A stretch of DNA of 64,000 nucleotides, taken from contig NZ_KB913028.1 of assembly GCF_000384135.1 (NCBI RefSeq), forward strand, positions 1,329,351-1,393,350, written 5' to 3'. A program made the translations under genes and the position numbers. A model generated the notes under the pieces. That model had not been told where the DNA came from, did not search any database, and saw only the letters and a list, made by a program, of their open reading frames with translations. This DNA comes from Succinispira mobilis DSM 6222 (lineage in GTDB: Bacteria; Bacillota; Negativicutes; Acidaminococcales; Succinispiraceae). Below are positions 1 to 64,000 of the stretch, piece after piece; within the stretch, counting starts at the first letter, position 1; each line of letters starts with the position of its first letter.

Positions 1-2517
1 CTTTTTATGATCTTCACTTATTATTTTTACCAGGCTAGCTTTAACTGCTTTGTGAAAGCCAACTTCAACGTTAAGTCTTTCCGCAATTTCTGTAGTTGCG
101 CACAATGAATACGCTCTTGATAACTCATTAACAAGTTTTATGTAATCGTTTTTCCGTTCTTCACGAAGACCAATAATATAGTCCATGGTTTCAACAATCG
201 CCTGCATTTTTTCACTCGGCTTACCATTAAAGAATTTGCTGTAGTCATGCCCATGAAGTAATTCTTTAATAAGGTCATGTTTTTCAAGTAAAACTTGCGC
301 TGCAAGTTCCGTATCCACCCCTGTAGTCTTTTTATCGCTTTCAGTGTACTGATTTAAAGCTTCTTTTAAATTCTCAGCAATACCAATATAGTCAACTACC
401 AGACCACCCTGTTTATCTTTAAAGACCCTGTTTACCCTGGCGATGGCTTGCATTAAGTTATGACCGCTCATGGGCTTATCAATATACATAGTGTGCATGC
501 TGGGTACGTCAAAACCTGTTAGCCACATATCGCGTACAATGACAAGTTTTAGCTCATCATTTTTGTCTTTCATACGCTTTGCAAGAGTTTCTCTTGTAGA
601 TTTGGTTCCAACGTGCTTTTGCCACGCTTCAGGATCAGATGAACTGCCCGTCATAACAATTTTAATTTTGCCAGACATCACATCATCACTGTGCCAATCT
701 GATCTAAGGTTGATGATTTCAGCGTAAAGCTCTACGGCAATTCTTCTACTCATTGCTACGATCATACCCTTACCACCAGCATCTACCTGAGCTTGCTCTC
801 GCTTTTCAAAATGCTCTACAATATCGCTTGCTACTTTTTGAATACGCTCTTTTGCGCCGACAACAGCTTCAAGTCTTGCCCATTTGCTTTTTAATTTTTC
901 TTTTTCAGTGAGTTCTTGATATTCCGTTATTTCATCATATTCCATATCCACTTGTGGCTTTATTTCTTCTGGAAGTTCTAGCTTAGCAATCCGACTTTCA
1001 TAGAAAATTTTAACGGTAGTTCCATCTTCAACGGCTCTAGTCATATCGTAAATATCTATATAGTCTCCAAATACCGCTTTAGTGTTTTTATCAGTCAGTT
1101 CTACTGGAGTACCAGTAAACCCAATATATGACGCATTTGGCAGGCTATCACGCATATATTTGGCGTAGCCATATTTAGTATCCGCCTCACTATCATCTTT
1201 TACAACTTCAGCCCCAAAGCCATATTGACTTCTATGCGCTTCGTCAGCCATTACGATAACATTTTTTCGATCTGTCAGTACTGGAACAAAATAAGGGACA
1301 CTTCTCTCAGCAACCAAAAATTCCTCTACTTCTTCTTTGGCTTTATGCATTGCGGGAGCAAATTTATGAATAGTGGTAAAAATAATGCCACCGCTGGTCC
1401 GATTGTTTAAAAGTTCTCTTAAATGCTCTCTGTCATTGGCTTGAACTGGTGTACATCTGATTAAATCCTTAGACTTAAAAAAAGTACTGTACAGCTGATC
1501 GTCTAGGTCATTTCTATCCGTAATAATAATTATTGTAGGGTTTTCAAGTTCTTCATTGATCACAAGTTTTCCTGCATAGAAAACCATCGACAAGCTCTTA
1601 CCGCTCCCTTGAGTATGCCATACAACCCCGATTCTTCTATCCCCTTTTTCCTGGGTGGCTCGTTCTGTACTATCTACGGCCTTATTTACGGCGTGGTACT
1701 GATGATAACCAGCCAAAATCTTCATTGAATCTGCCCCATCGCTTTGAAACAAAATAAAGTGTTTGATAATATCTAAAAATCGGTCACGTTGAAACATTCC
1801 TTTAATAAGCACTTCAAGCTGAGGAATTGAAATAGGCGCCGTTCCCTCTCCATCGATAGTTCGCCAAGCCATAAAGCGGTCTTCATCGGAAGTCAAAGTG
1901 CCTGCTCTTGCATTGATTCCATCACTGGTTACCATAAAGGCATTATAAGTAAATAGAGAAGGAATAACGCTTTTATAGGTTTGAAGCTGGTTATAAGCAT
2001 CGCTGATATCTACATTTTCATCTATCGCACTTTTAAGTTCCACTACTACTAGAGGTATACCGTTTACAAAGACAATGAGGTCTGGTCTTTTTTCAACACC
2101 ATGCTCTACAATGGTGAATTGATTAGCCACCATTAGTTCATTGTTGAGTGGCTTTTCATAGTCAAAGACATAGACTTTTTCTGTTCTATAGCTTGCATCT
2201 GCCTGCTTAACCGATACGTCAATCCCATCGGTAATCATTTTCTGAAAAGCCTTGTTGTTCATTAGTAGACTCGGACTTTGAGGAATACTGATTTGCCTAA
2301 AAGCATCTTCAATTGCTGAGGATGGCATCTTGGGATTAATCCTCCCAAGAGCATCTTTTAATCTTTCCGCTAAAATAACATCACTATAATCCTCACGCTC
2401 TGGATATTCCCCTTCAGGCGCAATATCAGGGCCAAAGACAACTTCGTAGCCTAGTTCTTCAAACCATTCAAGAGCTGCTTCTTCAAGCTGTGATTCATAA
2501 AAAGCATTCTTTGCCAT
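1..2517 (-). CDS. hsdR: Type I restriction enzyme, R (motor/nuclease) subunit, partial
   Basis: This frame is open from an ATG at 2517 to the window edge, so 839 residues are visible and the C-terminus is missing. It is the ATP-driven translocase and nuclease of a type I restriction complex. Visible in order: an N-terminal PD-(D/E)xK nuclease region (PDLIVFVNG...VVVELKS, about residues 145-165), Walker A HTQGSGKS near residue 300, DEAH box DEAHRSQYG near 423, and a helicase C-terminal core ([16 protein letters not shown], about 670-695). The start overlaps the hsdS stop as TAATG, so the genes are translationally coupled. No frameshift is seen in the visible part. Confidence 0.95.
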
Positions 2518-3755
2518 TACTGCACCTCCTCAATTGTCACTCGGATTTCACCGGACATTAGTTTGGGGAGTAGTGTGTCGCGAGTTTCGATTAATATACT
2601 TGTTTTTTTCTGATTTTCTAAAATTTTCACAAAGATTGGTTCTATAATTTGAGTATACTTTAACATAGAATTTTCATTCGGGATGATTAACTTAATCTTA
2701 GAAAATTGTGATTTATTAAGATTTAATGTAGTGCTTCCACCACTCCCCAAATCTTTAATTTTATCACTAAAACTTTTCATACATTGATAAATATAATAAT
2801 GTTCGATACCATCTTTGCAGATTATACTATTAATTTGTTGGTTTGTTTGACTTTCTGTTGAGGTTAGTGATACCAGCCCTGGTGTTGCAATACAACTTAC
2901 AACGACACTGTTTTTAGGTAAAGTTTTTTTAGGCTGTGTTTTTACACCTTTATTCGTAAGATATCTTTCTGTTTTTGTAATATACACATTCCCATGCATA
3001 TCAGGTATTGTTATAAATGGTACATCGCCACCAAAATTGTCCTTATCCTTTGTTGAAGGCGTTTTTCCACAAACTATTTCTTTTGAAATCTCTTCGATCG
3101 TCCCTACTCTCCACCCCTTAGGAATCATCCCAAGTTCACTCTCTTCAAACTCACCCTCTTGAAAAGGCTCAAAATCAACAAACCAACTTTTAAAGATTGC
3201 CTGTGCCATTTCTTCTAGGTTTTTGTTCATGCGATTGTTGAGTTCGATTTTGTCATCGAGGCATGAGAGGGTAGCGGCGATGGCTGTTTGTTCTGGGAGT
3301 GGGGGTACCTGAAATCTAAAAGCTCTCATTTGTTTTAAGCCCATATTCTTAATTGTAGTTCCAGAAGAATGGGTGTTCAAATATGACTTAAATATGCTGC
3401 TATGCATGACATATTTGATAAACTCTTTGCTAAAATCATGTTTTACATTAAAATAGCATGCACTTTTTCCAAGTACTATTTTTTCTCCATTGTAAACAGC
3501 TATATTACCCAAAGTTCCATTAATTGATATGAGAATTGTTCTGTCATTCAAATCTTTCTTATACTTTACGTATTCTTCATATCCAACTCTTTTTGTTTTA
3601 TCATCAATTGCAATTTTTCCAACAAGATTATTTCCATTTATAAAATAATAATCGCCTAATTCGTCATATTTGGGTGTACCATGCAATCCATCGCCTAGAA
3701 TATCAACAACATCATCTAATACAACCTCTCTCCACTCACTAGAACTCATAGCCAA
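2517..3755 (-). CDS. hsdS: Type I restriction-modification, specificity subunit S
   Basis: 412 residues with the two-target-recognition-domain layout of HsdS. TRD1 covers about residues 1-150. A central conserved helix follows ([23 protein letters not shown], about 152-175, ending in [11 protein letters not shown]). TRD2 starts near [16 protein letters not shown] (about 210). A C-terminal coiled-coil repeat ends in [13 protein letters not shown]. Each TRD reads one half of a bipartite DNA site and the helices set the spacing. The start lies 17 bases inside hsdM and the stop overlaps the hsdR start, which indicates a tightly coupled operon. The recognised site cannot be predicted from sequence by eye. 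Confidence 0.93.
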
Positions 3756-5220
3756 TCGCCCCCAATCGTTGCTTGATTTCCTCCTCTAAATGATGAGATT
3801 TAGCAAACATTTCGGCCAGTTCTTCTGTTAGTCTGGTCATTTTCTCTTCAAAGGGTTCAGCATCCACTTCTGCTTCTTCAATGCCTACATATCTTCCTGG
3901 CGTTAGGATATATTCATGCTCTCTGATTTCTTCAATACTTGCGGACTTGCAGAAGCCTTGAACATCTGCATATGCTTCTTTCCCATCTCGCCAGTTATGA
4001 TAGGTGTCACAAACTGATTGTATTTCTTCATCTGATAGTTCTCTATGTTTTCTGGTGACCATCGTTCCCATTTTTCTGGCATCAATAAAGAGTACCTTGT
4101 CTTTTCGATCTTCTCTCTTTTTAGATAAGAACCACAGACATACAGGTATGGTTACGTTATAGAACAGGTTTGTAGGCATGGTTACTATACAGTCTACAAG
4201 ACCTGCTTCAAGGATGTTTTTCCTAATTTCTGCTTCGGCTTTGGTCGAGGTACTCATAGAGCCATTGGCTAATACAAAGCCTGCTACCCCTTTAGGTGAG
4301 AGCTTACTGATGATGTGCTCAATCCAAGCATAGTTGGCATTGTTTGCTGGTGGAATTCCGTATTTCCAGCGGGCATCGTCTTGAATCAACGTGTAATCGC
4401 TTACGTTAAAGGGTGGATTGGCTAGGATATAATCTGCTCTAAGATTCTTGTGCATATCATTGCCAAAAGTATCCCCATCACGCTCGCCTAAGTCGCCATC
4501 AATTCCTCTGATGGCCAGATTCATTTTACAAAGTCTCCAAGTCGTAGCCGTATACTCCTGTCCATATACACGAATATTGTCTTTTCGACCTTGATGTTCC
4601 TCGACAAATTTTGCTGATTGAACAAACATCCCTCCTGATCCGCAACAAGGGTCATATACGCGGCCCTCAAAAGGTTCAATCATACCTACTAGCATTTTAA
4701 CAATGCTCGGTGGCGTGTAAAATTCTCCCTCACTTGAGCCAAACTTCCCTAAGAAATATTCATAAACGCGTCCTAAAATATCTTGCGCTTTCGCTTCTTT
4801 ACTGCCCAAATTAAATGAGAACAGGTCGATAAGCTCACCAAGTTTCGTTTTGTCTAATTCTGGTCTTGCGTAGTTTTTTGGCAGAACGCCTTTAAGATTT
4901 TTATTTTCTCTTTCGATGGCAATCATCGCTTCGTCTATGATCTGACCAATTGTGCTTTGTTTGGCACTTTTTTTAATAAATTCCCATCTTGCACTTGGTG
5001 GCACAAAGAAAATATTGTCTTCTGCATAAGCATCTCTATCCTCTTCAAAGCCATCACCTTCTTCGACTAGCTCATTAAATTTTTCTTCAAAGCTATCAGA
5101 AATATATTTCAGGAAGATAAGTCCTAAAACAACATCTTTATAATCCCCTGGTTGAATATTTCCCCTAAGTTTATCTGCCATTGCCCATAAATTGTTTTCG
5201 AATTCTAAGTTCACAGCCAT
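3739..5220 (-). CDS. hsdM: Type I restriction-modification, DNA adenine-N6 methyltransferase subunit M
   Basis: 493 residues, normal HsdM length. The N-terminal HsdM helical domain ([16 protein letters not shown]) is followed by the SAM-binding motif [11 protein letters not shown] (about residues 188-198) and catalytic motif IV ANPPF (about 267-271), both intact, so this subunit should methylate adenine. The C-terminus is a charged helical tail that docks on HsdS. An AGGAGGGG-type ribosome binding site precedes the ATG. The gene lies 12 bases downstream of the degenerate methylase-like gene at 5233-6813, which leads the operon. Confidence 0.95.
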
Positions 5221-5232
5221 TATATACCCCTC

Positions 5233-6813
5233 CTAAATTAACTGGTTGTATAATTTATTTTTTACGTTCTGCCACTTTGTTGTGGCTTGTTGCACTACAT
5301 TTTTATAATGGTTTAACTCTTCATTATAAATTTTAATTAGCTCATGTTGTTGCTCTAAGGCTAATAGTGGAATTTCCATTTCCATGATATCCAGATGGTT
5401 GATATTCATAATGGTTGTTCCTCTTTGAAAACTTTTAATGATTGCTGTTCCAATGGGGCTTTCAAAGAAAATCTTTATATAATCTCCTACTATGGTTTCT
5501 TTAGGTCTTATGACAATCAAATTTGCTGAGGCAATAATGGTTTTATCCTGCTTTTTAAATACTGCTGATTTGATAGCCGTGCCGCGGCAGGATATAACTA
5601 CGTCACCTGCATCTAATTCATATCTTTTTATTTTCCGTTCATCTTCTTCAATACTATCCATATTTGTATAATCAATTTCCCCATTATCGATATTAGAAAT
5701 GTTTAAAATACCTATGTTACCAACGGTAGTATCTTTCTTTAAAATAGACTTACCTCTAAATACTTCCGCTACTTCTTTTAATTTGATTTTTTCTAAATTA
5801 GAGCTTTTGAATTTTTGAATATTTGCATCGTCATCGGATAGTAGTAGCTCAATCCGCCAATCCTCATGACTTAAGAATTCTTGAGTTTTTATTTTTTTCA
5901 GTCCTTTAGGCTCGAACTTTTCTTTTAGTAATTCTAAAGTCCCGACTTCAATTTGTTCTATCTTTTGTTTGGTTATTGAAAAGAAATATGTTTTGATTGC
6001 AGTTGTCGGTCTAAATGTGCCTTCAGGTAAAATATAAATATTCTTAACACTAAAATTTCTGGTAATATAGGTTCTTAATTTTTCAAATCCCTGAGCAGCA
6101 AAAGTTATTTTTGCGGGAATGATAATATCTAAAACACCATTTTCCTTTAAATGATTTAGCATATTTTCCACAGCAATCCCGTCACTTTCTTTGGTCATAA
6201 ACACTTTTCCTAGTTCATCTGGCCTATATCCAAAAGCAGGTAGGGCGTATATATAATCAAACTTCAAGTCTAGTAGACAGTCCTTGTAGATTGATTCAAA
6301 GATCACCGTCACATGTTCATAGTCTTGAAAAGCAAATTTCAAAAACTTATACATTAAATTATATTGCGTGGTTAAGGTAATGCTTTTGTCTGTAAACGAA
6401 GTTACTAAGTCTTTTAAGCCAGCCAAATGCTTTTCCGCCTCAGGAATAAGGAAACTGTTGGGATTAATTTTCTGCACTTGCTCTTTTATGTAACAAGTTA
6501 GATACTGTGGGGCTATGATTATGCCCATTCGATCGTTTTTATAAATTTCTAAAGTAAACTGAATTAGATCTATTTCTTCAAGTGCAGCAAAGATATCAAA
6601 AAAGTCATCTCTATCAGCTGGGAAAAAGCCAAGTTCTTCTTCGGTTATCTTTTTCATAAGCTGAAATAGCTTTTCTTTATCTTGTTTTATCTTTGGTTGG
6701 TCTTTTAAAGCTTCACTGGTCATTTTGACTCTAAGCATTTCACCTAAAAGCTGTTCCCTCGAAGAAATTTGCCTGCGGTATAACTCATTTAAGGCCACTT
6801 CTATATTATTCAC
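5233..6813 (-). CDS. HsdM-like domain with lost catalytic motif fused to an HsdS-like recognition domain
   Basis: 526 residues, GTG start chosen because AAAGGAGG lies just upstream. Residues about 1-300 follow the HsdM fold: the segment LDLKFDYIYALPAFG (183-195) aligns with the HsdM motif IV region [10 protein letters not shown], and the following NHLKENGVLDIIIPA and FRPTTAIKTYFF match the HsdM helices and strands after motif IV. The catalytic N and second P are replaced (ALPAF in place of ANPPF), and no CGSG-type SAM motif is visible, so methyl transfer is unlikely. Residues about 340-526 look like one HsdS TRD (KLKEVAEVFRGKS, GDVVISCRGTAI, IPLLALEQQHELI plus a coiled coil). It is the first gene of the hsd operon. 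It may be an extra specificity or regulatory subunit; the function is unknown. It could also be the decayed half of an M-S fusion enzyme, but the frame is intact. Confidence 0.7.
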   Translation of the reverse strand: MNNIEVALNELYRRQISSREQLLGEMLRVKMTSEALKDQPKIKQDKEKLFQLMKKITEEELGFFPADRDDFFDIFAALEEIDLIQFTLEIYKNDRMGIIIAPQYLTCYIKEQVQKINPNSFLIPEAEKHLAGLKDLVTSFTDKSITLTTQYNLMYKFLKFAFQDYEHVTVIFESIYKDCLLDLKFDYIYALPAFGYRPDELGKVFMTKESDGIAVENMLNHLKENGVLDIIIPAKITFAAQGFEKLRTYITRNFSVKNIYILPEGTFRPTTAIKTYFFSITKQKIEQIEVGTLELLKEKFEPKGLKKIKTQEFLSHEDWRIELLLSDDDANIQKFKSSNLEKIKLKEVAEVFRGKSILKKDTTVGNIGILNISNIDNGEIDYTNMDSIEEDERKIKRYELDAGDVVISCRGTAIKSAVFKKQDKTIIASANLIVIRPKETIVGDYIKIFFESPIGTAIIKSFQRGTTIMNINHLDIMEMEIPLLALEQQHELIKIYNEELNHYKNVVQQATTKWQNVKNKLYNQLI

Positions 6814-6848
6814 TTTAATCCTCCTTTCGGCACTTATCTTACACTAGC

Positions 6849-6878
6849 ATTATAAATTATTACCATTTAGTATGTCAA
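6849..6878 (-). promoter_or_regulatory. Consensus promoter of the hsd operon
   Basis: On the minus strand, TTGACA (6878-6873) is followed by an 18-base spacer and TATAAT (6854-6849), both perfect sigma-70/sigma-A boxes. Transcription would start near 6842, about 30 bases before the GTG of the first hsd gene. The -35 box is exactly the loop of the 21-bp inverted repeat 6852-6899 and the spacer is one of its arms, so repressor binding would block RNA polymerase. Confidence 0.8.
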
Positions 6879-6899
6879 TACTAAATGGTAATAATTTAT
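6852..6899. repeat. 21-bp perfect inverted repeat around the hsd promoter
   Basis: Arms 6852-6872 and 6879-6899 are perfect reverse complements separated by six bases (the -35 box). The core of the arm is ATTACCATTTAGTA. It has no U-tract and sits over a promoter, so it looks like an operator rather than a terminator. No regulator gene is adjacent; the HsdM-like protein itself or an unlinked repressor could bind it. Confidence 0.75.
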
Positions 6900-6928
6900 T
6901 GTTTATTTGAAAATGTTCTGTGCAAAAC

Positions 6929-6965
6929 AAAATAAGCGACTACCAATTTGATAATCGCTTATTTT
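6929..6965 (-). terminator. Terminator after bioA
   Basis: Arms 6929-6939 and 6955-6965 (AAAATAAGCGA and its complement) form an 11-bp stem with a 15-base loop, followed on the minus strand by TGTTTTG. It closes the biotin operon and insulates it from the hsd promoter. Confidence 0.7.
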
Positions 6966-6988
6966 CAACTATTTAGTTCACAAGTTTT

Positions 6989-8377
6989 CTAAAAAGCACA
7001 AGGATCGGAGTAGTTTTCACCCGTTATATCTGCAAACACATCTTGGAAAGCTTTATCGAGCATTTCTAAAACTTTAACAATATCCTCACTAGTTGCCGCT
7101 AATGGCAACATTAAAATCACTACATCGCCAATATTGCGAATTATTAAACCATATTCCCGGGCCTTTTGACAGACACCGCCCCCCATCAGTTTTTCAGGTG
7201 GGAAAGGTGTTTTTTGGGCTTTATCGAGCATTAATTCTATCCCGACGATTGTGCCACATTGACGAATCTCCCCAATAAAACGATAGCTCTTAAACTTTTC
7301 TAACCCTTGACGTAAAACTTCTATTTTAGGCTGCAAATTCTCTAACACATTTTCTTCCGCAAAAACATCTAAACTCGCGATCGCCGCTGCACAAGCTAAC
7401 GGATTGCCAGTATAAGAATGCCCATGATAAAAAGTCTTATATTCTGTCGGCGCCCCGAGAAAAGCTTGATATATTTCTTCAGTAGTAGCCGTAACCGCAA
7501 GTGGCATATAGCCACCTGTAATTCCCTTTGATAAAGTTATCATATCTGGAGTCACATCTTCATGCATGCAGGCAAACATTTTTCCTGTTCTACCAAAACC
7601 AGTGGCTACCTCATCGGCTATCAACAGCACGTTGTATTTTTTAGTAAGCTCACGCACCGCTTTCAAATAACCTTTAGGCTGTGTTAACATTCCAGCTGCG
7701 GCTTGTACTAGCGGTTCAATGATCATGCCCGCTAATTCTTGATGATGTTCTTTTAATACCGCCTCTAACTGTTGTAGACAGACCTGCCCACATTGAGATT
7801 TTTCATTTTCTGGAACTAAATGGCAATGATAACAAGAAGGTGAAGGTACATATTTACTCGTAAACAGCATCGGTTTAAATACGCGGTGAAATAAATCTAT
7901 GCCACCCACACTAACTGTCCCAATTGTATCCCCGTGATAAGCATTGGCTAAGGCAATAAATTTTTGCTTACTTGTTTGTCCTTTATGTTGCCAGTATTGA
8001 AATGCCATTTTTAAAGCAACTTCTACTGCTGTTGAGCCGTCATCAGAATAAAAAACTTTTGTTAAGCCTTTAGGTAATACTTCAACTAACCGCTTAGCAT
8101 ATTCACTTGCTGGTTGATTAATTAAACCTAGCATTGTGGTATGCGCTACTTTATCTAATTGCGCTTTTATTGCTGCATCTAAGGTCGGATGCCGATGCCC
8201 ATGTAAATTAACCCAGAGACTAGATACCCCATCATAATATTCTTTACCCTGAACGTCAATTAGTTTTACCCCTTGAGCTCGCTCGATAACTAATTGCTCA
8301 TTTTCACACCAGCCTTGCATTTGCGTAAATGGATGCCACAAGTATTGTTTATCTAATTCTTCCCATCTATTATTCAT
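6989..8377 (-). CDS. bioA: Adenosylmethionine-8-amino-7-oxononanoate aminotransferase
   Basis: 462 residues, class III PLP aminotransferase, typical BioA length. It converts KAPA to 7,8-diaminopelargonic acid with S-adenosylmethionine as amino donor. Visible: YLWHPFTQMQ near the N-terminus (BioA signature), YHGDTIGTVSVGG, IADEVATGFGRTG (PLP-binding Asp), and the Schiff-base lysine in TLSKGITGGY. Its ATG overlaps the bioD stop by four bases (ATGA). It is the last gene of the operon. Confidence 0.96.
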   Translation of the reverse strand: MNNRWEELDKQYLWHPFTQMQGWCENEQLVIERAQGVKLIDVQGKEYYDGVSSLWVNLHGHRHPTLDAAIKAQLDKVAHTTMLGLINQPASEYAKRLVEVLPKGLTKVFYSDDGSTAVEVALKMAFQYWQHKGQTSKQKFIALANAYHGDTIGTVSVGGIDLFHRVFKPMLFTSKYVPSPSCYHCHLVPENEKSQCGQVCLQQLEAVLKEHHQELAGMIIEPLVQAAAGMLTQPKGYLKAVRELTKKYNVLLIADEVATGFGRTGKMFACMHEDVTPDMITLSKGITGGYMPLAVTATTEEIYQAFLGAPTEYKTFYHGHSYTGNPLACAAAIASLDVFAEENVLENLQPKIEVLRQGLEKFKSYRFIGEIRQCGTIVGIELMLDKAQKTPFPPEKLMGGGVCQKAREYGLIIRNIGDVVILMLPLAATSEDIVKVLEMLDKAFQDVFADITGENYSDPCAF

Positions 8378-9102
8378 TTTCGCTCCCCCTCAGTTATTTG
8401 TAATTGCGCTATTAGCCCATCTAAATCTAAATATTGTTCTGCATAGTCCGCCAAGGCCCTTGCCGTTAGCGGCAAATTCACTTTCGGGAATTTACCAATT
8501 ATCGGAACGCCCGTTAAGCTTTGCATATACTGCAAATTACTAGTCGCCAAAATATCAGCAGTATTTTCTTCCCAAAGGTTAACGATTATTCCCAAAACTT
8601 TAAGTCCCTTACTTTGCGCATATTTAACACTCAAAACCGTATGGTTAATACAACCTAATCTATTATTGGTAACTAAAACAATTGGCAAGTTCAAATCAGC
8701 AAAATAGTCTACGACTAAATAATCATCTAACAATGGCGCTGCTAAACCGCCTACGCCTTCAACTAATACCACTTCTTTATCTGACCACTTTTGAGCTACC
8801 GCTAACATAGTTTGCTTATCTAAAGCTATTTTTTCTAATTTTGCAGCTACTGCTGGTGTTAGCGCTGCCTCTAAGCGGTAAGGTAAAATATCTGCACTAG
8901 TTAAGCCCAACTCAGGCATACAGGCTAATAAAAAATCTGCGTCTTGTGAATGTAACACCCCTTGTGCATCTTTGATGCATCCTGAAGCTACGGGTTTAAC
9001 GGCTACGGCTTGTATTTTACGTTCTCTTAGCGCCGCAAGTAGCGTTCCAGTTATCATTGTTTTCCCGGCATCGGTATCAATTGCAGTAATCCCTAATTTC
9101 AT
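8374..9102 (-). CDS. bioD: Dethiobiotin synthetase
   Basis: 242 residues. ATP-dependent carboxylation and ring closure of DAPA to dethiobiotin. The P-loop variant AIDTDAGKTMITG (residues 7-19) is the BioD GTDTxxGKT motif, VEGVGGLAAPL is the DAPA/Mg site, and VTNNRLGCINH follows the family pattern. Four-base overlaps with bioF upstream and bioA downstream show a coupled operon. Confidence 0.95.
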   Translation of the reverse strand: MKLGITAIDTDAGKTMITGTLLAALRERKIQAVAVKPVASGCIKDAQGVLHSQDADFLLACMPELGLTSADILPYRLEAALTPAVAAKLEKIALDKQTMLAVAQKWSDKEVVLVEGVGGLAAPLLDDYLVVDYFADLNLPIVLVTNNRLGCINHTVLSVKYAQSKGLKVLGIIVNLWEENTADILATSNLQYMQSLTGVPIIGKFPKVNLPLTARALADYAEQYLDLDGLIAQLQITEGERK

Positions 9103-10298
9103 TTTACCTCACCTCTTAGTAATTGTTGATAAAGCTCTGCTATTACTTCCACAGCCCAAGCTAAATCCTCCTGACTATGACTTGCATTAACTGTCAACCG
9201 CAAACGACTTTTGCCTACTTCTACACTTGGAGGTCGAATAGCTGTAACAATAATGCCTCGTTCGCGCAGCTGTTCCGAAAACTCCATTGCCAATTTTGCC
9301 TCACCTATTAAAATTGGAATTATCGGCGTTTGACTTTCCATAACTGGCAAGCCTTTGGCTTTTAAAGCTGCATACATAAACTGTGCATTAGCTTGCAACT
9401 GTTGTAAACAAGCTGGTTCTTGTTGCAATTTTCTAAGTGCAGCTAAAGCAATTGCCGCCGTTGCTGGTGCACAAGCTGTAGAGAAAATAAATGATCTCGC
9501 CGTATTAACTAAATAATCAATTACTACCTGCTCCGCCGCAACATAACCACCTTCACTAGCTAGAGCTTTACTTAAAGTGCCAATTTGCACAGGAATTTTG
9601 CCTTGCAGACCAAAAAATTCTGCTGTACCACTACCTGTTTCACCTAAAACACCGACTGCATGGGCATCATCAACAATTAAGCAAGCTTGAAACTCTGTTG
9701 CAATTTCCACCAACTCTGGTAAATTAGCAATATCGCCGTCCATGCTAAATACCCCATCTGTAATAATATACAAACAACCTGGGTGCTGAGAATATGCCGC
9801 TATTTTGCGCCTTAAATCTGGCATATCAGAATGGCGATATACCACTATTTTGGCTTTTGACAAACGAGCACCATCAATAATGCTGGCATGATTTAATTCA
9901 TCACTGAAAATTACATCCTGCTCATTCGCCAGAGCGCTAATTACGCCCACATTTGCCATGTAACCAGTATTGAAAAATAAAGCTGCTTCAGTATGTTTAA
10001 ATTTTGCCAGCTCTGTTTCTAACTCCTGCAACTGGCTAGAACAACCAGTAGTTAAGCGGGCCCCTGTGGAACCAGTGCCAAAATGTAAAGCTTCGTGAGC
10101 CGCCTGGATAAGTTCTGGCGCAAAAGTTAAACCTAAATAATTATTGGTTGCTAAAACTAATTGTTTTTTTCCTTGCGCATCTAAGGCATGTCCAGCATCA
10201 ATAAAATCTAGCGTTTTTATTGTTCTTAGTAAATTATTGTTTTTAACAGTTGTCAAAGCCAAATTAAGTTGCTGTTTAATCTTTTCTGGTAACATCAT
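9099..10298 (-). CDS. bioF: 8-amino-7-oxononanoate synthase
   Basis: 399 residues from the first ATG of an ATG-ATG pair at 10298, which has AAGGGGG upstream; a GTG at 10313 would add five residues and has no good ribosome site. PLP enzyme joining pimeloyl-CoA (or -ACP) and alanine to KAPA. Visible: NNYLGLT, GTGSTGARLTTG, DDAHAVGVLG (PLP Asp) and the Schiff-base lysine in GTLSKALASEGGY. The start lies 23 bases inside bioW. Confidence 0.95.
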   Translation of the reverse strand: MMLPEKIKQQLNLALTTVKNNNLLRTIKTLDFIDAGHALDAQGKKQLVLATNNYLGLTFAPELIQAAHEALHFGTGSTGARLTTGCSSQLQELETELAKFKHTEAALFFNTGYMANVGVISALANEQDVIFSDELNHASIIDGARLSKAKIVVYRHSDMPDLRRKIAAYSQHPGCLYIITDGVFSMDGDIANLPELVEIATEFQACLIVDDAHAVGVLGETGSGTAEFFGLQGKIPVQIGTLSKALASEGGYVAAEQVVIDYLVNTARSFIFSTACAPATAAIALAALRKLQQEPACLQQLQANAQFMYAALKAKGLPVMESQTPIIPILIGEAKLAMEFSEQLRERGIIVTAIRPPSVEVGKSRLRLTVNASHSQEDLAWAVEVIAELYQQLLRGEVK

Positions 10299-11061
10299 TT
10301 GCCCCCTTAACACTTACTAGCACAGCCTGCTCTTGTAGAAAATCAATTATAAAAGCAAGGTTGGCCTTGGGCTTTACAAAAAACACACGCCCTCCAATAT
10401 CTGAGCCTAATTCTTTTAAATTCTCAATCCGATAATATGTTTTTTTATCAGCCACATAGCCAGTTGTGTAATTAGGATCGTCTGACCAACAAAGTTCTGC
10501 TACTAAGCCTTGTGTTGCGGCCACTTTCGAAGCTAAAATAATTGCTTCTTGAGCATGTTCGCCCTGCAAGTGTCGTGCCTGTAACCAATTGAGATATTCT
10601 AGCTGATTTTGGGCATCCATATTAGTTACGCGCACCCCACGCTGATCGCCACTGGCCGTAAGAACTGCGCCAGTCTCCGAGTCTATCAATAAAGCACCAC
10701 GCATATTCCCCGCTAATTCTTTCAGTTTCTTAAATCCACTAGCAACTGCTGGCAAACTAACCCCCGCGGCAAGCAATTTCCCAGAGGCATAAGCTTGAGC
10801 CCTAGCTAAATTTGATAAATCAGGGCTACCACAAACTTCTAGCACGGGTACAACTGCACACTTAGCTTCTGGAATTTCTTGAATTTTAATATTAATAAAA
10901 TCAGCTCGACCCCGTTCATGATTTTGTGCACGGGCTAACATTTTAGCAACCTGCCCTTCTAAGTCCTGAGCATTAACTAAACGCTCCGCCCCAGAGATAT
11001 GCTTTCCGCCTTGTTCATGGCTACCACCTTGAGCTGCCCGCATTTTTAAACTATACAGCAT
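10276..11061 (-). CDS. bioW: 6-carboxyhexanoate-CoA ligase (pimeloyl-CoA synthetase)
   Basis: 261 residues from the ATG at 11061, where the product begins MLYSLKMRAAQGG as BioW proteins do; a longer frame to 11124 only adds a spurious extension overlapping the membrane protein gene. It activates free pimelate with ATP and CoA to pimeloyl-CoA, the entry to biotin synthesis in BioW organisms. Family features seen: GGKHISGAERLV, HERGRADFINIKIQEI, YASGKLLAAGVSLPAV and the C-terminal GGRVFFVK. It overlaps both neighbours, consistent with coupled translation. Confidence 0.92.
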   Translation of the reverse strand: MLYSLKMRAAQGGSHEQGGKHISGAERLVNAQDLEGQVAKMLARAQNHERGRADFINIKIQEIPEAKCAVVPVLEVCGSPDLSNLARAQAYASGKLLAAGVSLPAVASGFKKLKELAGNMRGALLIDSETGAVLTASGDQRGVRVTNMDAQNQLEYLNWLQARHLQGEHAQEAIILASKVAATQGLVAELCWSDDPNYTTGYVADKKTYYRIENLKELGSDIGGRVFFVKPKANLAFIIDFLQEQAVLVSVKGANDVTRKD

Positions 11062-11545
11062 TTCTTTGCAACCCCCGCAAAGCTGTATTTTTAATTTTCT
11101 CCAACAACAAGCCCAAAGGAACACAAGTTATTACTGTATAAATCATTCCTGGAACTGCTGCCACTAACAAAGCATAGGCTGCCTTATCTAAAAATACCGC
11201 CAAACTTAACCGTGCCACACTAGAGGCAATCGGTCCAGCGATCAACATACTTAATTTATTCCGTCCGAAGGCCAACATAATCGCAGCTACAACTACCCGA
11301 AAGATCATTGCAATCATTACGTTGAAAATAGTATGGGTGCCTAAAATCAAGCCCACAGTGCTTGAAAGTATCCCCGCTAACAAGTACATTTTAATACCAA
11401 AAGCATAGCATATCGCGATTGCAATTGGCGCCGATAATTGAAATTCTGCCCCAGGAAAAATGCTGGGAATTTTTATTGCACCTGACAAAGTAATAAAAAC
11501 ACTTAGCAAGGCCACTTGAGTTAAATATGCTACTTTACTATTCAT
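11051..11545 (-). CDS. Small membrane protein in the biotin operon, ECF S-component-like
   Basis: 164 residues with about five hydrophobic segments (VALLSVFITLSGAI, LSAPIAIAICYAFGI, MYLLAGILSSTVGLILG, VMIAMIFRVVVAAIML, YALLVAAVPGMIYTVITCVPLG). The size, TM count and glycine-rich middle resemble substrate-binding S components of energy-coupling-factor transporters, but it is not an obvious BioY. It lies between bioB and bioW, overlapping the bioW start by 11 bases, so it belongs to the biotin operon and may import biotin, dethiobiotin or pimelate. No ECF ATPase or T subunit lies nearby; a shared module would be needed. The function is inferred from context only. Confidence 0.6.
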   Translation of the reverse strand: MNSKVAYLTQVALLSVFITLSGAIKIPSIFPGAEFQLSAPIAIAICYAFGIKMYLLAGILSSTVGLILGTHTIFNVMIAMIFRVVVAAIMLAFGRNKLSMLIAGPIASSVARLSLAVFLDKAAYALLVAAVPGMIYTVITCVPLGLLLEKIKNTALRGLQRNAV

Positions 11546-11569
11546 ACTTACACCTTCAAATTTTCAATT

Positions 11570-12541
11570 TTATTGGGCAGTTCGTTTTAAATCAGCAATC
11601 ATTTGCATATCATCTGCGGGTACGCGTCCACCTGTAGTCAAGTAGCCCCCAACTAACATTCCGTTTAAACCACCTGATAAAGCCATTGCTTGTAAATCGC
11701 GTAAATTCCGTTCACGGCCCCCAGCTGTCCGAATTGTAGCTTTTGGTAAAACAAATCTAAACATCGCAAACGCCCGCAAAATTTCTAACGGCTCTAAATC
11801 TTGCATTGCTTCTAACTTAGTTCCTGGTACTGGATGCAAAATATTAAGTGGTATTGAGGTAATTCCCATAGCTTTCAAATCAAACGCCATTTCTACTCTT
11901 TGCTCCCGTGTTTCACCTAAACCCATAATACCGCCAGAGCATACGGCAATTCCCGCTTTTTTGGCATTATCAATTGTAAACATCTTATCTGCATAAGTAT
12001 GGGTTGTACAAATGTTAGGAAAATGACTTTTTGAGGTTTCGACATTAGCATGATAGCGAGTTACGCCCACTGCCGCTAAAGCTTGCGCCTCTTCAAATGT
12101 TAAGATGCCCAACGACGCACAAACTTTCATGTCTAATTCTTCTTTAATCCGTTTAAGGACAGTCAAAATTCTTTGAAAATCATCTTTTTTACCCATACCC
12201 CGACCACTTGTAACAATAGAAAATCTATTTACACCAGCCTGCTTAGTTTTACGTGCTGCTTCTAATAATTCTTCCTCTTTTAATAATTCATGTTCTGCTA
12301 TACCAGTTTTATGAAAAGCTGACTGAGCACAAAATGAACAATTTTCTGGACAGCGACCTGATCTAGCATTGACAATTGAACATAAATCAACTGCATCACC
12401 ATGATATTTTTGTCTGATTTTATCCGCTAAAGCTATTAGCAGCATTGTATCTTCATCGGATGTATTAATAATTTCTACACCTTCTGCATATGTAAGTTCT
12501 TCCCCATTTAATACTTTATTAGCCAATTCAATTAATCTCAT
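11570..12541 (-). CDS. bioB: Biotin synthase
   Basis: 323 residues, radical-SAM enzyme inserting sulfur into dethiobiotin. The CxxxCxxC cluster motif is CPENCSFC (about residues 65-72), preceded by SIVNARSGRCPE. The [2Fe-2S] ligand region is VCASLGIL and YHANVETS, and the Arg ligand lies in the conserved TIRTAGGRE stretch. It is the first gene of the biotin operon, directly behind the BirA-type operator. Confidence 0.96.
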   Translation of the reverse strand: MRLIELANKVLNGEELTYAEGVEIINTSDEDTMLLIALADKIRQKYHGDAVDLCSIVNARSGRCPENCSFCAQSAFHKTGIAEHELLKEEELLEAARKTKQAGVNRFSIVTSGRGMGKKDDFQRILTVLKRIKEELDMKVCASLGILTFEEAQALAAVGVTRYHANVETSKSHFPNICTTHTYADKMFTIDNAKKAGIAVCSGGIMGLGETREQRVEMAFDLKAMGITSIPLNILHPVPGTKLEAMQDLEPLEILRAFAMFRFVLPKATIRTAGGRERNLRDLQAMALSGGLNGMLVGGYLTTGGRVPADDMQMIADLKRTAQ

Positions 12542-12581
12542 ATTTTGCCTCCAGTTTTTTCTATAAATTTCTTACTGCTCT

Positions 12582-12610
12582 ATTATAACTAGATTCCGAA
12601 GATATGTAAA
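12582..12610 (-). promoter_or_regulatory. Promoter of the biotin operon
   Basis: On the minus strand, TTTACA (12610-12605), a 17-base spacer and TATAAT (12587-12582). The -35 box lies inside one half of the BirA-type operator, which explains how the operator would repress. Confidence 0.75.
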
Positions 12611-12635
12611 CCTATTTTTTATTTTTAGTTTACAT
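12604..12635. promoter_or_regulatory. BirA-type biotin operator
   Basis: Half-sites ATGTAAAC (12604-12611) and GTTTACAT (12628-12635) are perfect inverted repeats with a 16-base spacer. This fits the known BirA box of TGTnAAC and GTTnACA halves separated by 14-16 bases. It lies upstream of bioB and overlaps the -35 box. It implies a BirA with a DNA-binding domain elsewhere in the genome. Confidence 0.8.
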
Positions 12636-12636
12636 T

Positions 12637-12691
12637 AAAAAATCCTCTTACAAAAAAGTTTTTCAACTTAATATTAGTAAGAGGATTTTTT
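12637..12691 (-). terminator. Terminator after the DUF362 gene
   Basis: Arms 12637-12650 and 12678-12691 (AAAAAATCCTCTTA and complement) form a 14-bp stem with a U-tract on either strand. It ends the gene at 12696-13832. Confidence 0.75.
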
Positions 12692-12695
12692 GATA

Positions 12696-13832
12696 TTATT
12701 TATTTGTAGTACGCAATTTTTGCCAATAACGAATGAGTTTTAATAAATTGCCCGCTTGCAAACTAATCGCATTAGCTGGACAAAATTCTTGACAACAATA
12801 GCAACGAATACATTGTTCATAATTAATCTGTAATTTCTTACCACTTAACTTAATCGCTTGAGGCGGGCACTGTTTTAAGCAACGCTGACATAATATACAA
12901 TTAGCTTGAATAATCGGCCTTAAAGTTAACTGTTTTTGCGCTATGGCTACCAAACTCTTGGGCAAGCGATCACTGATGCTAGTATAGTTATTGGCAGCTT
13001 GAAATTTTCTTATTAACTGCCGCTCTGCTTCAGCCAACTTCAAGTTTGGACTTATTAAGCCCTGTGCAAGTGCAAGCCTAGTAACGGGCATTTTCTCACC
13101 AGCAAAGCCCATCAAATCTGCCATTATTTTATCTACCGCTAGTGCCGATTTGCCTACCAAAATCAGCTCACTGTTTATAGGTGTGCCATTACGCGGGCCT
13201 GCCCCTTCCATCCCTACAATTCCATCGACAATACTCAGGCATGGTTTTACAGTTTGATGTAACTCAATTAGCATTTGCGCAAAATCATTTTGCTGGGGCA
13301 TGCGCAAATGAAATTGCGCTTTACTTGCACCAACTACACAGCCAAACAAATTTTTAACCGCGCCACTAACTCCAGTTAGAGAATGAGTTTTCATTTTTGC
13401 TAAAGAAATAACTTTATCTACTTTCCCCAATATTTCCGCCAGGTAAAAGCGTTTTATCGTCTTGCCCTGGGGATTGCTAAACTCTCTAACACCAGTAAAA
13501 TCTACTAATTCAACTGCTTCTTCCTGGCACACCGCTTCAATACCAGCTACTTTGGCAACTTGTAAAGTGCTTTGATAGCCGGGGGAATCGCCGACCAAAA
13601 TTTTCACCTTATAAGGCTTAAGTACACGAATTAAAGCCCTTAAGACCTCTGGGTGAGTCGTGACAGCTCGCTCTACGCTTACAGCTTCCACTAAATTAGG
13701 TTTTATAAGTACGGTTTCACCAGCATTAAAAAAACTATTCTCTAGTGCTAATTCTTCAAAAGCAGTAGTTAGTGCTTGTTCTATAGCTACTAAATTATAA
13801 TTTTGCACTTTTTTTATTACTACTTTTTCCAT
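12696..13832 (-). CDS. DUF362 domain protein with C-terminal 2x[4Fe-4S] ferredoxin domain
   Basis: 378 residues. Residues about 1-290 are a DUF362 domain (VLIKPNLVEAV, TTHPEVLRALI, KMKTHSLTGVSGAVKNLFG). Residues about 308-360 carry two CxxCxxCxxxC clusters (CILCQRCLKQCPP and CIRCYCCQEFCPA), so it should bind two [4Fe-4S] centres. Members of this family are thought to be iron-sulfur or redox proteins; the reaction is unknown. It is a single gene with its own terminator. A paralogue with the ferredoxin domain placed internally is at 33278-34408. Confidence 0.85.
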   Translation of the reverse strand: MEKVVIKKVQNYNLVAIEQALTTAFEELALENSFFNAGETVLIKPNLVEAVSVERAVTTHPEVLRALIRVLKPYKVKILVGDSPGYQSTLQVAKVAGIEAVCQEEAVELVDFTGVREFSNPQGKTIKRFYLAEILGKVDKVISLAKMKTHSLTGVSGAVKNLFGCVVGASKAQFHLRMPQQNDFAQMLIELHQTVKPCLSIVDGIVGMEGAGPRNGTPINSELILVGKSALAVDKIMADLMGFAGEKMPVTRLALAQGLISPNLKLAEAERQLIRKFQAANNYTSISDRLPKSLVAIAQKQLTLRPIIQANCILCQRCLKQCPPQAIKLSGKKLQINYEQCIRCYCCQEFCPANAISLQAGNLLKLIRYWQKLRTTNK

Positions 13833-14037
13833 AAAACCCTTCTCCTTTTGACTGAAAACCCTGCCAACTTCTATTTATGTTTAAGTATTTTTCCGTACAG
13901 ACTACCTTTTCTATAACAGTCTTTAATTTTAATAATTCTAGCATTAATGAGCAAATATGTAAACCTTAGCATGCTTAGCAAAAGTCAGCTAAGATTCTCG
14001 GTTTTTTCAATAGACATAGTTGCAAGATTATATAAAT

Positions 14038-14094
14038 AAAAACCAAACCAAAACCGTACCTAATAAATTAGGCCTTAGTTCTGGTTTGGTTTTT
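14038..14094 (-). terminator. Terminator after aspA
   Basis: Arms 14038-14050 and 14082-14094 (AAAAACCAAACCA and complement), with an inner CCTAATAAATTAGG hairpin. The U-rich end serves the minus strand. Between here and the DUF362 start at 13832 I see no gene. Confidence 0.7.
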
Positions 14095-14131
14095 GGCTGA
14101 TTTACTCAACCATTTTAAAATTTAGGGGTAT

Positions 14132-15547
14132 CTATATGCAGCGTTTGCAGAGGAGGCTTTTTCCTGCTATTCCTGGCTCCGTCATTTCTTTGGGACTAAG
14201 AATAACATTTAAATCTTCAGCGGTAATAATATTTTTTTCTAATACCAAATCCTTAATACCTCGCTCATTAGCTAGGGCTTCCTTGGCTAAAGCTGAACAT
14301 TGTTCATAACCAATATGCGGCAACAATGCTGTAACTATGCCGACACTTTTATCTAACCAAGCTTGACACATAGCTTCATTGGCCTTTATATCTTTTATAC
14401 AAAGATTTTTAAAAGTATCAATGGCGTTAGTTAAAAAGCGTAAAGAATTAAAAATATTAAAGGCAATTACTGGCTCCATAACATTTAACTCAAATTGCCC
14501 ATTTTCTACTCCCATTGTTACTGCTAGGTCATTGGCAATAACTTGGTAACAAGTTTGATTTACAACTTCAGGAATTACTGGATTAACTTTGCCAGGCATA
14601 ATGGAAGAGCCTGGTTGACGAGCTGGCAAACAAATTTCATGTAAACCTGCCCGCGGGCCTGAAGCCATCAACCGCAAATCATTAGCTATTTTAATCAAAG
14701 CTAGTGCTGTTACTTTCAAACTTCCTGATACATCGGCAAAAACATCTGTATTATTAGTTGCATCAACTAAGTTACTCGCAGTTTTAAAATCTTCACCGGT
14801 TAAGTTGCTTAAATGTCTGGCTACGGCCTTTATATACTCTGGGTCAGCATTCAAACCTGTGCCTACGGCAGTCGCTCCCATATTTACTTCATGCAAAAAA
14901 GTCATAGTTCTATCAACACGTTTTTTAGCTCTTCTTACCGAACTTGCATAAGCAAAAAATTCTTCCCCTAAAGTTATTGGCACCGCATCCTGCAAATGCG
15001 TACGGCCAATTTTGAGAACGTTTTTAAATTCACTGCCTTTTTTCTCTAGCTCATCAGCTAATTCTTTGAGTGATTTTATTAACTTTTTCCCACGACGAAT
15101 TGTACATACCCTAATTGCCGTAGGGAAAACATCATTTGTCGATTGAGACATGTTGGAATGATTATTAGGCGAGATATAGGCGTAATCGCCACGATCTCTG
15201 CCTAAAATTTCCAAAGCACGATTTGCTAAAACTTCATTAACATTCATATTAAAAGAAGTTCCAGCTCCACCTTGAATTGGATCCACGGGAAACTCGGTAA
15301 ACATTTTCCCCTCTATAATTTCATCTGCTGCTTGAACAATTGCCTTACCTATTGTTGCATCCAAAAGGCCTACTTCCATATTTGCTAAAGCAGCAGCTTT
15401 TTTCACAATCCCCAAAGAAATAATAAACTCTTTATCGGCGGTATAACCAGTTATTTTAAAGTTTTCTAATGCCCGCATGGTTTGAACTCCATAATAAACA
15501 TTGTCTGGAATTTCGACTTCGCCTAGAAAATCTTTTTCAGTACGCAT
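14132..15547 (-). CDS. aspA: Aspartate ammonia-lyase
   Basis: 471 residues of the fumarase/aspartase superfamily. It releases ammonia from aspartate to give fumarate. The signature GSSIMPGKVNP (about residues 319-329) and TNDVFPTAIR are present. The N-terminus MRTEKDFLGEVEIPDNVYYG is aspartase-type rather than fumarase-type, and EQCSALAKEAL near the end also fits. The C-terminus GIAGKSLLCKRCI has two extra cysteines. In an anaerobe the fumarate could feed fumarate reduction, and the asparaginase at 61506-62498 could supply aspartate. Confidence 0.92.
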   Translation of the reverse strand: MRTEKDFLGEVEIPDNVYYGVQTMRALENFKITGYTADKEFIISLGIVKKAAALANMEVGLLDATIGKAIVQAADEIIEGKMFTEFPVDPIQGGAGTSFNMNVNEVLANRALEILGRDRGDYAYISPNNHSNMSQSTNDVFPTAIRVCTIRRGKKLIKSLKELADELEKKGSEFKNVLKIGRTHLQDAVPITLGEEFFAYASSVRRAKKRVDRTMTFLHEVNMGATAVGTGLNADPEYIKAVARHLSNLTGEDFKTASNLVDATNNTDVFADVSGSLKVTALALIKIANDLRLMASGPRAGLHEICLPARQPGSSIMPGKVNPVIPEVVNQTCYQVIANDLAVTMGVENGQFELNVMEPVIAFNIFNSLRFLTNAIDTFKNLCIKDIKANEAMCQAWLDKSVGIVTALLPHIGYEQCSALAKEALANERGIKDLVLEKNIITAEDLNVILSPKEMTEPGIAGKSLLCKRCI

Positions 15548-15589
15548 AACGACTCTCCTTTTATTGTTCCTTGTATTCTGTATACATTA

Positions 15590-15618
15590 ATACTACATAA
15601 TAAATACAGTTTTGTCAA
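15590..15618 (-). promoter_or_regulatory. Promoter of aspA
   Basis: Minus strand TTGACA (15618-15613), 17-base spacer, TAGTAT (15595-15590), about 45 bases before the ATG. Confidence 0.65.
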
Positions 15619-15737
15619 GGATTTCACAGAATAATTTTCAAAATTCACAGTTTATTTATCTAATATAGAAATTTGACAAATTATTTCATATAACCTACTA
15701 TTTAATTACACATATTTTATAAAGGATTGATTGCAAA

Positions 15738-16859
15738 ATGTGGAAAGACTTTTTTTCAACGGAATCAGATTTATTTAAGCAGATCATTTACCCTAAACTT
15801 GTTATTGGTGTAATACTAATCACTACCTATTTTATTTTTTTAAACATTGGTTATTGGCTATCTTTAATTAATAATTTTTTACAAATTATTTCACCAGTAA
15901 TATATGCCACAATAATTGCCTATATTCTCTATCCACTTACAAGTTGTTTGGAAAGTTTTTTTAAAAAAACTTTTGTTAAGATTGGTTTAACTAAAAAAGC
16001 TAATAATTGGGCTAATTTTTGCAGTGTTCAGGCAACATTTTTCTTGTTGATTTTCGCAATATTCCTTTTCATAAAATCCGTTTTGCCGCCACTAGTTGAG
16101 AATGTAAAAAACCTTAATAATAACTTACCGCCTAACTTAGAAATCTATATTAGAGCAATTCTTGATAAACTCCAGATTTATTTTCCAGATTTCTCACTTG
16201 ATTTTGAAAATAAGGATAATATTATTCAACTAATTAAAACACTTGCAATTTACCTAGATGTTGTCAGTACGTTTTTTCTTGATCTGGTTATTATCGTAAT
16301 CATGGTTATTTATTTTCTCTTAAATAAGCAGCTCTTGTTTGGAACGGTTCATAAAATTGCTTCTGGAGTTTTATCGGCAACAAATTTCCAATACGCTAAG
16401 AATTTTTTCCAAGTGTTTGATTCGGTTGTTGGAAAATTTATAATTGGCATTTCTTTAGATGCAATCATTGTAGGGATTGTTTCAACTATTTTTTTGTTAC
16501 TTTTAGGACACCCTTTTGCAGTCCTTTGTGGCGCAATTGCGGGTATTTTAAATATCATTCCTTATATTGGACCTTTGGCAGGTGCAGTTGTTGCTGGTCT
16601 TCTCGGACTATTTATTAGTCCTAAACTTGCCATTTTAAGTACTGTTGGCTTAATGTTATATCAACAGATAGATGGTAATATTATTCAACCTAAATTAGTT
16701 GGTAGCAAGGTCGGATTAGCAGCTGTACACACTTTTATTGCTCTTACATTAGGTGGACGTGCCTTTGGTATAATTGGCATGGTAGTCGCAATTCCAATTG
16801 CAGCAGTTATTAGTATCTATTTCAATAATTATTTAGCCAGCAAAAGAATTTCTAATTAA
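15738..16859 (+). CDS. AI-2E family (PerM-type) membrane permease
   Basis: 373 residues with about eight TM segments in the AI-2E/PerM arrangement: two near the N-terminus, one near residue 95, an extramembrane stretch (about 110-160), then a dense C-terminal block with the family signature GAIAGILNIIPYIGPLAGAV and the closing GGRAFGIIGMVVAIPIAA. Members export small molecules or act as Na+/H+ exchangers; the substrate here is unknown. AAAGGA precedes the ATG. It is a single gene converging on the carboxyltransferase gene. Confidence 0.88.
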   Translation: MWKDFFSTESDLFKQIIYPKLVIGVILITTYFIFLNIGYWLSLINNFLQIISPVIYATIIAYILYPLTSCLESFFKKTFVKIGLTKKANNWANFCSVQATFFLLIFAIFLFIKSVLPPLVENVKNLNNNLPPNLEIYIRAILDKLQIYFPDFSLDFENKDNIIQLIKTLAIYLDVVSTFFLDLVIIVIMVIYFLLNKQLLFGTVHKIASGVLSATNFQYAKNFFQVFDSVVGKFIIGISLDAIIVGIVSTIFLLLLGHPFAVLCGAIAGILNIIPYIGPLAGAVVAGLLGLFISPKLAILSTVGLMLYQQIDGNIIQPKLVGSKVGLAAVHTFIALTLGGRAFGIIGMVVAIPIAAVISIYFNNYLASKRISN

Positions 16860-16863
16860 ACAA

Positions 16864-16915
16864 AACCCCCTAAATAGCAGCTTTAGTATGTCAAAGTTTA
16901 GCTATTTAGGGGGTT
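16864..16915. terminator. Bidirectional terminator
   Basis: Perfect 15-bp arms 16864-16878 and 16901-16915 (AACCCCCTAAATAGC and complement) between converging genes, with A/T tracts on both sides. Confidence 0.85.
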
Positions 16916-16934
16916 ACTTTTGTTTTTTTACTTA

Positions 16935-18284
16935 TTAGTTTCTATTTTCTGCAAAAAACGTTAGAGCCACTTCTGGGAAAAGTGCATAAGTTAGTACGTC
17001 CTCTACCGAAGCATTTGGATAACCTTTTTCAGCTAATTGCTGTTTTAGCAATTCCATTTGTGGAGCTATATCATCAGCTGGACGATAAGTAATTTGTGGA
17101 TCATCCCCAATAATTAATTTTTTAATTTCATCAGAAATTGGCGCTGGAGTGCGACCATATTTACCACGAACTAAATCTTTAACTTCACGAGGAACCACTT
17201 TATAACGGCCTACCATTACATTAAACGCAGCCATTGAACCAACTATTTGGCTGGTTGGAGTTACTAGTGGTGGGTATCCCAATTCCGCTCTTACTTTTGG
17301 CATCTCTTCCAACAATTCCGGATATTTTTCTGCGCATCCTTGTTCTTTCATTTGATTTAACAAATTAGATAACATTCCACCTGGAATTTGATATGTTAAA
17401 ACTTTTGTATCAATAGATATATTTGTATTCAATTTAAAATCAGTAGCAATTTCTGTTTTTACTTTTCTAAAGAAATCTGCCAAAGGATACAAGTTTTCTT
17501 TTTTAATACCAGTATCATAAGGAGTTCCTTCTAAAGCTGCTACCATTGGTTCAGTTGCAGGCTGACTAGTACCTAAAGCAAAGGGAGAAATAGCACAGTC
17601 AATAATGTCAACTCCTGCTTCAATAGCTTTTAGATAGGTCATAGAAGCCATCCCACTAGTATAGTGCGTGTGCAAATCAATTGGGATGTTGATTTCTGAC
17701 TTTAATGTTTTAATTAAATCATAAGCAGCATAAGGAGCAAGCAGTCCAGCCATGTCCTTAATACAAATTGAGTCTGCACCCAATTGTACTAAATCATGAG
17801 CAACTTTTAAAAAATCACTATTTTTGTGATAAGGACTTATTGTATATACTAGAGCACCTTGTACATGTGCTCCAGCTTTTTTAGCTGCACGCATTGCACA
17901 TTCTAAATTACGCACATCATTTAAAGCATCAAAAATTCTAATTATGCCTACACCATTATCTACGGCACGATTTACAAACTCTGTTACTACATCGTCTGCA
18001 TAATGGTTGTAACCTAATATATTTTGCCCCCTAAGCAACATTTGGATAGGAGTTTTTTTAATATGTTTTTTCAATTCTCTTAAACGTTCCCATGGATCTT
18101 CATTAAGAAATCTTAAGCAACTATCAAAAGTAGCGCCGCCCCAAGCTTCTATTGCATGGTAGCCAATATCATCTAATTGTTCTAGCATTGGTTGCATATC
18201 GGAAATTCTCATTCTAGTTGCAGCCAAGGATTGATGACCATCACGTAGTACTGTTTCCATAATTTTAACTGGTTTCATCTTCAA
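16935..18284 (-). CDS. Biotin-dependent carboxyltransferase subunit (oxaloacetate decarboxylase alpha / pyruvate carboxylase subunit B type), no biotinyl domain
   Basis: 449 residues. A HMGL-like TIM barrel (METVLRDGHQSLAATRMR, metal/substrate site; KDMAGLLAPYAAYDLI; DLHTHYTSGMASM) is followed by a PYC-type domain (GGMLSNLLNQMKEQG, residues about 297-311; VTPTSQIVGSMAAFNV). The usual C-terminal Ala/Pro linker and AMKM biotinylation motif are absent; the protein ends at about the point where the linker would start. A separate biotin carrier protein is therefore needed. It could serve oxaloacetate decarboxylase, pyruvate carboxylase or a transcarboxylase 5S-like role; sequence alone does not decide. 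The biotin operon is close by. Confidence 0.88.
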   Translation of the reverse strand: MKMKPVKIMETVLRDGHQSLAATRMRISDMQPMLEQLDDIGYHAIEAWGGATFDSCLRFLNEDPWERLRELKKHIKKTPIQMLLRGQNILGYNHYADDVVTEFVNRAVDNGVGIIRIFDALNDVRNLECAMRAAKKAGAHVQGALVYTISPYHKNSDFLKVAHDLVQLGADSICIKDMAGLLAPYAAYDLIKTLKSEINIPIDLHTHYTSGMASMTYLKAIEAGVDIIDCAISPFALGTSQPATEPMVAALEGTPYDTGIKKENLYPLADFFRKVKTEIATDFKLNTNISIDTKVLTYQIPGGMLSNLLNQMKEQGCAEKYPELLEEMPKVRAELGYPPLVTPTSQIVGSMAAFNVMVGRYKVVPREVKDLVRGKYGRTPAPISDEIKKLIIGDDPQITYRPADDIAPQMELLKQQLAEKGYPNASVEDVLTYALFPEVALTFFAENRN

Positions 18285-18308
18285 ACTACCTCCCTTATTT
18301 TAATGTAA

Positions 18309-18336
18309 ATTATAACATTAATTCTCAATTTTTCAA
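18309..18336 (-). promoter_or_regulatory. Promoter of the carboxyltransferase gene
   Basis: Minus strand TTGAAA (18336-18331), 16-base spacer, TATAAT (18314-18309). Confidence 0.6.
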
Positions 18337-18428
18337 ATATCTAAATTACTATATATTGTATAATTTATAAATAATAAAATAATTTGTTATATCTGGAAAA
18401 CATTTTAACTACTAAGTAATCTACTCAC

Positions 18429-18456
18429 TGAACACCTTGCTAAAAGAGTGTATAAT
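18429..18456 (+). promoter_or_regulatory. Promoter of the flavoprotein/Crp-Fnr pair
   Basis: TGAACA (18429-18434), 16-base spacer, TATAAT (18451-18456), followed by a short leader and AAGGAGG before the ATG at 18490. Confidence 0.6.
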
Positions 18457-18489
18457 TAATTTAGGAGTATTTATCAAGGAGGCTTTATC

Positions 18490-19359
18490 ATGTTAAAAAA
18501 TTTCGATGTAATTATTATTGGAAGTGGCCCTGCCGGTATTTCTGCCGCCCTATATACAGTCAGATCTAATCTCAAAACTCTTGTTTTAAGCCAAAACAAA
18601 GGCTCGCTACGCAAAGCCGAGAAAATAGAAAATTATTATGGCTGGGATCCTGCCTTAAGCGGTAATGAGCTTATTGCTACAGGTATTAACCAGGCTATTA
18701 ATCTAGGTGTACAAATTCATTATGAAGAAGTTCTAAGCATTGACTATTTCGATAAACTAACCGTAAAAACTGTAAAAAATAGCTACCAAGCTACCAGTGT
18801 TTTAATTGCAACTGGTGCCGAACGCAATACCCCTAAAATCAAGGGAATTAAAGCTTTCGAAGGCAAAGGTGTTAGTTATTGTGCTGTTTGTGATGCATTT
18901 TTTTATCGCCAAAAGCCTGTGGCAGTCTTAGGTAACGGCGAATATGCTTTACATGAAGCTTTAGAATTGTTGCCAGTTGCTAAATCAGTTACCATTCTTA
19001 CTAACGGCCAACCATTAACTGTCACTCCCCCCGAAGCAATAATAATTAATCCAACACCTGTTAAAGAACTTCTAGGCGAAAGTACTTTGCAACAAATACA
19101 TTTGGAAAATGAAACGTTCTTGGAAATCCAAGGTCTGTTTGTTGCTTATGGCATAGCTGGTAGCACCGCCCTTGCACGTAAATTAGGTGCGGAAACATCT
19201 GGTAATAATATAGTGATAAATGCCGAGATGCAAACTAATATTCCTGGACTTTTTGCCGCTGGGGATTGTACTGGCGGTCTCCTGCAAATTGCCAAAGCGG
19301 TTTATCAAGGTGCACAAGCTGGACTTTCTATGGTAAAATATTGTCGTGCTAACAATTAA
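18490..19359 (+). CDS. Thioredoxin-reductase-like flavoprotein
   Basis: 289 residues, shorter than typical TrxB (about 305-320). FAD motif GSGPAGISAALYT (11-23), redox pair CAVC (Cys131, Cys134) and the closing FAD motif GLFAAGDCTGG. The second nucleotide-binding region reads GNGEYALHEAL in place of GGGDSAxEEA, and the HRR motif that binds the NADPH 2'-phosphate is missing: after TILTNG the chain goes straight to a short loop. So the electron donor may be NADH, ferredoxin (as in ferredoxin-dependent flavin thioredoxin reductases) or another protein. It is followed by a Crp/Fnr gene, with thioredoxin on the other strand. Confidence 0.85.
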   Translation: MLKNFDVIIIGSGPAGISAALYTVRSNLKTLVLSQNKGSLRKAEKIENYYGWDPALSGNELIATGINQAINLGVQIHYEEVLSIDYFDKLTVKTVKNSYQATSVLIATGAERNTPKIKGIKAFEGKGVSYCAVCDAFFYRQKPVAVLGNGEYALHEALELLPVAKSVTILTNGQPLTVTPPEAIIINPTPVKELLGESTLQQIHLENETFLEIQGLFVAYGIAGSTALARKLGAETSGNNIVINAEMQTNIPGLFAAGDCTGGLLQIAKAVYQGAQAGLSMVKYCRANN

Positions 19360-19396
19360 CTAATTTTAGCTAAAACTGAAAAATTGTAGGTGTCAC

Positions 19397-20077
19397 ATGA
19401 ATAATATTTTACAGCATAATCTCGACCTAGCTAGCCTTCTTCCTTTTTGGCAAAAATTAACCTCAAATGAACAAATTTTAATTCAACAAGAGGCTATGTA
19501 CAAAACTTTCCCCAGTCAAACTACAATTTATGATATGCATAATGAATGTTTAGGTCTTGTTTTTGTCTTAAGTGGAGAGCTGCGCGTCTATTTAAATTCA
19601 GACAGTGGCAAAGAAATCACGCTTTATCGTTTAGCGCCTAACGAACTTTGTGTTCTTTCGGCTAATTGCATTTTAAAAAATATTAATTTTGAAGTGTATA
19701 TTGATACCGAAACAGCCTCTGAACTTTTAGTCATTCCTGCAAATACAATTGGCAAGATAATGAGTAATAATATTTTTTTAGAAAATTTCACCTATAAGTT
19801 GCTTGCCGAACGATTTTCAGATGTCATGTGGGCAATGCAGCAAATCCTTTTTATGAGTTTTGATAAACGCTTAGCTATTTTTTTGCTAGATGAAATTAAT
19901 AAACAACACACTAATTGTATTAATCTTACACATGAACAAATCGCCAAATATATTGGTAGTGCCCGTGAAGTAGTTACTAGAATGCTAAAATATTTTTCCC
20001 AAGAAAACATCGTAAAACTTTCGCGTGGCGAAATTTTAGTTATCAACAAAGAAAAACTAAAACAATTAACTACATAA
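19397..20077 (+). CDS. Crp/Fnr family transcriptional regulator
   Basis: 226 residues. N-terminal cupin-like effector domain (about 20-130: CLGLVFVLSGELRVYLNSDSGKEITLYRLAPNELCVLSANC) and a C-terminal winged HTH (LTHEQIAKYIGSAREVVTRMLKYFSQENIVKLSRGEI, 170-206). The N-terminal Cys cluster of true FNR is not present, so an [4Fe-4S] oxygen sensor is not supported; the Cys pair at CVLSANC is common in this branch. It lies 37 bases after the flavoprotein and probably shares its transcript. Targets may include the flanking thioredoxin and YeeE/YedE genes, which is inference from position. Confidence 0.88.
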   Translation: MNNILQHNLDLASLLPFWQKLTSNEQILIQQEAMYKTFPSQTTIYDMHNECLGLVFVLSGELRVYLNSDSGKEITLYRLAPNELCVLSANCILKNINFEVYIDTETASELLVIPANTIGKIMSNNIFLENFTYKLLAERFSDVMWAMQQILFMSFDKRLAIFLLDEINKQHTNCINLTHEQIAKYIGSAREVVTRMLKYFSQENIVKLSRGEILVINKEKLKQLTT

Positions 20078-20086
20078 AACTACTGA

Positions 20087-20134
20087 TAAAAAAGCTAGCT
20101 AGCAGAATTTTCTATTCTACTAGCTAGCTTTTTA
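20087..20134. terminator. Bidirectional terminator
   Basis: Hairpin with AAAAAAGCTAGCTAG and its complement as arms (left arm from 20088, right arm to 20133), A and T tracts on both sides, between the converging Crp/Fnr and trxA genes. Confidence 0.85.
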
Positions 20135-20446
20135 TTACACTTTTAACATTTTTTCAATGTACTCTTTAGGCTTAAAACCTACTGCCGTAGAATGCACTGT
20201 ACCATTTTTCATAACGGCAACTAAAGGAATACTCATAACTTGAAATTGAGTTGCCAATTCGCTTTGTTCATCAACATTTATTTTACAAATTTTATATTCC
20301 GAACTTGCTGCCGCAATTTCTTCAAGTACCGGACCTAACATTCTACAAGGACCACACCAAGGTGCCCAAAAATCCAACAATACTACTTTGTCTGATTCCA
20401 TTACTTCTTTTTGAAAATTTTCTTTAGTTACTGTAACAATACTCAT
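20135..20446 (-). CDS. trxA: Thioredoxin
   Basis: 103 residues, full thioredoxin fold with WAPWCGPCRM active site (about residues 28-37), the cis-Pro loop SIPLVAV near 74 and KINVDEQ. Protein disulfide reductant, probably a partner of the flavoprotein at 18490-19359. It lies 20 bases after the second YeeE/YedE gene on the same strand, so it may be cotranscribed with the sulfur transporter. Confidence 0.95.
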   Translation of the reverse strand: MSIVTVTKENFQKEVMESDKVVLLDFWAPWCGPCRMLGPVLEEIAAASSEYKICKINVDEQSELATQFQVMSIPLVAVMKNGTVHSTAVGFKPKEYIEKMLKV

Positions 20447-20466
20447 AGCTAATACCTCACTTTATT

Positions 20467-21039
20467 TTAATTTTTATTTTTTGCAATTCTTAAATCTGGC
20501 AAATAAATAGCTACTACCATTAGTGCTAAGCCGATAGCCAAAAGCCCCCCAAAACCAACATCTAGTACGGCAGGAAATTTTTTACTAAGATTAAAAATTG
20601 TTAACTTACCATAATTCATGCTACTAACAAGACCATTTTTTTCTAACCAACCATAACTAAGTGAAAAGGCCAACGCACCAAAAATCCCACCTTTAACAGT
20701 CGCTAAAGCCTGCCTAACTCCAAAGCTACCTGCAGCGGCCATACATGTTCCTGGGCAGGTTCCTAATAAACCAAAGCCCAAACCAAATATTAAACCGCCA
20801 ATTACAACCCCTAAATTCATTGTTTTTATACTTAAGTGTCCAATATTAAAAATACCCAAGAATACTGCTAAAGCCATTAACACATTAGAGAAGCCTATAG
20901 CAAATAAAATTATTTTCATAATTGTAAGATCTTCTAGCCTGAGCATTTTTAGTAGTTTGCGTGGATTAGAAGCCCCTACATAGTACAGTGCTCCTCCAAA
21001 CAAAGCTCCTAAAATTATAGCGCCTAAAATGTTATTCAT
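20467..21039 (-). CDS. YeeE/YedE family transporter, second half
   Basis: 190 residues from the ATG at 21039, which follows the stop of the upstream gene directly (TAAAATG) and uses AAGGA upstream; a longer frame to 21129 overlaps the neighbour and is rejected. About five TM segments. The conserved cysteine motif is GTCPGTCMAAAGSFG (about residues 100-114). Family members carry thiosulfate or other sulfur compounds, or form two-gene PmpA/PmpB-like pairs. The paired upstream gene is the other half. Substrate not determined. Confidence 0.82.
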   Translation of the reverse strand: MNNILGAIILGALFGGALYYVGASNPRKLLKMLRLEDLTIMKIILFAIGFSNVLMALAVFLGIFNIGHLSIKTMNLGVVIGGLIFGLGFGLLGTCPGTCMAAAGSFGVRQALATVKGGIFGALAFSLSYGWLEKNGLVSSMNYGKLTIFNLSKKFPAVLDVGFGGLLAIGLALMVVAIYLPDLRIAKNKN

Positions 21040-21040
21040 T

Positions 21041-21643
21041 TTATTCACCATCCTTTTCAGCTTGCCTACGAATGTAGATTGCTGTCGGTATCGCTGTTGC
21101 AAACACTGCGAGGGCAAAAACATAGCCACTCACACTGCTTTGCAGCATCCCACTCATCATATGCCCACTAGTGCAACCATCTGCCCATCTAGCACCAAAC
21201 AAAATTATAAATCCCCCAATAAAACTCCGTCTGTAACGTCGCCACATAGCTGGAATATCCCTTAACTCTTCTCTATAAGAAAGATTTAGCGAACTATAAT
21301 CTAAATTAACCCGCTTTTTATTTCGCGTTGCTAGTTTATGAGCAATATATGCTCCTAAGGGAATAGCTAAAACGAATACAAAGTCATAATTCCAAGGATT
21401 TTTAATACTTTTGGCTAAACTTCCACCGCTTTTATCATAATAAGCGTTAGTGCTTTTGTACCCACTTGGACGTGAATTATCAGGACTAATCACTGTCGGA
21501 TCAATAACAGAGTGAATAATTCCTCCAACTAAGCTAAATTGAGTAGAAACACCAATTGGTTTTACAAAAAATGCTGCTAAAAAAAATACGAAGCCTAAAA
21601 ACATAGCCTGCCAAATCCAGCGCTTTCCTTCCATACTACTCAC
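21041..21643 (-). CDS. YeeE/YedE family transporter, first half
   Basis: 200 residues, an N-terminal TM near 12-30, an extracytoplasmic loop, a TM near 95, then ARWADGCTSGHMMSGMLQSSVSG (GCxSGH is the family's cysteine motif) and a last TM. Together with the next gene it makes a two-subunit version of a protein that is single-chain in other bacteria. Thioredoxin follows, which suggests reduction of imported sulfur species; this is inference. Confidence 0.82.
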   Translation of the reverse strand: MSSMEGKRWIWQAMFLGFVFFLAAFFVKPIGVSTQFSLVGGIIHSVIDPTVISPDNSRPSGYKSTNAYYDKSGGSLAKSIKNPWNYDFVFVLAIPLGAYIAHKLATRNKKRVNLDYSSLNLSYREELRDIPAMWRRYRRSFIGGFIILFGARWADGCTSGHMMSGMLQSSVSGYVFALAVFATAIPTAIYIRRQAEKDGE

Positions 21644-21823
21644 CTCTTAAGATTATTATAGCAATAATTCACGAAGATTTTAGTAATTAAGTCACTTTTA
21701 TCATATCTTAATTGGCTGATTATTACAATATTTAATCTTTAATAGTGGAATATGTTTTCTAATAAATTATTATCATGTAGTGCAAAGAAGCTTTTATTTA
21801 ATTTTATTTTAGTAATTTTTGAT

Positions 21824-21863
21824 AAAAACCCCACAGCCATTTCTTCTTATGCCGCGGGGTTTT
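21824..21863 (-). terminator. Terminator after the ABC importer operon
   Basis: AAAAACCCC (21824-21832) pairs with GGGGTTTT (21856-21863), with a U-run on the minus-strand side. The stretch 21644-21823 is AT-rich and holds no gene that I can see. Confidence 0.65.
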
Positions 21864-21881
21864 CATCATATTCAACTTAAA

Positions 21882-22949
21882 CTAGTCATTGCCGTACCAA
21901 AAATGTCGCGCAAATTTCAAATAACAAAGCTCATTGATTTCTGGCCCCATTTCTCTGCGCCCCTTTTGAATTCGCACCTCTTGTGTTCCAACCCGAACTT
22001 GATAATCGACTATTTCTCCTAAAAACGCCTTGCGTTTTACAACGCCTGGCAAAGCCCCGACCTCTGTTGCACTAACAAAATCAATTTCGGAAGGTCGACT
22101 TGCTAACGACAAGCGTAACTGGCTTTGTAATTCTCCCTTAGGCAGTAAATCTTCTGGTAAAATTATATTTTCACCACTTACAAAAAACTGTCCATTGGAC
22201 TGTTCAACATCAATAAAGTTAGACAAGCCAATAAAACTAAAAACAAATTTATTAGCTGGCTGATTATAAACATTAAAAGGTGTATCTATTTGCTGGACAA
22301 TTCCTGATTTCATAACCAAAATTCTATCAGATAACGCCATTGCCTCTGACTGATCGTGCGTTACGTAAATTATAGAAAATCCGTATTTTTTTTGCAAATC
22401 TTTAATTTCAAAACGCATCTCTTCGCGTAAGTGCGGATCTAAGCTCGACAACGGCTCATCTAAGAGCATTACATCCGGATTAATAGCTAAGGCTCTAGCC
22501 AAGGCTACCCGCTGTTTACCGCCTCCAGAAAGATTAGCAGGGCTGTTATCCGCTTCACGTAATAAATTAGTAGAACGCAGAGCATCTTTAGTTCGTTTAT
22601 CGATTTCATCGGCTGAAAAATTTCTAATTCTTAAAGGAAAAGCTACATTTTCATAAACAGATAGGTGTGGCCATACCGCAAAAGCCTGAAATACCATCCC
22701 AAAATTACGTTTTTCTGGTGGTAAATAATAGTTGCGCTGCGGCGATGAAATCAAACGATCCGCTACATATATTTCCCCTGCACTTAAATCCTCAAATCCC
22801 GCTACCATTCTTAACGTAGTAGTTTTGCCACAACCCGATGGACCTAACATCGAAAAGCACTCACCTTTGGCAATTTCTAGATTAAGCGCATCTACAGCAG
22901 TTACTGTGCCAAATTTTTTAGTTACATTTGATAATCGAACATGCGACAT
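21882..22949 (-). CDS. ABC transporter ATPase, iron/polyamine-type, second copy
   Basis: 355 residues. Walker A GPSGCGKTT (38-46), Q-loop region VFQAFAVWPHLSV, Walker B VMLLDEPLSSLD, H-loop VTHDQSEAMAL. The C-terminus carries a TOBE-type domain (about 240-355). The signature is LSGGGKQRVALARA instead of LSGGQQQR, an unusual change in the ATP-sandwich helix. It is the last gene of the importer operon, three bases after the permease. Together with the ATPase at 24641-25732 it may form a heterodimer. Confidence 0.88.
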   Translation of the reverse strand: MSHVRLSNVTKKFGTVTAVDALNLEIAKGECFSMLGPSGCGKTTTLRMVAGFEDLSAGEIYVADRLISSPQRNYYLPPEKRNFGMVFQAFAVWPHLSVYENVAFPLRIRNFSADEIDKRTKDALRSTNLLREADNSPANLSGGGKQRVALARALAINPDVMLLDEPLSSLDPHLREEMRFEIKDLQKKYGFSIIYVTHDQSEAMALSDRILVMKSGIVQQIDTPFNVYNQPANKFVFSFIGLSNFIDVEQSNGQFFVSGENIILPEDLLPKGELQSQLRLSLASRPSEIDFVSATEVGALPGVVKRKAFLGEIVDYQVRVGTQEVRIQKGRREMGPEINELCYLKFARHFWYGND

Positions 22950-22952
22950 TTT

Positions 22953-24644
22953 CTATGCACCTGCCTTTTTGGTTAATCTATTAATTAGCATTTGCCCTAG
23001 TACAATTAAAATTAAAGCAATGCCTGCTAAAGCGGCAGAAACAACCGTTTCGCCATCTTCATTGAGAGTATAAATTGCCACCCCAATTGTGCGTGTCGTT
23101 GGCGAATACAGCATAATAGAAACTGTCAATTCTCTTAAAGACGGTAGAAAAATCAAGAAAAAAGCCGCAATCATACCTGGACGCACTAACGGTAACACAA
23201 TATCTTTTAAAGATTGCCACATCGTCGCACCACAAGAGCGCGATGCCTCAACCAAAGAATCATGTACTTGTTCTAAAGCCGCGGAGTTAGCTTTTAGTGA
23301 AAAGGCCATGTAGCGAGCAATATAAGCAACTAAAATTATCCAAACTGTATTATATAAATTTATACCATAACGACCACTCCAAGCTAAAATAACCCCTAGG
23401 GCAATAACTGAACCTGGCACTGAAAATGGTAGCATTCCTAAAAATTCTAAAATGCCTTTGCCTTTTACTTTCATTTTTACGATAACATATGAAATCATTA
23501 CCCCAGCAAACATTGTGATTAATGCCGCGCCTAATCCTAAACTTACACTATTGAAAATCGCATCTTTGGTAACATTATAGTCAAATAAAATGAATTTATA
23601 ATTTTCAATTGACAAATTATCCCAAGTAAACGATAAACCATAAGTTTTTAAGCCCCCAACTAAGAAAATTACTACTGTAGGTAAGACTATGGTAAAACCT
23701 ATATACGCTAAGCAAAGCACTAATAGTGGTATTCTTAAGCCTCTTAGCTTCAACTCCATTGGTCTAAAGCTTTTACCGCCGATAATCTGATAATTTCCTT
23801 TACCTAATATTTTGCCTTGCAACCAGATTATTAAGGCCGCACTCGCTACCAAAACTGTAGCCAGAACTGTGCCTGTTCTAATCGAGTCAAAACTCCCGCC
23901 ACTTTGATGTATTTTGTGGTAAATAAGTGTAGGAATATTAAATATCCCATTTTCAATTCCCAGCACCGCAACCGTGCCAAAGTGTGCCATAGAGTACAGC
24001 ATTATTAGTAGCGCGCCTGACAAAATACTTGGCATAACTAGAGGAATTGTTATTTTACGCGTAATTGTCAACAAACCTGCTCCTGAAATTCGCGCGGATT
24101 CTTCTAATGTTGGATCCATTCGTTCTAAAGCACCACAAACTTGAATAAATACAAAGGGAAAAAGATACATAACTTCAACTAACATAATCCCAATATAGCT
24201 ATAAATATTAAATATTGGCCCTTCAAAGCCAAAATTTTTAATAAAAAAAGTATTGATAAAGCCAGCATTTGGCGATAACAACATCTTCCAAGCCAAAGCA
24301 CCAATAAATGATGGTAACATAAATGGCACTAAAAACATACTTTTCATAAAACTTTTATAAGGTAAATCCGTCCTAGTTACTAACCAGGCAAAAAAAGTTC
24401 CAATAATTGTACTGCCAATAGTAGTTCCTGTGGCAATGATCAAAGAATTAACCAAAGCCTGATATGTCTCTGGCTCCGATAAAATTTTAATTACATCACC
24501 AAGATTAAATTCACCATCAACCCAAAAAGCATTAAAAAATATTAACAATACTGGTACCGCTACTACGACTACCAAAATTCCTACAGCTAAAAATAGTATC
24601 AACTGGGCTATACCAAAACCTTTTTTTTGTGAAACTGCGCTCAT
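22953..24644 (-). CDS. ABC importer permease, fused two-domain (FbpB type)
   Basis: 563 residues with about twelve TM segments and two binding-protein-dependent transport domains, each with an EAA-type loop (EESARISGAGLLTITRKITIPLVMPSI near 180-206 and EASRSCGATMWQSLKDIVLPLVRPGM near 475-500). This single-chain form is typical of Fe(III) and 2-aminoethylphosphonate importers. The start overlaps the upstream ATPase stop by four bases. Confidence 0.9.
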   Translation of the reverse strand: MSAVSQKKGFGIAQLILFLAVGILVVVVAVPVLLIFFNAFWVDGEFNLGDVIKILSEPETYQALVNSLIIATGTTIGSTIIGTFFAWLVTRTDLPYKSFMKSMFLVPFMLPSFIGALAWKMLLSPNAGFINTFFIKNFGFEGPIFNIYSYIGIMLVEVMYLFPFVFIQVCGALERMDPTLEESARISGAGLLTITRKITIPLVMPSILSGALLIMLYSMAHFGTVAVLGIENGIFNIPTLIYHKIHQSGGSFDSIRTGTVLATVLVASAALIIWLQGKILGKGNYQIIGGKSFRPMELKLRGLRIPLLVLCLAYIGFTIVLPTVVIFLVGGLKTYGLSFTWDNLSIENYKFILFDYNVTKDAIFNSVSLGLGAALITMFAGVMISYVIVKMKVKGKGILEFLGMLPFSVPGSVIALGVILAWSGRYGINLYNTVWIILVAYIARYMAFSLKANSAALEQVHDSLVEASRSCGATMWQSLKDIVLPLVRPGMIAAFFLIFLPSLRELTVSIMLYSPTTRTIGVAIYTLNEDGETVVSAALAGIALILIVLGQMLINRLTKKAGA

Positions 24645-25732
24645 TCTTTCACCGCCTTTGGCAAACTTCCTGCCTCAAACCAAAGTAAGTCAAGGAAATT
24701 TACTACACATCGATCATTTTCTTGAAACATTAAATTCTTAGATAGCGCTTCATGCGTCTCTACGCTAGTAGATATCTGCGTACCGTCTATTTCTATTAAA
24801 TAATGGATCATGGCCCCTAAAAAACTAACGCGCTTTACTAGTCCATTTAACCCCTTGCCCGTAGCTGAAAGAACAATATCCGACTGACGAAAACCTGCAA
24901 CCCAATCTAGATTCGAATCTTCTGGTTTAGTCCAAGGAATAACTTGTTCACCTTCTGCAACCAAATACTCGCCTGCAACTTGGCGAACTGGTAGGTAATT
25001 AGCAATACCCATAAAATTAAAGACAAACGCATCTGCGGGTTGCTCAAAAATTTCCCAAGGTGTTCCAATCTGTCTTATTTTACCCACATCATCCATAATT
25101 GCTAATCTATCTGACAATGCTAAAGCAATTTCTTGGTCATGCGTAACATATAACACTGTTATATTTAATTTTCTTTGCAACTCTTTAATTTCGAAACGCA
25201 TTTCTTCACGCAAATTTGCATCTAAATTAGATAGGGGCTCATCTAATAATAGTAATGATGAGTTAGCAATCAATGCTCTTGCCAAAGCTACCCGCTGTTG
25301 TTGCCCGCCAGACAATTCCGAAGGCATACGTTTTTCTAGACCATTCATCCCTACCATCTCTAAAGTTGCTAATACTCGCTCTTTGATTTCATTTACGGAT
25401 TTACGCGCTATTTTTAGCGGATAAGCAACATTATCAAACACACTCATATGTGGCCAAACTGCATAATCTTGAAACACTACCCCTAAACCTCTGCGATCAG
25501 GTGAAATATTAATTTCCTTGTCTAAATCTGTAACTAACGTGTCATCAATAGTAATGCTTCCTGATTCGGGAGTTTCAAAACCGGCAATTAGTCTCAATAA
25601 TACTGTTTTACCACAGCCTGATGGCCCTAATAACGTAAAACATTCGCCTTTTTTAATATTTAAAGACAGATCTTGAAGCACTAGGTGTGAGCCGTAACTT
25701 TTTGAAATTCCTGCTAATTTAATTATTTCCAT
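24641..25732 (-). CDS. ABC transporter ATPase, iron/polyamine-type, first copy
   Basis: 363 residues, canonical in all motifs: Walker A GPSGCGKTVLLR, signature LSGGQQQRVALARAL, Walker B LLLLDEPLSNLD, H-loop VTHDQEIALAL, TOBE domain to the end. It lies 82 bases after the binding-protein gene, with a terminator-like hairpin between. Clearly a paralogue of the ATPase at 21882-22949 but diverged, so not a recent duplication. Confidence 0.9.
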   Translation of the reverse strand: MEIIKLAGISKSYGSHLVLQDLSLNIKKGECFTLLGPSGCGKTVLLRLIAGFETPESGSITIDDTLVTDLDKEINISPDRRGLGVVFQDYAVWPHMSVFDNVAYPLKIARKSVNEIKERVLATLEMVGMNGLEKRMPSELSGGQQQRVALARALIANSSLLLLDEPLSNLDANLREEMRFEIKELQRKLNITVLYVTHDQEIALALSDRLAIMDDVGKIRQIGTPWEIFEQPADAFVFNFMGIANYLPVRQVAGEYLVAEGEQVIPWTKPEDSNLDWVAGFRQSDIVLSATGKGLNGLVKRVSFLGAMIHYLIEIDGTQISTSVETHEALSKNLMFQENDRCVVNFLDLLWFEAGSLPKAVKE

Positions 25733-25770
25733 AATACACCTACCTTAACAAGCAATAATTAGTTTTTATA

Positions 25771-25803
25771 AAAAAAGGGCGGACGGCACTAGCCGCACCG
25801 CCT
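25771..25803 (-). terminator. Intra-operon terminator-like hairpin after the binding-protein gene
   Basis: On the minus strand, a GC-rich stem (GGCGGTGCGGC, loop TAGT, GCCGTCCGCC) is followed by CTTTTTTTA. It sits between the binding protein and the membrane/ATPase genes, where partial termination or 3'-end protection usually raises binding-protein mRNA over the rest. Confidence 0.75.
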
Positions 25804-25814
25804 AGATAAAAATT

Positions 25815-26837
25815 TTATTTTTTTAATTTATCACTGAATTTCTTAATTGTTTCTTCTTTAGACGCCATCATTTCTACATAATTAATTTTTATAGAACGTT
25901 TTAGGGCATCAGCCGAGTCTGGTAATTTGAATTTCTCTGGACTTTTCACATCAGCTCGCACAGATAAAGTTCCTTCTTTAGCAATAAGAGTTTGAGCTTC
26001 TTTGCCAAGCAAGTAATCGACAAATTTTTTCGCAGCATCCATATTTTGGCTGCCTTTAAATATCGCTACTGGGCTTGGTGCTAGCAATAATTCTGGTGGA
26101 TAATATAATGCAATATGCGCACCTTTGGCAATTTTATCGTTAGTAATATAGTCTACTGCTAAGCTTGCTGCCAATTCTCCTGAAGCTGTATCGTCAACAA
26201 CTTGTCCAGAACCTTTGCCAATCCTTGCTTGATTAGCATGTAACTTGTCGAAAAATTCCCAACCAAATTGTTTTTCTAATAAAGCTACACTCATATACGA
26301 AGTACCTGATAAAGCTGGATCGGCAATTCCAAAACCATTTTTGTACTCTGGTTTAAATAAATCTGACCATTGTGTCGGTGGAGTTTTTATTTTGTCCGTG
26401 TTAATAGCAATGCCTAAAGTGCCAAAACGAGCTGCAGTAAAGTGTCCATCATAATCATCAAATGGGTTTAACACTTCTTTGAAAACTGGGCTTTTATATT
26501 GCTCTAGCACACCTTCTTTTTTCATATTATAGAAATCTGGTACTTCACTAGTCCAAATTACATCCGCTAAAACTTTCCCACTTTGGCGTTCTGCTGCAAT
26601 TTTCGCCATCAGTTTACCTGCACCTGCTGATTGGTAATCAACTTCAATACCAGGGTTTTGTTTCTTAAAGCCATCAACTATGCCTCTGATTAAGGATTCT
26701 TTCATAGATGTGTAAATAATTAGTTTTTTACCGTTATTAGCAGCGGGTGTTGCCGCTTTTTTATCACCGCCACAACCTACCAATAAAATACTTGTTAACA
26801 TTACAATTGCTAAAATTATACTGTGCTTTTTAAGCAT
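25815..26837 (-). CDS. Extracytoplasmic binding lipoprotein of the ABC importer
   Basis: 340 residues. Lipoprotein signal MLKKHSIILAIVMLTSIL then LLVGC lipobox (Cys22). The family-1 binding-protein fold (KLIIYTSMKESLIRGIVDGFKKQNPGIEVDYQSAGAGKLMAKI, TEVPDFYNMKKEG, KNGFGIADPALSGTSYM) resembles Fe(III)/FbpA and 2-aminoethylphosphonate binders. A YYPPE segment could give Tyr ligands, but I cannot assign the substrate. AGGAGG precedes the ATG. First gene of the importer operon. Confidence 0.88.
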   Translation of the reverse strand: MLKKHSIILAIVMLTSILLVGCGGDKKAATPAANNGKKLIIYTSMKESLIRGIVDGFKKQNPGIEVDYQSAGAGKLMAKIAAERQSGKVLADVIWTSEVPDFYNMKKEGVLEQYKSPVFKEVLNPFDDYDGHFTAARFGTLGIAINTDKIKTPPTQWSDLFKPEYKNGFGIADPALSGTSYMSVALLEKQFGWEFFDKLHANQARIGKGSGQVVDDTASGELAASLAVDYITNDKIAKGAHIALYYPPELLLAPSPVAIFKGSQNMDAAKKFVDYLLGKEAQTLIAKEGTLSVRADVKSPEKFKLPDSADALKRSIKINYVEMMASKEETIKKFSDKLKK

Positions 26838-27305
26838 ACTTTATAACCTCCTGTATTGTTTTATAAAACCGTTTTCTTAATCTGCTCCAATTAATACTCT
26901 CCCCCCATACTATTTTTTATAAGAATAACGGTTATATACAATTAATAGCCAAAGATATAATTTCTAAAACCAGCAATAAATTGTTGTAATTCCAGCTAAT
27001 TAACTATATGAATATATTATTTTACAATAATTTAATTGTAACACCTACAGCTGTTTTTTACAATTTTTTTATTTTCTTTAGAAAAAATAGTGTTTGTATA
27101 CACAAAAACTATTTATTTTTAGTCAATATTATTTCTAAGAAATGCGCATCAAAAATTTTCATCTGTGTAGTCTGTAATTCTATATGCCAAATATATTAAA
27201 ATCTACAATTTCTTCATCCGAATAATTTTTATTTTGTTCAGCTCCATAAAAAATTTAACATTAAATTTTTGCAAAAGGTTTTATTGTTTGCCATAAGTCT
27301 TTCAT
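26838..27305. other. Gene-free leader region
   Basis: Very AT-rich with no convincing gene. It must hold the promoter of the importer operon on the minus strand. Two small palindromic cores lie there: AAAACCGTTTT (about 26866-26876) and ATAACGGTTAT (about 26925-26936), which could be operator halves. I cannot point to a firm promoter. Confidence 0.4.
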
Positions 27306-27356
27306 ATTTTCTTAAGTTCAGCTTATACAAATCTGTATAAGAAGTCAAGAAAATAC
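27306..27356. repeat. Long imperfect palindrome with perfect core
   Basis: The core CTTATACA (27322-27329), loop AATC, TGTATAAG (27334-27341) is perfect. The flanks continue as TATTTTCTT on the left and AAGAAAATA on the right, giving about 51 bases of imperfect dyad. It lies in a gene-free region and lacks a terminator U-tract next to the core. A minus-strand TTGACT and TATAAG 15 bases apart overlap it, so it could be an operator. Confidence 0.55.
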
Positions 27357-27453
27357 TGAATATATTATACATTTATTTAATTACAAAAAATCTTTTCAAT
27401 TATTTTTCAATTATCATAAATTTTACTGATTTATTTTATCTTCAGTTAAATAA

Positions 27454-27551
27454 AAAAAGCTATGTTAACAGTTATAGTGTCGTGCCTCCAATCACTAGAT
27501 TTTTAGGTCTAACTTATTGGGGTCACAAAATAGTTGTCAACACAGCTTTTT
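27454..27551. repeat. 98-base long hairpin with IS3-end-like core; also the probable queF terminator
   Basis: Outer arms AAAAAGCTATGTTAACA (27454-27470) and TGTCAACACAGCTTTTT (27535-27551) pair with two mismatches. The inner arms 27488-27499 and 27508-27520 also pair. The minus strand reads TGACCCCAATAAGTTAGACC inside, close to the ends of IS3-family elements and to the palindromes at 34944-34988 and 54433-54477. On the minus strand the outer stem ends in U's, so it can terminate queF. Confidence 0.5.
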
Positions 27552-27571
27552 TATTATATTTTCTCAAATTA

Positions 27572-28090
27572 CTATTTGCGATAATTAACGGTCTCTGGAT
27601 ACATATCATGCATATGTAAGCGGTCTAATGCCGTTTGTGCCCAAGCACTCTCTGCTTTACCATAATTACAATAGGGGTCAATACAAATTCCACCGCGAGG
27701 TGTAAACTTTCCCCACACTTCAATATATTTAGGCTCTAGAAGTCTAATTAAATCCTTCATAATAATATTCACGCAATCTTCATGAAAATCTCCATGATTT
27801 CTAAAGCTAAATAAATATAGTTTTAAAGACTTGCTCTCTACTAATTTTTTATCTGGTACATAAGAAATATAAATTGTTGCAAAATCAGGTTGTCCTGTCA
27901 TCGGACACAAACTAGTAAATTCTGGACAATCAAATTTAACGAAATAATCATTTTCTGGATGCTTATTAGAAAAGCATTCTAAGATTGTCGGATCGTAATC
28001 ACTAGGATATTTTGTGTTCTGCGTGCCAAGTAAACTTACTCCCTGTAATTCACATTCATTTCTGCCTGACATAAATACCTCCACATTCAA
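27572..28090 (-). CDS. queF: NADPH-dependent 7-cyano-7-deazaguanine reductase
   Basis: 172 residues, short-form QueF of the tunneling-fold family. It reduces preQ0 to preQ1. The catalytic Cys is in [13 protein letters not shown] (about residues 52-64), the general acid Asp and NADPH motif follow in [15 protein letters not shown] (about 88-102), and [12 protein letters not shown] is the closing family motif. Eight bases after queT, under the same preQ1 riboswitch. Confidence 0.94.
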
Positions 28091-28098
28091 ACTTTGAT

Positions 28099-28617
28099 TT
28101 AGTTTTTTGACAATACAGCATCAGCTTCATATTTAGCCATCTGCTTGTTTCTCTCTAAGGCTATAACTAATAATGTTCCAACTATTCCTGGCACAATTTG
28201 TCCAATCACAATTGCAGGCATTAATATTAAATAGGGAATTCCCAGTAAAATAGACAACCAAACTGGTACCATTAATCCCGGCACTAATGTTATAAGCACT
28301 GCAATAAACCAATTAGATAATTGTTGTTTTTTTACCCAAACGATACTAGCTCCAGTACCAAAGCCAACTAAAGCACCACCTAACATATCTAATGGACCTA
28401 ACCCCCCCATCAAAGTGTTGCTAATAAAATTTGCCAAACCTAAAGGAACTACCAAAAACGGAAACACAGCACTTAAGGCGTACAACGATGTAGCTATTCT
28501 TATTTGATATTGCCCAAAAGCAAAACTTTGTGTATATAACATTACCAAAACATACATAGCCATAAATAAGCCTGCTAAAGCCAATTTTTGAGTTTTACTA
28601 ATTTTTCTTGAAAACAT
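28099..28617 (-). CDS. queT: Queuosine precursor ECF S component
   Basis: 172 residues with five to six TM segments ([100 protein letters not shown]). QueT-type S component that brings in preQ1 or preQ0 with a shared ECF module. The preQ1-I riboswitch upstream and queF downstream support the role. No queCDE genes lie in the window. Confidence 0.88.
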
Positions 28618-28628
28618 TTTTTCCTCCT

Positions 28629-28659
28629 AAAAACTAAAAATGAGAGACTTTCGTCTCCC
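28629..28659 (-). terminator. Riboswitch expression platform terminator
   Basis: Minus strand stem GGGAGAC, loop GAAA, GTCTCTC (28659-28642), then ATTTTTAGTTTTT, just before the ribosome binding site of queT. It lies about 70 bases after the preQ1 aptamer, so ligand-controlled termination is likely. Confidence 0.7.
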
Positions 28660-28730
28660 ATCCTTTTATAACAAAACGCTATCTGCACATAAATAAATCA
28701 AATAAAGACAATTTATGACTCTATTTGTTT

Positions 28731-28771
28731 CCTAGTTTTGTTTATAGACAGGATGGTTACGAACTGTCTGC
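28731..28771 (-). promoter_or_regulatory. preQ1-I riboswitch aptamer
   Basis: Minus strand: GACAG stem, loop starting TTCGTAACCATC, closing CTGTC, then the A-rich tail TATAAACAAAACTAGG that folds back as the pseudoknot. This matches the preQ1 class I pattern (P1 stem, C-rich loop, tail ending AAACTA). It lies upstream of queT-queF. Confidence 0.85.
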
Positions 28772-28788
28772 TATTTTTTTATTACTAA

Positions 28789-28817
28789 ATTATAACTGAA
28801 ATATAGCTAGCTAGCAA
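28789..28817 (-). promoter_or_regulatory. Promoter of the queT-queF transcript
   Basis: Minus strand TTGCTA (28817-28812), 17-base spacer, TATAAT (28794-28789), just before the preQ1 aptamer. Confidence 0.65.
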
Positions 28818-28839
28818 GAGTGTTTTCATATATTTAGCA

Positions 28840-28855
28840 GGAAACTATAGTTTCC
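28840..28855. repeat. 16-bp perfect palindrome
   Basis: GGAAACTATAGTTTCC is its own reverse complement. It lies between the divergent queT and RraA-like promoters and upstream of both. Possible operator; no direct evidence. Confidence 0.4.
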
Positions 28856-28979
28856 CGTTTCACAACACCATCATCGTTTTGTTAATACATATTTTTAACT
28901 TTATTGTAAAATAATAAAATTAACACAACTTTATGCTAATTTCACATTTGTAAAATTTATTTCAACCAAACATTTGTCC

Positions 28980-29009
28980 TTGACTTTTGGGTTGATAATG
29001 GTTATTATT
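28980..29009 (+). promoter_or_regulatory. Promoter of the RraA-like gene with overlapping Fur-box-like operator
   Basis: TTGACT (28980-28985), 17-base spacer and TATTAT (29003-29008). TTGATAATGGTTATTATT (28992-29009), covering spacer and -10, is close to the Fur-family inverted repeat TGATAATnATTATCA. Transcription would start about 70 bases before the ATG. Confidence 0.55.
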
Positions 29010-29085
29010 TTTTTATGTGTCCTAAGAATTGTTGAAATATTAATTATTACTAAGAAAAATTCAGCTACCAAAAGGAGAGTTTATA

Positions 29086-29769
29086 ATGGTTCATGGCAAA
29101 ATAGGTTTCAGATTCAAAACACAAATTAAACGTGCTAATCCAGTTCTAATAGAACAACTAAAAAAGTATCCGGCTCCCAACATTGGCGATGCAATGGAGC
29201 GATTTTACATAATGGATGCTGGCATTAAACCCGTAAAACAAGATATGTTTATAGCCGGCCCAGCTGTAACCGTAATGATGCGCCCAGGAGATAATCTGAT
29301 GTTGCAAAAAGCCTTAGAACTAGTGCAACCTGGTGATGTCTTAGTCGTAAACACCTGCGGTAACACTAGTAATGCTATCTGGGGCGGCTTAATGACACAA
29401 ATGGCTGTAAAGGTAGGTTTAGCTGGAGTAATTATCGATGGCTCCCTCCGCGATGTCGATGATATTTTGGCCTATAATTTTCAAGCTTTTTCCAGAGCTA
29501 TTGTGGCCTGCGGTTGTGATCGTGAAGGTCCAGGCGAAATCAATTATCCAATTGTCTGTGGCGGAGTAGTTGTTAATCCTGGCGATATTATCATTGCCAG
29601 TCATGACGGTGTTGCAGTCATTCCCCAAGAAGATGCCGTTGAAGTTTTGGAGGCTACAGATAAAGTTTTTCAACGCGAAGAACAGCGGGTTGCAGAAATC
29701 AACGCGGGCAATTTATTTCCAGGTTATGTTGACGCTGTGCTTCGACAAAAAAATGTTATCATAAATTAA
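29086..29769 (+). CDS. RraA-like protein / aldolase family
   Basis: 227 residues of the RraA/4-hydroxy-4-methyl-2-oxoglutarate aldolase fold. Visible: PAPNIGDAMERF (family N-terminal helix), GPAVTVMMRPGDNLM, WGGLMTQMAVKVGLAGVIIDGSLRDVDDI (the G-x-R-D metal and substrate signature, about 114-142) and DIIIASHDGVAVIP. It could be a metal-dependent oxo-acid aldolase or an RNase E-binding RraA homologue; the intact DGSLRD motif favours an enzyme. It is a single gene with its own promoter and terminator. Confidence 0.85.
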   Translation: MVHGKIGFRFKTQIKRANPVLIEQLKKYPAPNIGDAMERFYIMDAGIKPVKQDMFIAGPAVTVMMRPGDNLMLQKALELVQPGDVLVVNTCGNTSNAIWGGLMTQMAVKVGLAGVIIDGSLRDVDDILAYNFQAFSRAIVACGCDREGPGEINYPIVCGGVVVNPGDIIIASHDGVAVIPQEDAVEVLEATDKVFQREEQRVAEINAGNLFPGYVDAVLRQKNVIIN

Positions 29770-29808
29770 TCAAAGACTTACCCGAAAAATTTAAAATTAA
29801 TACTTAAA

Positions 29809-29851
29809 AAAAGATAGGTACAAACATTTTATTTTTCAGTACCTATCTTTT
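29809..29851 (+). terminator. Terminator after the RraA-like gene
   Basis: Arms AAAAGATAGGTA (29809-29820) and TACCTATCTTTT (29840-29851), then TAAATTTTT. Confidence 0.8.
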
Positions 29852-29900
29852 AAATTTTTACTAAACAAGCACTCTTCTAACCAAAAACTTAGTCATATTT

Positions 29901-29929
29901 TTGATTTTAGCCTCATTGTTTGTTATAAT
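29901..29929 (+). promoter_or_regulatory. Promoter of the antiporter gene
   Basis: TTGATT (29901-29906), 17-base spacer, TATAAT (29924-29929). Confidence 0.65.
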
Positions 29930-29992
29930 CGAAATATAACTTGCTCTTTAAACACATAAGCAAGCTATTTTGTATAATAAGGAGGATAGCAT

Positions 29993-31591
29993 TTGGCAAC
30001 TTATCTTTTGTTAACAGCGTCAGTAATCATACTTTGTGTGATTTTCAACAAAATATCTAGTAAAATCGGCATTCCTGTACTTCTAGCATTTATTATAATC
30101 GGTATGTTGTTCGGCACAGATGGGATAGTAAAAATTGCTTTCGATAATTTTGCTATCGCTGAGCAGATATGTTCGATTTCTCTCATTTTTATTATGTTTT
30201 ATGGTGGTTTTGGTACGAAATGGAGTGCCGCTAAACCAATCGTTAAACCTGCAATTCTACTTTCTTCTTTGGGAGTAATTCTTACTGCTGCTATCACAGG
30301 TTGGTTTTGTTATGCGGTTTTGCAGATTCCCATATTAGAAAGTCTTTTAATCGGCTCCGTAGTTAGTTCTACAGATGCAGCTTCTGTTTTTTCAATATTA
30401 CGCTCCAACCGCCTAAACTTAAAAGACAATACAGCTTCACTCTTAGAAGTTGAAAGTGGCAGTAATGATCCTTGCGCATATATGCTTACAGCGATTATTT
30501 TATCAATAATGGCTGGTAACGGTAACTCCCTCGGAAGTATTGCTTATCTAATTTTCGCACAAATCATCTATGGCTTACTATTTGCTTGGCTAATTTCTCG
30601 TGCCGCATTATGGGCATTAAAAAAATACCGTTTCGCTGACGATGGATTTGATGCTATTTTTATAACTGGTGTAGCAATCTTAGCTTATGCCGCACCAACA
30701 GCAATTGCTGGCAACGGTTATCTAAGTGCATACATTGTTGGCCTAGTTATGGGCAATAGTGAAATTAAAAATAAAAAATCTCTCGTTATTTTTTTCAATG
30801 GTGCTACTGGGCTTATGCAAATTGTTATCTTCTTTTTATTGGGGTTATTATCTTTTCCTTCGAAACTACCTGAAATAGCTTTTTCCGCTTTTCTTATCGC
30901 TTTGTTCCTTACTTTTATTGCTCGCCCGCTTTCTGTTTTTGCTATTTTAACCCCTTTTAAAAGTAGCACAGCTCAGCAGATTTTAGTATCTTGGTCAGGG
31001 TTACGCGGTGCAGCGTCAATTGTATTTGCGGTAATGGCAGTTATTAGCCCCGCTAAAACTAGCACCGATATTTTCCATATCGTATTTTTCATCGTACTTT
31101 TTTCCATTCTCCTCCAAGGTTCTTTAATCCCTCTTTTTTCACGAAAATTGAATATGATCGATGATACTGCAGATGTTATGAAAACTTTTAATGATTACAG
31201 TGATGAAGTTCCTATTCAATTTATTGAATTCACAATTTCACCCAAACATCCTTGGAGTGGACAGCTAATCTCCGAAATTCTTTTGCCGCCAGATACACTA
31301 ATCGTCTTATTAGATCGTGGTGGCAACAAAATGGTCCCGAAAGGTAATACCATACTACAGCCTTGCGATAAACTAATACTTAGTGCTAAGTCACTTAGTA
31401 AAATTGATGGTGTATCCCTTATTGAAAAGCATCTCGAATCAGGACATCCATGGCTAAATAAGCAAATTTATGAAATAAATATAAAACCGGATACAATAAT
31501 CATTATGATTCAGCGTAAAGAAAAAATTATTATACCTAATGGCAATACTATACTAAAAGAAAATGATATCCTAGTGATTAATAACATTTGA
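29993..31591 (+). CDS. K+/H+ (CPA1-type) antiporter with C-terminal TrkA-C domains
   Basis: 532 residues, TTG start with AAGGAGG eight bases upstream. Residues about 1-380 are a CPA1 exchanger with some twelve TM segments; the ion-binding Asp pair motif is SGSNDPCAYML (about 155-165), and GSVVSSTDAASVFSILR precedes it. Residues about 400-532 hold two TrkA-C-like regulatory domains (VPIQFIEFTISPKHPWSGQ and SGHPWLNKQIYEINIKPDTIIIMI), as in NhaP2/CvrA K+/H+ antiporters. Cytoplasmic K+ and pH homeostasis is likely. Confidence 0.9.
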   Translation: MATYLLLTASVIILCVIFNKISSKIGIPVLLAFIIIGMLFGTDGIVKIAFDNFAIAEQICSISLIFIMFYGGFGTKWSAAKPIVKPAILLSSLGVILTAAITGWFCYAVLQIPILESLLIGSVVSSTDAASVFSILRSNRLNLKDNTASLLEVESGSNDPCAYMLTAIILSIMAGNGNSLGSIAYLIFAQIIYGLLFAWLISRAALWALKKYRFADDGFDAIFITGVAILAYAAPTAIAGNGYLSAYIVGLVMGNSEIKNKKSLVIFFNGATGLMQIVIFFLLGLLSFPSKLPEIAFSAFLIALFLTFIARPLSVFAILTPFKSSTAQQILVSWSGLRGAASIVFAVMAVISPAKTSTDIFHIVFFIVLFSILLQGSLIPLFSRKLNMIDDTADVMKTFNDYSDEVPIQFIEFTISPKHPWSGQLISEILLPPDTLIVLLDRGGNKMVPKGNTILQPCDKLILSAKSLSKIDGVSLIEKHLESGHPWLNKQIYEINIKPDTIIIMIQRKEKIIIPNGNTILKENDILVINNI

Positions 31592-31716
31592 TTTAAACTT
31601 ATTTCCCTTTATATGTGAACTTGATTTCCACGCTACAAGCTTTAATTTTAATTCTCAACTGAAAACAAAAAAGCTTGTATGCGCACACACAAGCTTTTCT
31701 ACTTTATATAATATTT

Positions 31717-31793
31717 TGGTCGGAGCGGGGGGATTTGAACCCACGGCCTCTTGTTCCCGAAACAAGCGCTCTACCAAGCTGAGCTACGCCCCG
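31717..31793 (-). tRNA. tRNA-Pro (CGG)
   Basis: 77 bases with encoded CCA. Acceptor CGGGGCG pairs with CGCTCCG (one G-U), D-arm GCTCAGCTTGGTAGAGC, anticodon stem CTTGT/ACAAG with loop TTCGGGA (anticodon CGG), T-arm with GGTTCAAATCC. Confidence 0.95.
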
Positions 31794-31907
31794 TCTTCTT
31801 ACTTGATTATTTTACGCCTATAAAAAAATTTTTTCAAGTTTTTTTATACATTTTTAATAAAAAATACTTATTTTGCTAAATTTTAATTAAAAGGAAAGTG
31901 AATTTCT

Positions 31908-33113
31908 ATGAAAACATTCCTAGAAAAATTATTGGTTTTTCAAGATTTAAGCACAGATGAATTTCTTGTCGATATGCTTACAACAGACCTTAGTAATGCT
32001 AGCTTTAAAAGTCGTGCTTTAAAATTAGCTGAAGATGATGGTATAACAGGCGAAATTTTACTAATTTTTTTAATGAATAAAATTATTGAGCAAGATAATA
32101 TATTTACACGTCTGGCATCTAAAGGAACTAGCCCTGGTTTAAGTCTACTAAAAGCTTTAGAAAATGACTGGCAGGTCCTGCATCAAATCTGTATTTACTT
32201 AAAATCCGCAGTAAAACAAGATATGTTTTATAATAGTTATCAGCCAAGTGTAGCCAATGATATTAGCAAACCTCTGGCTATTTTAGAAGTTATCTGCTCT
32301 GATAAAACTCCTTTAGAAAAAACTCAAGCTTTGCAACAATTTTATTATAGCAACTCCTATGGACTAATGGCTAAATATCAAGCTTTTATTTGGCGCAAAA
32401 CAAATGGATTACAAGGAGTTAAAAGTCGTAACGAACATGGTTTGGATGCACTTATTGGCTACGAAAGCCAAAAAGACTTATTAAGATCTAACACTGAAAG
32501 TTTTCTCGCCGGTAATCCTGCTAATAACGTTTTATTATATGGAGAACGCGGTACAGGAAAATCCAGTAGCATTAAAGCTTTGACGAAAGAATATGCCCAA
32601 CAAGGACTACGTCTTGTAGAAATTGGCCGTAAGGAATTTAATTATTTGCCTGAAATTATGCTAGAGCTTTCTAACTACGGCTGCAAATTTATTTTAGTAC
32701 TGGATGATTTATCTTTCGAAGGTAATGAAGTCGAGTATAAACAACTAAAATCTTACATTGATGGAGCTCTAGAAGAAAAGCCAGAAAATGTTTTAATCTA
32801 TGCTACATCTAACCGTCGTAACTTGATTAATGAAAAATGGTCCGAGCAAACCGGCGATGAAATGCATGTCCGTGACAGTATCAATGAGCGAATTTCTTTA
32901 GCTGACCGTTTCGGCTTGAAAATATTTTACCCAGCACCTAATCAAGATGAATATTTACAAATTGTAGAAGGACTCGCTGAAAAAATGCTCCCTAATGATG
33001 AGTTATCTGTAGATGAACTTCATCAAGAAGCAATTAAATGGGAACGCAGTGCTAGCGGTCGTTCTGGTCGAACTGCTAAGAGTTTTATTTTATCTTACCG
33101 AAAAACAACTTGA
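31908..33113 (+). CDS. DUF815 family AAA+ ATPase
   Basis: 401 residues. The C-terminal half is an AAA+ domain: Walker A YGERGTGKSSS (about 209-219), Walker B FILVLDDLSFEG (about 263-274), sensor-like YATSNRRNL (about 300-308). The N-terminal half is a helical domain specific to the family, with the fixed motif LIGYESQKDLLRSNTE before the ATPase. The role is unknown in the family. It is monocistronic with an AAAGGA ribosome site. Confidence 0.87.
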   Translation: MKTFLEKLLVFQDLSTDEFLVDMLTTDLSNASFKSRALKLAEDDGITGEILLIFLMNKIIEQDNIFTRLASKGTSPGLSLLKALENDWQVLHQICIYLKSAVKQDMFYNSYQPSVANDISKPLAILEVICSDKTPLEKTQALQQFYYSNSYGLMAKYQAFIWRKTNGLQGVKSRNEHGLDALIGYESQKDLLRSNTESFLAGNPANNVLLYGERGTGKSSSIKALTKEYAQQGLRLVEIGRKEFNYLPEIMLELSNYGCKFILVLDDLSFEGNEVEYKQLKSYIDGALEEKPENVLIYATSNRRNLINEKWSEQTGDEMHVRDSINERISLADRFGLKIFYPAPNQDEYLQIVEGLAEKMLPNDELSVDELHQEAIKWERSASGRSGRTAKSFILSYRKTT

Positions 33114-33161
33114 CAATTTTTAGAATTAGCTGACGTGCGGAAAATGAAATAATTTTATCTA

Positions 33162-33204
33162 AAATCAAACCTCTTTAAAACTTTATTTTAAAGAGATTTG
33201 ATTT
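33162..33204 (+). terminator. Terminator after the DUF815 gene
   Basis: Arms 33162-33180 (AAATCAAACCTCTTTAAAA) and 33187-33204 pair almost fully and end in TTTTTTTC. A TTGACT/TTAAAA pair just downstream (33210-33239) may be the promoter of the next gene. Confidence 0.75.
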
Positions 33205-33277
33205 TTTTCTTGACTTAAAGTAAACTCTAAGTGTTAAAATTAACTGACATCTAAATATAATAACTGGAGGGACTCAT

Positions 33278-34408
33278 ATGCAACCAAGCAAAGTATATTT
33301 TTCGGATTTACGTGCTAAACCAGGTTTAAATCTTTTGCAGAAGTTAGAAAAGCTAGCCCAAATAGCGGGAATTAGCGATATTGATTTTAAAAACAAATTT
33401 GTAGCAATAAAAATTCATTTTGGTGAACCAGGTAACCTTGCCTATCTTCGCCCTAACTATGCTCGTGTTATCGTGGAACTGGTAAAAACTTTTGGTGGCA
33501 AACCGTTTTTAACGGATTGTAACACCCTATATGTTGGTCGTCGCAAAGATGCCTTAGAACATCTTGACGCTGCTTATGAAAATGGCTATAATCCCTTTTC
33601 TACTGCCTGTCAACTAATTATTGCTGACGGTCTAAAAGGTACTGACGAAGCTTATATTCCTGTACGCAATGGGCAATATGTTAAAGAAGCTAAAATCGGT
33701 CGTGCAATTGCCGATGCTGATATAATTATTAGCTTAAACCATTTTAAAGGCCACGAAATGACTGGTTTTGGTGGTGCTATAAAAAATTTGGGCATGGGTT
33801 GTGGTTCACGCGCTGGTAAAATGGAAATGCATAGCGCTGGCAAACCTCAGGTAAATTCTAAACATTGTGTAGGTTGTGCGGTTTGCACAAAAATTTGTGC
33901 TCATGCTGCTATTAATTTAACCGATAAAAAAGCGAAAATAGATCATTTGAAATGTGTTGGTTGTGGTCGCTGTATCGGTATGTGTGCTTTTGACGCAATT
34001 AATCCGCCCTTTGATGAGTCGTTTGATATTTTAAATGCGAAAATGGCTGAATATACAATGGCAGTCCTAGATAACAAGCCCCATTTTCATCTTTCTTTAG
34101 TAATTGATGTTTCACCGTATTGCGATTGTCATGCCGAAAACGACCTTCCAATTGTCCCTGATATTGGAATGTTTGCCTCTTTCGATCCTGTGGCCTTAGA
34201 TCGCGCCTGTGCTGATGCTTGCAATCAAGCGCCTGTGATTCCAGGTAGTATTCTTAGTGAAAATCTCCAAGCTGCTAAACTTCAAACTGAAACTGAATTT
34301 GATCGTTTCGCACATACCACTCATGGTACTAATTGGATCTCAACACTAGAGCATGCCGAAAAAATTGGATTAGGTACTCAAAAATATGAATTAATTAAAG
34401 TTAAATAG
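33278..34408 (+). CDS. DUF362 protein with internal 2x[4Fe-4S] ferredoxin domain
   Basis: 376 residues. N-terminal DUF362 (KPFLTDCNTLYVGRRKDALEH, IISLNHFKGHEMTGFGGAIKNLGMGCGSRAGK, about 85-190), then two [4Fe-4S] clusters CVGCAVCTKICAH and CVGCGRCIGMCAF (about 197-240), then the DUF362 C-terminal part (FDPVALDRACADAC, near 304-317). This is the opposite domain order to the paralogue at 12696-13832, where the clusters are C-terminal. Iron-sulfur redox protein of unknown reaction. TAACTGGAGGG precedes the ATG. Confidence 0.87.
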   Translation: MQPSKVYFSDLRAKPGLNLLQKLEKLAQIAGISDIDFKNKFVAIKIHFGEPGNLAYLRPNYARVIVELVKTFGGKPFLTDCNTLYVGRRKDALEHLDAAYENGYNPFSTACQLIIADGLKGTDEAYIPVRNGQYVKEAKIGRAIADADIIISLNHFKGHEMTGFGGAIKNLGMGCGSRAGKMEMHSAGKPQVNSKHCVGCAVCTKICAHAAINLTDKKAKIDHLKCVGCGRCIGMCAFDAINPPFDESFDILNAKMAEYTMAVLDNKPHFHLSLVIDVSPYCDCHAENDLPIVPDIGMFASFDPVALDRACADACNQAPVIPGSILSENLQAAKLQTETEFDRFAHTTHGTNWISTLEHAEKIGLGTQKYELIKVK

Positions 34409-34455
34409 GCAAATAAATATTGATCTACAATCAATATTTAATACACAAAATTAAA

Positions 34456-34490
34456 AAACTAGTCGCTATCACTAACCACTAGTTAACTTT
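34456..34490 (+). terminator. Terminator after the second DUF362 gene
   Basis: AAACTAGT (34456-34463) pairs with ACTAGTT (34478-34484), followed by AACTTTTA. Short stem, moderate support. From here to the tRNA at 35102 no intact gene is seen. Confidence 0.5.
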
Positions 34491-34590
34491 TATATTACTT
34501 ATTTTCTTTGTATTTTAGATAATTTTTAAACAACACCCCCAATTATTAAAGCCTCTAATCTTGATTTTTTAGGAGCTGGATAACAATACA

Positions 34591-34698
34591 ATGTCTATTT
34601 TATTTTATGATAAAAATGCGGATGAATATCTTATTTTCTGCTGTTTTCTAAAGTTGACAAGCTCTGCTTCATTTGTTATCTTTTCATCAAAGAAATAA
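34591..34698 (+). pseudogene. N-terminal fragment resembling a SAM-dependent methyltransferase
   Basis: An AGGAG site precedes ATG at 34591. The first residues MSILFYDKNADEYLI resemble the FYDxNAxEY start seen in many class I SAM methyltransferases. After residue 16 the likeness stops and the frame closes at 35 codons. The rest of the enzyme is absent downstream. I read it as the stub of a deleted gene, from memory of the motif only. Confidence 0.35.
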
Positions 34699-34767
34699 CT
34701 AGCTAGGTAATTCCCGTAAGGCAATTGCAGCCAGTTCGTTGAATACCTTTTAGTGATTTTTTTATTA

Positions 34768-34806
34768 ATGTTGTGATATGGGAAAAATTTCTGCATATCA
34801 CAACAT
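34768..34806. repeat. 13-bp perfect inverted repeat
   Basis: Arms ATGTTGTGATATG (34768-34780) and CATATCACAACAT (34794-34806) with a 13-base spacer, inside the decay island. No U-tract follows. Could be an operator of a lost gene or the end of an element. Confidence 0.5.
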
Positions 34807-34869
34807 ATTTTTATCTAAGCTAGTCAATCTTATAAAATATTGCTTCATTAATTAGCTTACAACACTACG

Positions 34870-34938
34870 CTAACCAATATTCTCTTTCAAATATTCAGCT
34901 ACAATCTTTTTCTTAAATTCAGTACTATATTTAGCCAT
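34870..34938 (-). pseudogene. IS3-family transposase orfA remnant
   Basis: Minus strand MAKYSTEFKKKIVAEYLKENIG then a stop. MxKYSxEFKxKIVxEYL is the standard start of IS3/IS150-group orfA. After the in-frame TAG the frame would continue as RSVVS, as in an intact orfA, so a Leu codon has probably become a stop. No orfB is found. An IS-end-like palindrome lies just upstream at 34944-34988. Confidence 0.7.
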
Positions 34939-34943
34939 AAAAA

Positions 34944-34988
34944 TACCCCCATAAGTTAGACTAATTCTAAGTCTAGCTTATGGGGGTA
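34944..34988. repeat. 19-bp inverted repeat with IS3-end-like arms
   Basis: Arms TACCCCCATAAGTTAGACT (34944-34962) and 34970-34988 match except for one base, with a 7-base loop. It sits directly upstream of the orfA remnant, where an IS terminus is expected, but it is a double end (palindrome) rather than a single one. Similar arms occur at 27454-27551 and 54433-54477. Confidence 0.65.
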
Positions 34989-35040
34989 AGTACATTCCCT
35001 AGTCTTTTTTTCTTTTTAATCAACATTTATTTTATCTATG

Positions 35041-35061
35041 CATAAGACACTAAATAAGACA
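35041..35061 (-). repeat. 21-bp direct repeat, copy B, downstream of tRNA-Leu(CAG)
   Basis: Identical to 35326-35346 (starts CATAAGACACTAAATAAGAC on the plus strand). It lies 41 bases past the 3' end of its tRNA-Leu. Internally it repeats the TAAGACA word. Confidence 0.7.
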
Positions 35062-35101
35062 GCAAATTTTTTAAGCCTCTTAGAAAATGTCTAGACTCGC
35101 C

Positions 35102-35186
35102 TGGTGCGGTTGATGAGACTCGAACTCACACGGTTTTATCCGCCACCGCCTGAAGATGGTGCGTCTGCCAATTCCGCCACAACCGC
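35102..35186 (-). tRNA. tRNA-Leu (CAG)
   Basis: 85 bases with encoded CCA. Acceptor GCGGTTG pairs with CAACCGC, D-arm GGCGGAATTGGCAGACGC, anticodon stem CCATC/GGTGG with loop TTCAGGC (anticodon CAG), a long variable arm typical of Leu, T-loop TTCGAGT. Confidence 0.94.
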
Positions 35187-35325
35187 AATATAATTTTTAT
35201 TATAGTACTCCCCGAAAAAAAAACAACAAAATTCGAAGTTTTGTTTATAATTTTACAATATACTGCAAGTGAAATTTCAAATAATTTATTTAGAAATACT
35301 TCTAATAAACTCTGTAAAATTTGCC

Positions 35326-35346
35326 CATAAGACACTAAATAAGACA
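35326..35346 (-). repeat. 21-bp direct repeat, copy A, downstream of tRNA-Leu(GAG)
   Basis: Second copy of the 21-bp repeat at 35041-35061, 285 bases away, 63 bases past the 3' end of the other tRNA-Leu gene. Confidence 0.7.
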
Positions 35347-35365
35347 CTAAAAAATTTTTCACAAC

Positions 35366-35397
35366 AAAAAACGCTCTGCGAAAATTCGCAAAGCGCC
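35366..35397 (-). terminator. Terminator after tRNA-Leu (GAG)
   Basis: Minus strand GCGCTTTGCGAA, loop, TTCGCAGAGCG, then TTTTTTG. It ends the upstream tRNA transcript, so the two tRNA-Leu genes are probably separate units. Confidence 0.8.
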
Positions 35398-35408
35398 TAA
35401 TATTCTAT

Positions 35409-35492
35409 TGGTGCGGTTGGTGAGATTTGAACTCACACGGGTCTCCCCGCCACCCCCTCAAGATGGTGTGTCTGCCGTTCCACCACAACCGC
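35409..35492 (-). tRNA. tRNA-Leu (GAG)
   Basis: 84 bases with encoded CCA. The same acceptor GCGGTTG/CAACCGC as the neighbouring tRNA-Leu, anticodon stem CCATC/GGTGG with loop TTGAGGG (anticodon GAG), long variable arm, T-loop TTCAAAT. Confidence 0.94.
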
Positions 35493-35532
35493 AATTGTTA
35501 CTCAACAGAATAAATTATAATATATTTATTCA

Positions 35533-36129
35533 TTAATTGTCAATATTAAGTTTAAATTTGTCTAAATAGTATTTTGAAAAAGTTTGTTTATCATGTAAAA
35601 TACGGCGGATATAAATTTGTGTTTCTACAAACGGAATAGCATTTATATCACTAAAATTTTTATTCCAACCATACTTTTCAATCCATGTTTTCACATTACC
35701 TCTACCTGCATTATAGGCTGCTAATATTAAAATTTCATTGCCCCAAAACTCATGTTCCAATTCCGAAATATACCAACTACCAAACTTTATATTGATAGTT
35801 GGGTCTTCCAGACTAGTTGCCGCAAAATTTTTCCATTTTGTTTGTTCAGCAATCCACATTCCAGTCTCAGGCATAATTTGCATTAGTCCCAAAGCCCCAT
35901 TCGCTGACTTTGCTTGGGGATTAAATTTACTTTCATTTTTTATTAAAGCCAATATGAAAAAAGGATCTAATTTATATTGTTTGCAAACTTCTTGAATAGT
36001 TTCTGTATAAACTAACGGGTAATAATATTTTTTTTGTACATAATCAGAAAAATATATATTATAGGCAACTGCCGCTACTATTAATAAGATTATTATCTTC
36101 TTTAAATCATTATAATGTCTTGCAATCAT
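35533..36129 (-). CDS. Membrane-anchored lytic transglycosylase (SLT domain)
   Basis: 198 residues. N-terminal TM (IIILLIVAAVAYNIYF, about 12-28), then a Slt70-type catalytic domain: LALIKNESKFNPQAKSANGALGLMQIMPETG (catalytic Glu in ALIKNESKF, about residue 67), LEDPTINIKFGSWYISEL and AAYNAGRGNVKTWI. It cuts peptidoglycan glycan strands in the cell envelope. Last gene of the polA-mutM-coaE operon, 25 bases after coaE. Confidence 0.92.
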   Translation of the reverse strand: MIARHYNDLKKIIILLIVAAVAYNIYFSDYVQKKYYYPLVYTETIQEVCKQYKLDPFFILALIKNESKFNPQAKSANGALGLMQIMPETGMWIAEQTKWKNFAATSLEDPTINIKFGSWYISELEHEFWGNEILILAAYNAGRGNVKTWIEKYGWNKNFSDINAIPFVETQIYIRRILHDKQTFSKYYLDKFKLNIDN

Positions 36130-36154
36130 AGGTATCCTTTCTGAATTTGGATTG

Positions 36155-36763
36155 TTAAATTGCTACTTGTAATTCATTAATTAAACTTTCCACTTGAGCA
36201 TATGTCTGTTCTAGCGTAAAAGAATTGTCAATTATTCGATCCGCTACAAGCTTTTTCTTATCAAAAGGCATTTGCTTATCGAGGCGCTGTTCAATTACTA
36301 CTGCTTGCACTTTATCGCGTTGCATTGCGCGCCGTATTTGTTCCTCTCTAGAAAGATAAACAAGCCAAACACTATCAACTCTTTCGTGCCACCCTGCTTC
36401 AATTAGTAGTGGTGCATCTAAAAAAACTATTTTGGCTTGTTGAGCTCTTTGTTCCGTACAAAAGTTCTCAAAGGCTTGCCAAATTCGATGGTGTAAAATT
36501 GCTTCTAACTTTTTAAGCCGCTCTGGCTCAGCAAATACTATTTGTCCTAATTTTTGGCGATCAATCTCTTCCGAATTAGTTAAAATTCCTTTGCCAAATT
36601 CGTCTATGATATCTTGCCAAGCCCCAGAATCTTTGCTCATCAATTCATGTGCTGCCTTATCTGCATCAAAAACTGGGAAACTTCGAGCTCGTAAAAACTC
36701 TGCTACACTGCTTTTCCCACTTGCAATTCCCCCTGTTAAGCCAATAATTTTTGTTTTTTTCAT
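36155..36763 (-). CDS. coaE: Dephospho-CoA kinase
   Basis: 202 residues from the ATG at 36763, which overlaps the mutM stop (ATGA); a longer frame to 36844 lies within mutM and is rejected. P-loop GLTGGIASGKSSVA (7-20), the substrate region FDADKAAHELM and VFLDAPLLIEAGWHERVDSVWLVY are all family features. Last step of coenzyme A synthesis. Confidence 0.94.
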   Translation of the reverse strand: MKKTKIIGLTGGIASGKSSVAEFLRARSFPVFDADKAAHELMSKDSGAWQDIIDEFGKGILTNSEEIDRQKLGQIVFAEPERLKKLEAILHHRIWQAFENFCTEQRAQQAKIVFLDAPLLIEAGWHERVDSVWLVYLSREEQIRRAMQRDKVQAVVIEQRLDKQMPFDKKKLVADRIIDNSFTLEQTYAQVESLINELQVAI

Positions 36764-37584
36764 AGTTTTTGACACCTTTGGCAATACACTGTTCCACGTC
36801 CTGCGATTTTTGCGTAAGTTAATGGTGTTCCACAAAAAGTGCAAGGTTGTCCATCACGTCCATATACTAGCAAGAAATTTTGGTTATTTCCTGTTGCCCC
36901 ATCAGCATCTTTATAATCTCTAAAAGTTGTTCCATGGTTGGCAATTGCCTGTTCAATAATGCTTTTAATGTTAGCAACTAAATTAGTTATTTCCTCTATA
37001 CTTAAGCTATTCGTCAATCTTTGAGGATGCAAAGCTGTTTTAGCTAGAGCTTCATCTACATATATATTACCTAAACCGGCAATTATGCTCTGATCTAACA
37101 GAGCTGCTTTCAGCAATCTTTTTTTGCTTTTAAAAATAGGTGCAAGATATTCGGTGTTAAATTCTGGATCAATTGGCTCTTTACCTAAAGCCACTAGACC
37201 TTTGAGAATTTTCATCTCATCTACTTTTACTAGATGTAATGTGCCTAAGGTTCGCGTATCTAAATAGTATAATACGCCTGAATTTAACTCAAAAACAATT
37301 CTTGCCTTATTTTCTTCTGTACTAGGTTGATTTTTAAAAATTAACGCCCCTGTCATTCGCAAATGTATTACAAGATACTCCCCATTATCTAAAGTGAATA
37401 TCAGATATTTACCTTTTCTATTTAAATTTACAAATACTCGCCCTTGAAGTCGACTTGCAAATTCTAACGGACTAGGATATTTAATCAAGCGAGGCACATG
37501 TATCGTTATTTGTTTAATTTCTTTATTAATAATATATTTGCTTAAACTATTTTTAACTTGCTCTACTTCTGGCAATTCAGGCAT
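36760..37584 (-). CDS. mutM: Formamidopyrimidine-DNA glycosylase
   Basis: 274 residues. N-terminal MPELPEVEQV with the catalytic Pro and Glu, the beta-elimination Lys in RKGKYLIF, and a C-terminal zinc finger with Cys pairs CTFC and CQRC (about 249-272). Removes 8-oxoguanine and other oxidised purines. Nineteen bases after polA, overlapping coaE. Confidence 0.95.
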   Translation of the reverse strand: MPELPEVEQVKNSLSKYIINKEIKQITIHVPRLIKYPSPLEFASRLQGRVFVNLNRKGKYLIFTLDNGEYLVIHLRMTGALIFKNQPSTEENKARIVFELNSGVLYYLDTRTLGTLHLVKVDEMKILKGLVALGKEPIDPEFNTEYLAPIFKSKKRLLKAALLDQSIIAGLGNIYVDEALAKTALHPQRLTNSLSIEEITNLVANIKSIIEQAIANHGTTFRDYKDADGATGNNQNFLLVYGRDGQPCTFCGTPLTYAKIAGRGTVYCQRCQKL

Positions 37585-37603
37585 TTTTCTACTCCTTTAT
37601 ACT

Positions 37604-40186
37604 TTACTTGCTAGCAGACCAATTAGCCCCATATGCACTATCAACTGTTAAGGGAACTACCAAGCTAGCTGCATTTTGCATTGCATCTTTAACTAATTGC
37701 GTAACTTCTAATAATTCACTTTCTACAACTTCAAGTAATAATTCATCGTGTACCTGTAACAGTAGACGGCTTTTAAAATTATGTACTTTTAAAATTTCTG
37801 CTACTTTAATCATTGCAATTTTGATAATATCTGCTGCTGTGCCTTGAATAGGGGTATTCATAGCAGTTCGTTCCGCAAAAGAACGACGATTAAAATTACT
37901 ACTGTTTATATCCGGTAAAAAGCGTTGTCGATTATATAAGGTTTGTACATAACCTGCCATTTTTGCTTCTAAAATTGTCCGTTCAATAAAATCTTTTACC
38001 CCTTGATATCGATTAAAATATTTTTCAATATAATCTGCTGCTTCTTTGCGCGAAATATTTAAATCTTGTGATAAACCATAATCACTTATTCCATATACAA
38101 TCCCAAAATTCACGGCTTTAGCCCGAGAACGCATATGTGCTGGAACTTCATTTAAAGGTAAATTAAAAACTTCGGCTGCTGTCCGCGTATGAATATCTTG
38201 ATTGTGTTTAAAAGCATCTATTAAGATTTCATCTTTTGACATGTGTGCTAAAATTCTCAGTTCAATTTGTGAATAATCTAGAGATAAAATATAGTCATAG
38301 CCTGGCGATGGTACAAAAAATTCACGAATTTTTTTGCCCAATGGAGTCCGTACGGGAATATTTTGTAAATTAGGTTGCGTACTAGATAATCTACCCGTAC
38401 TAGTTACTGTTTGCTGAAAATGCGTATGTATTTTATGAGTTTCGGGATTTATAATATTAGCTAAGCCTTCTAAATAAGTTGAAAATAATTTTGACAAAGT
38501 GCGATATTCTAAAATATTAGGCACAATATCGTGAAAATTAACCAGTTTTTCTAAAACTTCAACATCTGTAGAATAACCAGTTTTAGTTTTTTTAATTACT
38601 GGTAATTGTAGCTTGTCAAATAGTATTTTACCTAGTTGTTTCGGTGAATTTAAGTTAAATTCTTCACCGGCTAAACCTATAATTCGATGTTCTAAAATTT
38701 TGAGTTCTACCGCCAACTCTTTTGTCATATTTTCTAGTTTTTCTTGATCTATATTTATTCCATTGTATTCCATTTCTGCTAAAACAAAAGTTAATGGTAG
38801 TTCCATCTCAACTAATAATTTTTCCAGTTGATTGCTAACTATTTTTTCTTGCAAAACTAAATAAGTTTTGTATAAGTTAACTAATTTACAATCTGTGCTC
38901 TCAGGTAAATATTCTTTTAACAAAGTTTCTATATTATAATTTGCCCCGGTAGCATCTACTAGATATGCCATAATTGCTAGATCATAAAAATTCTTAGTTG
39001 CCACTTCTATTTTATTGTTTAGGCAAGCTTGAACAAAACTTTTTAAATCTAAACACACTTTAATTCCAGGATAACTAATTAAGTTATTCGTTGCCGCTAC
39101 AAGGTCTTGAGTAACTTGATATTCAATATTATTAAAATAGACATTAAGCTGTTGAAAGCTATACCGCGGAAATTCACCTTGATAAAGATATTCAAAAACT
39201 ACAACTGTATCGGGATCTAAATCGGCTAATTTTTCAGTCAATTCACTGTTATCAACTTGACATAAAGTGCAATTTGCCTCAATTATTTTTTCTGGCGGTT
39301 GCTCTTGCGGGACAATTTTTAGGGCGGTTAAAAATTTCTCTTTAATATTTCTAAAAGCTAAAAATTCTAACAGCTTGTCCAATTCCTCAATATTAGGATT
39401 TAAAACAAATTCCGAAAAATCGTATTCAAGTGGTACTTCAGTGTTAATTGTTGCTAAAGTTTTAGATACTATAGCTAAGTGGGCTTGTTCACGTAATTTC
39501 TCTTTTAATTTAACCCCGGCTACTTTGTCAATATTATTAAGAAGTGTCTCTATATTTTTAAATTCTGCTATTAGTTTTAAGGCCGTTTTTTCACCAATTC
39601 CAGCAATACCAGGAATATTATCCGAGGTATCACCCATTAAGGCTTTAATTTCAATTAAAGCACTGGGTGGCAATTGTTGATACTCTTCTTGAAATGTTAA
39701 TAAATCATAGCATTTCATTTCACTAATGCCTTTTTTAGTCATTAAAACTTTAGTATTTGCTGTTATTAATTGCAGGGCATCCCTATCACCCGTTAAAATT
39801 GTCGTCTCTATATTTTTTTGTTCTGCAGCTACAGCTAAAGTCCCAATAATATCATCAGCTTCATAGTTTTCAATTTCTAAAGTAGTTATGCCTAAACAAC
39901 TAAGCAATTGTCTAATTACAGGAAATTGCTCAGATAGCTCTGGTGGTGTAGTTTTTCGCGTTCCTTTATAATCCTCAAAAATGCTATTTCGAAAAGTAAT
40001 TCGACCTTTGTCAAATGCTACACATAAATAGTCAAAGCTATTAGTTTGCAGTAATTTAACCAGCATAGTTGAAAAACCATAAACAGCGCCAGTATTTAAA
40101 CCATTTTTATTAGTAAGTGGTGGCAAGGCAAAAAAAGCTCGATACATCAAACTACTACCATCTATAATTAGTAATGATTTTTTCAT
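37604..40186 (-). CDS. polA: DNA polymerase I
   Basis: 860 residues. Residues about 1-290: 5'-3' nuclease (LLIDGSSLMYRAFFA, EADDIIGTLA, GDTSDNIPGIAGIGEKTA). About 310-480: 3'-5' exonuclease fold without its DxE motif (FEYLYQGEF at the place of DTET), so proofreading is probably absent, as in Bacillus Pol I. About 490-860: polymerase with motif A DYSQIELRILAHMS, motif B RSRAKAVNFGIVYG and motif C LLQVHDELLLEV. Repair and Okazaki fragment processing. First gene of an operon with mutM, coaE and the transglycosylase. Confidence 0.96.
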   Translation of the reverse strand: MKKSLLIIDGSSLMYRAFFALPPLTNKNGLNTGAVYGFSTMLVKLLQTNSFDYLCVAFDKGRITFRNSIFEDYKGTRKTTPPELSEQFPVIRQLLSCLGITTLEIENYEADDIIGTLAVAAEQKNIETTILTGDRDALQLITANTKVLMTKKGISEMKCYDLLTFQEEYQQLPPSALIEIKALMGDTSDNIPGIAGIGEKTALKLIAEFKNIETLLNNIDKVAGVKLKEKLREQAHLAIVSKTLATINTEVPLEYDFSEFVLNPNIEELDKLLEFLAFRNIKEKFLTALKIVPQEQPPEKIIEANCTLCQVDNSELTEKLADLDPDTVVVFEYLYQGEFPRYSFQQLNVYFNNIEYQVTQDLVAATNNLISYPGIKVCLDLKSFVQACLNNKIEVATKNFYDLAIMAYLVDATGANYNIETLLKEYLPESTDCKLVNLYKTYLVLQEKIVSNQLEKLLVEMELPLTFVLAEMEYNGINIDQEKLENMTKELAVELKILEHRIIGLAGEEFNLNSPKQLGKILFDKLQLPVIKKTKTGYSTDVEVLEKLVNFHDIVPNILEYRTLSKLFSTYLEGLANIINPETHKIHTHFQQTVTSTGRLSSTQPNLQNIPVRTPLGKKIREFFVPSPGYDYILSLDYSQIELRILAHMSKDEILIDAFKHNQDIHTRTAAEVFNLPLNEVPAHMRSRAKAVNFGIVYGISDYGLSQDLNISRKEAADYIEKYFNRYQGVKDFIERTILEAKMAGYVQTLYNRQRFLPDINSSNFNRRSFAERTAMNTPIQGTAADIIKIAMIKVAEILKVHNFKSRLLLQVHDELLLEVVESELLEVTQLVKDAMQNAASLVVPLTVDSAYGANWSASK

Positions 40187-40305
40187 ATTTTTTCTCCTAA
40201 GTGTTTAAACTATTTAATAGGTTATTATACCATTATTAAGCCAAATAATAAAATTGTGCTTCTTTTTATTCTTTAATAGCCCTTAATTATTTCTTTTTAA
40301 AAAGC

Positions 40306-40337
40306 TTGATTAAGCTATACTATTATGATATAGTATA
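40306..40337 (+). promoter_or_regulatory. PEP synthase promoter with palindromic spacer
   Basis: TTGATT (40306-40311), 17-base spacer, TATAGT (40329-40334). TATACTAT (40316-40323) and ATAGTATA (40330-40337) form a perfect 8-bp inverted repeat over the spacer and -10, suggesting an operator. Confidence 0.6.
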
Positions 40338-40373
40338 CACTAATAAAAGCAAAATAATTTAAGGGGTGTTGTT

Positions 40374-42749
40374 ATGGCATATTTATTATGGTTTAATCAA
40401 ATTAAAAAAGAAGATGTAGAATTAGTTGGTGGTAAATCCGCTTCTCTCGGAGAAATGACGTCTAAGACTAGTGTTCCTGTACCTTATGGTTTTGCAACTA
40501 CCGCTGAAGCTTACAGATATTTTTTAAAGGCTAGTGGTGTAGAAAAAACTATTGAAAATTTAACTGCCAAACTAACAGATGTAGAAGATACTGTTCAATT
40601 AAAAGAAGTTTGTGCTGAAATTCGTAACAGCATTATGCAAGCCGAGATGCCAGCAGATTTAGCGGCTGAAATTGGTAAAGCTTATGAAGAATTAGCTGTT
40701 AAAGTTGGGGAACCACAGCCTTTTGTTGCTGTTCGTTCTAGTGCTACTGCCGAAGATTTACCAGACGCAAGCTTTGCTGGTCAACAAGACACTTATTTAA
40801 ATGTTTTAGGTGCCCAAGAAGTAATTGAACGTGTGAAAGAATGTTATGCTTCTACTTTTACCGATCGTGCAGTTTATTACCGCACTAAAAAAGGCTTTCC
40901 CCATTTAGATGTTGCTTTAAGTGCTGTAATTCAAATGATGGTTTTCTCTAAATCAGCTGGTGTTATGTTTACTGTAGATATCGCAACTGGTAATGATAAA
41001 GATATTTTTATTGAAGCTGGTTGGGGTTTAGGGGAATATGTTGTTCAAGGTACTGTTACTCCTGATAGTTATTTAGTAAGTAAAGATAATCTTGAAATCA
41101 AAAATATTTTCGTAAGCGATAAACCTTTAATGTTGGTCAGAAAACCAGGTGGTGGGTGTGAAGAACAACGTGTACCTCAAGATAAAGCTCGTGCTCAAGT
41201 TTTAACCGAAGAACAAGTTAAAGAATTAGCCGCTCACGCTAAAACAATAGAAGCTCATTATGGTTGCTATATGGATATTGAGTGGGGTGTAGACGAGCGT
41301 ACCAATAAAATTTGGATTTTGCAAGCTCGCCCTGAAACAGTTTGGTCAAGAAGAACGGAAAAGGAAAAAGCGGAATTATTAGGTACTGCTCCTAATAAGC
41401 AAACTACTGAAAAAAAAGTTGTTGTTGTTAAAGGTTTGCCTGCTAGTCCTGGTAAAGTTGCTGGTCGGGCTCGAGTTATTTTAGATCCAAATCGAATTAA
41501 TGAATTTCAAGATGGGGAAATTTTAGTTACAGAAATGACTGCCCCTGATTGGGTTCCAGCTATGAAAAAAGCCAAAGCTATTGTTACTGACTCTGGTGGT
41601 ATGACTTGTCATGCGTCTATCGTTAGTCGCGAACTAGGCATTCCTTGTATTGTTGGCACTAAAAGCCGTGGCGAAGCTTGTACTGTTAAAATTAAAGATG
41701 GCATGATGATTACTGTTGATGCAACTCACGGTATTGTTTATGAAGGAGTTCTAGAAGAAACTAAAAAAGAAACACCTACCCAAACAATGCAAGTTGCAGA
41801 AACATTCCCGGTTACTGGAACTAAAATCTATATGAATTTAGGCGATCCTGACCTTGCCGAAAAATATTGTCAATTACCTTGTGACGGAATTGGCTTAATG
41901 CGCGAAGAATTTATTTGGACAACCTATATTCACGAACATCCTTTGTATATGATTGAAACTGGTCGTGCTGATAAAGTTGTAGAATCTCTAGCTGATGGCA
42001 TCCAAAAAGTTTGTCAAGCTATGTCACCTCGCCCAGTAGTTTTGCGGTTTAGCGATTTTAAATCTAGTGAATATCGTGATTTAAAAGGTGGCGATAAATA
42101 TGAGCCACATGAGCCAAGTGCTCTATTAGGCTGGCGTGGTGCTTCTCGCTATTATGATCCTAAATATATTGAAGCTTTCAAGTTAGAATTAGCAGCTATA
42201 AAAAAAGTGCGGGAAGAATATGGTTATAAAAATCTCTATGTTATGATTCCTTTCTGTCGCAACATTGACGAAATCAAAAAAGTTACTGCACTAATGGCTG
42301 AACAAGGTTTGCAACGCAGTGCCGATTTTAAAGTTTGGTTAATGGCTGAAATCCCCGCTAATATAATTTTAGCTGATCAGTTTAACGAATATGTTGATGG
42401 TTACTCTATCGGTTCTAACGATTTAACTATGCTAGTTCTTGGTTGCGATCGTGATAATGATACGGTTTCTCATATTTATGATGAGCGAAATCTTGCTGTA
42501 AAACGTGCTATTCGTCATTTAATTGATGTCGCACACAAAGGTGGCAAAACAGTTTCTATTTGTGGGCAAGCACCTAGCGTTTACCCTGAATTTGCTGAAT
42601 TCTTAGTTCGCAGTGGTATTGATTCAATGTCTGTAAACCCAGACACAGTTAAATACACGCGCAAAATGATTGCTCAAGTAGAGCAACGCATTATGCTTGA
42701 ATGTTTAACAAAACGGGGCAGAGTAGACAGCGAAGACTATACTTGGTAA
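40374..42749 (+). CDS. ppsA: Phosphoenolpyruvate synthase
   Basis: 791 residues, PpsA domain order: N-terminal ATP-grasp (LVGGKSASLGEMT, RSSATAEDLPDASFAGQQDTYLNV, about 20-320), swivelling phosphohistidine domain (SGGMTCHASIVSRELGIPCIVGT, His about residue 420), and a C-terminal PEP/pyruvate TIM barrel (GLMREEFIW; GSNDLTMLVLGCDRD; closing SICGQAPS with the catalytic Cys). Converts pyruvate and ATP to PEP, AMP and phosphate for gluconeogenesis. GGGGTG precedes the ATG. Single gene with a strong terminator. Confidence 0.95.
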   Translation: MAYLLWFNQIKKEDVELVGGKSASLGEMTSKTSVPVPYGFATTAEAYRYFLKASGVEKTIENLTAKLTDVEDTVQLKEVCAEIRNSIMQAEMPADLAAEIGKAYEELAVKVGEPQPFVAVRSSATAEDLPDASFAGQQDTYLNVLGAQEVIERVKECYASTFTDRAVYYRTKKGFPHLDVALSAVIQMMVFSKSAGVMFTVDIATGNDKDIFIEAGWGLGEYVVQGTVTPDSYLVSKDNLEIKNIFVSDKPLMLVRKPGGGCEEQRVPQDKARAQVLTEEQVKELAAHAKTIEAHYGCYMDIEWGVDERTNKIWILQARPETVWSRRTEKEKAELLGTAPNKQTTEKKVVVVKGLPASPGKVAGRARVILDPNRINEFQDGEILVTEMTAPDWVPAMKKAKAIVTDSGGMTCHASIVSRELGIPCIVGTKSRGEACTVKIKDGMMITVDATHGIVYEGVLEETKKETPTQTMQVAETFPVTGTKIYMNLGDPDLAEKYCQLPCDGIGLMREEFIWTTYIHEHPLYMIETGRADKVVESLADGIQKVCQAMSPRPVVLRFSDFKSSEYRDLKGGDKYEPHEPSALLGWRGASRYYDPKYIEAFKLELAAIKKVREEYGYKNLYVMIPFCRNIDEIKKVTALMAEQGLQRSADFKVWLMAEIPANIILADQFNEYVDGYSIGSNDLTMLVLGCDRDNDTVSHIYDERNLAVKRAIRHLIDVAHKGGKTVSICGQAPSVYPEFAEFLVRSGIDSMSVNPDTVKYTRKMIAQVEQRIMLECLTKRGRVDSEDYTW

Positions 42750-42775
42750 ATTAAAAAACTTAATTAAAATATTTC

Positions 42776-42806
42776 AAGGTGGAGCAAAATAATTTTGCTC
42801 CACCTT
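42776..42806 (+). terminator. Terminator after ppsA
   Basis: Perfect 15-bp arms AAGGTGGAGCAAAAT and complement with a one-base centre, then TTCG; the A/T tracts within the stem give it strength. Confidence 0.8.
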
Positions 42807-42822
42807 TTCGCGCTATATTTCT

Positions 42823-42903
42823 CTAATTATATTTTGTTTTAATATACTCAATAACGGCTTTTTCTAGTTCAAAACAATTTAATGGCAAATAAGCGCGCAG
42901 CAG
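42823..42903 (-). pseudogene. Possible C-terminal remnant of a lost gene
   Basis: A 26-codon open piece on the minus strand reading LLRAYLPLNCFELEKAV then IEYIKTKYN and a stop, with a stop just before it. The composition is protein-like (amphipathic helix ending in basic residues) and could be the tail of a transposase or other protein. I do not recognise it. Confidence 0.25.
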
Positions 42904-42934
42904 CTAATAGTTAAGCAAAATTCATTTGATTTTC

Positions 42935-42964
42935 TTGACAAATCAGCTTGAAAACTTGTATACT
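42935..42964 (+). promoter_or_regulatory. Promoter of the secreted-protein gene
   Basis: TTGACA (42935-42940), 18-base spacer, TATACT (42959-42964). It starts a leader of about 105 bases that includes a terminator hairpin before the coding region. Confidence 0.7.
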
Positions 42965-43002
42965 TTACAAAGCATTGTTTTTTATTTGAAAACTTAATTT
43001 AC

Positions 43003-43044
43003 AAACCATCTTAACTCATCTAGAGTTTGGGATGGTTTTTTAGT
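43003..43044 (+). terminator. Leader terminator (possible attenuator)
   Basis: AAACCATC (43003-43010) pairs with GATGGTTT (43031-43038); inner AACTC/GAGTT adds to the stem, and TTTTTTAG follows. It lies between the promoter at 42935 and the TTG start at 43078, so it could stop most transcripts before the gene. Confidence 0.65.
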
Positions 43045-43077
43045 TTTCTACTTTTATCTCAAATGGAGGAATTTATT

Positions 43078-44151
43078 TTGCTTAAATATTTAAAATTTTT
43101 TTTATTTTGCTTTTCATTTTTATTTTACTCTAATGTCGTCCAAGCGGCCATTAAGACAACTAGTTATGATTGGAACACGCAATTGCCAGCTTTTACCTAT
43201 GCCAAAGTAAAAACTGTTGCAACTGGCCCAACTCTTATATTCTCTGATAGTCCTGAAATGGTTCCTAGCACTGGCATTATGTATCAAGATACTGCAAGTG
43301 GAGCTGTAAGGTTGTTTTTTCACCATGTAAATGATACGCCTACACCTAAAAGAATCGCAATTATTTTAGAAAATCCTAAACTTGCTAAATTAACGCTTAA
43401 AATCAAGAAACAAGCTTTGTCTAAGCCCAATCTAGACTATCTAGCCGCTGGTAAAGAAGTTCAGGAAAAATATTTTTCTAAACATCAAGAACTTTCTCTT
43501 ACATTAAATCCCTTACAAAAATATGAGCTATTGAGCCATAATCAAAATGGTATAGTTTTTCAATCTCAAGAATTAGTTCACGGTATGTATGAATTACAGA
43601 CAGATGGTCCGGTTACAGTTAAAGTAATTTGTCTGCCACTTTATGATCAAGCTAGTATTTATGCCGACATTGCCAAAATACTGCCACCCGATGACCAATT
43701 TCTGCGCGGAACCTTTCCTTTGGCTGACCGACAAGTAACCTTAGAAAAACCATACAATCCTAAAAAAGATGGTGTAATAGCTGTCATTTTAGCCGATAAC
43801 AAACAAGATGCTTTTGCACGTGGTTTTGACCCAACTATTAACAAACCTGCTATCAACTATGGTAATTATGGCGTTATCTACAATTTAAACTATCGTTCTG
43901 AAATAGCTGAAATTCCCTTCGCTATTCGTTTAAATTCTTACGGCGGTTCGCTTTCTGGACATGTAGTCTTGGAAAACAATGCTAGTATTACTGATGTTGC
44001 TATCCCACAAGTAGGCTTTGAGTTTGGTAAAACTTGGTATGAAACAATACCTTTAGCTAGTTACAAAAACAATAATTCAGGCAAGATAATTTTTTCACCA
44101 CCTGGTGCCGGTAACTTACCTGTTCGTTTTTTCTTTTATCCTGAAAAATAA
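43078..44151 (+). CDS. Secreted protein of unknown function
   Basis: 357 residues from a TTG at 43078 with TGGAGGAA placed correctly; the upstream ATG at 43027 has no ribosome site and lies in the leader terminator. Signal peptide: LKYLKFFLFCFSFLFYS, hydrophobic 4-18, probable cleavage after VQAA. The mature part looks beta-rich with few charged helices (TYAKVKTVATGPTLIF, SGAVRLFFHHVND, GVIYNLNYRSEIAEIPFAIRL, SGHVVLENNASI). No enzyme motif or membrane anchor is visible. I do not recognise the family. Confidence 0.75.
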   Translation: MLKYLKFFLFCFSFLFYSNVVQAAIKTTSYDWNTQLPAFTYAKVKTVATGPTLIFSDSPEMVPSTGIMYQDTASGAVRLFFHHVNDTPTPKRIAIILENPKLAKLTLKIKKQALSKPNLDYLAAGKEVQEKYFSKHQELSLTLNPLQKYELLSHNQNGIVFQSQELVHGMYELQTDGPVTVKVICLPLYDQASIYADIAKILPPDDQFLRGTFPLADRQVTLEKPYNPKKDGVIAVILADNKQDAFARGFDPTINKPAINYGNYGVIYNLNYRSEIAEIPFAIRLNSYGGSLSGHVVLENNASITDVAIPQVGFEFGKTWYETIPLASYKNNNSGKIIFSPPGAGNLPVRFFFYPEK

Positions 44152-44153
44152 AT

Positions 44154-44225
44154 AAAACAGTTCGCTTTTGTATAATTAAGACTCTACGTTTAATGGAGTC
44201 TCCTATACTTTGAGCGAACCGTTTT
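44154..44225. terminator. Bidirectional terminator
   Basis: AAAACAGTTCGCT (44154-44166) and AGCGAACCGTTTT (44213-44225) pair with one wobble; an inner GACTC/GAGTC hairpin is also present. Serves the secreted protein (+) and the diguanylate cyclase (-). Confidence 0.75.
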
Positions 44226-46094
44226 TTATCTTAGAACAATTTTCGGTTCTAAACTGTCTTGATAAAACTCACATCCCTGCTTGCCTGAACCTTTAACAGC
44301 ATACATAGCCCAATCAGCTTTTTTATAAAGCTCATCAAAACTTGTACCATCATCCGGATAAATAGCTACACCTATGCTTGCTGTAACTCTTGTAGTTCTA
44401 CCTTCAAAAGTTACTTTTTGATCTAACAAAGTAGCTAGTTCAGCCATTTTATCACTAATAATTTTTTTATCAGAAAAATTTTTCAATAAAACCATAAATT
44501 CATCCCCACCTACTCGGCCAACAATATCAACCTCTCTAAAAGCCCGCTTTATTTCTCCACTTAACTCTACCAATACCTTGTCGCCACAAGCATGTCCGAA
44601 TTTATCATTTACCTCTTTGAAATTATCTAAATCTATCAAAAATAAAGCATGCCTAATATTATAATTACTATATGTAAATTCATTTTCAATCAAGCGTTTA
44701 GTTGATATTTTATTATATATACTTGTAAGTTGATCTATTTGGGCCAAATGTTGTAATTGTAGTTCCTGCTCTTTAACTTCAGTAATATCATGCATTATGC
44801 CTACAGCTTGCCTTATTTCACTACTACCATCGGTAAAAACGTTAACAATAGTAACTTCTTGCCATTTCACTCCGCCCTTTTTATCAAAGGTTTTAATAAT
44901 AAAATTAATCTTCGATTCTCCGCTGGCTATTTCTTGGAAGGCATTCATAAAGCAGGCTTCGCTTTCAGGTGCTACAATCTTTTTCTCCAGCCACGATTGC
45001 GGGAAATTTTCCATAACCTTATCAATTCCATACATCTTAATTGCTACCTCTGAATTTATTAACCGCTGTTCTTTTGGCAAATAGTCAAATATAATAGCTT
45101 CCGAGTTGTCAATCGCAATTTGAAAACGTCGTTCACTTAATATTAAATTCTCTCTAGTTTTCTTTTCCTCCGTAATATCTTGAAACACCACGACTGCAAT
45201 ATTATTTCCAAAAGCATCTAAAATTTTATTTATTCGAACAGAAAAGTAAACATCATTACCATTTCTGTGTTTTGCTTTTGTTTCAAATTTTACTGCTTCA
45301 TTATTAAACTTAAGTAGCCATATCTTTCTTAAAATTTTCACAGTTTCGATAATACCCAACAAAGAAAACATATCTTTTTCTTTAAACTCTTCTCTAGAGT
45401 ATCCTAAATAATTAACTGCTTTTTTATTAAGGTACTGCAATTTTATTTGCGGTTCTAAAGCAACTTTAGCAAAACCAATATCCATGTTATCAGTAATATT
45501 TTCTAACTCTAAATTTCGCGAAACCAAGGAAACCAAGGAATTAATTGCCGACTGATTATTTGATACATCTGTTAGAGTAGAGTAAAAAGTTATCTTTCCA
45601 GATTCATCTTTAATAAAAATCGATTGATCTAAAATATGAATGATTTTACCATCCTTGCGTAGCAAATTATATTCTAATTCAATTGTACAATCAAAAGTTA
45701 GTTTTTCTTCAATCTGCTGCAAAAATTCTTTTTGTTCCTCTTGCGGTACTAATTGTAAAAATGCATTATTAAATCGTTCTGCAAATTCCGCCTTAGTCCA
45801 ACCGATATTTTTAAAAAATGCATCATTAGCATATCTAATCATAAGATTTTGATCATAAATTCCTTCAACTACAGAACCTTGAATATTTTCAACGATATTG
45901 CTCAATATATTATTTGTTTTTTTAATTTTTTCAAGCTTTCTATGCTTAAGGCCGACAATAAAAATCAATAAAACAATTACCAACATCAATAAAAATCCAT
46001 CTTTATACGCTTTGTCAATAAGTTCAAATTCATATTTATAAGCTATAAAAATAAACAAAAGAAGTGGGCAGATTGTTTTTATAGAAACTTTCAT
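44226..46094 (-). CDS. Membrane diguanylate cyclase with PAS domains
   Basis: 622 residues. Two N-terminal TM segments (about 8-18 and 31-47). Then three PAS domains (about 60-180, 190-310, 320-445; PAS-typical IMYANDAFF-like and DITEEKKTRENL/DITEVKEQELQ linkers) and a GGDEF domain (about 450-612). The active-site signature is GRVGGDEF near 520-527 and an I-site RxxD (REVD) lies five residues before it, so c-di-GMP feedback is expected. A single gene; signals sensed by the PAS domains are unknown. Confidence 0.92.
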   Translation of the reverse strand: MKVSIKTICPLLLFIFIAYKYEFELIDKAYKDGFLLMLVIVLLIFIVGLKHRKLEKIKKTNNILSNIVENIQGSVVEGIYDQNLMIRYANDAFFKNIGWTKAEFAERFNNAFLQLVPQEEQKEFLQQIEEKLTFDCTIELEYNLLRKDGKIIHILDQSIFIKDESGKITFYSTLTDVSNNQSAINSLVSLVSRNLELENITDNMDIGFAKVALEPQIKLQYLNKKAVNYLGYSREEFKEKDMFSLLGIIETVKILRKIWLLKFNNEAVKFETKAKHRNGNDVYFSVRINKILDAFGNNIAVVVFQDITEEKKTRENLILSERRFQIAIDNSEAIIFDYLPKEQRLINSEVAIKMYGIDKVMENFPQSWLEKKIVAPESEACFMNAFQEIASGESKINFIIKTFDKKGGVKWQEVTIVNVFTDGSSEIRQAVGIMHDITEVKEQELQLQHLAQIDQLTSIYNKISTKRLIENEFTYSNYNIRHALFLIDLDNFKEVNDKFGHACGDKVLVELSGEIKRAFREVDIVGRVGGDEFMVLLKNFSDKKIISDKMAELATLLDQKVTFEGRTTRVTASIGVAIYPDDGTSFDELYKKADWAMYAVKGSGKQGCEFYQDSLEPKIVLR

Positions 46095-46286
46095 TTTTTA
46101 TTGCCTCCCATTTATATACACTTGTTTTTTGACGAATCTTAGCAAGATAATTTTATCATAGTTGCATAAAAAAGCAATTACTTAAAGCTTGTTTTCCTAA
46201 TTATATTTAGTATACTTATATTGTATCCTTAATTAATAATAACAAAAGAATTTTCAAATCATAAATTTCAATTCAGAGGTTAATAC

Positions 46287-47183
46287 ATGAATAATAAATT
46301 ACTGTATCTTGCATTATTTTCTGTTTCTTTTTTTTGGGGAACATCTTTTGCCTTAGTAAAAATAGGCCTTTCGCTAAGCGGGCAAGTTGAATTTGTCTTT
46401 TCCAGATTATTCGTTTCAGCTTGTATTTTTGCTATTTTTTTATGTTTTTTGAGAAAATCCATCAATATTAAAATCGCACCTGCGCATTACAAGGATTTTT
46501 TCATTTTAAGCATTATTGGCATAACTACCTATTATCCTATCCAAACCTTAGGAGTCAATTTAACAACAACTATTCATTCTGCATTAATAATGGCCACAAG
46601 TCCGATTATTTGCTCGCTTTTTATTTTATATGCAGAAAAAATTTTCCCCAAAAAAATTTTCAGTGGTATTCTTTTAGCTTTTTCTGGAGTAGGTTTAATT
46701 ATTTTAACAAGTTCCAAAACTTCCCTTGAACTACCCTATATGTTTTGGGGTGACATCCTCTTGCTTATTAATTCAATAGCCTGGGCCTATTTTTCACTGC
46801 GAGGTCGGCAAATAATGACACATTATCATCCATTTGTCTGTATGGCTTATATTTTCATCTGGGGTACAATTTTACTCCTACCTTTAATGTTAGTATTTAA
46901 TGCTTTTCAACCTCTAGTTTTTAATTTTTTTCAGCCACCCAATTTTTCACTTTTAGGGATTTTAGTTTATTTAGGAATTTTCTCATCTGTTTATAGTTAT
47001 TTTATTTGGTATAAAGCTATTAATACAATCGGGGCAGTTAAAACCTCTGTCTTTATGTATCTTAACCCTTTAATTTCAACCATCACTGGCGCCTTTTTTT
47101 TATCAGAAAGTTTAGCGATTACTACTATGATAGGTGGAGCTTGTATATTGTGCGGCGTTTATTTGGTTAATAAAAATAAATAA
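46287..47183 (+). CDS. EamA (DMT) family transporter
   Basis: 298 residues, ten TM segments in two EamA repeats (about 5-135 and 150-296). The first repeat has FFWGTSFALVKIGL and TTIHSALIMATSPIICSLF; the second IAWAYFSLRGRQIM and INTIGAVKTSVFMYLNPLISTITGAFFLSE. Probable exporter of small metabolites; substrate unknown. Thirteen bases before the YitT gene, likely cotranscribed. Confidence 0.9.
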   Translation: MNNKLLYLALFSVSFFWGTSFALVKIGLSLSGQVEFVFSRLFVSACIFAIFLCFLRKSINIKIAPAHYKDFFILSIIGITTYYPIQTLGVNLTTTIHSALIMATSPIICSLFILYAEKIFPKKIFSGILLAFSGVGLIILTSSKTSLELPYMFWGDILLLINSIAWAYFSLRGRQIMTHYHPFVCMAYIFIWGTILLLPLMLVFNAFQPLVFNFFQPPNFSLLGILVYLGIFSSVYSYFIWYKAINTIGAVKTSVFMYLNPLISTITGAFFLSESLAITTMIGGACILCGVYLVNKNK

Positions 47184-47196
47184 AGGAGTTTTTTCT

Positions 47197-48054
47197 ATGC
47201 GTGAATATTTAAGAAAACAATTAAGTACTTATATTTGGGTTGCTATTGGTTGCATTATTATGTCAGCGAGCATCAACACCTTTTTTATTCCTCATAATTT
47301 ACTCAGTGGTGGTGTAAGTGGTTTAGCTATGATTATTTATTTTTTAACTACCTTTCCTTTAGGTGTTACTAGTATTTTACTTAATATTCCTTTGTTCTAC
47401 CTAGCTTATCGCTATATTGATACTAATTACTGTCTAAGTGGTATTTTCGGGATGATTGTTTTCTCCTTAGCCCTAGACGCTACCTCATTTTTAAAAAATG
47501 CACAAGTTATGGATGATATTTTCTTATCTTGTATTTATGGCGGTTTATTTAGTGGTATTGGTGCATCAATGCTTTATCGTGTCAATGCTCACTCTGGTGG
47601 GACAGATATTTTAGGAGGTATAGTAAATAAATACTATGGTTTGAATGTCGCTACTGTCGGTTTTGGTTTCAATTGCATGCTAATGTTAATTGCTGCTAGT
47701 CTATTTGGATTAAAACCAGCAATGTACACTTTAATTAGCATGTTTATTACTTCTGTAGTTGCCAATAAATTCACGGAAGGATTCGACTACAAAAAAAGTA
47801 TCATGATTATCTCAGCTGAACCTGATAATATTGCTATGGGCATAACCAAAGAGCTCGGGCGAGGTGTTACTTATCTTTTTGGCGAAGGCGCTTATACTAA
47901 ACAAAACCGAAAAGTCATTTTTGTTGTAGTAAAATTACGCCAAGTTTCCTTAGTAAAAGCTATCGTTACTCAAACAGACCCTCATGCTTTTATGATTATA
48001 ACTGATGTTACCGATGTTATCGGCAAAGGCTTTTCTCTGCCAATAAAAAAATAG
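47197..48054 (+). CDS. YitT family membrane protein
   Basis: 285 residues from the ATG at 47197 behind AAAGGAG; an upstream in-frame ATG at 47134 lies within the previous gene. Five to six TM segments (YIWVAIGCIIMSASINTFFIP, LSGGVSGLAMIIYFL, GVTSILLNIPLFYLAYRYI, IYGGLFSGIGASMLYR, SGGTDILGGIVNKYYG) are followed by a C-terminal DUF2179 domain (SIMIISAEPDNIAMGITKELGRGVTYLFGEGAYTKQ). The physiological role of the family is unknown. Confidence 0.9.
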   Translation: MREYLRKQLSTYIWVAIGCIIMSASINTFFIPHNLLSGGVSGLAMIIYFLTTFPLGVTSILLNIPLFYLAYRYIDTNYCLSGIFGMIVFSLALDATSFLKNAQVMDDIFLSCIYGGLFSGIGASMLYRVNAHSGGTDILGGIVNKYYGLNVATVGFGFNCMLMLIAASLFGLKPAMYTLISMFITSVVANKFTEGFDYKKSIMIISAEPDNIAMGITKELGRGVTYLFGEGAYTKQNRKVIFVVVKLRQVSLVKAIVTQTDPHAFMIITDVTDVIGKGFSLPIKK

Positions 48055-48073
48055 ACACTTTGTGTCTATTTTT
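48047..48073. terminator. Bidirectional terminator
   Basis: AAAAATAGACAC, loop TTT, GTGTCTATTTTT, between the converging YitT and murI genes; it partly overlaps the YitT stop. Confidence 0.8.
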
Positions 48074-48850
48074 TTATTGCATCGCTAATAATTTTTTACT
48101 TAACATAATTAATCGTTCATCAGCTTTAGAGTTAATAATTTCCACGGTTCCTTGGCTTTCACTATTATTTAGCAAATTTTTCTCCTGCAACTGATTTCTT
48201 AGCTGGTTAACTGTACCTAAACTTCCATCGATTACTGCTGTAGTTTGTGGCAAAATTTCTTGCAAAGCTTTTTTTATAAATGGATAGTGTGTACAGCCTA
48301 AAACAACCACGGAAATTTTCTCTTGCAAATATGGTTTCAATAAATCGTTTAAAAATTTTTGAACTTTTGCACCATTTATTTGACCTTGCTCTATTAGTTC
48401 TACCAAGCCTGGACAAGCTAAAGGTAGAACCTGATCAGCATCCGCATACCGTTCAACCAAATTAAAAAATTTTTCACGTTTTAAAGTCATCGGCGTTGCC
48501 ATAATCAATATTTTTTGATTATGGCTTATTTTTATTGCTGGTTTTACAGCTGGTTCAATTCCAATTATCGGCATATCCTGATATCTAATTCTTAAATCAT
48601 TAATCGCTACACTTGTCGCTGTATTACAAGCAATAACAATTGCTTTAACTGGCTTTTGACGTAATACTTCTACAGCATTGAAGGTCAATTTGCGGATTTG
48701 CACATCAGTTTTTATTCCATAGGGAGCATTTTGGGAATCACCATAATAGATAAATTTTTCATTTGGTAATAATTTTACGGCTTCACGTAAAACACTTATT
48801 CCGCCTACCCCTGAATCCATAAAGCCAATCGGTAACTGTTGGATATTCAT
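48074..48850 (-). CDS. murI: Glutamate racemase
   Basis: 258 residues. Both catalytic cysteines are present: IVIACNTATSVA (about residues 69-80) and VVLGCTHYPFIK (about 181-192). N-terminal GFMDSGVGGISVLREA is the family start and YYGDSQNAPYG the substrate loop. Supplies D-glutamate for peptidoglycan. Confidence 0.94.
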   Translation of the reverse strand: MNIQQLPIGFMDSGVGGISVLREAVKLLPNEKFIYYGDSQNAPYGIKTDVQIRKLTFNAVEVLRQKPVKAIVIACNTATSVAINDLRIRYQDMPIIGIEPAVKPAIKISHNQKILIMATPMTLKREKFFNLVERYADADQVLPLACPGLVELIEQGQINGAKVQKFLNDLLKPYLQEKISVVVLGCTHYPFIKKALQEILPQTTAVIDGSLGTVNQLRNQLQEKNLLNNSESQGTVEIINSKADERLIMLSKKLLAMQ

Positions 48851-48930
48851 AAATTATTCACCTTCATAAATTACTAAAATTGCTACAACGTTCTATATTA
48901 TAACAGTATTTTAGCCTAAAGGAAATTATT

Positions 48931-49881
48931 TTATTGCTTAGAACTAGTTCCTTTTGTATCTTTAGCTAGAACTTCTAAATTGTAAGGTGTTTCCTGATAA
49001 ACATAATAATTTAGCCAGTTGAAAAAAAGTAAATTTGCTGTACTTCGCCATAAAACTACTGGTTTTTGTTCCGGATCATTATCTTTGTAGTAATTATCTG
49101 GAATATGAATGTCCATCCCTAAATTAACATCTCGATCATACTCATCTTTTAAACTATTAGGGTCGTATTCAGCATGACCAGTTAAGAATATTCTTCGCCC
49201 CGCCTTATCTGATAAAGCAAATGGTCCAGCTATATCAGATTTAGCTAAAACATGTAGTTCTGGTGCTTGTTCAATATCACTTAACCTATTTTCTGTATGA
49301 CGCGAGTGTGGCACATAAAAAACATCATCAAATCCTGTAAATAATTTATTAGGCACACTCTCAACTATTTCATGTGGATAAACACCAAATTGTTTTTTAT
49401 CTAAATACTGTTTCGGAATATTGTAGTGATAGTATAACCCAGCTTGTGCCCCCCAACAAATATGTAATGTAGAATATACATTACTTTTGCTCCACTCCAT
49501 TATTTCACAAAGCTCCGCCCAATAATCAACTTCTTCAAATTCCATTTTTTCTACTGGCGCTCCCGTGATAATCATTCCATCATATTTTCGGTCTTTTATA
49601 GACTCAAATTTTTCATAAAATTTTATCAAATGATCTGCTCCAGTATTTGTAGGTGTATAGCTTGAGGTATATAAAAAATCCACTTCTACTTGAATCGGAG
49701 TATTACTCAATAATCTTAACAACTGGGTTTCTGTTACAATTTTATTAGGCATTAAATTCAATAATAAAATTTTCAAAGGTCGAATATCTTGTTCATAAGC
49801 CCGGCTTTCTTTAATAACAAAAATATTTTCCTGTTCTAGTATCGCAGTTGCCGGTAAATTGTCTGGTATTTTAATTGGCAT
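48931..49881 (-). CDS. metA: Homoserine O-acyltransferase (MetA family, acetyl-type)
   Basis: 316 residues. Catalytic Cys in [11 protein letters not shown] (Cys142), His/Glu in [13 protein letters not shown] (about 231-243). Position 111 is Glu in [10 protein letters not shown]; in the family Glu at this place goes with acetyl-CoA use and Gly with succinyl-CoA, so it is predicted to make O-acetylhomoserine in spite of the MetA name. That is what the neighbouring metY product uses. 67 bases after metY, under the same S-box. Confidence 0.92.
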
Positions 49882-49948
49882 AATTACACTCCTTGCATAA
49901 TAATTTGCACTATTAGTAACTAGTCTAATTTTTTTTCATTGTTAGCTA

Positions 49949-51238
49949 TTAAGCTTGAGATTTTTCTAATGCTTGCTCTAAATCAGCAATTATATCAGCC
50001 ACATCTTCAATTCCTACTGAAAGACGAATTAAATCTTCTTGTACACCAGAGCTTTTTAACTGTTCTGGCGTAAGTTGAGAATGAGTTGTACTGGCTGGAT
50101 GAATCACTAAAGTTTTTGCATCACCAACATTTGCTAATAAGGAAATCAACTTTAAACTATTAATAAATTTGCGCCCAGCTTCCAAACCACCTTTTATCCC
50201 AAAAGTAAAAATCGAGCCCGCTCCTTTGGGCAAATACTTATCTGCTTTAGTTTTTTGCTCACTATTAGGTAAGCTAGAGTAGTTCACCCAACTAACGGCT
50301 GAATTTTTTTGCAGATATTGAGCTATTTCTAAGGCGTTTTTCACATGTTTTTGCATTCTTAAGGGTAAAGTTTCTATTCCTAAAAGAATTAAAAAAGCAT
50401 TAAAAGGACTAATTGTTGCGCCAAAATCACGCAAAATCTGAACTCGCAAACGAGTTATAAATGCAGCTGCACCAATGTCAACTGCGTAATTTATACCTTG
50501 ATAACTTGGATCGGGCTGACTTAAAAGTGGAAATTTATTGGAATTCCAATCGAATTTTCCTGCATCAACTACTACACCACCCATAGCTACCCCATGTCCA
50601 CCTAAAAATTTTGTGGCGGAATGAATTACAATATCGGCACCAAAATCTATGGGCTTTAATAAGTACGGTGTCACAAAAGTAGCATCTACCATAAGTGGTA
50701 TCCCGTTTTTGTGTGCTAGTTTAGCCACACCTTCTATATCTAAAACATCTCCACTAGGATTACCTAATGCTTCAGCATAAACTAACTTGGTTCTTTCTGT
50801 TATCGCCGCAGCAAAGTTTTCTAATTCACTAGCATCAACAAATTTAACTTTTATTCCTAACCGCGGTAAATTATAAGCAAATAAATTGTAGGTACCACCG
50901 TATAAACTAGCAGAGCTAACAATTTCATCTCCCGACTCAAGAATATTTAAAATTGCACCAATAATTGCTGCCTGTCCAGAAGCAAATGCAATTGCTCCTA
51001 TTCCGCCTTCTAATGTTGCAATTCTTTTCTCTAACACATCAGTAGTCGGATTGCTAATCCGTGTATAGATGTAGCCATTTGCTTTTAAACTAAATAAATC
51101 AGCAGCATGTTGCGTATCTTGAAAATTATAAGCAGTTGTTTGATATATTGGTACAGCTCTAGCCCCAGTTGTAGGGTCTGGAATTTGTCCGGCATGAATA
51201 GCCAAAGTTTCTATTCCAGCATTTTCTAATAAACTCAT
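49949..51238 (-). CDS. metY: O-acetylhomoserine sulfhydrylase
   Basis: 429 residues, Cys/Met-metabolism PLP family. Start [10 protein letters not shown]-type, [42 protein letters not shown], and the Schiff-base lysine in [13 protein letters not shown] (about residue 210). The length and internal insert (about 230-330) match MetY rather than MetB/MetC. Makes homocysteine directly from O-acetylhomoserine and sulfide. First gene after the SAM riboswitch. Confidence 0.92.
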
Positions 51239-51277
51239 AATAAAATCCCCCCAAATATTTTAGTAACAAAAAGAAAT

Positions 51278-51310
51278 TAAAAAGCTCTTCCCGCGAGGAA
51301 AGAGCTTTTA
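51278..51310 (-). terminator. S-box expression platform terminator
   Basis: TAAAAAGCTCTTCC (51278-51291) pairs with GGAAAGAGCTTTTA (51297-51310). On the minus strand the stem ends in U's, directly between the SAM aptamer and metY. Confidence 0.85.
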
Positions 51311-51317
51311 TTCCGCT

Positions 51318-51424
51318 TTCCTCTCATCTTCCAGGAAATTATCCTGCTGGATTTAGCACCTTTCGCATTGCGATGGTTGCCGGGTTTCATCGGGCCAGTC
51401 CCTCTACCACTCTCGATAAGAGTT
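51318..51424 (-). promoter_or_regulatory. SAM-I (S-box) riboswitch aptamer
   Basis: Minus strand: CTCTTATCGAGAGTGG, GAGGGACTGGCCCGATGAAA, CCCGGCAACC, AAGGTGCTAAATCC and the closing GGAAGATGAGAG. These are the conserved S-box segments in order. It represses metY-metA when SAM is high. Confidence 0.95.
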
Positions 51425-51448
51425 CTATATTCTTCTGTTATTTTCTAT

Positions 51449-51477
51449 ATATTACATTGCCGAGATATTTTTGTCAA
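51449..51477 (-). promoter_or_regulatory. Promoter of the metY-metA operon
   Basis: Minus strand TTGACA (51477-51472), 17-base spacer, TAATAT (51454-51449), about 20 bases before the S-box. The stretch 51478-51662 between this and the next promoter holds no gene that I can see. Confidence 0.75.
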
Positions 51478-51662
51478 CTATTTTATTTTAAGTTGCGTCT
51501 ACTCATCATTAGTAATACTTTTGTTTCCTTCCAGTAAACCTTTTGTGTTTTCTTATATTTAAATTTAAATTTCGTTGAAAACTACAGCATTTCTAAGAAA
51601 TGCGAACCTAATTCATTAAATCGGCATTTTAAAATAAAAAACATCCAATTTAAAAAGATTTA

Positions 51663-51691
51663 TTGACGAAATATAAATTAATCTGTACAAT
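51663..51691 (+). promoter_or_regulatory. Promoter of the carboxynorspermidine operon
   Basis: TTGACG (51663-51668), 17-base spacer, TACAAT (51686-51691). Transcription would start at about 51698, at the foot of a hairpin. Confidence 0.65.
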
Positions 51692-51694
51692 AAT

Positions 51695-51730
51695 ATCATC
51701 ACGCAAATTTTTGTTCGTGGTGATTTTTTA
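51695..51730 (+). terminator. Leader hairpin with U-tract
   Basis: ATCATCACG (51695-51703) pairs with CGTGGTGAT (51716-51724), one wobble, then TTTTTATG. It begins at the predicted transcription start, so it may be a 5'-end stabilising hairpin or an early terminator rather than a classic attenuator. Confidence 0.55.
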
Positions 51731-51752
51731 TGTATAGAGGAGCCGCGCAATA

Positions 51753-52856
51753 ATGAAACTACAAACGCCTTATTATCTTTTAGATGAAAACAAGCTCCTA
51801 GCTAATATGCTAGTTATTGATAAAATTAATAAACTATCAGGAGCTAAATGTGTACTAGCATTGAAATGTTTTTCAACTTGGAGCGTATTTAACCTGATGC
51901 GCCCCTATATGGCTGGTACCACTTCAAGTTCTTTATATGAAGCCAAACTTGGGCATGAAGAGTTTGGTGGCGAAACCCATGCTTATTGTGTTGGTTATTC
52001 TAAAGAAGATCTATTAGAAATACGTAAATTTGCTGATAAAGTAATTTTCAATTCTATTTCTCAGTTAGAAACTTATTATGAACTTGTAGCTGACAAAAAA
52101 ATCGGCTTACGTGTCAATCCTGGTATTAGTAATTCTGGCTTTGATTTAGCTAATCCAACACGCAAATTTTCTCGCTTAGGTATTTTAGATAAAAATTTAA
52201 TAGCCAAGCAATTATCTAAAATTGATGGTCTTATGTTTCATTACAACTGCGAAAATGCTGATTTCAACTCTTTTTCTGAGCAACTCGATTATTTAGGCGA
52301 GACTTATGGCGAATTTTTATTTAAACTTAATTGGATAAGTTTAGGTGGAGGCATTTATTTCACTAAAGCCGGCTATCCTATTGAAGCTTTTTGCAATAAA
52401 CTGAAAGCTTTTTCTGAAAAGTACAATATTCAAATTTATCTAGAACCTGGGGAAAGTTCAATCACTAATGCCGGTGAATTAGTTACTAGTGTCGTTGATA
52501 TCGTCCACAATGAAATTGATATAGCTATAGTTGATGCTTGTATAGAAGGACATATGCTCGATTTACTAATTTATCGCCTAGACGCTAAGGTCCTAGAACA
52601 ACCTGATGCATCATTTAAATATATGGTCGCTGGCCGCTCTTGCTTAGCTGGGGATGTTTTTGGAACATACAAATTTCCTGACAAGTTAAAGATAGGTGAT
52701 GAGGTTCGTTTCCAAGATGCTGCCGGATACACAATGGTCAAAAAGAATTGGTTTAATGGACTACAAATGCCATCTATAGTTATTAAAAAACTCAACGGAG
52801 AATTACAGTTAATTCGACAATTCACCTATGAGGATTTTAAATATAGTTTATCCTAA
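51753..52856 (+). CDS. nspC: Carboxynorspermidine decarboxylase
   Basis: 367 residues, PLP alanine-racemase-fold decarboxylase. PLP lysine region VLALKCFSTWSV (about residues 35-46), GLRVNPGISNSGFDLANP, FHYNCENADF, SLGGGIYFTKAGYP and LEPGESSITNAGELV (230-245) are family features. Makes spermidine or norspermidine from the carboxylated precursor. GAGGAG lies 14 bases before the ATG. Paired with the dehydrogenase 29 bases downstream. Confidence 0.92.
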   Translation: MKLQTPYYLLDENKLLANMLVIDKINKLSGAKCVLALKCFSTWSVFNLMRPYMAGTTSSSLYEAKLGHEEFGGETHAYCVGYSKEDLLEIRKFADKVIFNSISQLETYYELVADKKIGLRVNPGISNSGFDLANPTRKFSRLGILDKNLIAKQLSKIDGLMFHYNCENADFNSFSEQLDYLGETYGEFLFKLNWISLGGGIYFTKAGYPIEAFCNKLKAFSEKYNIQIYLEPGESSITNAGELVTSVVDIVHNEIDIAIVDACIEGHMLDLLIYRLDAKVLEQPDASFKYMVAGRSCLAGDVFGTYKFPDKLKIGDEVRFQDAAGYTMVKKNWFNGLQMPSIVIKKLNGELQLIRQFTYEDFKYSLS

Positions 52857-52885
52857 AATAAAAATATTAAAGGGGGAGTTCTTAA

Positions 52886-54145
52886 TTGAAAAAGAATGTT
52901 TTGATTATTGGTGCGGGTGCAGTTGGACATGTGGTAGCTCACAAATGTGCAATGCACAACGATGTTTTGGGTGATATTTGCGTAGCTTCACGCACTCAAG
53001 AAAAATGTGACAAAATAATCGAAAGTATTCATCACAAAAAAAATATGAAAGATACTACTAAGAGGTTATATTCACGCACTGTGGATGCTCTTGATGTTCC
53101 TGCCTTAGTAAAACTAATCGAGGATACAAACTCTCAAATAGTTATTAATGTGGGTCAATCCTACGTTAATATGTCTGTTTTAGAGGCATGTATTCAAGCA
53201 GGTGTTGCTTACATGGATACAGCTATCCATGAAGACCCAAATAAGGTTTGTGAAAATCCACCTTGGTATGCAAATTATGAGTGGAAACGCAAACAACGTT
53301 GCGATGAAAACGGAATTACTGCCATCTTAGGCATCGGCTTTGATCCAGGAGTAGTTAATGCTTGGTGTTCTTTAGCCGCTAAAGAACATTTTGATACTAT
53401 CGATACTATCGATATTCTCGATGTAAATGCAGGTAGTCACGGCAAATACTTTGCTACGAATTTTGACCCTGAAATAAATTTGCGAGAATTTAAAAAAGTT
53501 TGGACTTGGGTAGATAGAAAATGGGTACAACAAAAAGTTCACTCAATACGAGTTGACTATAATTTCCCTGTAGTAGGCGAGTGCCCAGTTTATCTAACCG
53601 GACATGACGAATTACATTCTTTATCTAAAAACATTGATGCCAATTCTATCCGCTTTTGGATGGGGTTTGGTGATCATTACCTAAATGTATTCAATGTTTT
53701 AAAAAATATTGGCTTAACTTCAGAGATTCCAGTAAAAGTTGCCCCCGGAATAGAAATAGCGCCGCTTAAATTTTTAAAAGCGCTGTTACCAGACCCAGCA
53801 TCATTAGCACCTGGCTATACTGGAAAAACGTGTATCGCAAATTATATAAAAGGCACAAAAGCTGGTGTTGGTAAATCAATTTTAATTTATAATAATTGCG
53901 ACCATGCTGTTTGCTATCAAGAAGTTGAAGCACAAGCTATAAGCTATACTGCTGGAGTTCCGCCTGTTGCTGCCGCTATTTTAATTGCACAGGGAATCTG
54001 GGATTCTAAAACAATGGTTAACGTCGAAGAATTAGATCCTTCACCATTTATTGAACTTTTAAATACGATGGGTTTACCAACGGAAATTATTGAAAATCCT
54101 CCCGTTTTCGTCTCTCCCCAAATTGAACATTTGGAAAATGTCTAA
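52886..54145 (+). CDS. Carboxynorspermidine/carboxyspermidine dehydrogenase (saccharopine-dehydrogenase family)
   Basis: 419 residues, TTG start behind GGGGGAG. N-terminal Rossmann motif VLIIGAGAVGHVVAHKC (4-20), then VINVGQSYVNMSVLEACIQAGVAYMDTA and AILGIGFDPGVVNAWC. It condenses a diamine with aspartate semialdehyde using NADPH to give the substrate of nspC, the alternative route to spermidine used by many gut anaerobes. The C-terminal half is the family dimerisation/substrate domain. Confidence 0.92.
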   Translation: MKKNVLIIGAGAVGHVVAHKCAMHNDVLGDICVASRTQEKCDKIIESIHHKKNMKDTTKRLYSRTVDALDVPALVKLIEDTNSQIVINVGQSYVNMSVLEACIQAGVAYMDTAIHEDPNKVCENPPWYANYEWKRKQRCDENGITAILGIGFDPGVVNAWCSLAAKEHFDTIDTIDILDVNAGSHGKYFATNFDPEINLREFKKVWTWVDRKWVQQKVHSIRVDYNFPVVGECPVYLTGHDELHSLSKNIDANSIRFWMGFGDHYLNVFNVLKNIGLTSEIPVKVAPGIEIAPLKFLKALLPDPASLAPGYTGKTCIANYIKGTKAGVGKSILIYNNCDHAVCYQEVEAQAISYTAGVPPVAAAILIAQGIWDSKTMVNVEELDPSPFIELLNTMGLPTEIIENPPVFVSPQIEHLENV

Positions 54146-54184
54146 ATTACAAACAAAAAACTAGATAAAGAATTTTAAGCGACT

Positions 54185-54235
54185 AAAAGAGCTTGTTTTC
54201 TGTTAATAGCAGATTACAAGCTCTTTTCGCTTTTT
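54185..54235 (+). terminator. Terminator after the spermidine operon
   Basis: AAAAGAGCTTGT (54185-54196) and ACAAGCTCTTTT (54216-54227), then CGCTTTTTTG. From here to 54432 I see nothing further. Confidence 0.85.
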
Positions 54236-54432
54236 TGATATATCAATTGTTGAACATTTCAACTTTATTCGAAATCCTTAATTGAACAAAAAAGATATAT
54301 TCACTATTTAGTACTCCACGCCAATTGTCCTATTTTTAAATTTATGTTCGATCTAATCCACGCTTAGCTATTTGTACTATCAGTTACTTAAATAATTATT
54401 ATATTTTTTGCTATCATGTTTAAAATATAATC

Positions 54433-54477
54433 ACCCCCAAAGTTTATTCAGTAAATATACTGCCTAACTTTGGGGGT
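54433..54477. repeat. Palindrome with IS3-end-like arms
   Basis: ACCCCCAAAGTT (54433-54444) and AACTTTGGGGGT (54466-54477) are perfect, with an inner CAGTA/TACTG hairpin. The minus strand starts TACCCCCAAAGTTAGGCAG, akin to the arms at 34944 and inside 27454-27551. It lies just past the gltS stop and may end its transcript, but no U-tract follows. Confidence 0.6.
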
Positions 54478-54501
54478 ATCCTAAAAAATACTATCTCTTA
54501 T

Positions 54502-55722
54502 TTATGAAAATAAATTTATTGCCGTAACTATAACAGGAATTTGAACCATATCTATTAAAAAAGCTCCTGTCAGCGGCACTATCAAATATGGATTTGCCGT
54601 ATAGCCATATTTGTTACTAACTTCACCCATATTTATCATCGCATTAGTTGTCGCGCCTAACCCAAAACCACACATACCTGAAACCATAACCGCTGCATCA
54701 TAATTTTTTCCCATAACTCTAAAAACTATATACCTTGTGTATAACCACATAAAAGTTACTTGCCCAATCAAAATTAAAAATATCGGTACTGCTAGACTAG
54801 CTAGCTCCCATAGTTTCAAAGAAATTAATGCCATTGATAAAAATACATTCAGCGATACTTCCCCTATTATTTCAATTAAATTTCTATCCATCTCAATTAC
54901 ATTTAAGCGCTCATTTAAATTATTATAAATTATCGCCACAAACATAGCGCCAACATAAGGAGGTAAGGCAATTCCATATTTTTTACTAACAAAAGTACTT
55001 AAAGTAATACCTAAAGTCATTATAACACCTAAAACTGCTACATGCTTTAAAATAGATTCCGCACTGATTCTTTTATTTGAATTTTCTTCAATCGCAATTT
55101 CTTCCCGATTGATTAGTTCTTCTGGTTTAAGTCCGTATTTTTTTATTAATCTAAAACCTAAAGGTGCACCAATAAGTCCTCCAGATACCAATCCGAAAGT
55201 AGCCGAAGCTAGTGCTACTGATAAGCCAGAACTAACACCTAACGCCTCTACTGTCTGCCCAAACGCTCCAGCCGTACCATGTCCACCAGTCATAGATACC
55301 GAACCCGCTAAAACGCCAAACAAAGGATTGATACCTGTAGCTTTAGCAATACTTACACCAATAGTCGTCTGCATTATTGTCATGAAAGATGCTAATAACC
55401 AAAAGAAAAATAATAATTTCCCCCCTTTTTTTAACCCTTCAACCGAAGAACCCAGTCCAATCGTTGCAAAAAAGACAATCATAAATGGATTTAATAAAGT
55501 AGTATTAAATTCTACTGCACCTATATTGCCAACACGCATCACTAGATGAACTAAAGCAAAAACAATACCGCCTATAACTGCTGCTGGAATGCCGAATTTA
55601 TCGAGAAACTTAGCTTTTCCTTTGATATAATACCCCAAATATAGCGATAACAAACCAATTGCTAATGTCCCAATCATATCAAAATTTAAAACGATCCCTA
55701 ATTTGGAAAATTCAATGTTCAT
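54502..55722 (-). CDS. gltS: Sodium/glutamate symporter
   Basis: 406 residues, about ten to twelve TM segments with two inverted re-entrant loops: GSVSMTGGHGTAGAFGQTVEALG (about 140-162) and VSGMCGFGLGATTNAMINMGEV (about 345-366), the glycine-rich GltS signatures. Na+-driven glutamate uptake across the inner membrane. AGGGG-type ribosome site before the ATG. Single gene. Confidence 0.93.
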   Translation of the reverse strand: MNIEFSKLGIVLNFDMIGTLAIGLLSLYLGYYIKGKAKFLDKFGIPAAVIGGIVFALVHLVMRVGNIGAVEFNTTLLNPFMIVFFATIGLGSSVEGLKKGGKLLFFFWLLASFMTIMQTTIGVSIAKATGINPLFGVLAGSVSMTGGHGTAGAFGQTVEALGVSSGLSVALASATFGLVSGGLIGAPLGFRLIKKYGLKPEELINREEIAIEENSNKRISAESILKHVAVLGVIMTLGITLSTFVSKKYGIALPPYVGAMFVAIIYNNLNERLNVIEMDRNLIEIIGEVSLNVFLSMALISLKLWELASLAVPIFLILIGQVTFMWLYTRYIVFRVMGKNYDAAVMVSGMCGFGLGATTNAMINMGEVSNKYGYTANPYLIVPLTGAFLIDMVQIPVIVTAINLFS

Positions 55723-56070
55723 CCCCTTTTACCTCTCACCTAAAAATTTTAGCAAAACTTTGGATTATTCCTTTCTTTTTTATAAACAACAATCTAAGAC
55801 GCGTCTTCTTAAATATTATTATGTATACATTATATCGTATTTTCAAACTAATTCCAATACTTCAACTAAATTGCGACATTTACACTCCTGCTTTAAACTT
55901 TTTCTGTAATTACTGTATTATTTTTATCACACTCTGTCATATATATTGTTTTTTCTGTCAATTTAGTTCGTTTTATTTTTTGATAACAACTTGTTATCAA
56001 AAAAAATTTTTATTATGCCACAACTACGCCAATTCTTATGAGAATTTTCTTTATTTTAAAATAAAAAAAT
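55723..56070. other. Gene-free region upstream of gltS
   Basis: AT-rich, with short open frames only and no ribosome sites before them. It should carry the gltS promoter on the minus strand; I cannot single one out. A CTTGTTATCAAAAA repeat pair near 55982-56005 (TTTTTTGATAACAA then TTGTTATCAAAAAA) forms a perfect dyad of about 26 bases. Confidence 0.4.
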
Positions 56071-56105
56071 AAAAACAAGCCCTATTTATTAAGTAGGACT
56101 TGTTC
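56071..56105 (-). terminator. Terminator after copA
   Basis: AACAAGCCCTATTT (56074-56087) and AAGTAGGACTTGTT (56091-56104) pair with two wobbles; the minus strand then runs TTTTATTTTTTTA. Confidence 0.75.
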
Positions 56106-56114
56106 CTCATTTTT

Positions 56115-58331
56115 TTATTTAAAATTCTTTATTCTTAATGAATTTGTTACTACAGATACCGAACTCAAACTCATTGCCCCGCCTGCTATCATGGGATTTA
56201 AAAGTGGACCTCCATATAAATGTAATACCCCCATAGCAATAGGGATACAGATTATATTATATGCAAATGCCCAAAATAAATTTTGTTTGATATTTTTAAT
56301 TGTCGCATGACTTATTCGCAACGCTTTTGATATATCTCTCAAATCATTTTTCATTAGCACAATATCTGCAGCTTCTATAGCAATATCAGTTCCCGCAGCA
56401 ACTGCAATTCCAATATTTGCTTGTGCAAGTGCTGGCGCATCGTTAATTCCATCTCCTACCATTGCAACTTTTCGTCCAGCGCTTTGTAATTGCTTAATAA
56501 CATTGGCCTTATCTTCCGGGAAAACTTCTGCATAGAATTTTTCTATACCTACTTGTTTTGCTATTACTTCTGCGGTCCTTTTATTATCGCCCGTGAGCAT
56601 TACAACTTCAATATTCATCTGTTTTAATAACTTAACGGCTTCTAAACTGCTATCTTTTATAGCATCTGCAACAGCTATAATTCCAACTAGTTGTTGATTT
56701 AGGGCAATAAACATTACAGTTTTTCCATTTTCAGCAAGTTTATCAGCAACATCTTGTAGCTGCATTAAATTTATTAGCTGTTCTTTAAATAGCTTTGCAT
56801 TACCAACCAGAACTTTCTTCCCCTCTATATATACCTCTATGCCTCGCCCTTCAAACAATCTAAAAGTATCTATATCGGGAATTTGAATAGAATCTGCTAT
56901 TGCTTTATTTACAATAGCCTCTGCCAAGGGATGTTCTGAGCATTTTTCTGCTGCTGCGACCATATATAATATTTCTCTTGCATCAAATTCTGGCAAAACA
57001 AGGAAATCCGTAACTTTAGGTTGTCCTTCTGTTATTGTTCCTGTTTTATCAAAAACAACAGTATTTAATTCATGAGTATTTTCCAAGGCCAAGCCATTTT
57101 TAAAAAGAATCCCTGATTCTGCGGCCTTACCAGTTCCAACCATAATTGATGTTGGGGTTGCTAAACCCAAGGCACAAGGACAAGCTATAACAAGTACTGA
57201 AATAAATGTTTTGAAAATCAGAAGTTCATTTTCTCCCATTAAATACCAAAAAACAGCTGTGAAAATTGCTATTCCCATTACTATGGGCACAAAATAACTA
57301 GCAACTACATCTGCCATTTTAGCAATTGGTGCCTTTGTGGCCTGCGCGTTTTCAACTAAAGCTATTATTTGTGCTAAAATTGTATCCTCGCCAACCTTAG
57401 TTGCACGCATTTTTACAACTCCATTTTTATTGATACTCGCCCCAATTATTTTATCACCAATTTTTTTGCTCACTGGTAAACTTTCTCCAGTTAACATTGA
57501 TTCATCGACCAAAGTACTTCCCCAAATTATTTCTCCATCTGTTGGAATTCTATCACCTGGTTTCACAATAATTATATCATTGACTAAAACATCCTCTATC
57601 GCTATAACTTCTTCTTGCTCATCCCGAATTACTGTCGCAGTTTTAGGTGCTAAAGCAATTAGTTTTTTTATTGCTTCGGAAGTTTCCCCTTTAGCCAAAA
57701 TTTCCAAATATTTACCCAAAGTAATTAAAGTTAAAATAACTGCTGCTGACTCAAAGTAAAGATTATGCGCATAATTATTTTCACCTAAATAAATTTTGTA
57801 AACCGAAAAAAAACTATAAATAATAGCCGCTCCGGTACCAACTGCTATCAAGGTATCCATATTGGGCTGAAATTTAAATAAACTTCTAAAACCTGTAGAA
57901 TAAAACTTTTTACCCAAAAACACTATCGGTAAAGTCAATACAAGTTGTGCTAGGGCAAAATTAACTGCATTTGCATGAGGATTTAAAAAATTCGTCAGTG
58001 GCACACCAAACATATAACCCATAGCGATATATAACAATGGTAATAAAAAAAACAGTGAAATTAACAATCTGCTTTTTATAGACTTTATTTCTTGCTCTTG
58101 TTCTAAACTGTTTGTTTCTTTTAAATCTATAAAAGCTTTGAAGCCTGCCTGTTCGATAGATGTTATTATTGTTGATAAATTCACAGCATTTTCATCATAA
58201 TCAACACTTAGCCTATTTCGGGATAAGTTAACCACCGCTTTATTAATGCCGCTTAGATTTTTCACTGCCTTTTCTACCGAGTTAGCACAGACGACACAAC
58301 TCATACCTTCAATTCTAAGATTTTTTCGCAT
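56115..58331 (-). CDS. copA: Copper-exporting P1B-type ATPase
   Basis: 738 residues from the ATG at 58331, set by GGAGGTG six bases upstream; a GTG at 58340 would add three residues and overlap that site. One N-terminal HMA domain with GMSCVVCAN (about 8-16), six to eight TM segments, the metal-transport CPC in IACPCALGLATP (about 381-391), phosphorylation DKTGT (about 428), and hinge GDGINDAPALAQANIG. Exports Cu(I). Fifteen bases after csoR. Confidence 0.95.
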   Translation of the reverse strand: MRKNLRIEGMSCVVCANSVEKAVKNLSGINKAVVNLSRNRLSVDYDENAVNLSTIITSIEQAGFKAFIDLKETNSLEQEQEIKSIKSRLLISLFFLLPLLYIAMGYMFGVPLTNFLNPHANAVNFALAQLVLTLPIVFLGKKFYSTGFRSLFKFQPNMDTLIAVGTGAAIIYSFFSVYKIYLGENNYAHNLYFESAAVILTLITLGKYLEILAKGETSEAIKKLIALAPKTATVIRDEQEEVIAIEDVLVNDIIIVKPGDRIPTDGEIIWGSTLVDESMLTGESLPVSKKIGDKIIGASINKNGVVKMRATKVGEDTILAQIIALVENAQATKAPIAKMADVVASYFVPIVMGIAIFTAVFWYLMGENELLIFKTFISVLVIACPCALGLATPTSIMVGTGKAAESGILFKNGLALENTHELNTVVFDKTGTITEGQPKVTDFLVLPEFDAREILYMVAAAEKCSEHPLAEAIVNKAIADSIQIPDIDTFRLFEGRGIEVYIEGKKVLVGNAKLFKEQLINLMQLQDVADKLAENGKTVMFIALNQQLVGIIAVADAIKDSSLEAVKLLKQMNIEVVMLTGDNKRTAEVIAKQVGIEKFYAEVFPEDKANVIKQLQSAGRKVAMVGDGINDAPALAQANIGIAVAAGTDIAIEAADIVLMKNDLRDISKALRISHATIKNIKQNLFWAFAYNIICIPIAMGVLHLYGGPLLNPMIAGGAMSLSSVSVVTNSLRIKNFK

Positions 58332-58346
58332 AAATATCACCTCCAG

Positions 58347-58613
58347 TTATTTATCTATTATTTTTCCTAAAACTTTTATAATTTCTTCAATCTTTTCTTC
58401 ACCTGCACCATTTTCAAACGCGTTTTTAACACAATGATGCATATGCTGTTTTAATACTAACAAATTAGCTTTTTTAAGCAAAGCCTGTGAGGCTATTATC
58501 TGATTAGAAATATCAACACAATATCGTTCCTCTTCTAGCATTTTTATTATTCCATCTATTTGTCCTCTTGCTGTTTTTAATGATTGCACAGCTTTTTTCT
58601 GTTCTAAATTCAT
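58347..58613 (-). CDS. csoR: Copper-sensing repressor (CsoR/RcnR family)
   Basis: 88 residues from the ATG at 58613 with GGGGGAGGGG upstream; the longer frame to 58685 would include the promoter. All-helical DUF156 fold. The Cys-His-Cys copper ligands are visible: RYCVDIS (Cys36-type) and LKQHMHHCVKNAF (His and Cys of the HxxxC pair). It represses the csoR-copA transcript and lets go with Cu(I). Confidence 0.9.
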   Translation of the reverse strand: MNLEQKKAVQSLKTARGQIDGIIKMLEEERYCVDISNQIIASQALLKKANLLVLKQHMHHCVKNAFENGAGEEKIEEIIKVLGKIIDK

Positions 58614-58646
58614 CTGTACCCCTCCCCCGTGTAGTGTCTTGTTCGT

Positions 58647-58675
58647 ATAATATCGTAATATCACTTTTTTGTCAA
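58647..58675 (-). promoter_or_regulatory. Promoter of csoR-copA
   Basis: Minus strand TTGACA (58675-58670), 17-base spacer, TATTAT (58652-58647). A G-tract dyad-like TACACGGGGGAGGGGTA (58634-58618) just after the start resembles CsoR operators but also serves as the ribosome site, so the operator call is weak. Confidence 0.7.
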
Positions 58676-58686
58676 TAAAAAACAAA

Positions 58687-58730
58687 GTAGGTAGCGATTT
58701 TGTTTAAACAATTCGTCCCCACCTACTCTG
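58687..58730 (-). terminator. Terminator after the chemotaxis receptor
   Basis: Minus strand AGTAGGT pairs with ACCTACT, with an inner GACGA/TCGC stem, then TTGTTTTTTA. Confidence 0.75.
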
Positions 58731-58746
58731 TATTTATATTAAAAAA

Positions 58747-60474
58747 TTATTTTATTCTAAATTTAGCAGCAGCCTCTTGGAGTTCTTGTGCCATTTTTGT
58801 CAATCCTTGACTAGAACCAGCTATTTGTTCAACCGAAGCCGATGTTTCTTGAGTTGCTGCTGAAACTGTTTGCGATTCTCCCGCAACTTTTCTGCTCACA
58901 TTTTCTATATTAGTAACCGCACTTACCACCTCTTCACTACCTTTATTTATCCCATGTACTTCACTAGCAATTTTAGTAACTTTATTTGATACTTCACTTA
59001 TTACATTTACAATTCCTTCAAAAGACTCCCCGGCACGATTTATTACTTCTGTACCCAATTTAACTTCTTTTGTTCCACTGCTCATTGCTAAAACGGCTGC
59101 TTCAGTATCTTCCTGAACCTCACTAATCATATTAGCAATCTCTTTTGCTGCCGCTTGTGATTGCTCTGCTAATTTTCTCACTTCATCTGCTACTACAGCA
59201 AAACCACGCCCTGATTCTCCCGCTCTCGCAGCCTCTATCGCTGCATTTAAAGCTAAAAGATTAGTTTGTCCTGCTATATTAGATATCGTTTTAACTATAT
59301 TGCCTATTTCCTTAGAATGAGCGCTCAATTTTGCTATCGAACCTGAAGATTTCTCCACAGATGCATCTATATGTGTCATCTGCTTAATTGCCTGCTCTAT
59401 TAAACTCATCCCATCTTTGGCATATTTTGCAGCATTATCGGAGCTATCAGCCGTTTGCGCTACTTCATTTGTTATATCACCAATAATTATAGAAATTTTT
59501 TCTACAGTAAGCAATGCTTTTTGTACTGCTATCACTTGTTGTTCCATACCAGAAGCAACTTCGCAAATAGAATTTGCAACTTCCGTAGCAGACGTTGCCG
59601 ACTGTTCTGCACCTTCGTGCAACTGTTCTGAAGCAGTAGTTAACTCATCAGCACGCTCTTGAACTGTTTTAATTAAATGAACAATTTGTTTTTTAGAATC
59701 TTGCAACGCTTGATAAATATGCCCAAATTCATCTGTATTGTTTTCCAATTCATTGTTCTTAATCCGAACATCACCTGAAGAAATCTCATTCAATTCATCG
59801 ATTAACAATCTAACTGGTTTAGTAATAGCCTTAACCAAAATAATCCCTAAAACAGCACTCAAAACACCTAAAATCAGTGTCAAATAAATTGCAATATTTT
59901 TTGCAGTCGCTGCACTATCATTAGCCTTTTTCATTAATTCATTTACAATTTTACTTTCTTTACCAACAACTTCTTTAATGATTTGTTGATTGTTTCTAGT
60001 TACTGCTGTTAACTCAGCTATTATCTCCACATATTTTTTACTCAAATCGGCTTTTACCAATGGATCAACAGCTTTGTCTTGCGCAGCAATATTTGGCGCA
60101 AACTTATTATTTAATATCTCTTGATATAAAACCAAGCCATCAACTAACTTTTTAACTTCAGGCTTTAATTCATTATCTACAGAGCCTAACAGCTTATTCC
60201 CCGTAGTTATTGCTTCTTTCATTTTTTGCTCGAACCCAGCTTTAGCAATATCATTTCTATCCCCTATATAGCGTCTTACATCTAATGCCGCACCTGTTAA
60301 TTGATTTTCTATCTGCGTTGCGAGTAGTGCATTATTATTTGCTACCTGAATCTCTTTGGCCTGCTCGAGAGAATTATTAGCCGTATAATATAGAAAACTC
60401 CCTAGTATTAACATAGATGCTACCATCAACCCAATTATACTAATTAGCTTCGTACTTAAATTAATCCCCTTCAC
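58747..60474 (-). CDS. Methyl-accepting chemotaxis protein
   Basis: 575 residues. TM1 (about 9-29), a periplasmic four-helix-bundle sensor (about 30-190), TM2 (about 193-215), HAMP (about 216-270) and a long cytoplasmic signalling coiled coil with the hairpin tip [21 protein letters not shown] region (about 395-425). Transmits a ligand signal to CheA/CheW. No pentapeptide tether for CheR is seen at the C-terminus ([10 protein letters not shown]). Ligand unknown. Confidence 0.94.
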
Positions 60475-60589
60475 TGTTAGTCCCTCCCTTATTTTTAGTT
60501 CAACTCTTCAAATAATTATCTTTGTATTTTTCAGAACTTACTATTAATTCTAACATTTTCATGATTTATTTTCAACATTTGTTAAAAAT

Positions 60590-60636
60590 AAAAACAGCAG
60601 TTGAAATTTAGAGTTATCTTTTCAACTACTGTTTTT
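60590..60636 (-). terminator. Terminator after the RMD1-family gene
   Basis: AAAAACAGCAGTTGAAA (60590-60606) pairs with TTTCAACTACTGTTTTT (60620-60636), one mismatch; U-tract on the minus-strand side. Confidence 0.8.
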
Positions 60637-60645
60637 AATCTTATT

Positions 60646-61482
60646 TTAGTGCCCAATTAACCAAGACTTTACAAACATTTCGTATAGTGATAATACAATT
60701 TCAAACGCAATCAAAATAATAATTATCCATTCGAGACGTGTTCCCCTTTTAGCATGTGCTAATCCCGAAAAAGCTTCTGTAATATCCATTAAGGTCTCTG
60801 TTTTATGCCTCAAATTTTCATATCTTTCTTTTAGCTCAAATAGCACCAAAAGCTCTTGATATAAAGCACTAGCTTCTTCGTTGTCCCAAGTTATATCTGG
60901 ATTATCTAGTAAGCGCAATGAGGATAAAGCATCTAATCGAAAAGTCAAAATTTCCGAAGTCATTCTAGCCAGTTCCGAATCCGATACTCCCAAGTTACCC
61001 TGACTTAAGCTGTGAACTACTATCTCGATTTTATCTAGCAGTACATCCACTTCTACTTCACTTTTATCCAAAGAAACTGATTTTGCAATAACTGTAGCTA
61101 CTAGGTCGGTATGATATTTTTTTTGTTCATGTACAATCATCATATCATTATTAATTGCCGGTTCTTCGCCTAAAGAAACTTCCAAACTATAATCATCTTC
61201 ATAAACAAATGCTTTTTCTTCATTAATTTGTACATCTAAACGTTTTAAATAACGTAATACATCCATAATTTCATGATGCTGCAAATTTACTGAAACCATG
61301 CTCCCAAAGTGGAACAAGTAAACCTGTTTATTTTCCCCTGTTTCTATTATTCCTTTTAACTGCTCACCTTTTAACAATAGAAAATCTTCCCATTTAAATT
61401 TAAGTTTTACGCCAAAGTGTTGCGCTATTTTACTTAAGTTCAGTTCATTAGTTAAGACAATGGCCTTAAAGTCAGTATGCAT
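60646..61482 (-). CDS. RMD1/YagE (DUF155) family protein
   Basis: 278 residues. N-terminal and central DUF155 domain (VYLFHFGSMVSVNLQHHEIMDVLRYL, about 53-78; KSVSLDKSEVEVDVLLDKIE, about 133-152), then helical ALYQELLVLFELKERYENLRHKTETLMD and a C-terminal TM (WIIIILIAFEIVLSLYEMF, about 253-271). In eukaryotes the family includes the mitochondrial protein RMD1/RMND1; the bacterial role is unknown. Twenty-three bases after the asparaginase gene. Confidence 0.87.
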   Translation of the reverse strand: MHTDFKAIVLTNELNLSKIAQHFGVKLKFKWEDFLLLKGEQLKGIIETGENKQVYLFHFGSMVSVNLQHHEIMDVLRYLKRLDVQINEEKAFVYEDDYSLEVSLGEEPAINNDMMIVHEQKKYHTDLVATVIAKSVSLDKSEVEVDVLLDKIEIVVHSLSQGNLGVSDSELARMTSEILTFRLDALSSLRLLDNPDITWDNEEASALYQELLVLFELKERYENLRHKTETLMDITEAFSGLAHAKRGTRLEWIIIILIAFEIVLSLYEMFVKSWLIGH

Positions 61483-61505
61483 TTCTTTGCCCCCTTATAA
61501 ATTAT

Positions 61506-62498
61506 CTAATGTGTTGCAAATATTTCTTGGATTTCATTTAAATTCTTATTAGTAGCCAGTGCTAGTATCAATAAAATCCTTGCTTTCTGGGGATTTAAAT
61601 TCCCAGCACAAATAATTCCAGTTTCTTTTGCTGCTTGTCCCGCAACAATCTCCCCACTTGCAACTCTAGAAGACATCACAATTACCGTTCCTGTTTTTAC
61701 TGCGTTTTTCAGTTTTTCTTTAAACTTACTATTTATATTACCATTTCCAAAACCTGCAATAACTATCCCCTGACTACCATTTTTTATAAACAATTCAATT
61801 GTTCTATAGCTCATTCCTGCTACACAATAAACAACATCTACAATTGGAAAACTATTTTTTAAATCTATTTTTGAAAAACAACTCTCTAAAGTATGTTTTC
61901 TTAAACTCTGTTGATAAAAATTAACACCTTCGCCATTAACATTTCCTAAACTACCTAGTTCTAATGACGTAAATGCATCTAAACCTGTAGTATGCGTCTT
62001 GGAAACTTCCCTAGCAGCATAAATTCTATCATTCATTACAACCAATACACCTTTATTTATTGAATGCTCAGATATCGCAACATATATAGCATTTATCATA
62101 TTCATAATTCCATCTGCACTAAATGCTGTAGCTGGTCGCATTGCTCCTACCAACACAACAGGTTTGCTGCTAGTAATCGTTAGATTTAAAAAGTACGCCG
62201 TTTCTTCTAATGTATCTGTTCCGTGAGCAACAACAATTCCTTTAATATCCTCTCTGCTAAGATATTTATTAATTTTATTTCTTAGCTCTACCATAATTTC
62301 TAGGGTAATGTCGGCACTGTCAATGTTGCATACCTGTTCACATTCAATTTGAGCAATACTTTCCAAAACCGGAATTTCTCGAATCAAGTCTTTTATATTA
62401 ATCTGCCCAGCTTCATACATTGCTGTTTCAACACTATTTACAGCCTTTCCCGCAATTGTACCACCAGTTCCCAAAAGCATAATTTTCTTTTTATACAT
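61506..62498 (-). CDS. L-asparaginase
   Basis: 330 residues from the ATG at 62498, which has GAGGT upstream and starts MYKKKIMLLGTGGTIAG; the longer frame to 62558 is rejected. Both catalytic threonine motifs are present: GTGGTIAG (about residues 10-17) and VAHGTDTLEET (about 88-98). No signal peptide, so it is a cytoplasmic type I-like enzyme making aspartate and ammonia. Probably one transcript with the RMD1-family gene. Confidence 0.92.
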   Translation of the reverse strand: MYKKKIMLLGTGGTIAGKAVNSVETAMYEAGQINIKDLIREIPVLESIAQIECEQVCNIDSADITLEIMVELRNKINKYLSREDIKGIVVAHGTDTLEETAYFLNLTITSSKPVVLVGAMRPATAFSADGIMNMINAIYVAISEHSINKGVLVVMNDRIYAAREVSKTHTTGLDAFTSLELGSLGNVNGEGVNFYQQSLRKHTLESCFSKIDLKNSFPIVDVVYCVAGMSYRTIELFIKNGSQGIVIAGFGNGNINSKFKEKLKNAVKTGTVIVMSSRVASGEIVAGQAAKETGIICAGNLNPQKARILLILALATNKNLNEIQEIFATH

Positions 62499-62705
62499 TA
62501 AATTTACCTCATATTCTGATATCTGTATAATATGTTCTCTGTATATATAATAGTACATGTCGTTGTTATAAGCAACAATAATTATCAGTATATTTATGTT
62601 TAAACTCTTTAACCATAATATGTTTTTTCAGAATATACAGTCCTTTCCTGTTATGCAAGAATTATTTTAAGGCAAGATTAACTTAAATTTTATATTAAAA
62701 TAATA

Positions 62706-62765
62706 TAAAAAAACGACCTTTATTAAGGTTAGTTATCAAGCTAACTTTATAAAGGTCTGTTTTTA
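62706..62765 (-). terminator. Terminator after the NifX-like gene
   Basis: AAAAAACGACCTTTAT pairs with ATAAAGGTCTGTTTTT (one mismatch), with an inner GGTTAG/CTAAC stem. The rest of 62499-62800 is AT-rich and should hold the asparaginase promoter; no gene is seen. Confidence 0.7.
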
Positions 62766-62800
62766 TTATGATAAAACAAATAAATATTTATACTACATTA

Positions 62801-63136
62801 CTAATGGTGGTGATCACAAACAGAATCATCAGAAACTAATTCACCCGCTAATTTTGCTTGTAATACGGTATCTATTTCTCCACCTGCTCCTGTTATTACT
62901 TCAATATTTTTTTCTTGAAAAATATCTACAGCTCCCTTGCCCATACCCCCAGCAATAATAACTTTTACTCCTAGATCGTTTAGATAGTTAGGTAAAAATC
63001 CAGGTTTATGTCCAGGATTTGGTATGACATTTTTAGCCACTACTTTATTTACCGAAATATCGTATATAGCAAAATCTTCACAATGCCCAAAATGTTCGGC
63101 CACTCGCCCTTTGTTGCTAGCAATTGCTATTTTCAT
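62801..63136 (-). CDS. Dinitrogenase iron-molybdenum cofactor (NifX/NifB C-terminal-like) family protein
   Basis: 111 residues from the ATG at 63136 set by GAGGAG; a GTG nine bases upstream is rejected. MKIAIASNKGRVAEHFGHCEDFAIYDI is the family start, followed by VIIAGGMGKGAVDIFQEKNIEVITGA. The C-terminus ends CDHHH, a possible metal-binding tail. Small members of this family next to Mrp ATPases are common in anaerobes and may carry Fe-S precursors; the exact job is unknown. 26 bases after the Mrp gene. Confidence 0.88.
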   Translation of the reverse strand: MKIAIASNKGRVAEHFGHCEDFAIYDISVNKVVAKNVIPNPGHKPGFLPNYLNDLGVKVIIAGGMGKGAVDIFQEKNIEVITGAGGEIDTVLQAKLAGELVSDDSVCDHHH

Positions 63137-63162
63137 CAAAATCACTCCTCTTTAAACAGTCG

Positions 63163-63990
63163 TTATATTTTTTCTAACTCTTCTACCACATCAAGCAAAT
63201 AATCCTCTTCTAAATCTTCTATTTCCCCGGCATCACAAGCTTTAGCAATTTCGGAAGCAATCGGCAACTTACCTAAAACCTTTAAATTAAATTCTTGAGC
63301 TATTTGTTCAACCTTACTATCGCCAAAGATTTTAAATTCTTTATTGCAGTCAGGACACTTGATATAACTCATGTTTTCAACTAACCCCATAATAGGAATA
63401 TTCATTAGTTTAGCCATTTTTACTGCCTTACCTACTATCATCGTTACAAGATCTTGCGGCGAAGTAACAACTATGATACCATCTACAGGAATAGATTGAA
63501 ATACAGTAAGAGGGACATCTCCTGTTCCAGGGGGCATATCTACAAACATATAATCAATTTCCCCCCAAATTACTTCCGACCAAAATTGCTTAACAGCGCC
63601 TGCAATTATTGGACCACGCCAAACTACCGGGTCATTAGGATTTTCTAAAAGCAGATTAAGTGACATTACGTCAATTCCATTTTTACTAGTTACAGGAAAT
63701 ATTCCTGTTTCACCACCAGCCGCTTTTTGATTAAGACCAAACATTTTTGGTATTGATGGACCTGTAATATCTGCATCTAAAATAGCAACATTGTATCCAG
63801 CGTCATTAGTTTTTTTAGCCATAAGTCCAGTAACTAAGGATTTTCCTACACCACCTTTACCACTTACAATTGCTATTACTTTTTTAACCCTACTTAAATC
63901 ATTTAGTTTTTCAAAAGATATCTCTGGATTTTGCTGCTCTTCACATACGCTTGAACAACTACCACAGTCTTGGTTACAATTTTCCGCCAT
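63163..63990 (-). CDS. Mrp/NBP35-type Fe-S cluster carrier ATPase
   Basis: 275 residues. N-terminal Cys-rich segment CNQDCGSCSSVC (about 4-15) that may hold a cluster; deviant Walker A SGKGGVGKSLVTG (about 43-55); Walker B-like YMFVDMPPGTGDVPLT (about 153-168); MGLVENMSYIKCPDCNKEFKIFG with the CPxC pair that bridges a [4Fe-4S] between subunits (about 207-229). Loads iron-sulfur clusters onto target proteins, which fits the many Fe-S proteins of an anaerobe. Start ATG at 63990, ten bases from the window end. Confidence 0.92.
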   Translation of the reverse strand: MAENCNQDCGSCSSVCEEQQNPEISFEKLNDLSRVKKVIAIVSGKGGVGKSLVTGLMAKKTNDAGYNVAILDADITGPSIPKMFGLNQKAAGGETGIFPVTSKNGIDVMSLNLLLENPNDPVVWRGPIIAGAVKQFWSEVIWGEIDYMFVDMPPGTGDVPLTVFQSIPVDGIIVVTSPQDLVTMIVGKAVKMAKLMNIPIMGLVENMSYIKCPDCNKEFKIFGDSKVEQIAQEFNLKVLGKLPIASEIAKACDAGEIEDLEEDYLLDVVEELEKI

Positions 63991-64000
63991 TATATTTCCT

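Follow-up and report, generated by a model that had tools for sequence, protein, structure and literature searches.

A predicted self-regulating controller of a type I restriction-modification operon in Succinispira mobilis: a natural, catalytically dead fusion of HsdM with half an HsdS

Two controllers encoded at the head of type I restriction-modification (hsd) operons have been described. HsdC from Mycoplasma gallisepticum binds the promoter of its own operon (PMC5282649); its gene lies upstream of hsdM, hsdS and hsdR and the protein apparently acts as a repressor (PMC12707154). The gene of the repressor RptR precedes type I operons and carries the RptR site in its own promoter (PMC12255303). 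Among type II systems, some methyltransferases repress their own gene via an operator that overlaps their own promoter (PMC3874152). From the engineering side, a fusion of HsdM with half an HsdS, M1/2Sfus, was reported to dimerise and to methylate a palindromic bipartite site (PMC6158711). A literature search for pseudo-methyltransferases, HsdS-like proteins or the product of a fourth gene as regulators of type I systems yielded none beyond RptR and HsdC, both of which are small proteins unrelated to the one described below.

Here we analyze the first gene of an hsd operon, which we call X4, in a 64,000-nucleotide stretch of the genome of Succinispira mobilis DSM 6222 (the window). We consider it very likely, judging from the sequences, that X4 is a self-regulating controller of its operon, acting via a predicted operator, and that it originated as a natural fusion of HsdM with half an HsdS that is now catalytically dead. 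The reading as a self-regulating switch is proposed because the same palindrome precedes nearly 90% of the X4 genes of relatives. For coordinates see Table 1.

Architecture and conservation of X4

The X4 frame is uninterrupted (526 codons) and begins with GTG behind a strong ribosome-binding site (AAAGGAGG). The gene heads the operon, whose order is X4-hsdM-hsdS-hsdR, and the host genome encodes one such protein. The initial annotation of this DNA had noticed an intact frame leading the operon and an active HsdM with intact motifs beside it; both observations hold, the HsdM having CGSGG and NPPF, with the start of X4 now refined to GTG.

Table 1. Positions of the X4 operon, its proposed operator and promoter (window numbering), and of related genes at other loci.
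Feature	Position	Strand	Remarks
X4	5233..6813	(-)	526 aa; pseudo-HsdM/half-HsdS fusion according to Pfam, motifs, AlphaFold and fold matches
Recognition domain and C-terminal helix of X4	5233..5823	(-)	about residues 331-526; homologous to Esub1 (PDB 8vsq, 8vsr)
hsdM	3739..5220	(-)	493 aa; DPCCGSGG and NPPF intact; start 12 bp beyond the X4 stop
hsdS	2517..3755	(-)	412 aa; complete, two recognition domains, two Methylase_S stretches (Pfam)
hsdR	1..2517	(-)	839 aa within the window; runs beyond the window edge
Perfect palindrome, proposed operator	6852..6899	.	48 bp, ATAAATTATTACCATTTAGTAT-GTCA-ATACTAAATGGTAATAATTTAT; 22-bp arms, 4-bp centre
Conserved operator core	6866..6885	.	TTTAGTAT-N4-ATACTAAA; common to homologous loci
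-35 box TTGACA	6873..6878	(-)	exact centre of the proposed operator
-10 box TATAAT	6849..6854	(-)	18 bp from the -35 box
ADP-ribosylglycohydrolase-HsdM, examples	L018:8905-10479, L067:8506-10392, L123:9420-11834		PF03747

We predicted the structure of the X4 monomer with AlphaFold2, using an alignment of 15 homologues, and obtained a model with a mean pLDDT of 88 and a pTM of 0.81. The chain comprises an HsdM fold (residues 1–330), a recognition domain (residues 331–485) and a single long C-terminal helix of 40 residues (486–525). A superposition of residues 1–330 with the HsdM structure 3lkd resulted in a Z-score of 25.3 and an r.m.s.d. of 3.4 over 325, and residues 1–329 matched a further HsdM structure, 2okc, with Z = 25.2. 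Residues 330–526 superimposed on Esub1 (8vsq) with Z = 25.0, an r.m.s.d. of 3.2 over 196 and 32% identity. In Pfam, residues 208–344 match the C-terminal part of N6_Mtase (E = 4e-5) and residues 339–495 match Methylase_S (E = 4e-12); the only other match is a weak one to Eco57I. Because the fold matches assign residues 1–330 to HsdM and residues 330–526 to Esub1, and the chain ends in the C-terminal helix, X4 is, according to the model, an HsdM and half an HsdS joined in a single chain: its recognition domain is of the HsdS type, but there is one such domain and one helix rather than two of each.

The HsdM fold is retained without its functional signatures. The SAM-binding glycine motif, DPCCGSGG in HsdM, is replaced by FLIPEAEKH, and the catalytic motif [NDS]PP[FY] is absent, with ALPAFG at the position of NPPF. 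The initial annotation had read the N-terminal half as an HsdM fold with ALPAF instead of ANPPF and without a CGSG motif, and the C-terminal half as similar to an HsdS recognition domain. Structure prediction and comparison bear this out (Z about 25 over residues 1–330) and refine the C-terminal half to a single recognition domain followed by a single long helix.

Relatives of X4 were collected from the genomes of the host class (380), a sample of the phylum, the GTDB contig collection and IMG/VR contigs. Within the host class, nine genomes besides the host gave a match, which in one genome is a fragment of the C-terminal half; the phylum sample added eight loci (one incomplete) and the GTDB contigs another 66, several of which are identical to loci already found; five IMG/VR contigs carry X4 as well. 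Hosts in the GTDB contigs belong to Clostridia, Negativicutes and Bacilli and include a Thermotogaceae MAG; X4 also occurs in MAGs labelled Alphaproteobacteria, Myxococcales and Melainabacteria, labels that may be wrong. In the contig collection a single X4 sequence as query gave nothing and a profile search gave the loci, which were picked by peptide patterns inside X4; the operator was therefore not selected for by the search. A tblastn search of plasmids and phages with X4 returned only distant MS fusions (see below), other type I and S proteins, and a single short record from a phage.

X4 directly precedes hsdM in nearly all complete loci; both genes are on one strand, and the gap between them is often 10–20 bp. 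None of 67 aligned homologues contains [NDS]PP[FY] (two retain the Asn, as NPIF), the glycine motif is replaced by a sequence of the type xLITEAEKHL, and two close X4 copies differ with dN = 0.028 against dS = 0.138. Based on these sequence comparisons, X4 is a conserved family that lost catalysis long ago and in which the protein has been retained. No homologue with intact motifs was found and the neighbours are conserved in other genomes, the two points on which the initial annotation had let its reading stand or fall.

Some related operons contain additional elements. In the divergent X4 clade (defined below), an ADP-ribosylglycohydrolase domain (PF03747, E = 1e-34 or better) is found at the N-terminus of the HsdM that comes after X4; this protein has about 805 aa when complete, and after it there is often a second, plain HsdM. 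A literature search for a pairing of ADP-ribosylglycohydrolase with HsdM gave nothing relevant. Genes of the RhuM family and KilA-N genes lie between hsdM, hsdS and hsdR in related operons (L011:4109-5170; L063:10057-11127 and 12457-13338) and are absent from the window. On the Carboxydocella plasmid pCCELLA01, a 194-aa gene consisting of a recognition domain only (L025:7911-8495) directly precedes hsdM, with a TTAGTATTGATA half-site upstream; it is possibly a split X4.

The palindrome and its position

The X4 promoter in the window (TTGACA-18-TATAAT) matches the consensus in 12 of 12 positions, and its -35 box lies within the palindrome. The palindrome in the window is much longer than the core that is conserved in front of X4 homologues, TTT(A/G)GTAT-N4 (rarely N5)-ATAC(T/C)AAA. 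Sites were scored with a leave-one-out matrix, and 681 windows from the same loci served as controls. Sixty of 68 X4 loci (nearly 90%) scored above the maximum of all control windows. After clustering at 85% protein identity, the site is present in 48 of 55 clusters and seven have no clear site; one locus, L094, was masked in the leave-one-out scoring and entered the cluster count through the strict motif. All 100 half-sites contain GTA, which the strict search pattern itself demanded; the leave-one-out score and the weaker loci were free of this demand.

The position of the site relative to the promoter falls into two groups. In 29 of 49 strict-motif loci, the window included, the operator and the -35 hexamer share the same centre; this is the case in most of the clade that resembles the window (>50% identity). 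The other sites are found upstream of the -35 box, at 17–29 bp in 19 loci and at 32 bp in one, and this arrangement is seen in a divergent clade (<39% identity) and in L099 and L100. The two clades also differ in the variable base of the half-site. In the window-like clade it is A/A in each of the 26 loci scored; the divergent clade has 15 G/G, three mixed and no A/A sites.

Occurrence of the palindrome follows X4. Among the 380 genomes of the host class, the strict pattern was found in seven of the ten with X4 versus 12 of the 370 without (Fisher p = 3e-8), and in these 12 an examination of 1.5 kb showed no hsd genes near the sites. The site is also missing within 1.5 kb of eight hsdM loci that have no X4 (HsdM 53–61% identical); one of these lies in the host genome. 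The host genome contains the pattern three times: at X4, at a relic of another X4-hsd locus and, in weaker form, at one place elsewhere. We considered the second of these (G000:C1:1711297) as a second target and rejected it. The relic (L076, G000:C1:1706000-1716500, site at 5298) matches L015 with 92% identity from the upstream gene as far as the first codons of X4, is then cut by a transposase-bearing stretch and resumes at the 3' end of hsdR.

In its outer arms the palindrome stays symmetric although the sequence is not conserved: at least six extra pairs are present in 14 of 47 loci, compared to 1.1 expected from permutation. Such cases include the window palindrome (6852-6899), L016, L095, L099 and L122. 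Correction by template switching or a role of the DNA structure are possible explanations.

Candidate reader and proposed mode of action

Which protein reads this site? We compared 16 operons in which no gene is incomplete: HsdM has a mean pairwise identity of 82%, HsdS of 38% and X4 of 59% over its whole length, while its recognition domain, the most conserved part of X4, reaches 73%. A conserved site is unlikely to be read by HsdS, because HsdS varies whereas the recognition domain of X4 is conserved; the latter thus appears to be the only conserved reader in the operon. Since the operon is inherited as a block, co-variation alone cannot name the binder, and this point is carried by loci in which the recognition domain stands on its own.

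Esub1 of Streptococcus pyogenes matches residues 332–526 of X4 with a profile E-value of 7e-54 and 32% identity. With Esub1 as query, only X4 proteins were found at E = 1e-22 in 398 genomes of the phylum. In two Lactobacillales genomes, a frame of 198 aa consists of the recognition domain and the helix only and is about 50% identical to Esub1; no hsd genes were found around it. Each of these frames is preceded, 19–36 bp before the start codon, by ATTTTAGTATTATAATACTAA, which is expected about 2e-5 times per 250 bp. The two genomes (about 2 Mb) contain four and five sites, where 0.15 would be expected. Two of the further sites are at comparable places in both genomes, one inside the stand-alone gene itself and one between pyrF and pyrE (names read from sequence). 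Another site is located before a gene for a Trep_Strep membrane protein. These additional sites of stand-alone Esub1-like genes (L172, L173, L197, L198, L173:9859) may form a small regulon. As the stand-alone loci keep the site, the palindrome accompanies the domain without HsdM, HsdS, HsdR or the pseudo-methyltransferase part. We regard these loci as the strongest single argument, by sequence comparison, for the recognition domain as the probable reader.

Based on the predicted structure and the conserved palindrome we propose the following mode of action. X4 would have arisen from an HsdM fused to half an HsdS; cofactor binding and catalysis would have been lost, and the recognition domain and the pairing helix retained. 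Two X4 molecules are supposed to pair via their C-terminal helices in the manner of the two halves of an M2S methyltransferase. The two recognition domains would then face each other and read TTT(A/G)GTAT-N4/5-ATAC(T/C)AAA, in effect (A/G)GTA-N6-TAC(T/C), a palindromic version of a bipartite type I site. Because the centre of the site in the window is the -35 box, the dimer would cover this box and block RNA polymerase. X4 thus most likely acts as a repressor, as a dimer on its own promoter, and accumulation of the protein would shut off X4-hsdM-hsdS-hsdR by negative feedback. In this way X4 most likely sets the amount of restriction enzyme made by the cell. The purpose could be to hold down the level of the enzyme and still allow a new copy of the operon to start fast in a naive cell.

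The initial annotation had offered three roles for the protein: a swap of recognition, regulation of assembly, or binding to the operator of its own operon. The conserved palindrome strongly supports the last of these; the first fares badly, as discussed below. "Fourth subunit", the term used there, is probably the wrong word, and controller protein fits better.

The sign of the regulation is left unfixed by the position of the site, since a site upstream of the -35 box would also suit an activator. Type II C proteins both activate and repress (PMC3874152), and the 17–29 bp upstream position in 19 loci is a place used by activators; activation is therefore possible in the divergent clade. That X4 is in general an activator or, as with type II C proteins, an activator that becomes a repressor once its level is high, is nevertheless unlikely in our view: the site is centred on the -35 box in the window and in 28 other loci, and the full-consensus promoter of the window should need no help.

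A second specificity subunit, which would recruit the HsdM of the operon to methylate or restrict an additional palindromic site, is quite improbable. The idea has its attractions, as X4 contains the recognition domain and helix of an HsdS and is translated beside an intact HsdM, and dimers of half-HsdS proteins do read palindromic type I sites (PMC6158711). In X4, however, the docking place of HsdM is occupied by its own HsdM-like domain, which lacks the catalytic motifs. The domain and the palindrome persist without HsdM nearby, and the site is rare and found at X4 promoters instead of genome-wide, unlike a modification site. The swap of recognition suggested in the initial annotation is disfavoured on similar grounds: the recognition domain of X4 is conserved compared to the variable HsdS, catalytic motifs are missing, and the palindrome is kept where there are no hsd genes.

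Even less credible is a scenario in which an unrelated host regulator reads the palindrome, or the palindrome is a terminator or DNA hairpin, with X4 as a bystander or as a modulator of complex assembly. The length of the palindrome in the window, far beyond the core, and the unconserved symmetry of the outer arms would suit such a structure. The core, in contrast, has a conserved sequence in many genera, its occurrence goes with X4 rather than with hsdM, and its half-site base follows the X4 clade. A terminator was rejected since the palindrome is located upstream of the -10 box, contains only three G-C pairs and has no T run on the operon strand.

Finally, the chance that X4 is a decaying methyltransferase relic is negligible: its SAM and NPPF motifs are gone and other hsd genes have been lost at L061/L087, L082 and L098, but decay is already contradicted by the more than 60 complete open frames found across many families, by the conserved neighbours and by the low dN relative to dS, and we rejected it.

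If the controller reading of X4 is right, a further and more doubtful step can be imagined. The phage protein Prx binds DNA-binding proteins. X4 has the shape of the methyltransferase core against which phage anti-restriction mimics are directed, and for this reason such a mimic (Ocr, ArdA or Prx-like) would displace X4; the displacement is a guess. X4 might then be a decoy sensor, pulled off its operator by the DNA mimic so that the phage's own counter-weapon would turn on the restriction operon. In a wider sense, type I recognition domains might form a separate class of bacterial transcription factors, in general use in streptococci as Esub1. We rate this extended picture as improbable.

Relation to known systems

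In the broad sense of a restriction-modification controller, X4 has what such proteins have in common, a conserved predicted site in its own promoter. With HsdC it would share the status of a controller gene of a type I hsd operon with a site at its own promoter. HsdC, however, is a small helix-turn-helix homologue of C proteins that recognizes direct repeats, (GTGTTAN5)2, and its fold is unrelated; with 526 aa X4 is not a small helix-turn-helix protein of the kind found in type II C proteins and HsdC. RptR is a small four-helix protein with TAGCTA sites and differs from X4 in size, fold and site. The self-repressing type II methyltransferases resemble the proposal for X4 in that a modification-enzyme fold is placed at its own operator. 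They are active enzymes that use an N-terminal helix-turn-helix, whereas X4 is predicted to be enzymatically dead and would use its recognition domain.

In its build X4 resembles M1/2Sfus, in which HsdM is likewise followed by one recognition domain and one helix; M1/2Sfus is an engineered and catalytically active protein, whereas X4 occurs naturally and its catalytic motifs are gone. A family of larger MS fusions (600–660 aa; Salimicrobium pSJ25, Lactococcus pJM2A and others) likewise combines an HsdM-like part with half an HsdS 5' of hsdM. These proteins differ from X4 by a longer N-terminal part and a partly retained glycine motif, and most are without the exact X4 palindrome. NPPF is altered in 10 of 10 aligned members, and two (L021 and L179) have TTAGTAT-N5-ATACTAA in front. 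Members of this family (L069-L075, L020, L021, L178-L180) mostly head hsd operons in Bacilli and Clostridia, and L069 and L074 have other palindromes near a TTGAC sequence.

Esub1 (PDB-entry 8vsq; 8vsr for the complex with the phage protein Prx) resembles the recognition domain and helix of X4, and its relatives in two Lactobacillales genomes share the palindrome; it has no HsdM-like part, and the related loci in this analysis are without hsd genes. The comparison offers a possible role for a protein with a solved structure and a known phage-protein partner. X4 itself would stand for a family of controllers whose operator can be predicted in dozens of genomes. If the proposal is true, it is a natural methyltransferase-specificity fusion turned transcription factor, in which a type I recognition domain takes the place of the helix-turn-helix. 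By membership X4 belongs neither to the C proteins and HsdC nor to RptR or the self-repressing type II methyltransferases, and is best described as a probable restriction-modification controller built from a dead modification enzyme.
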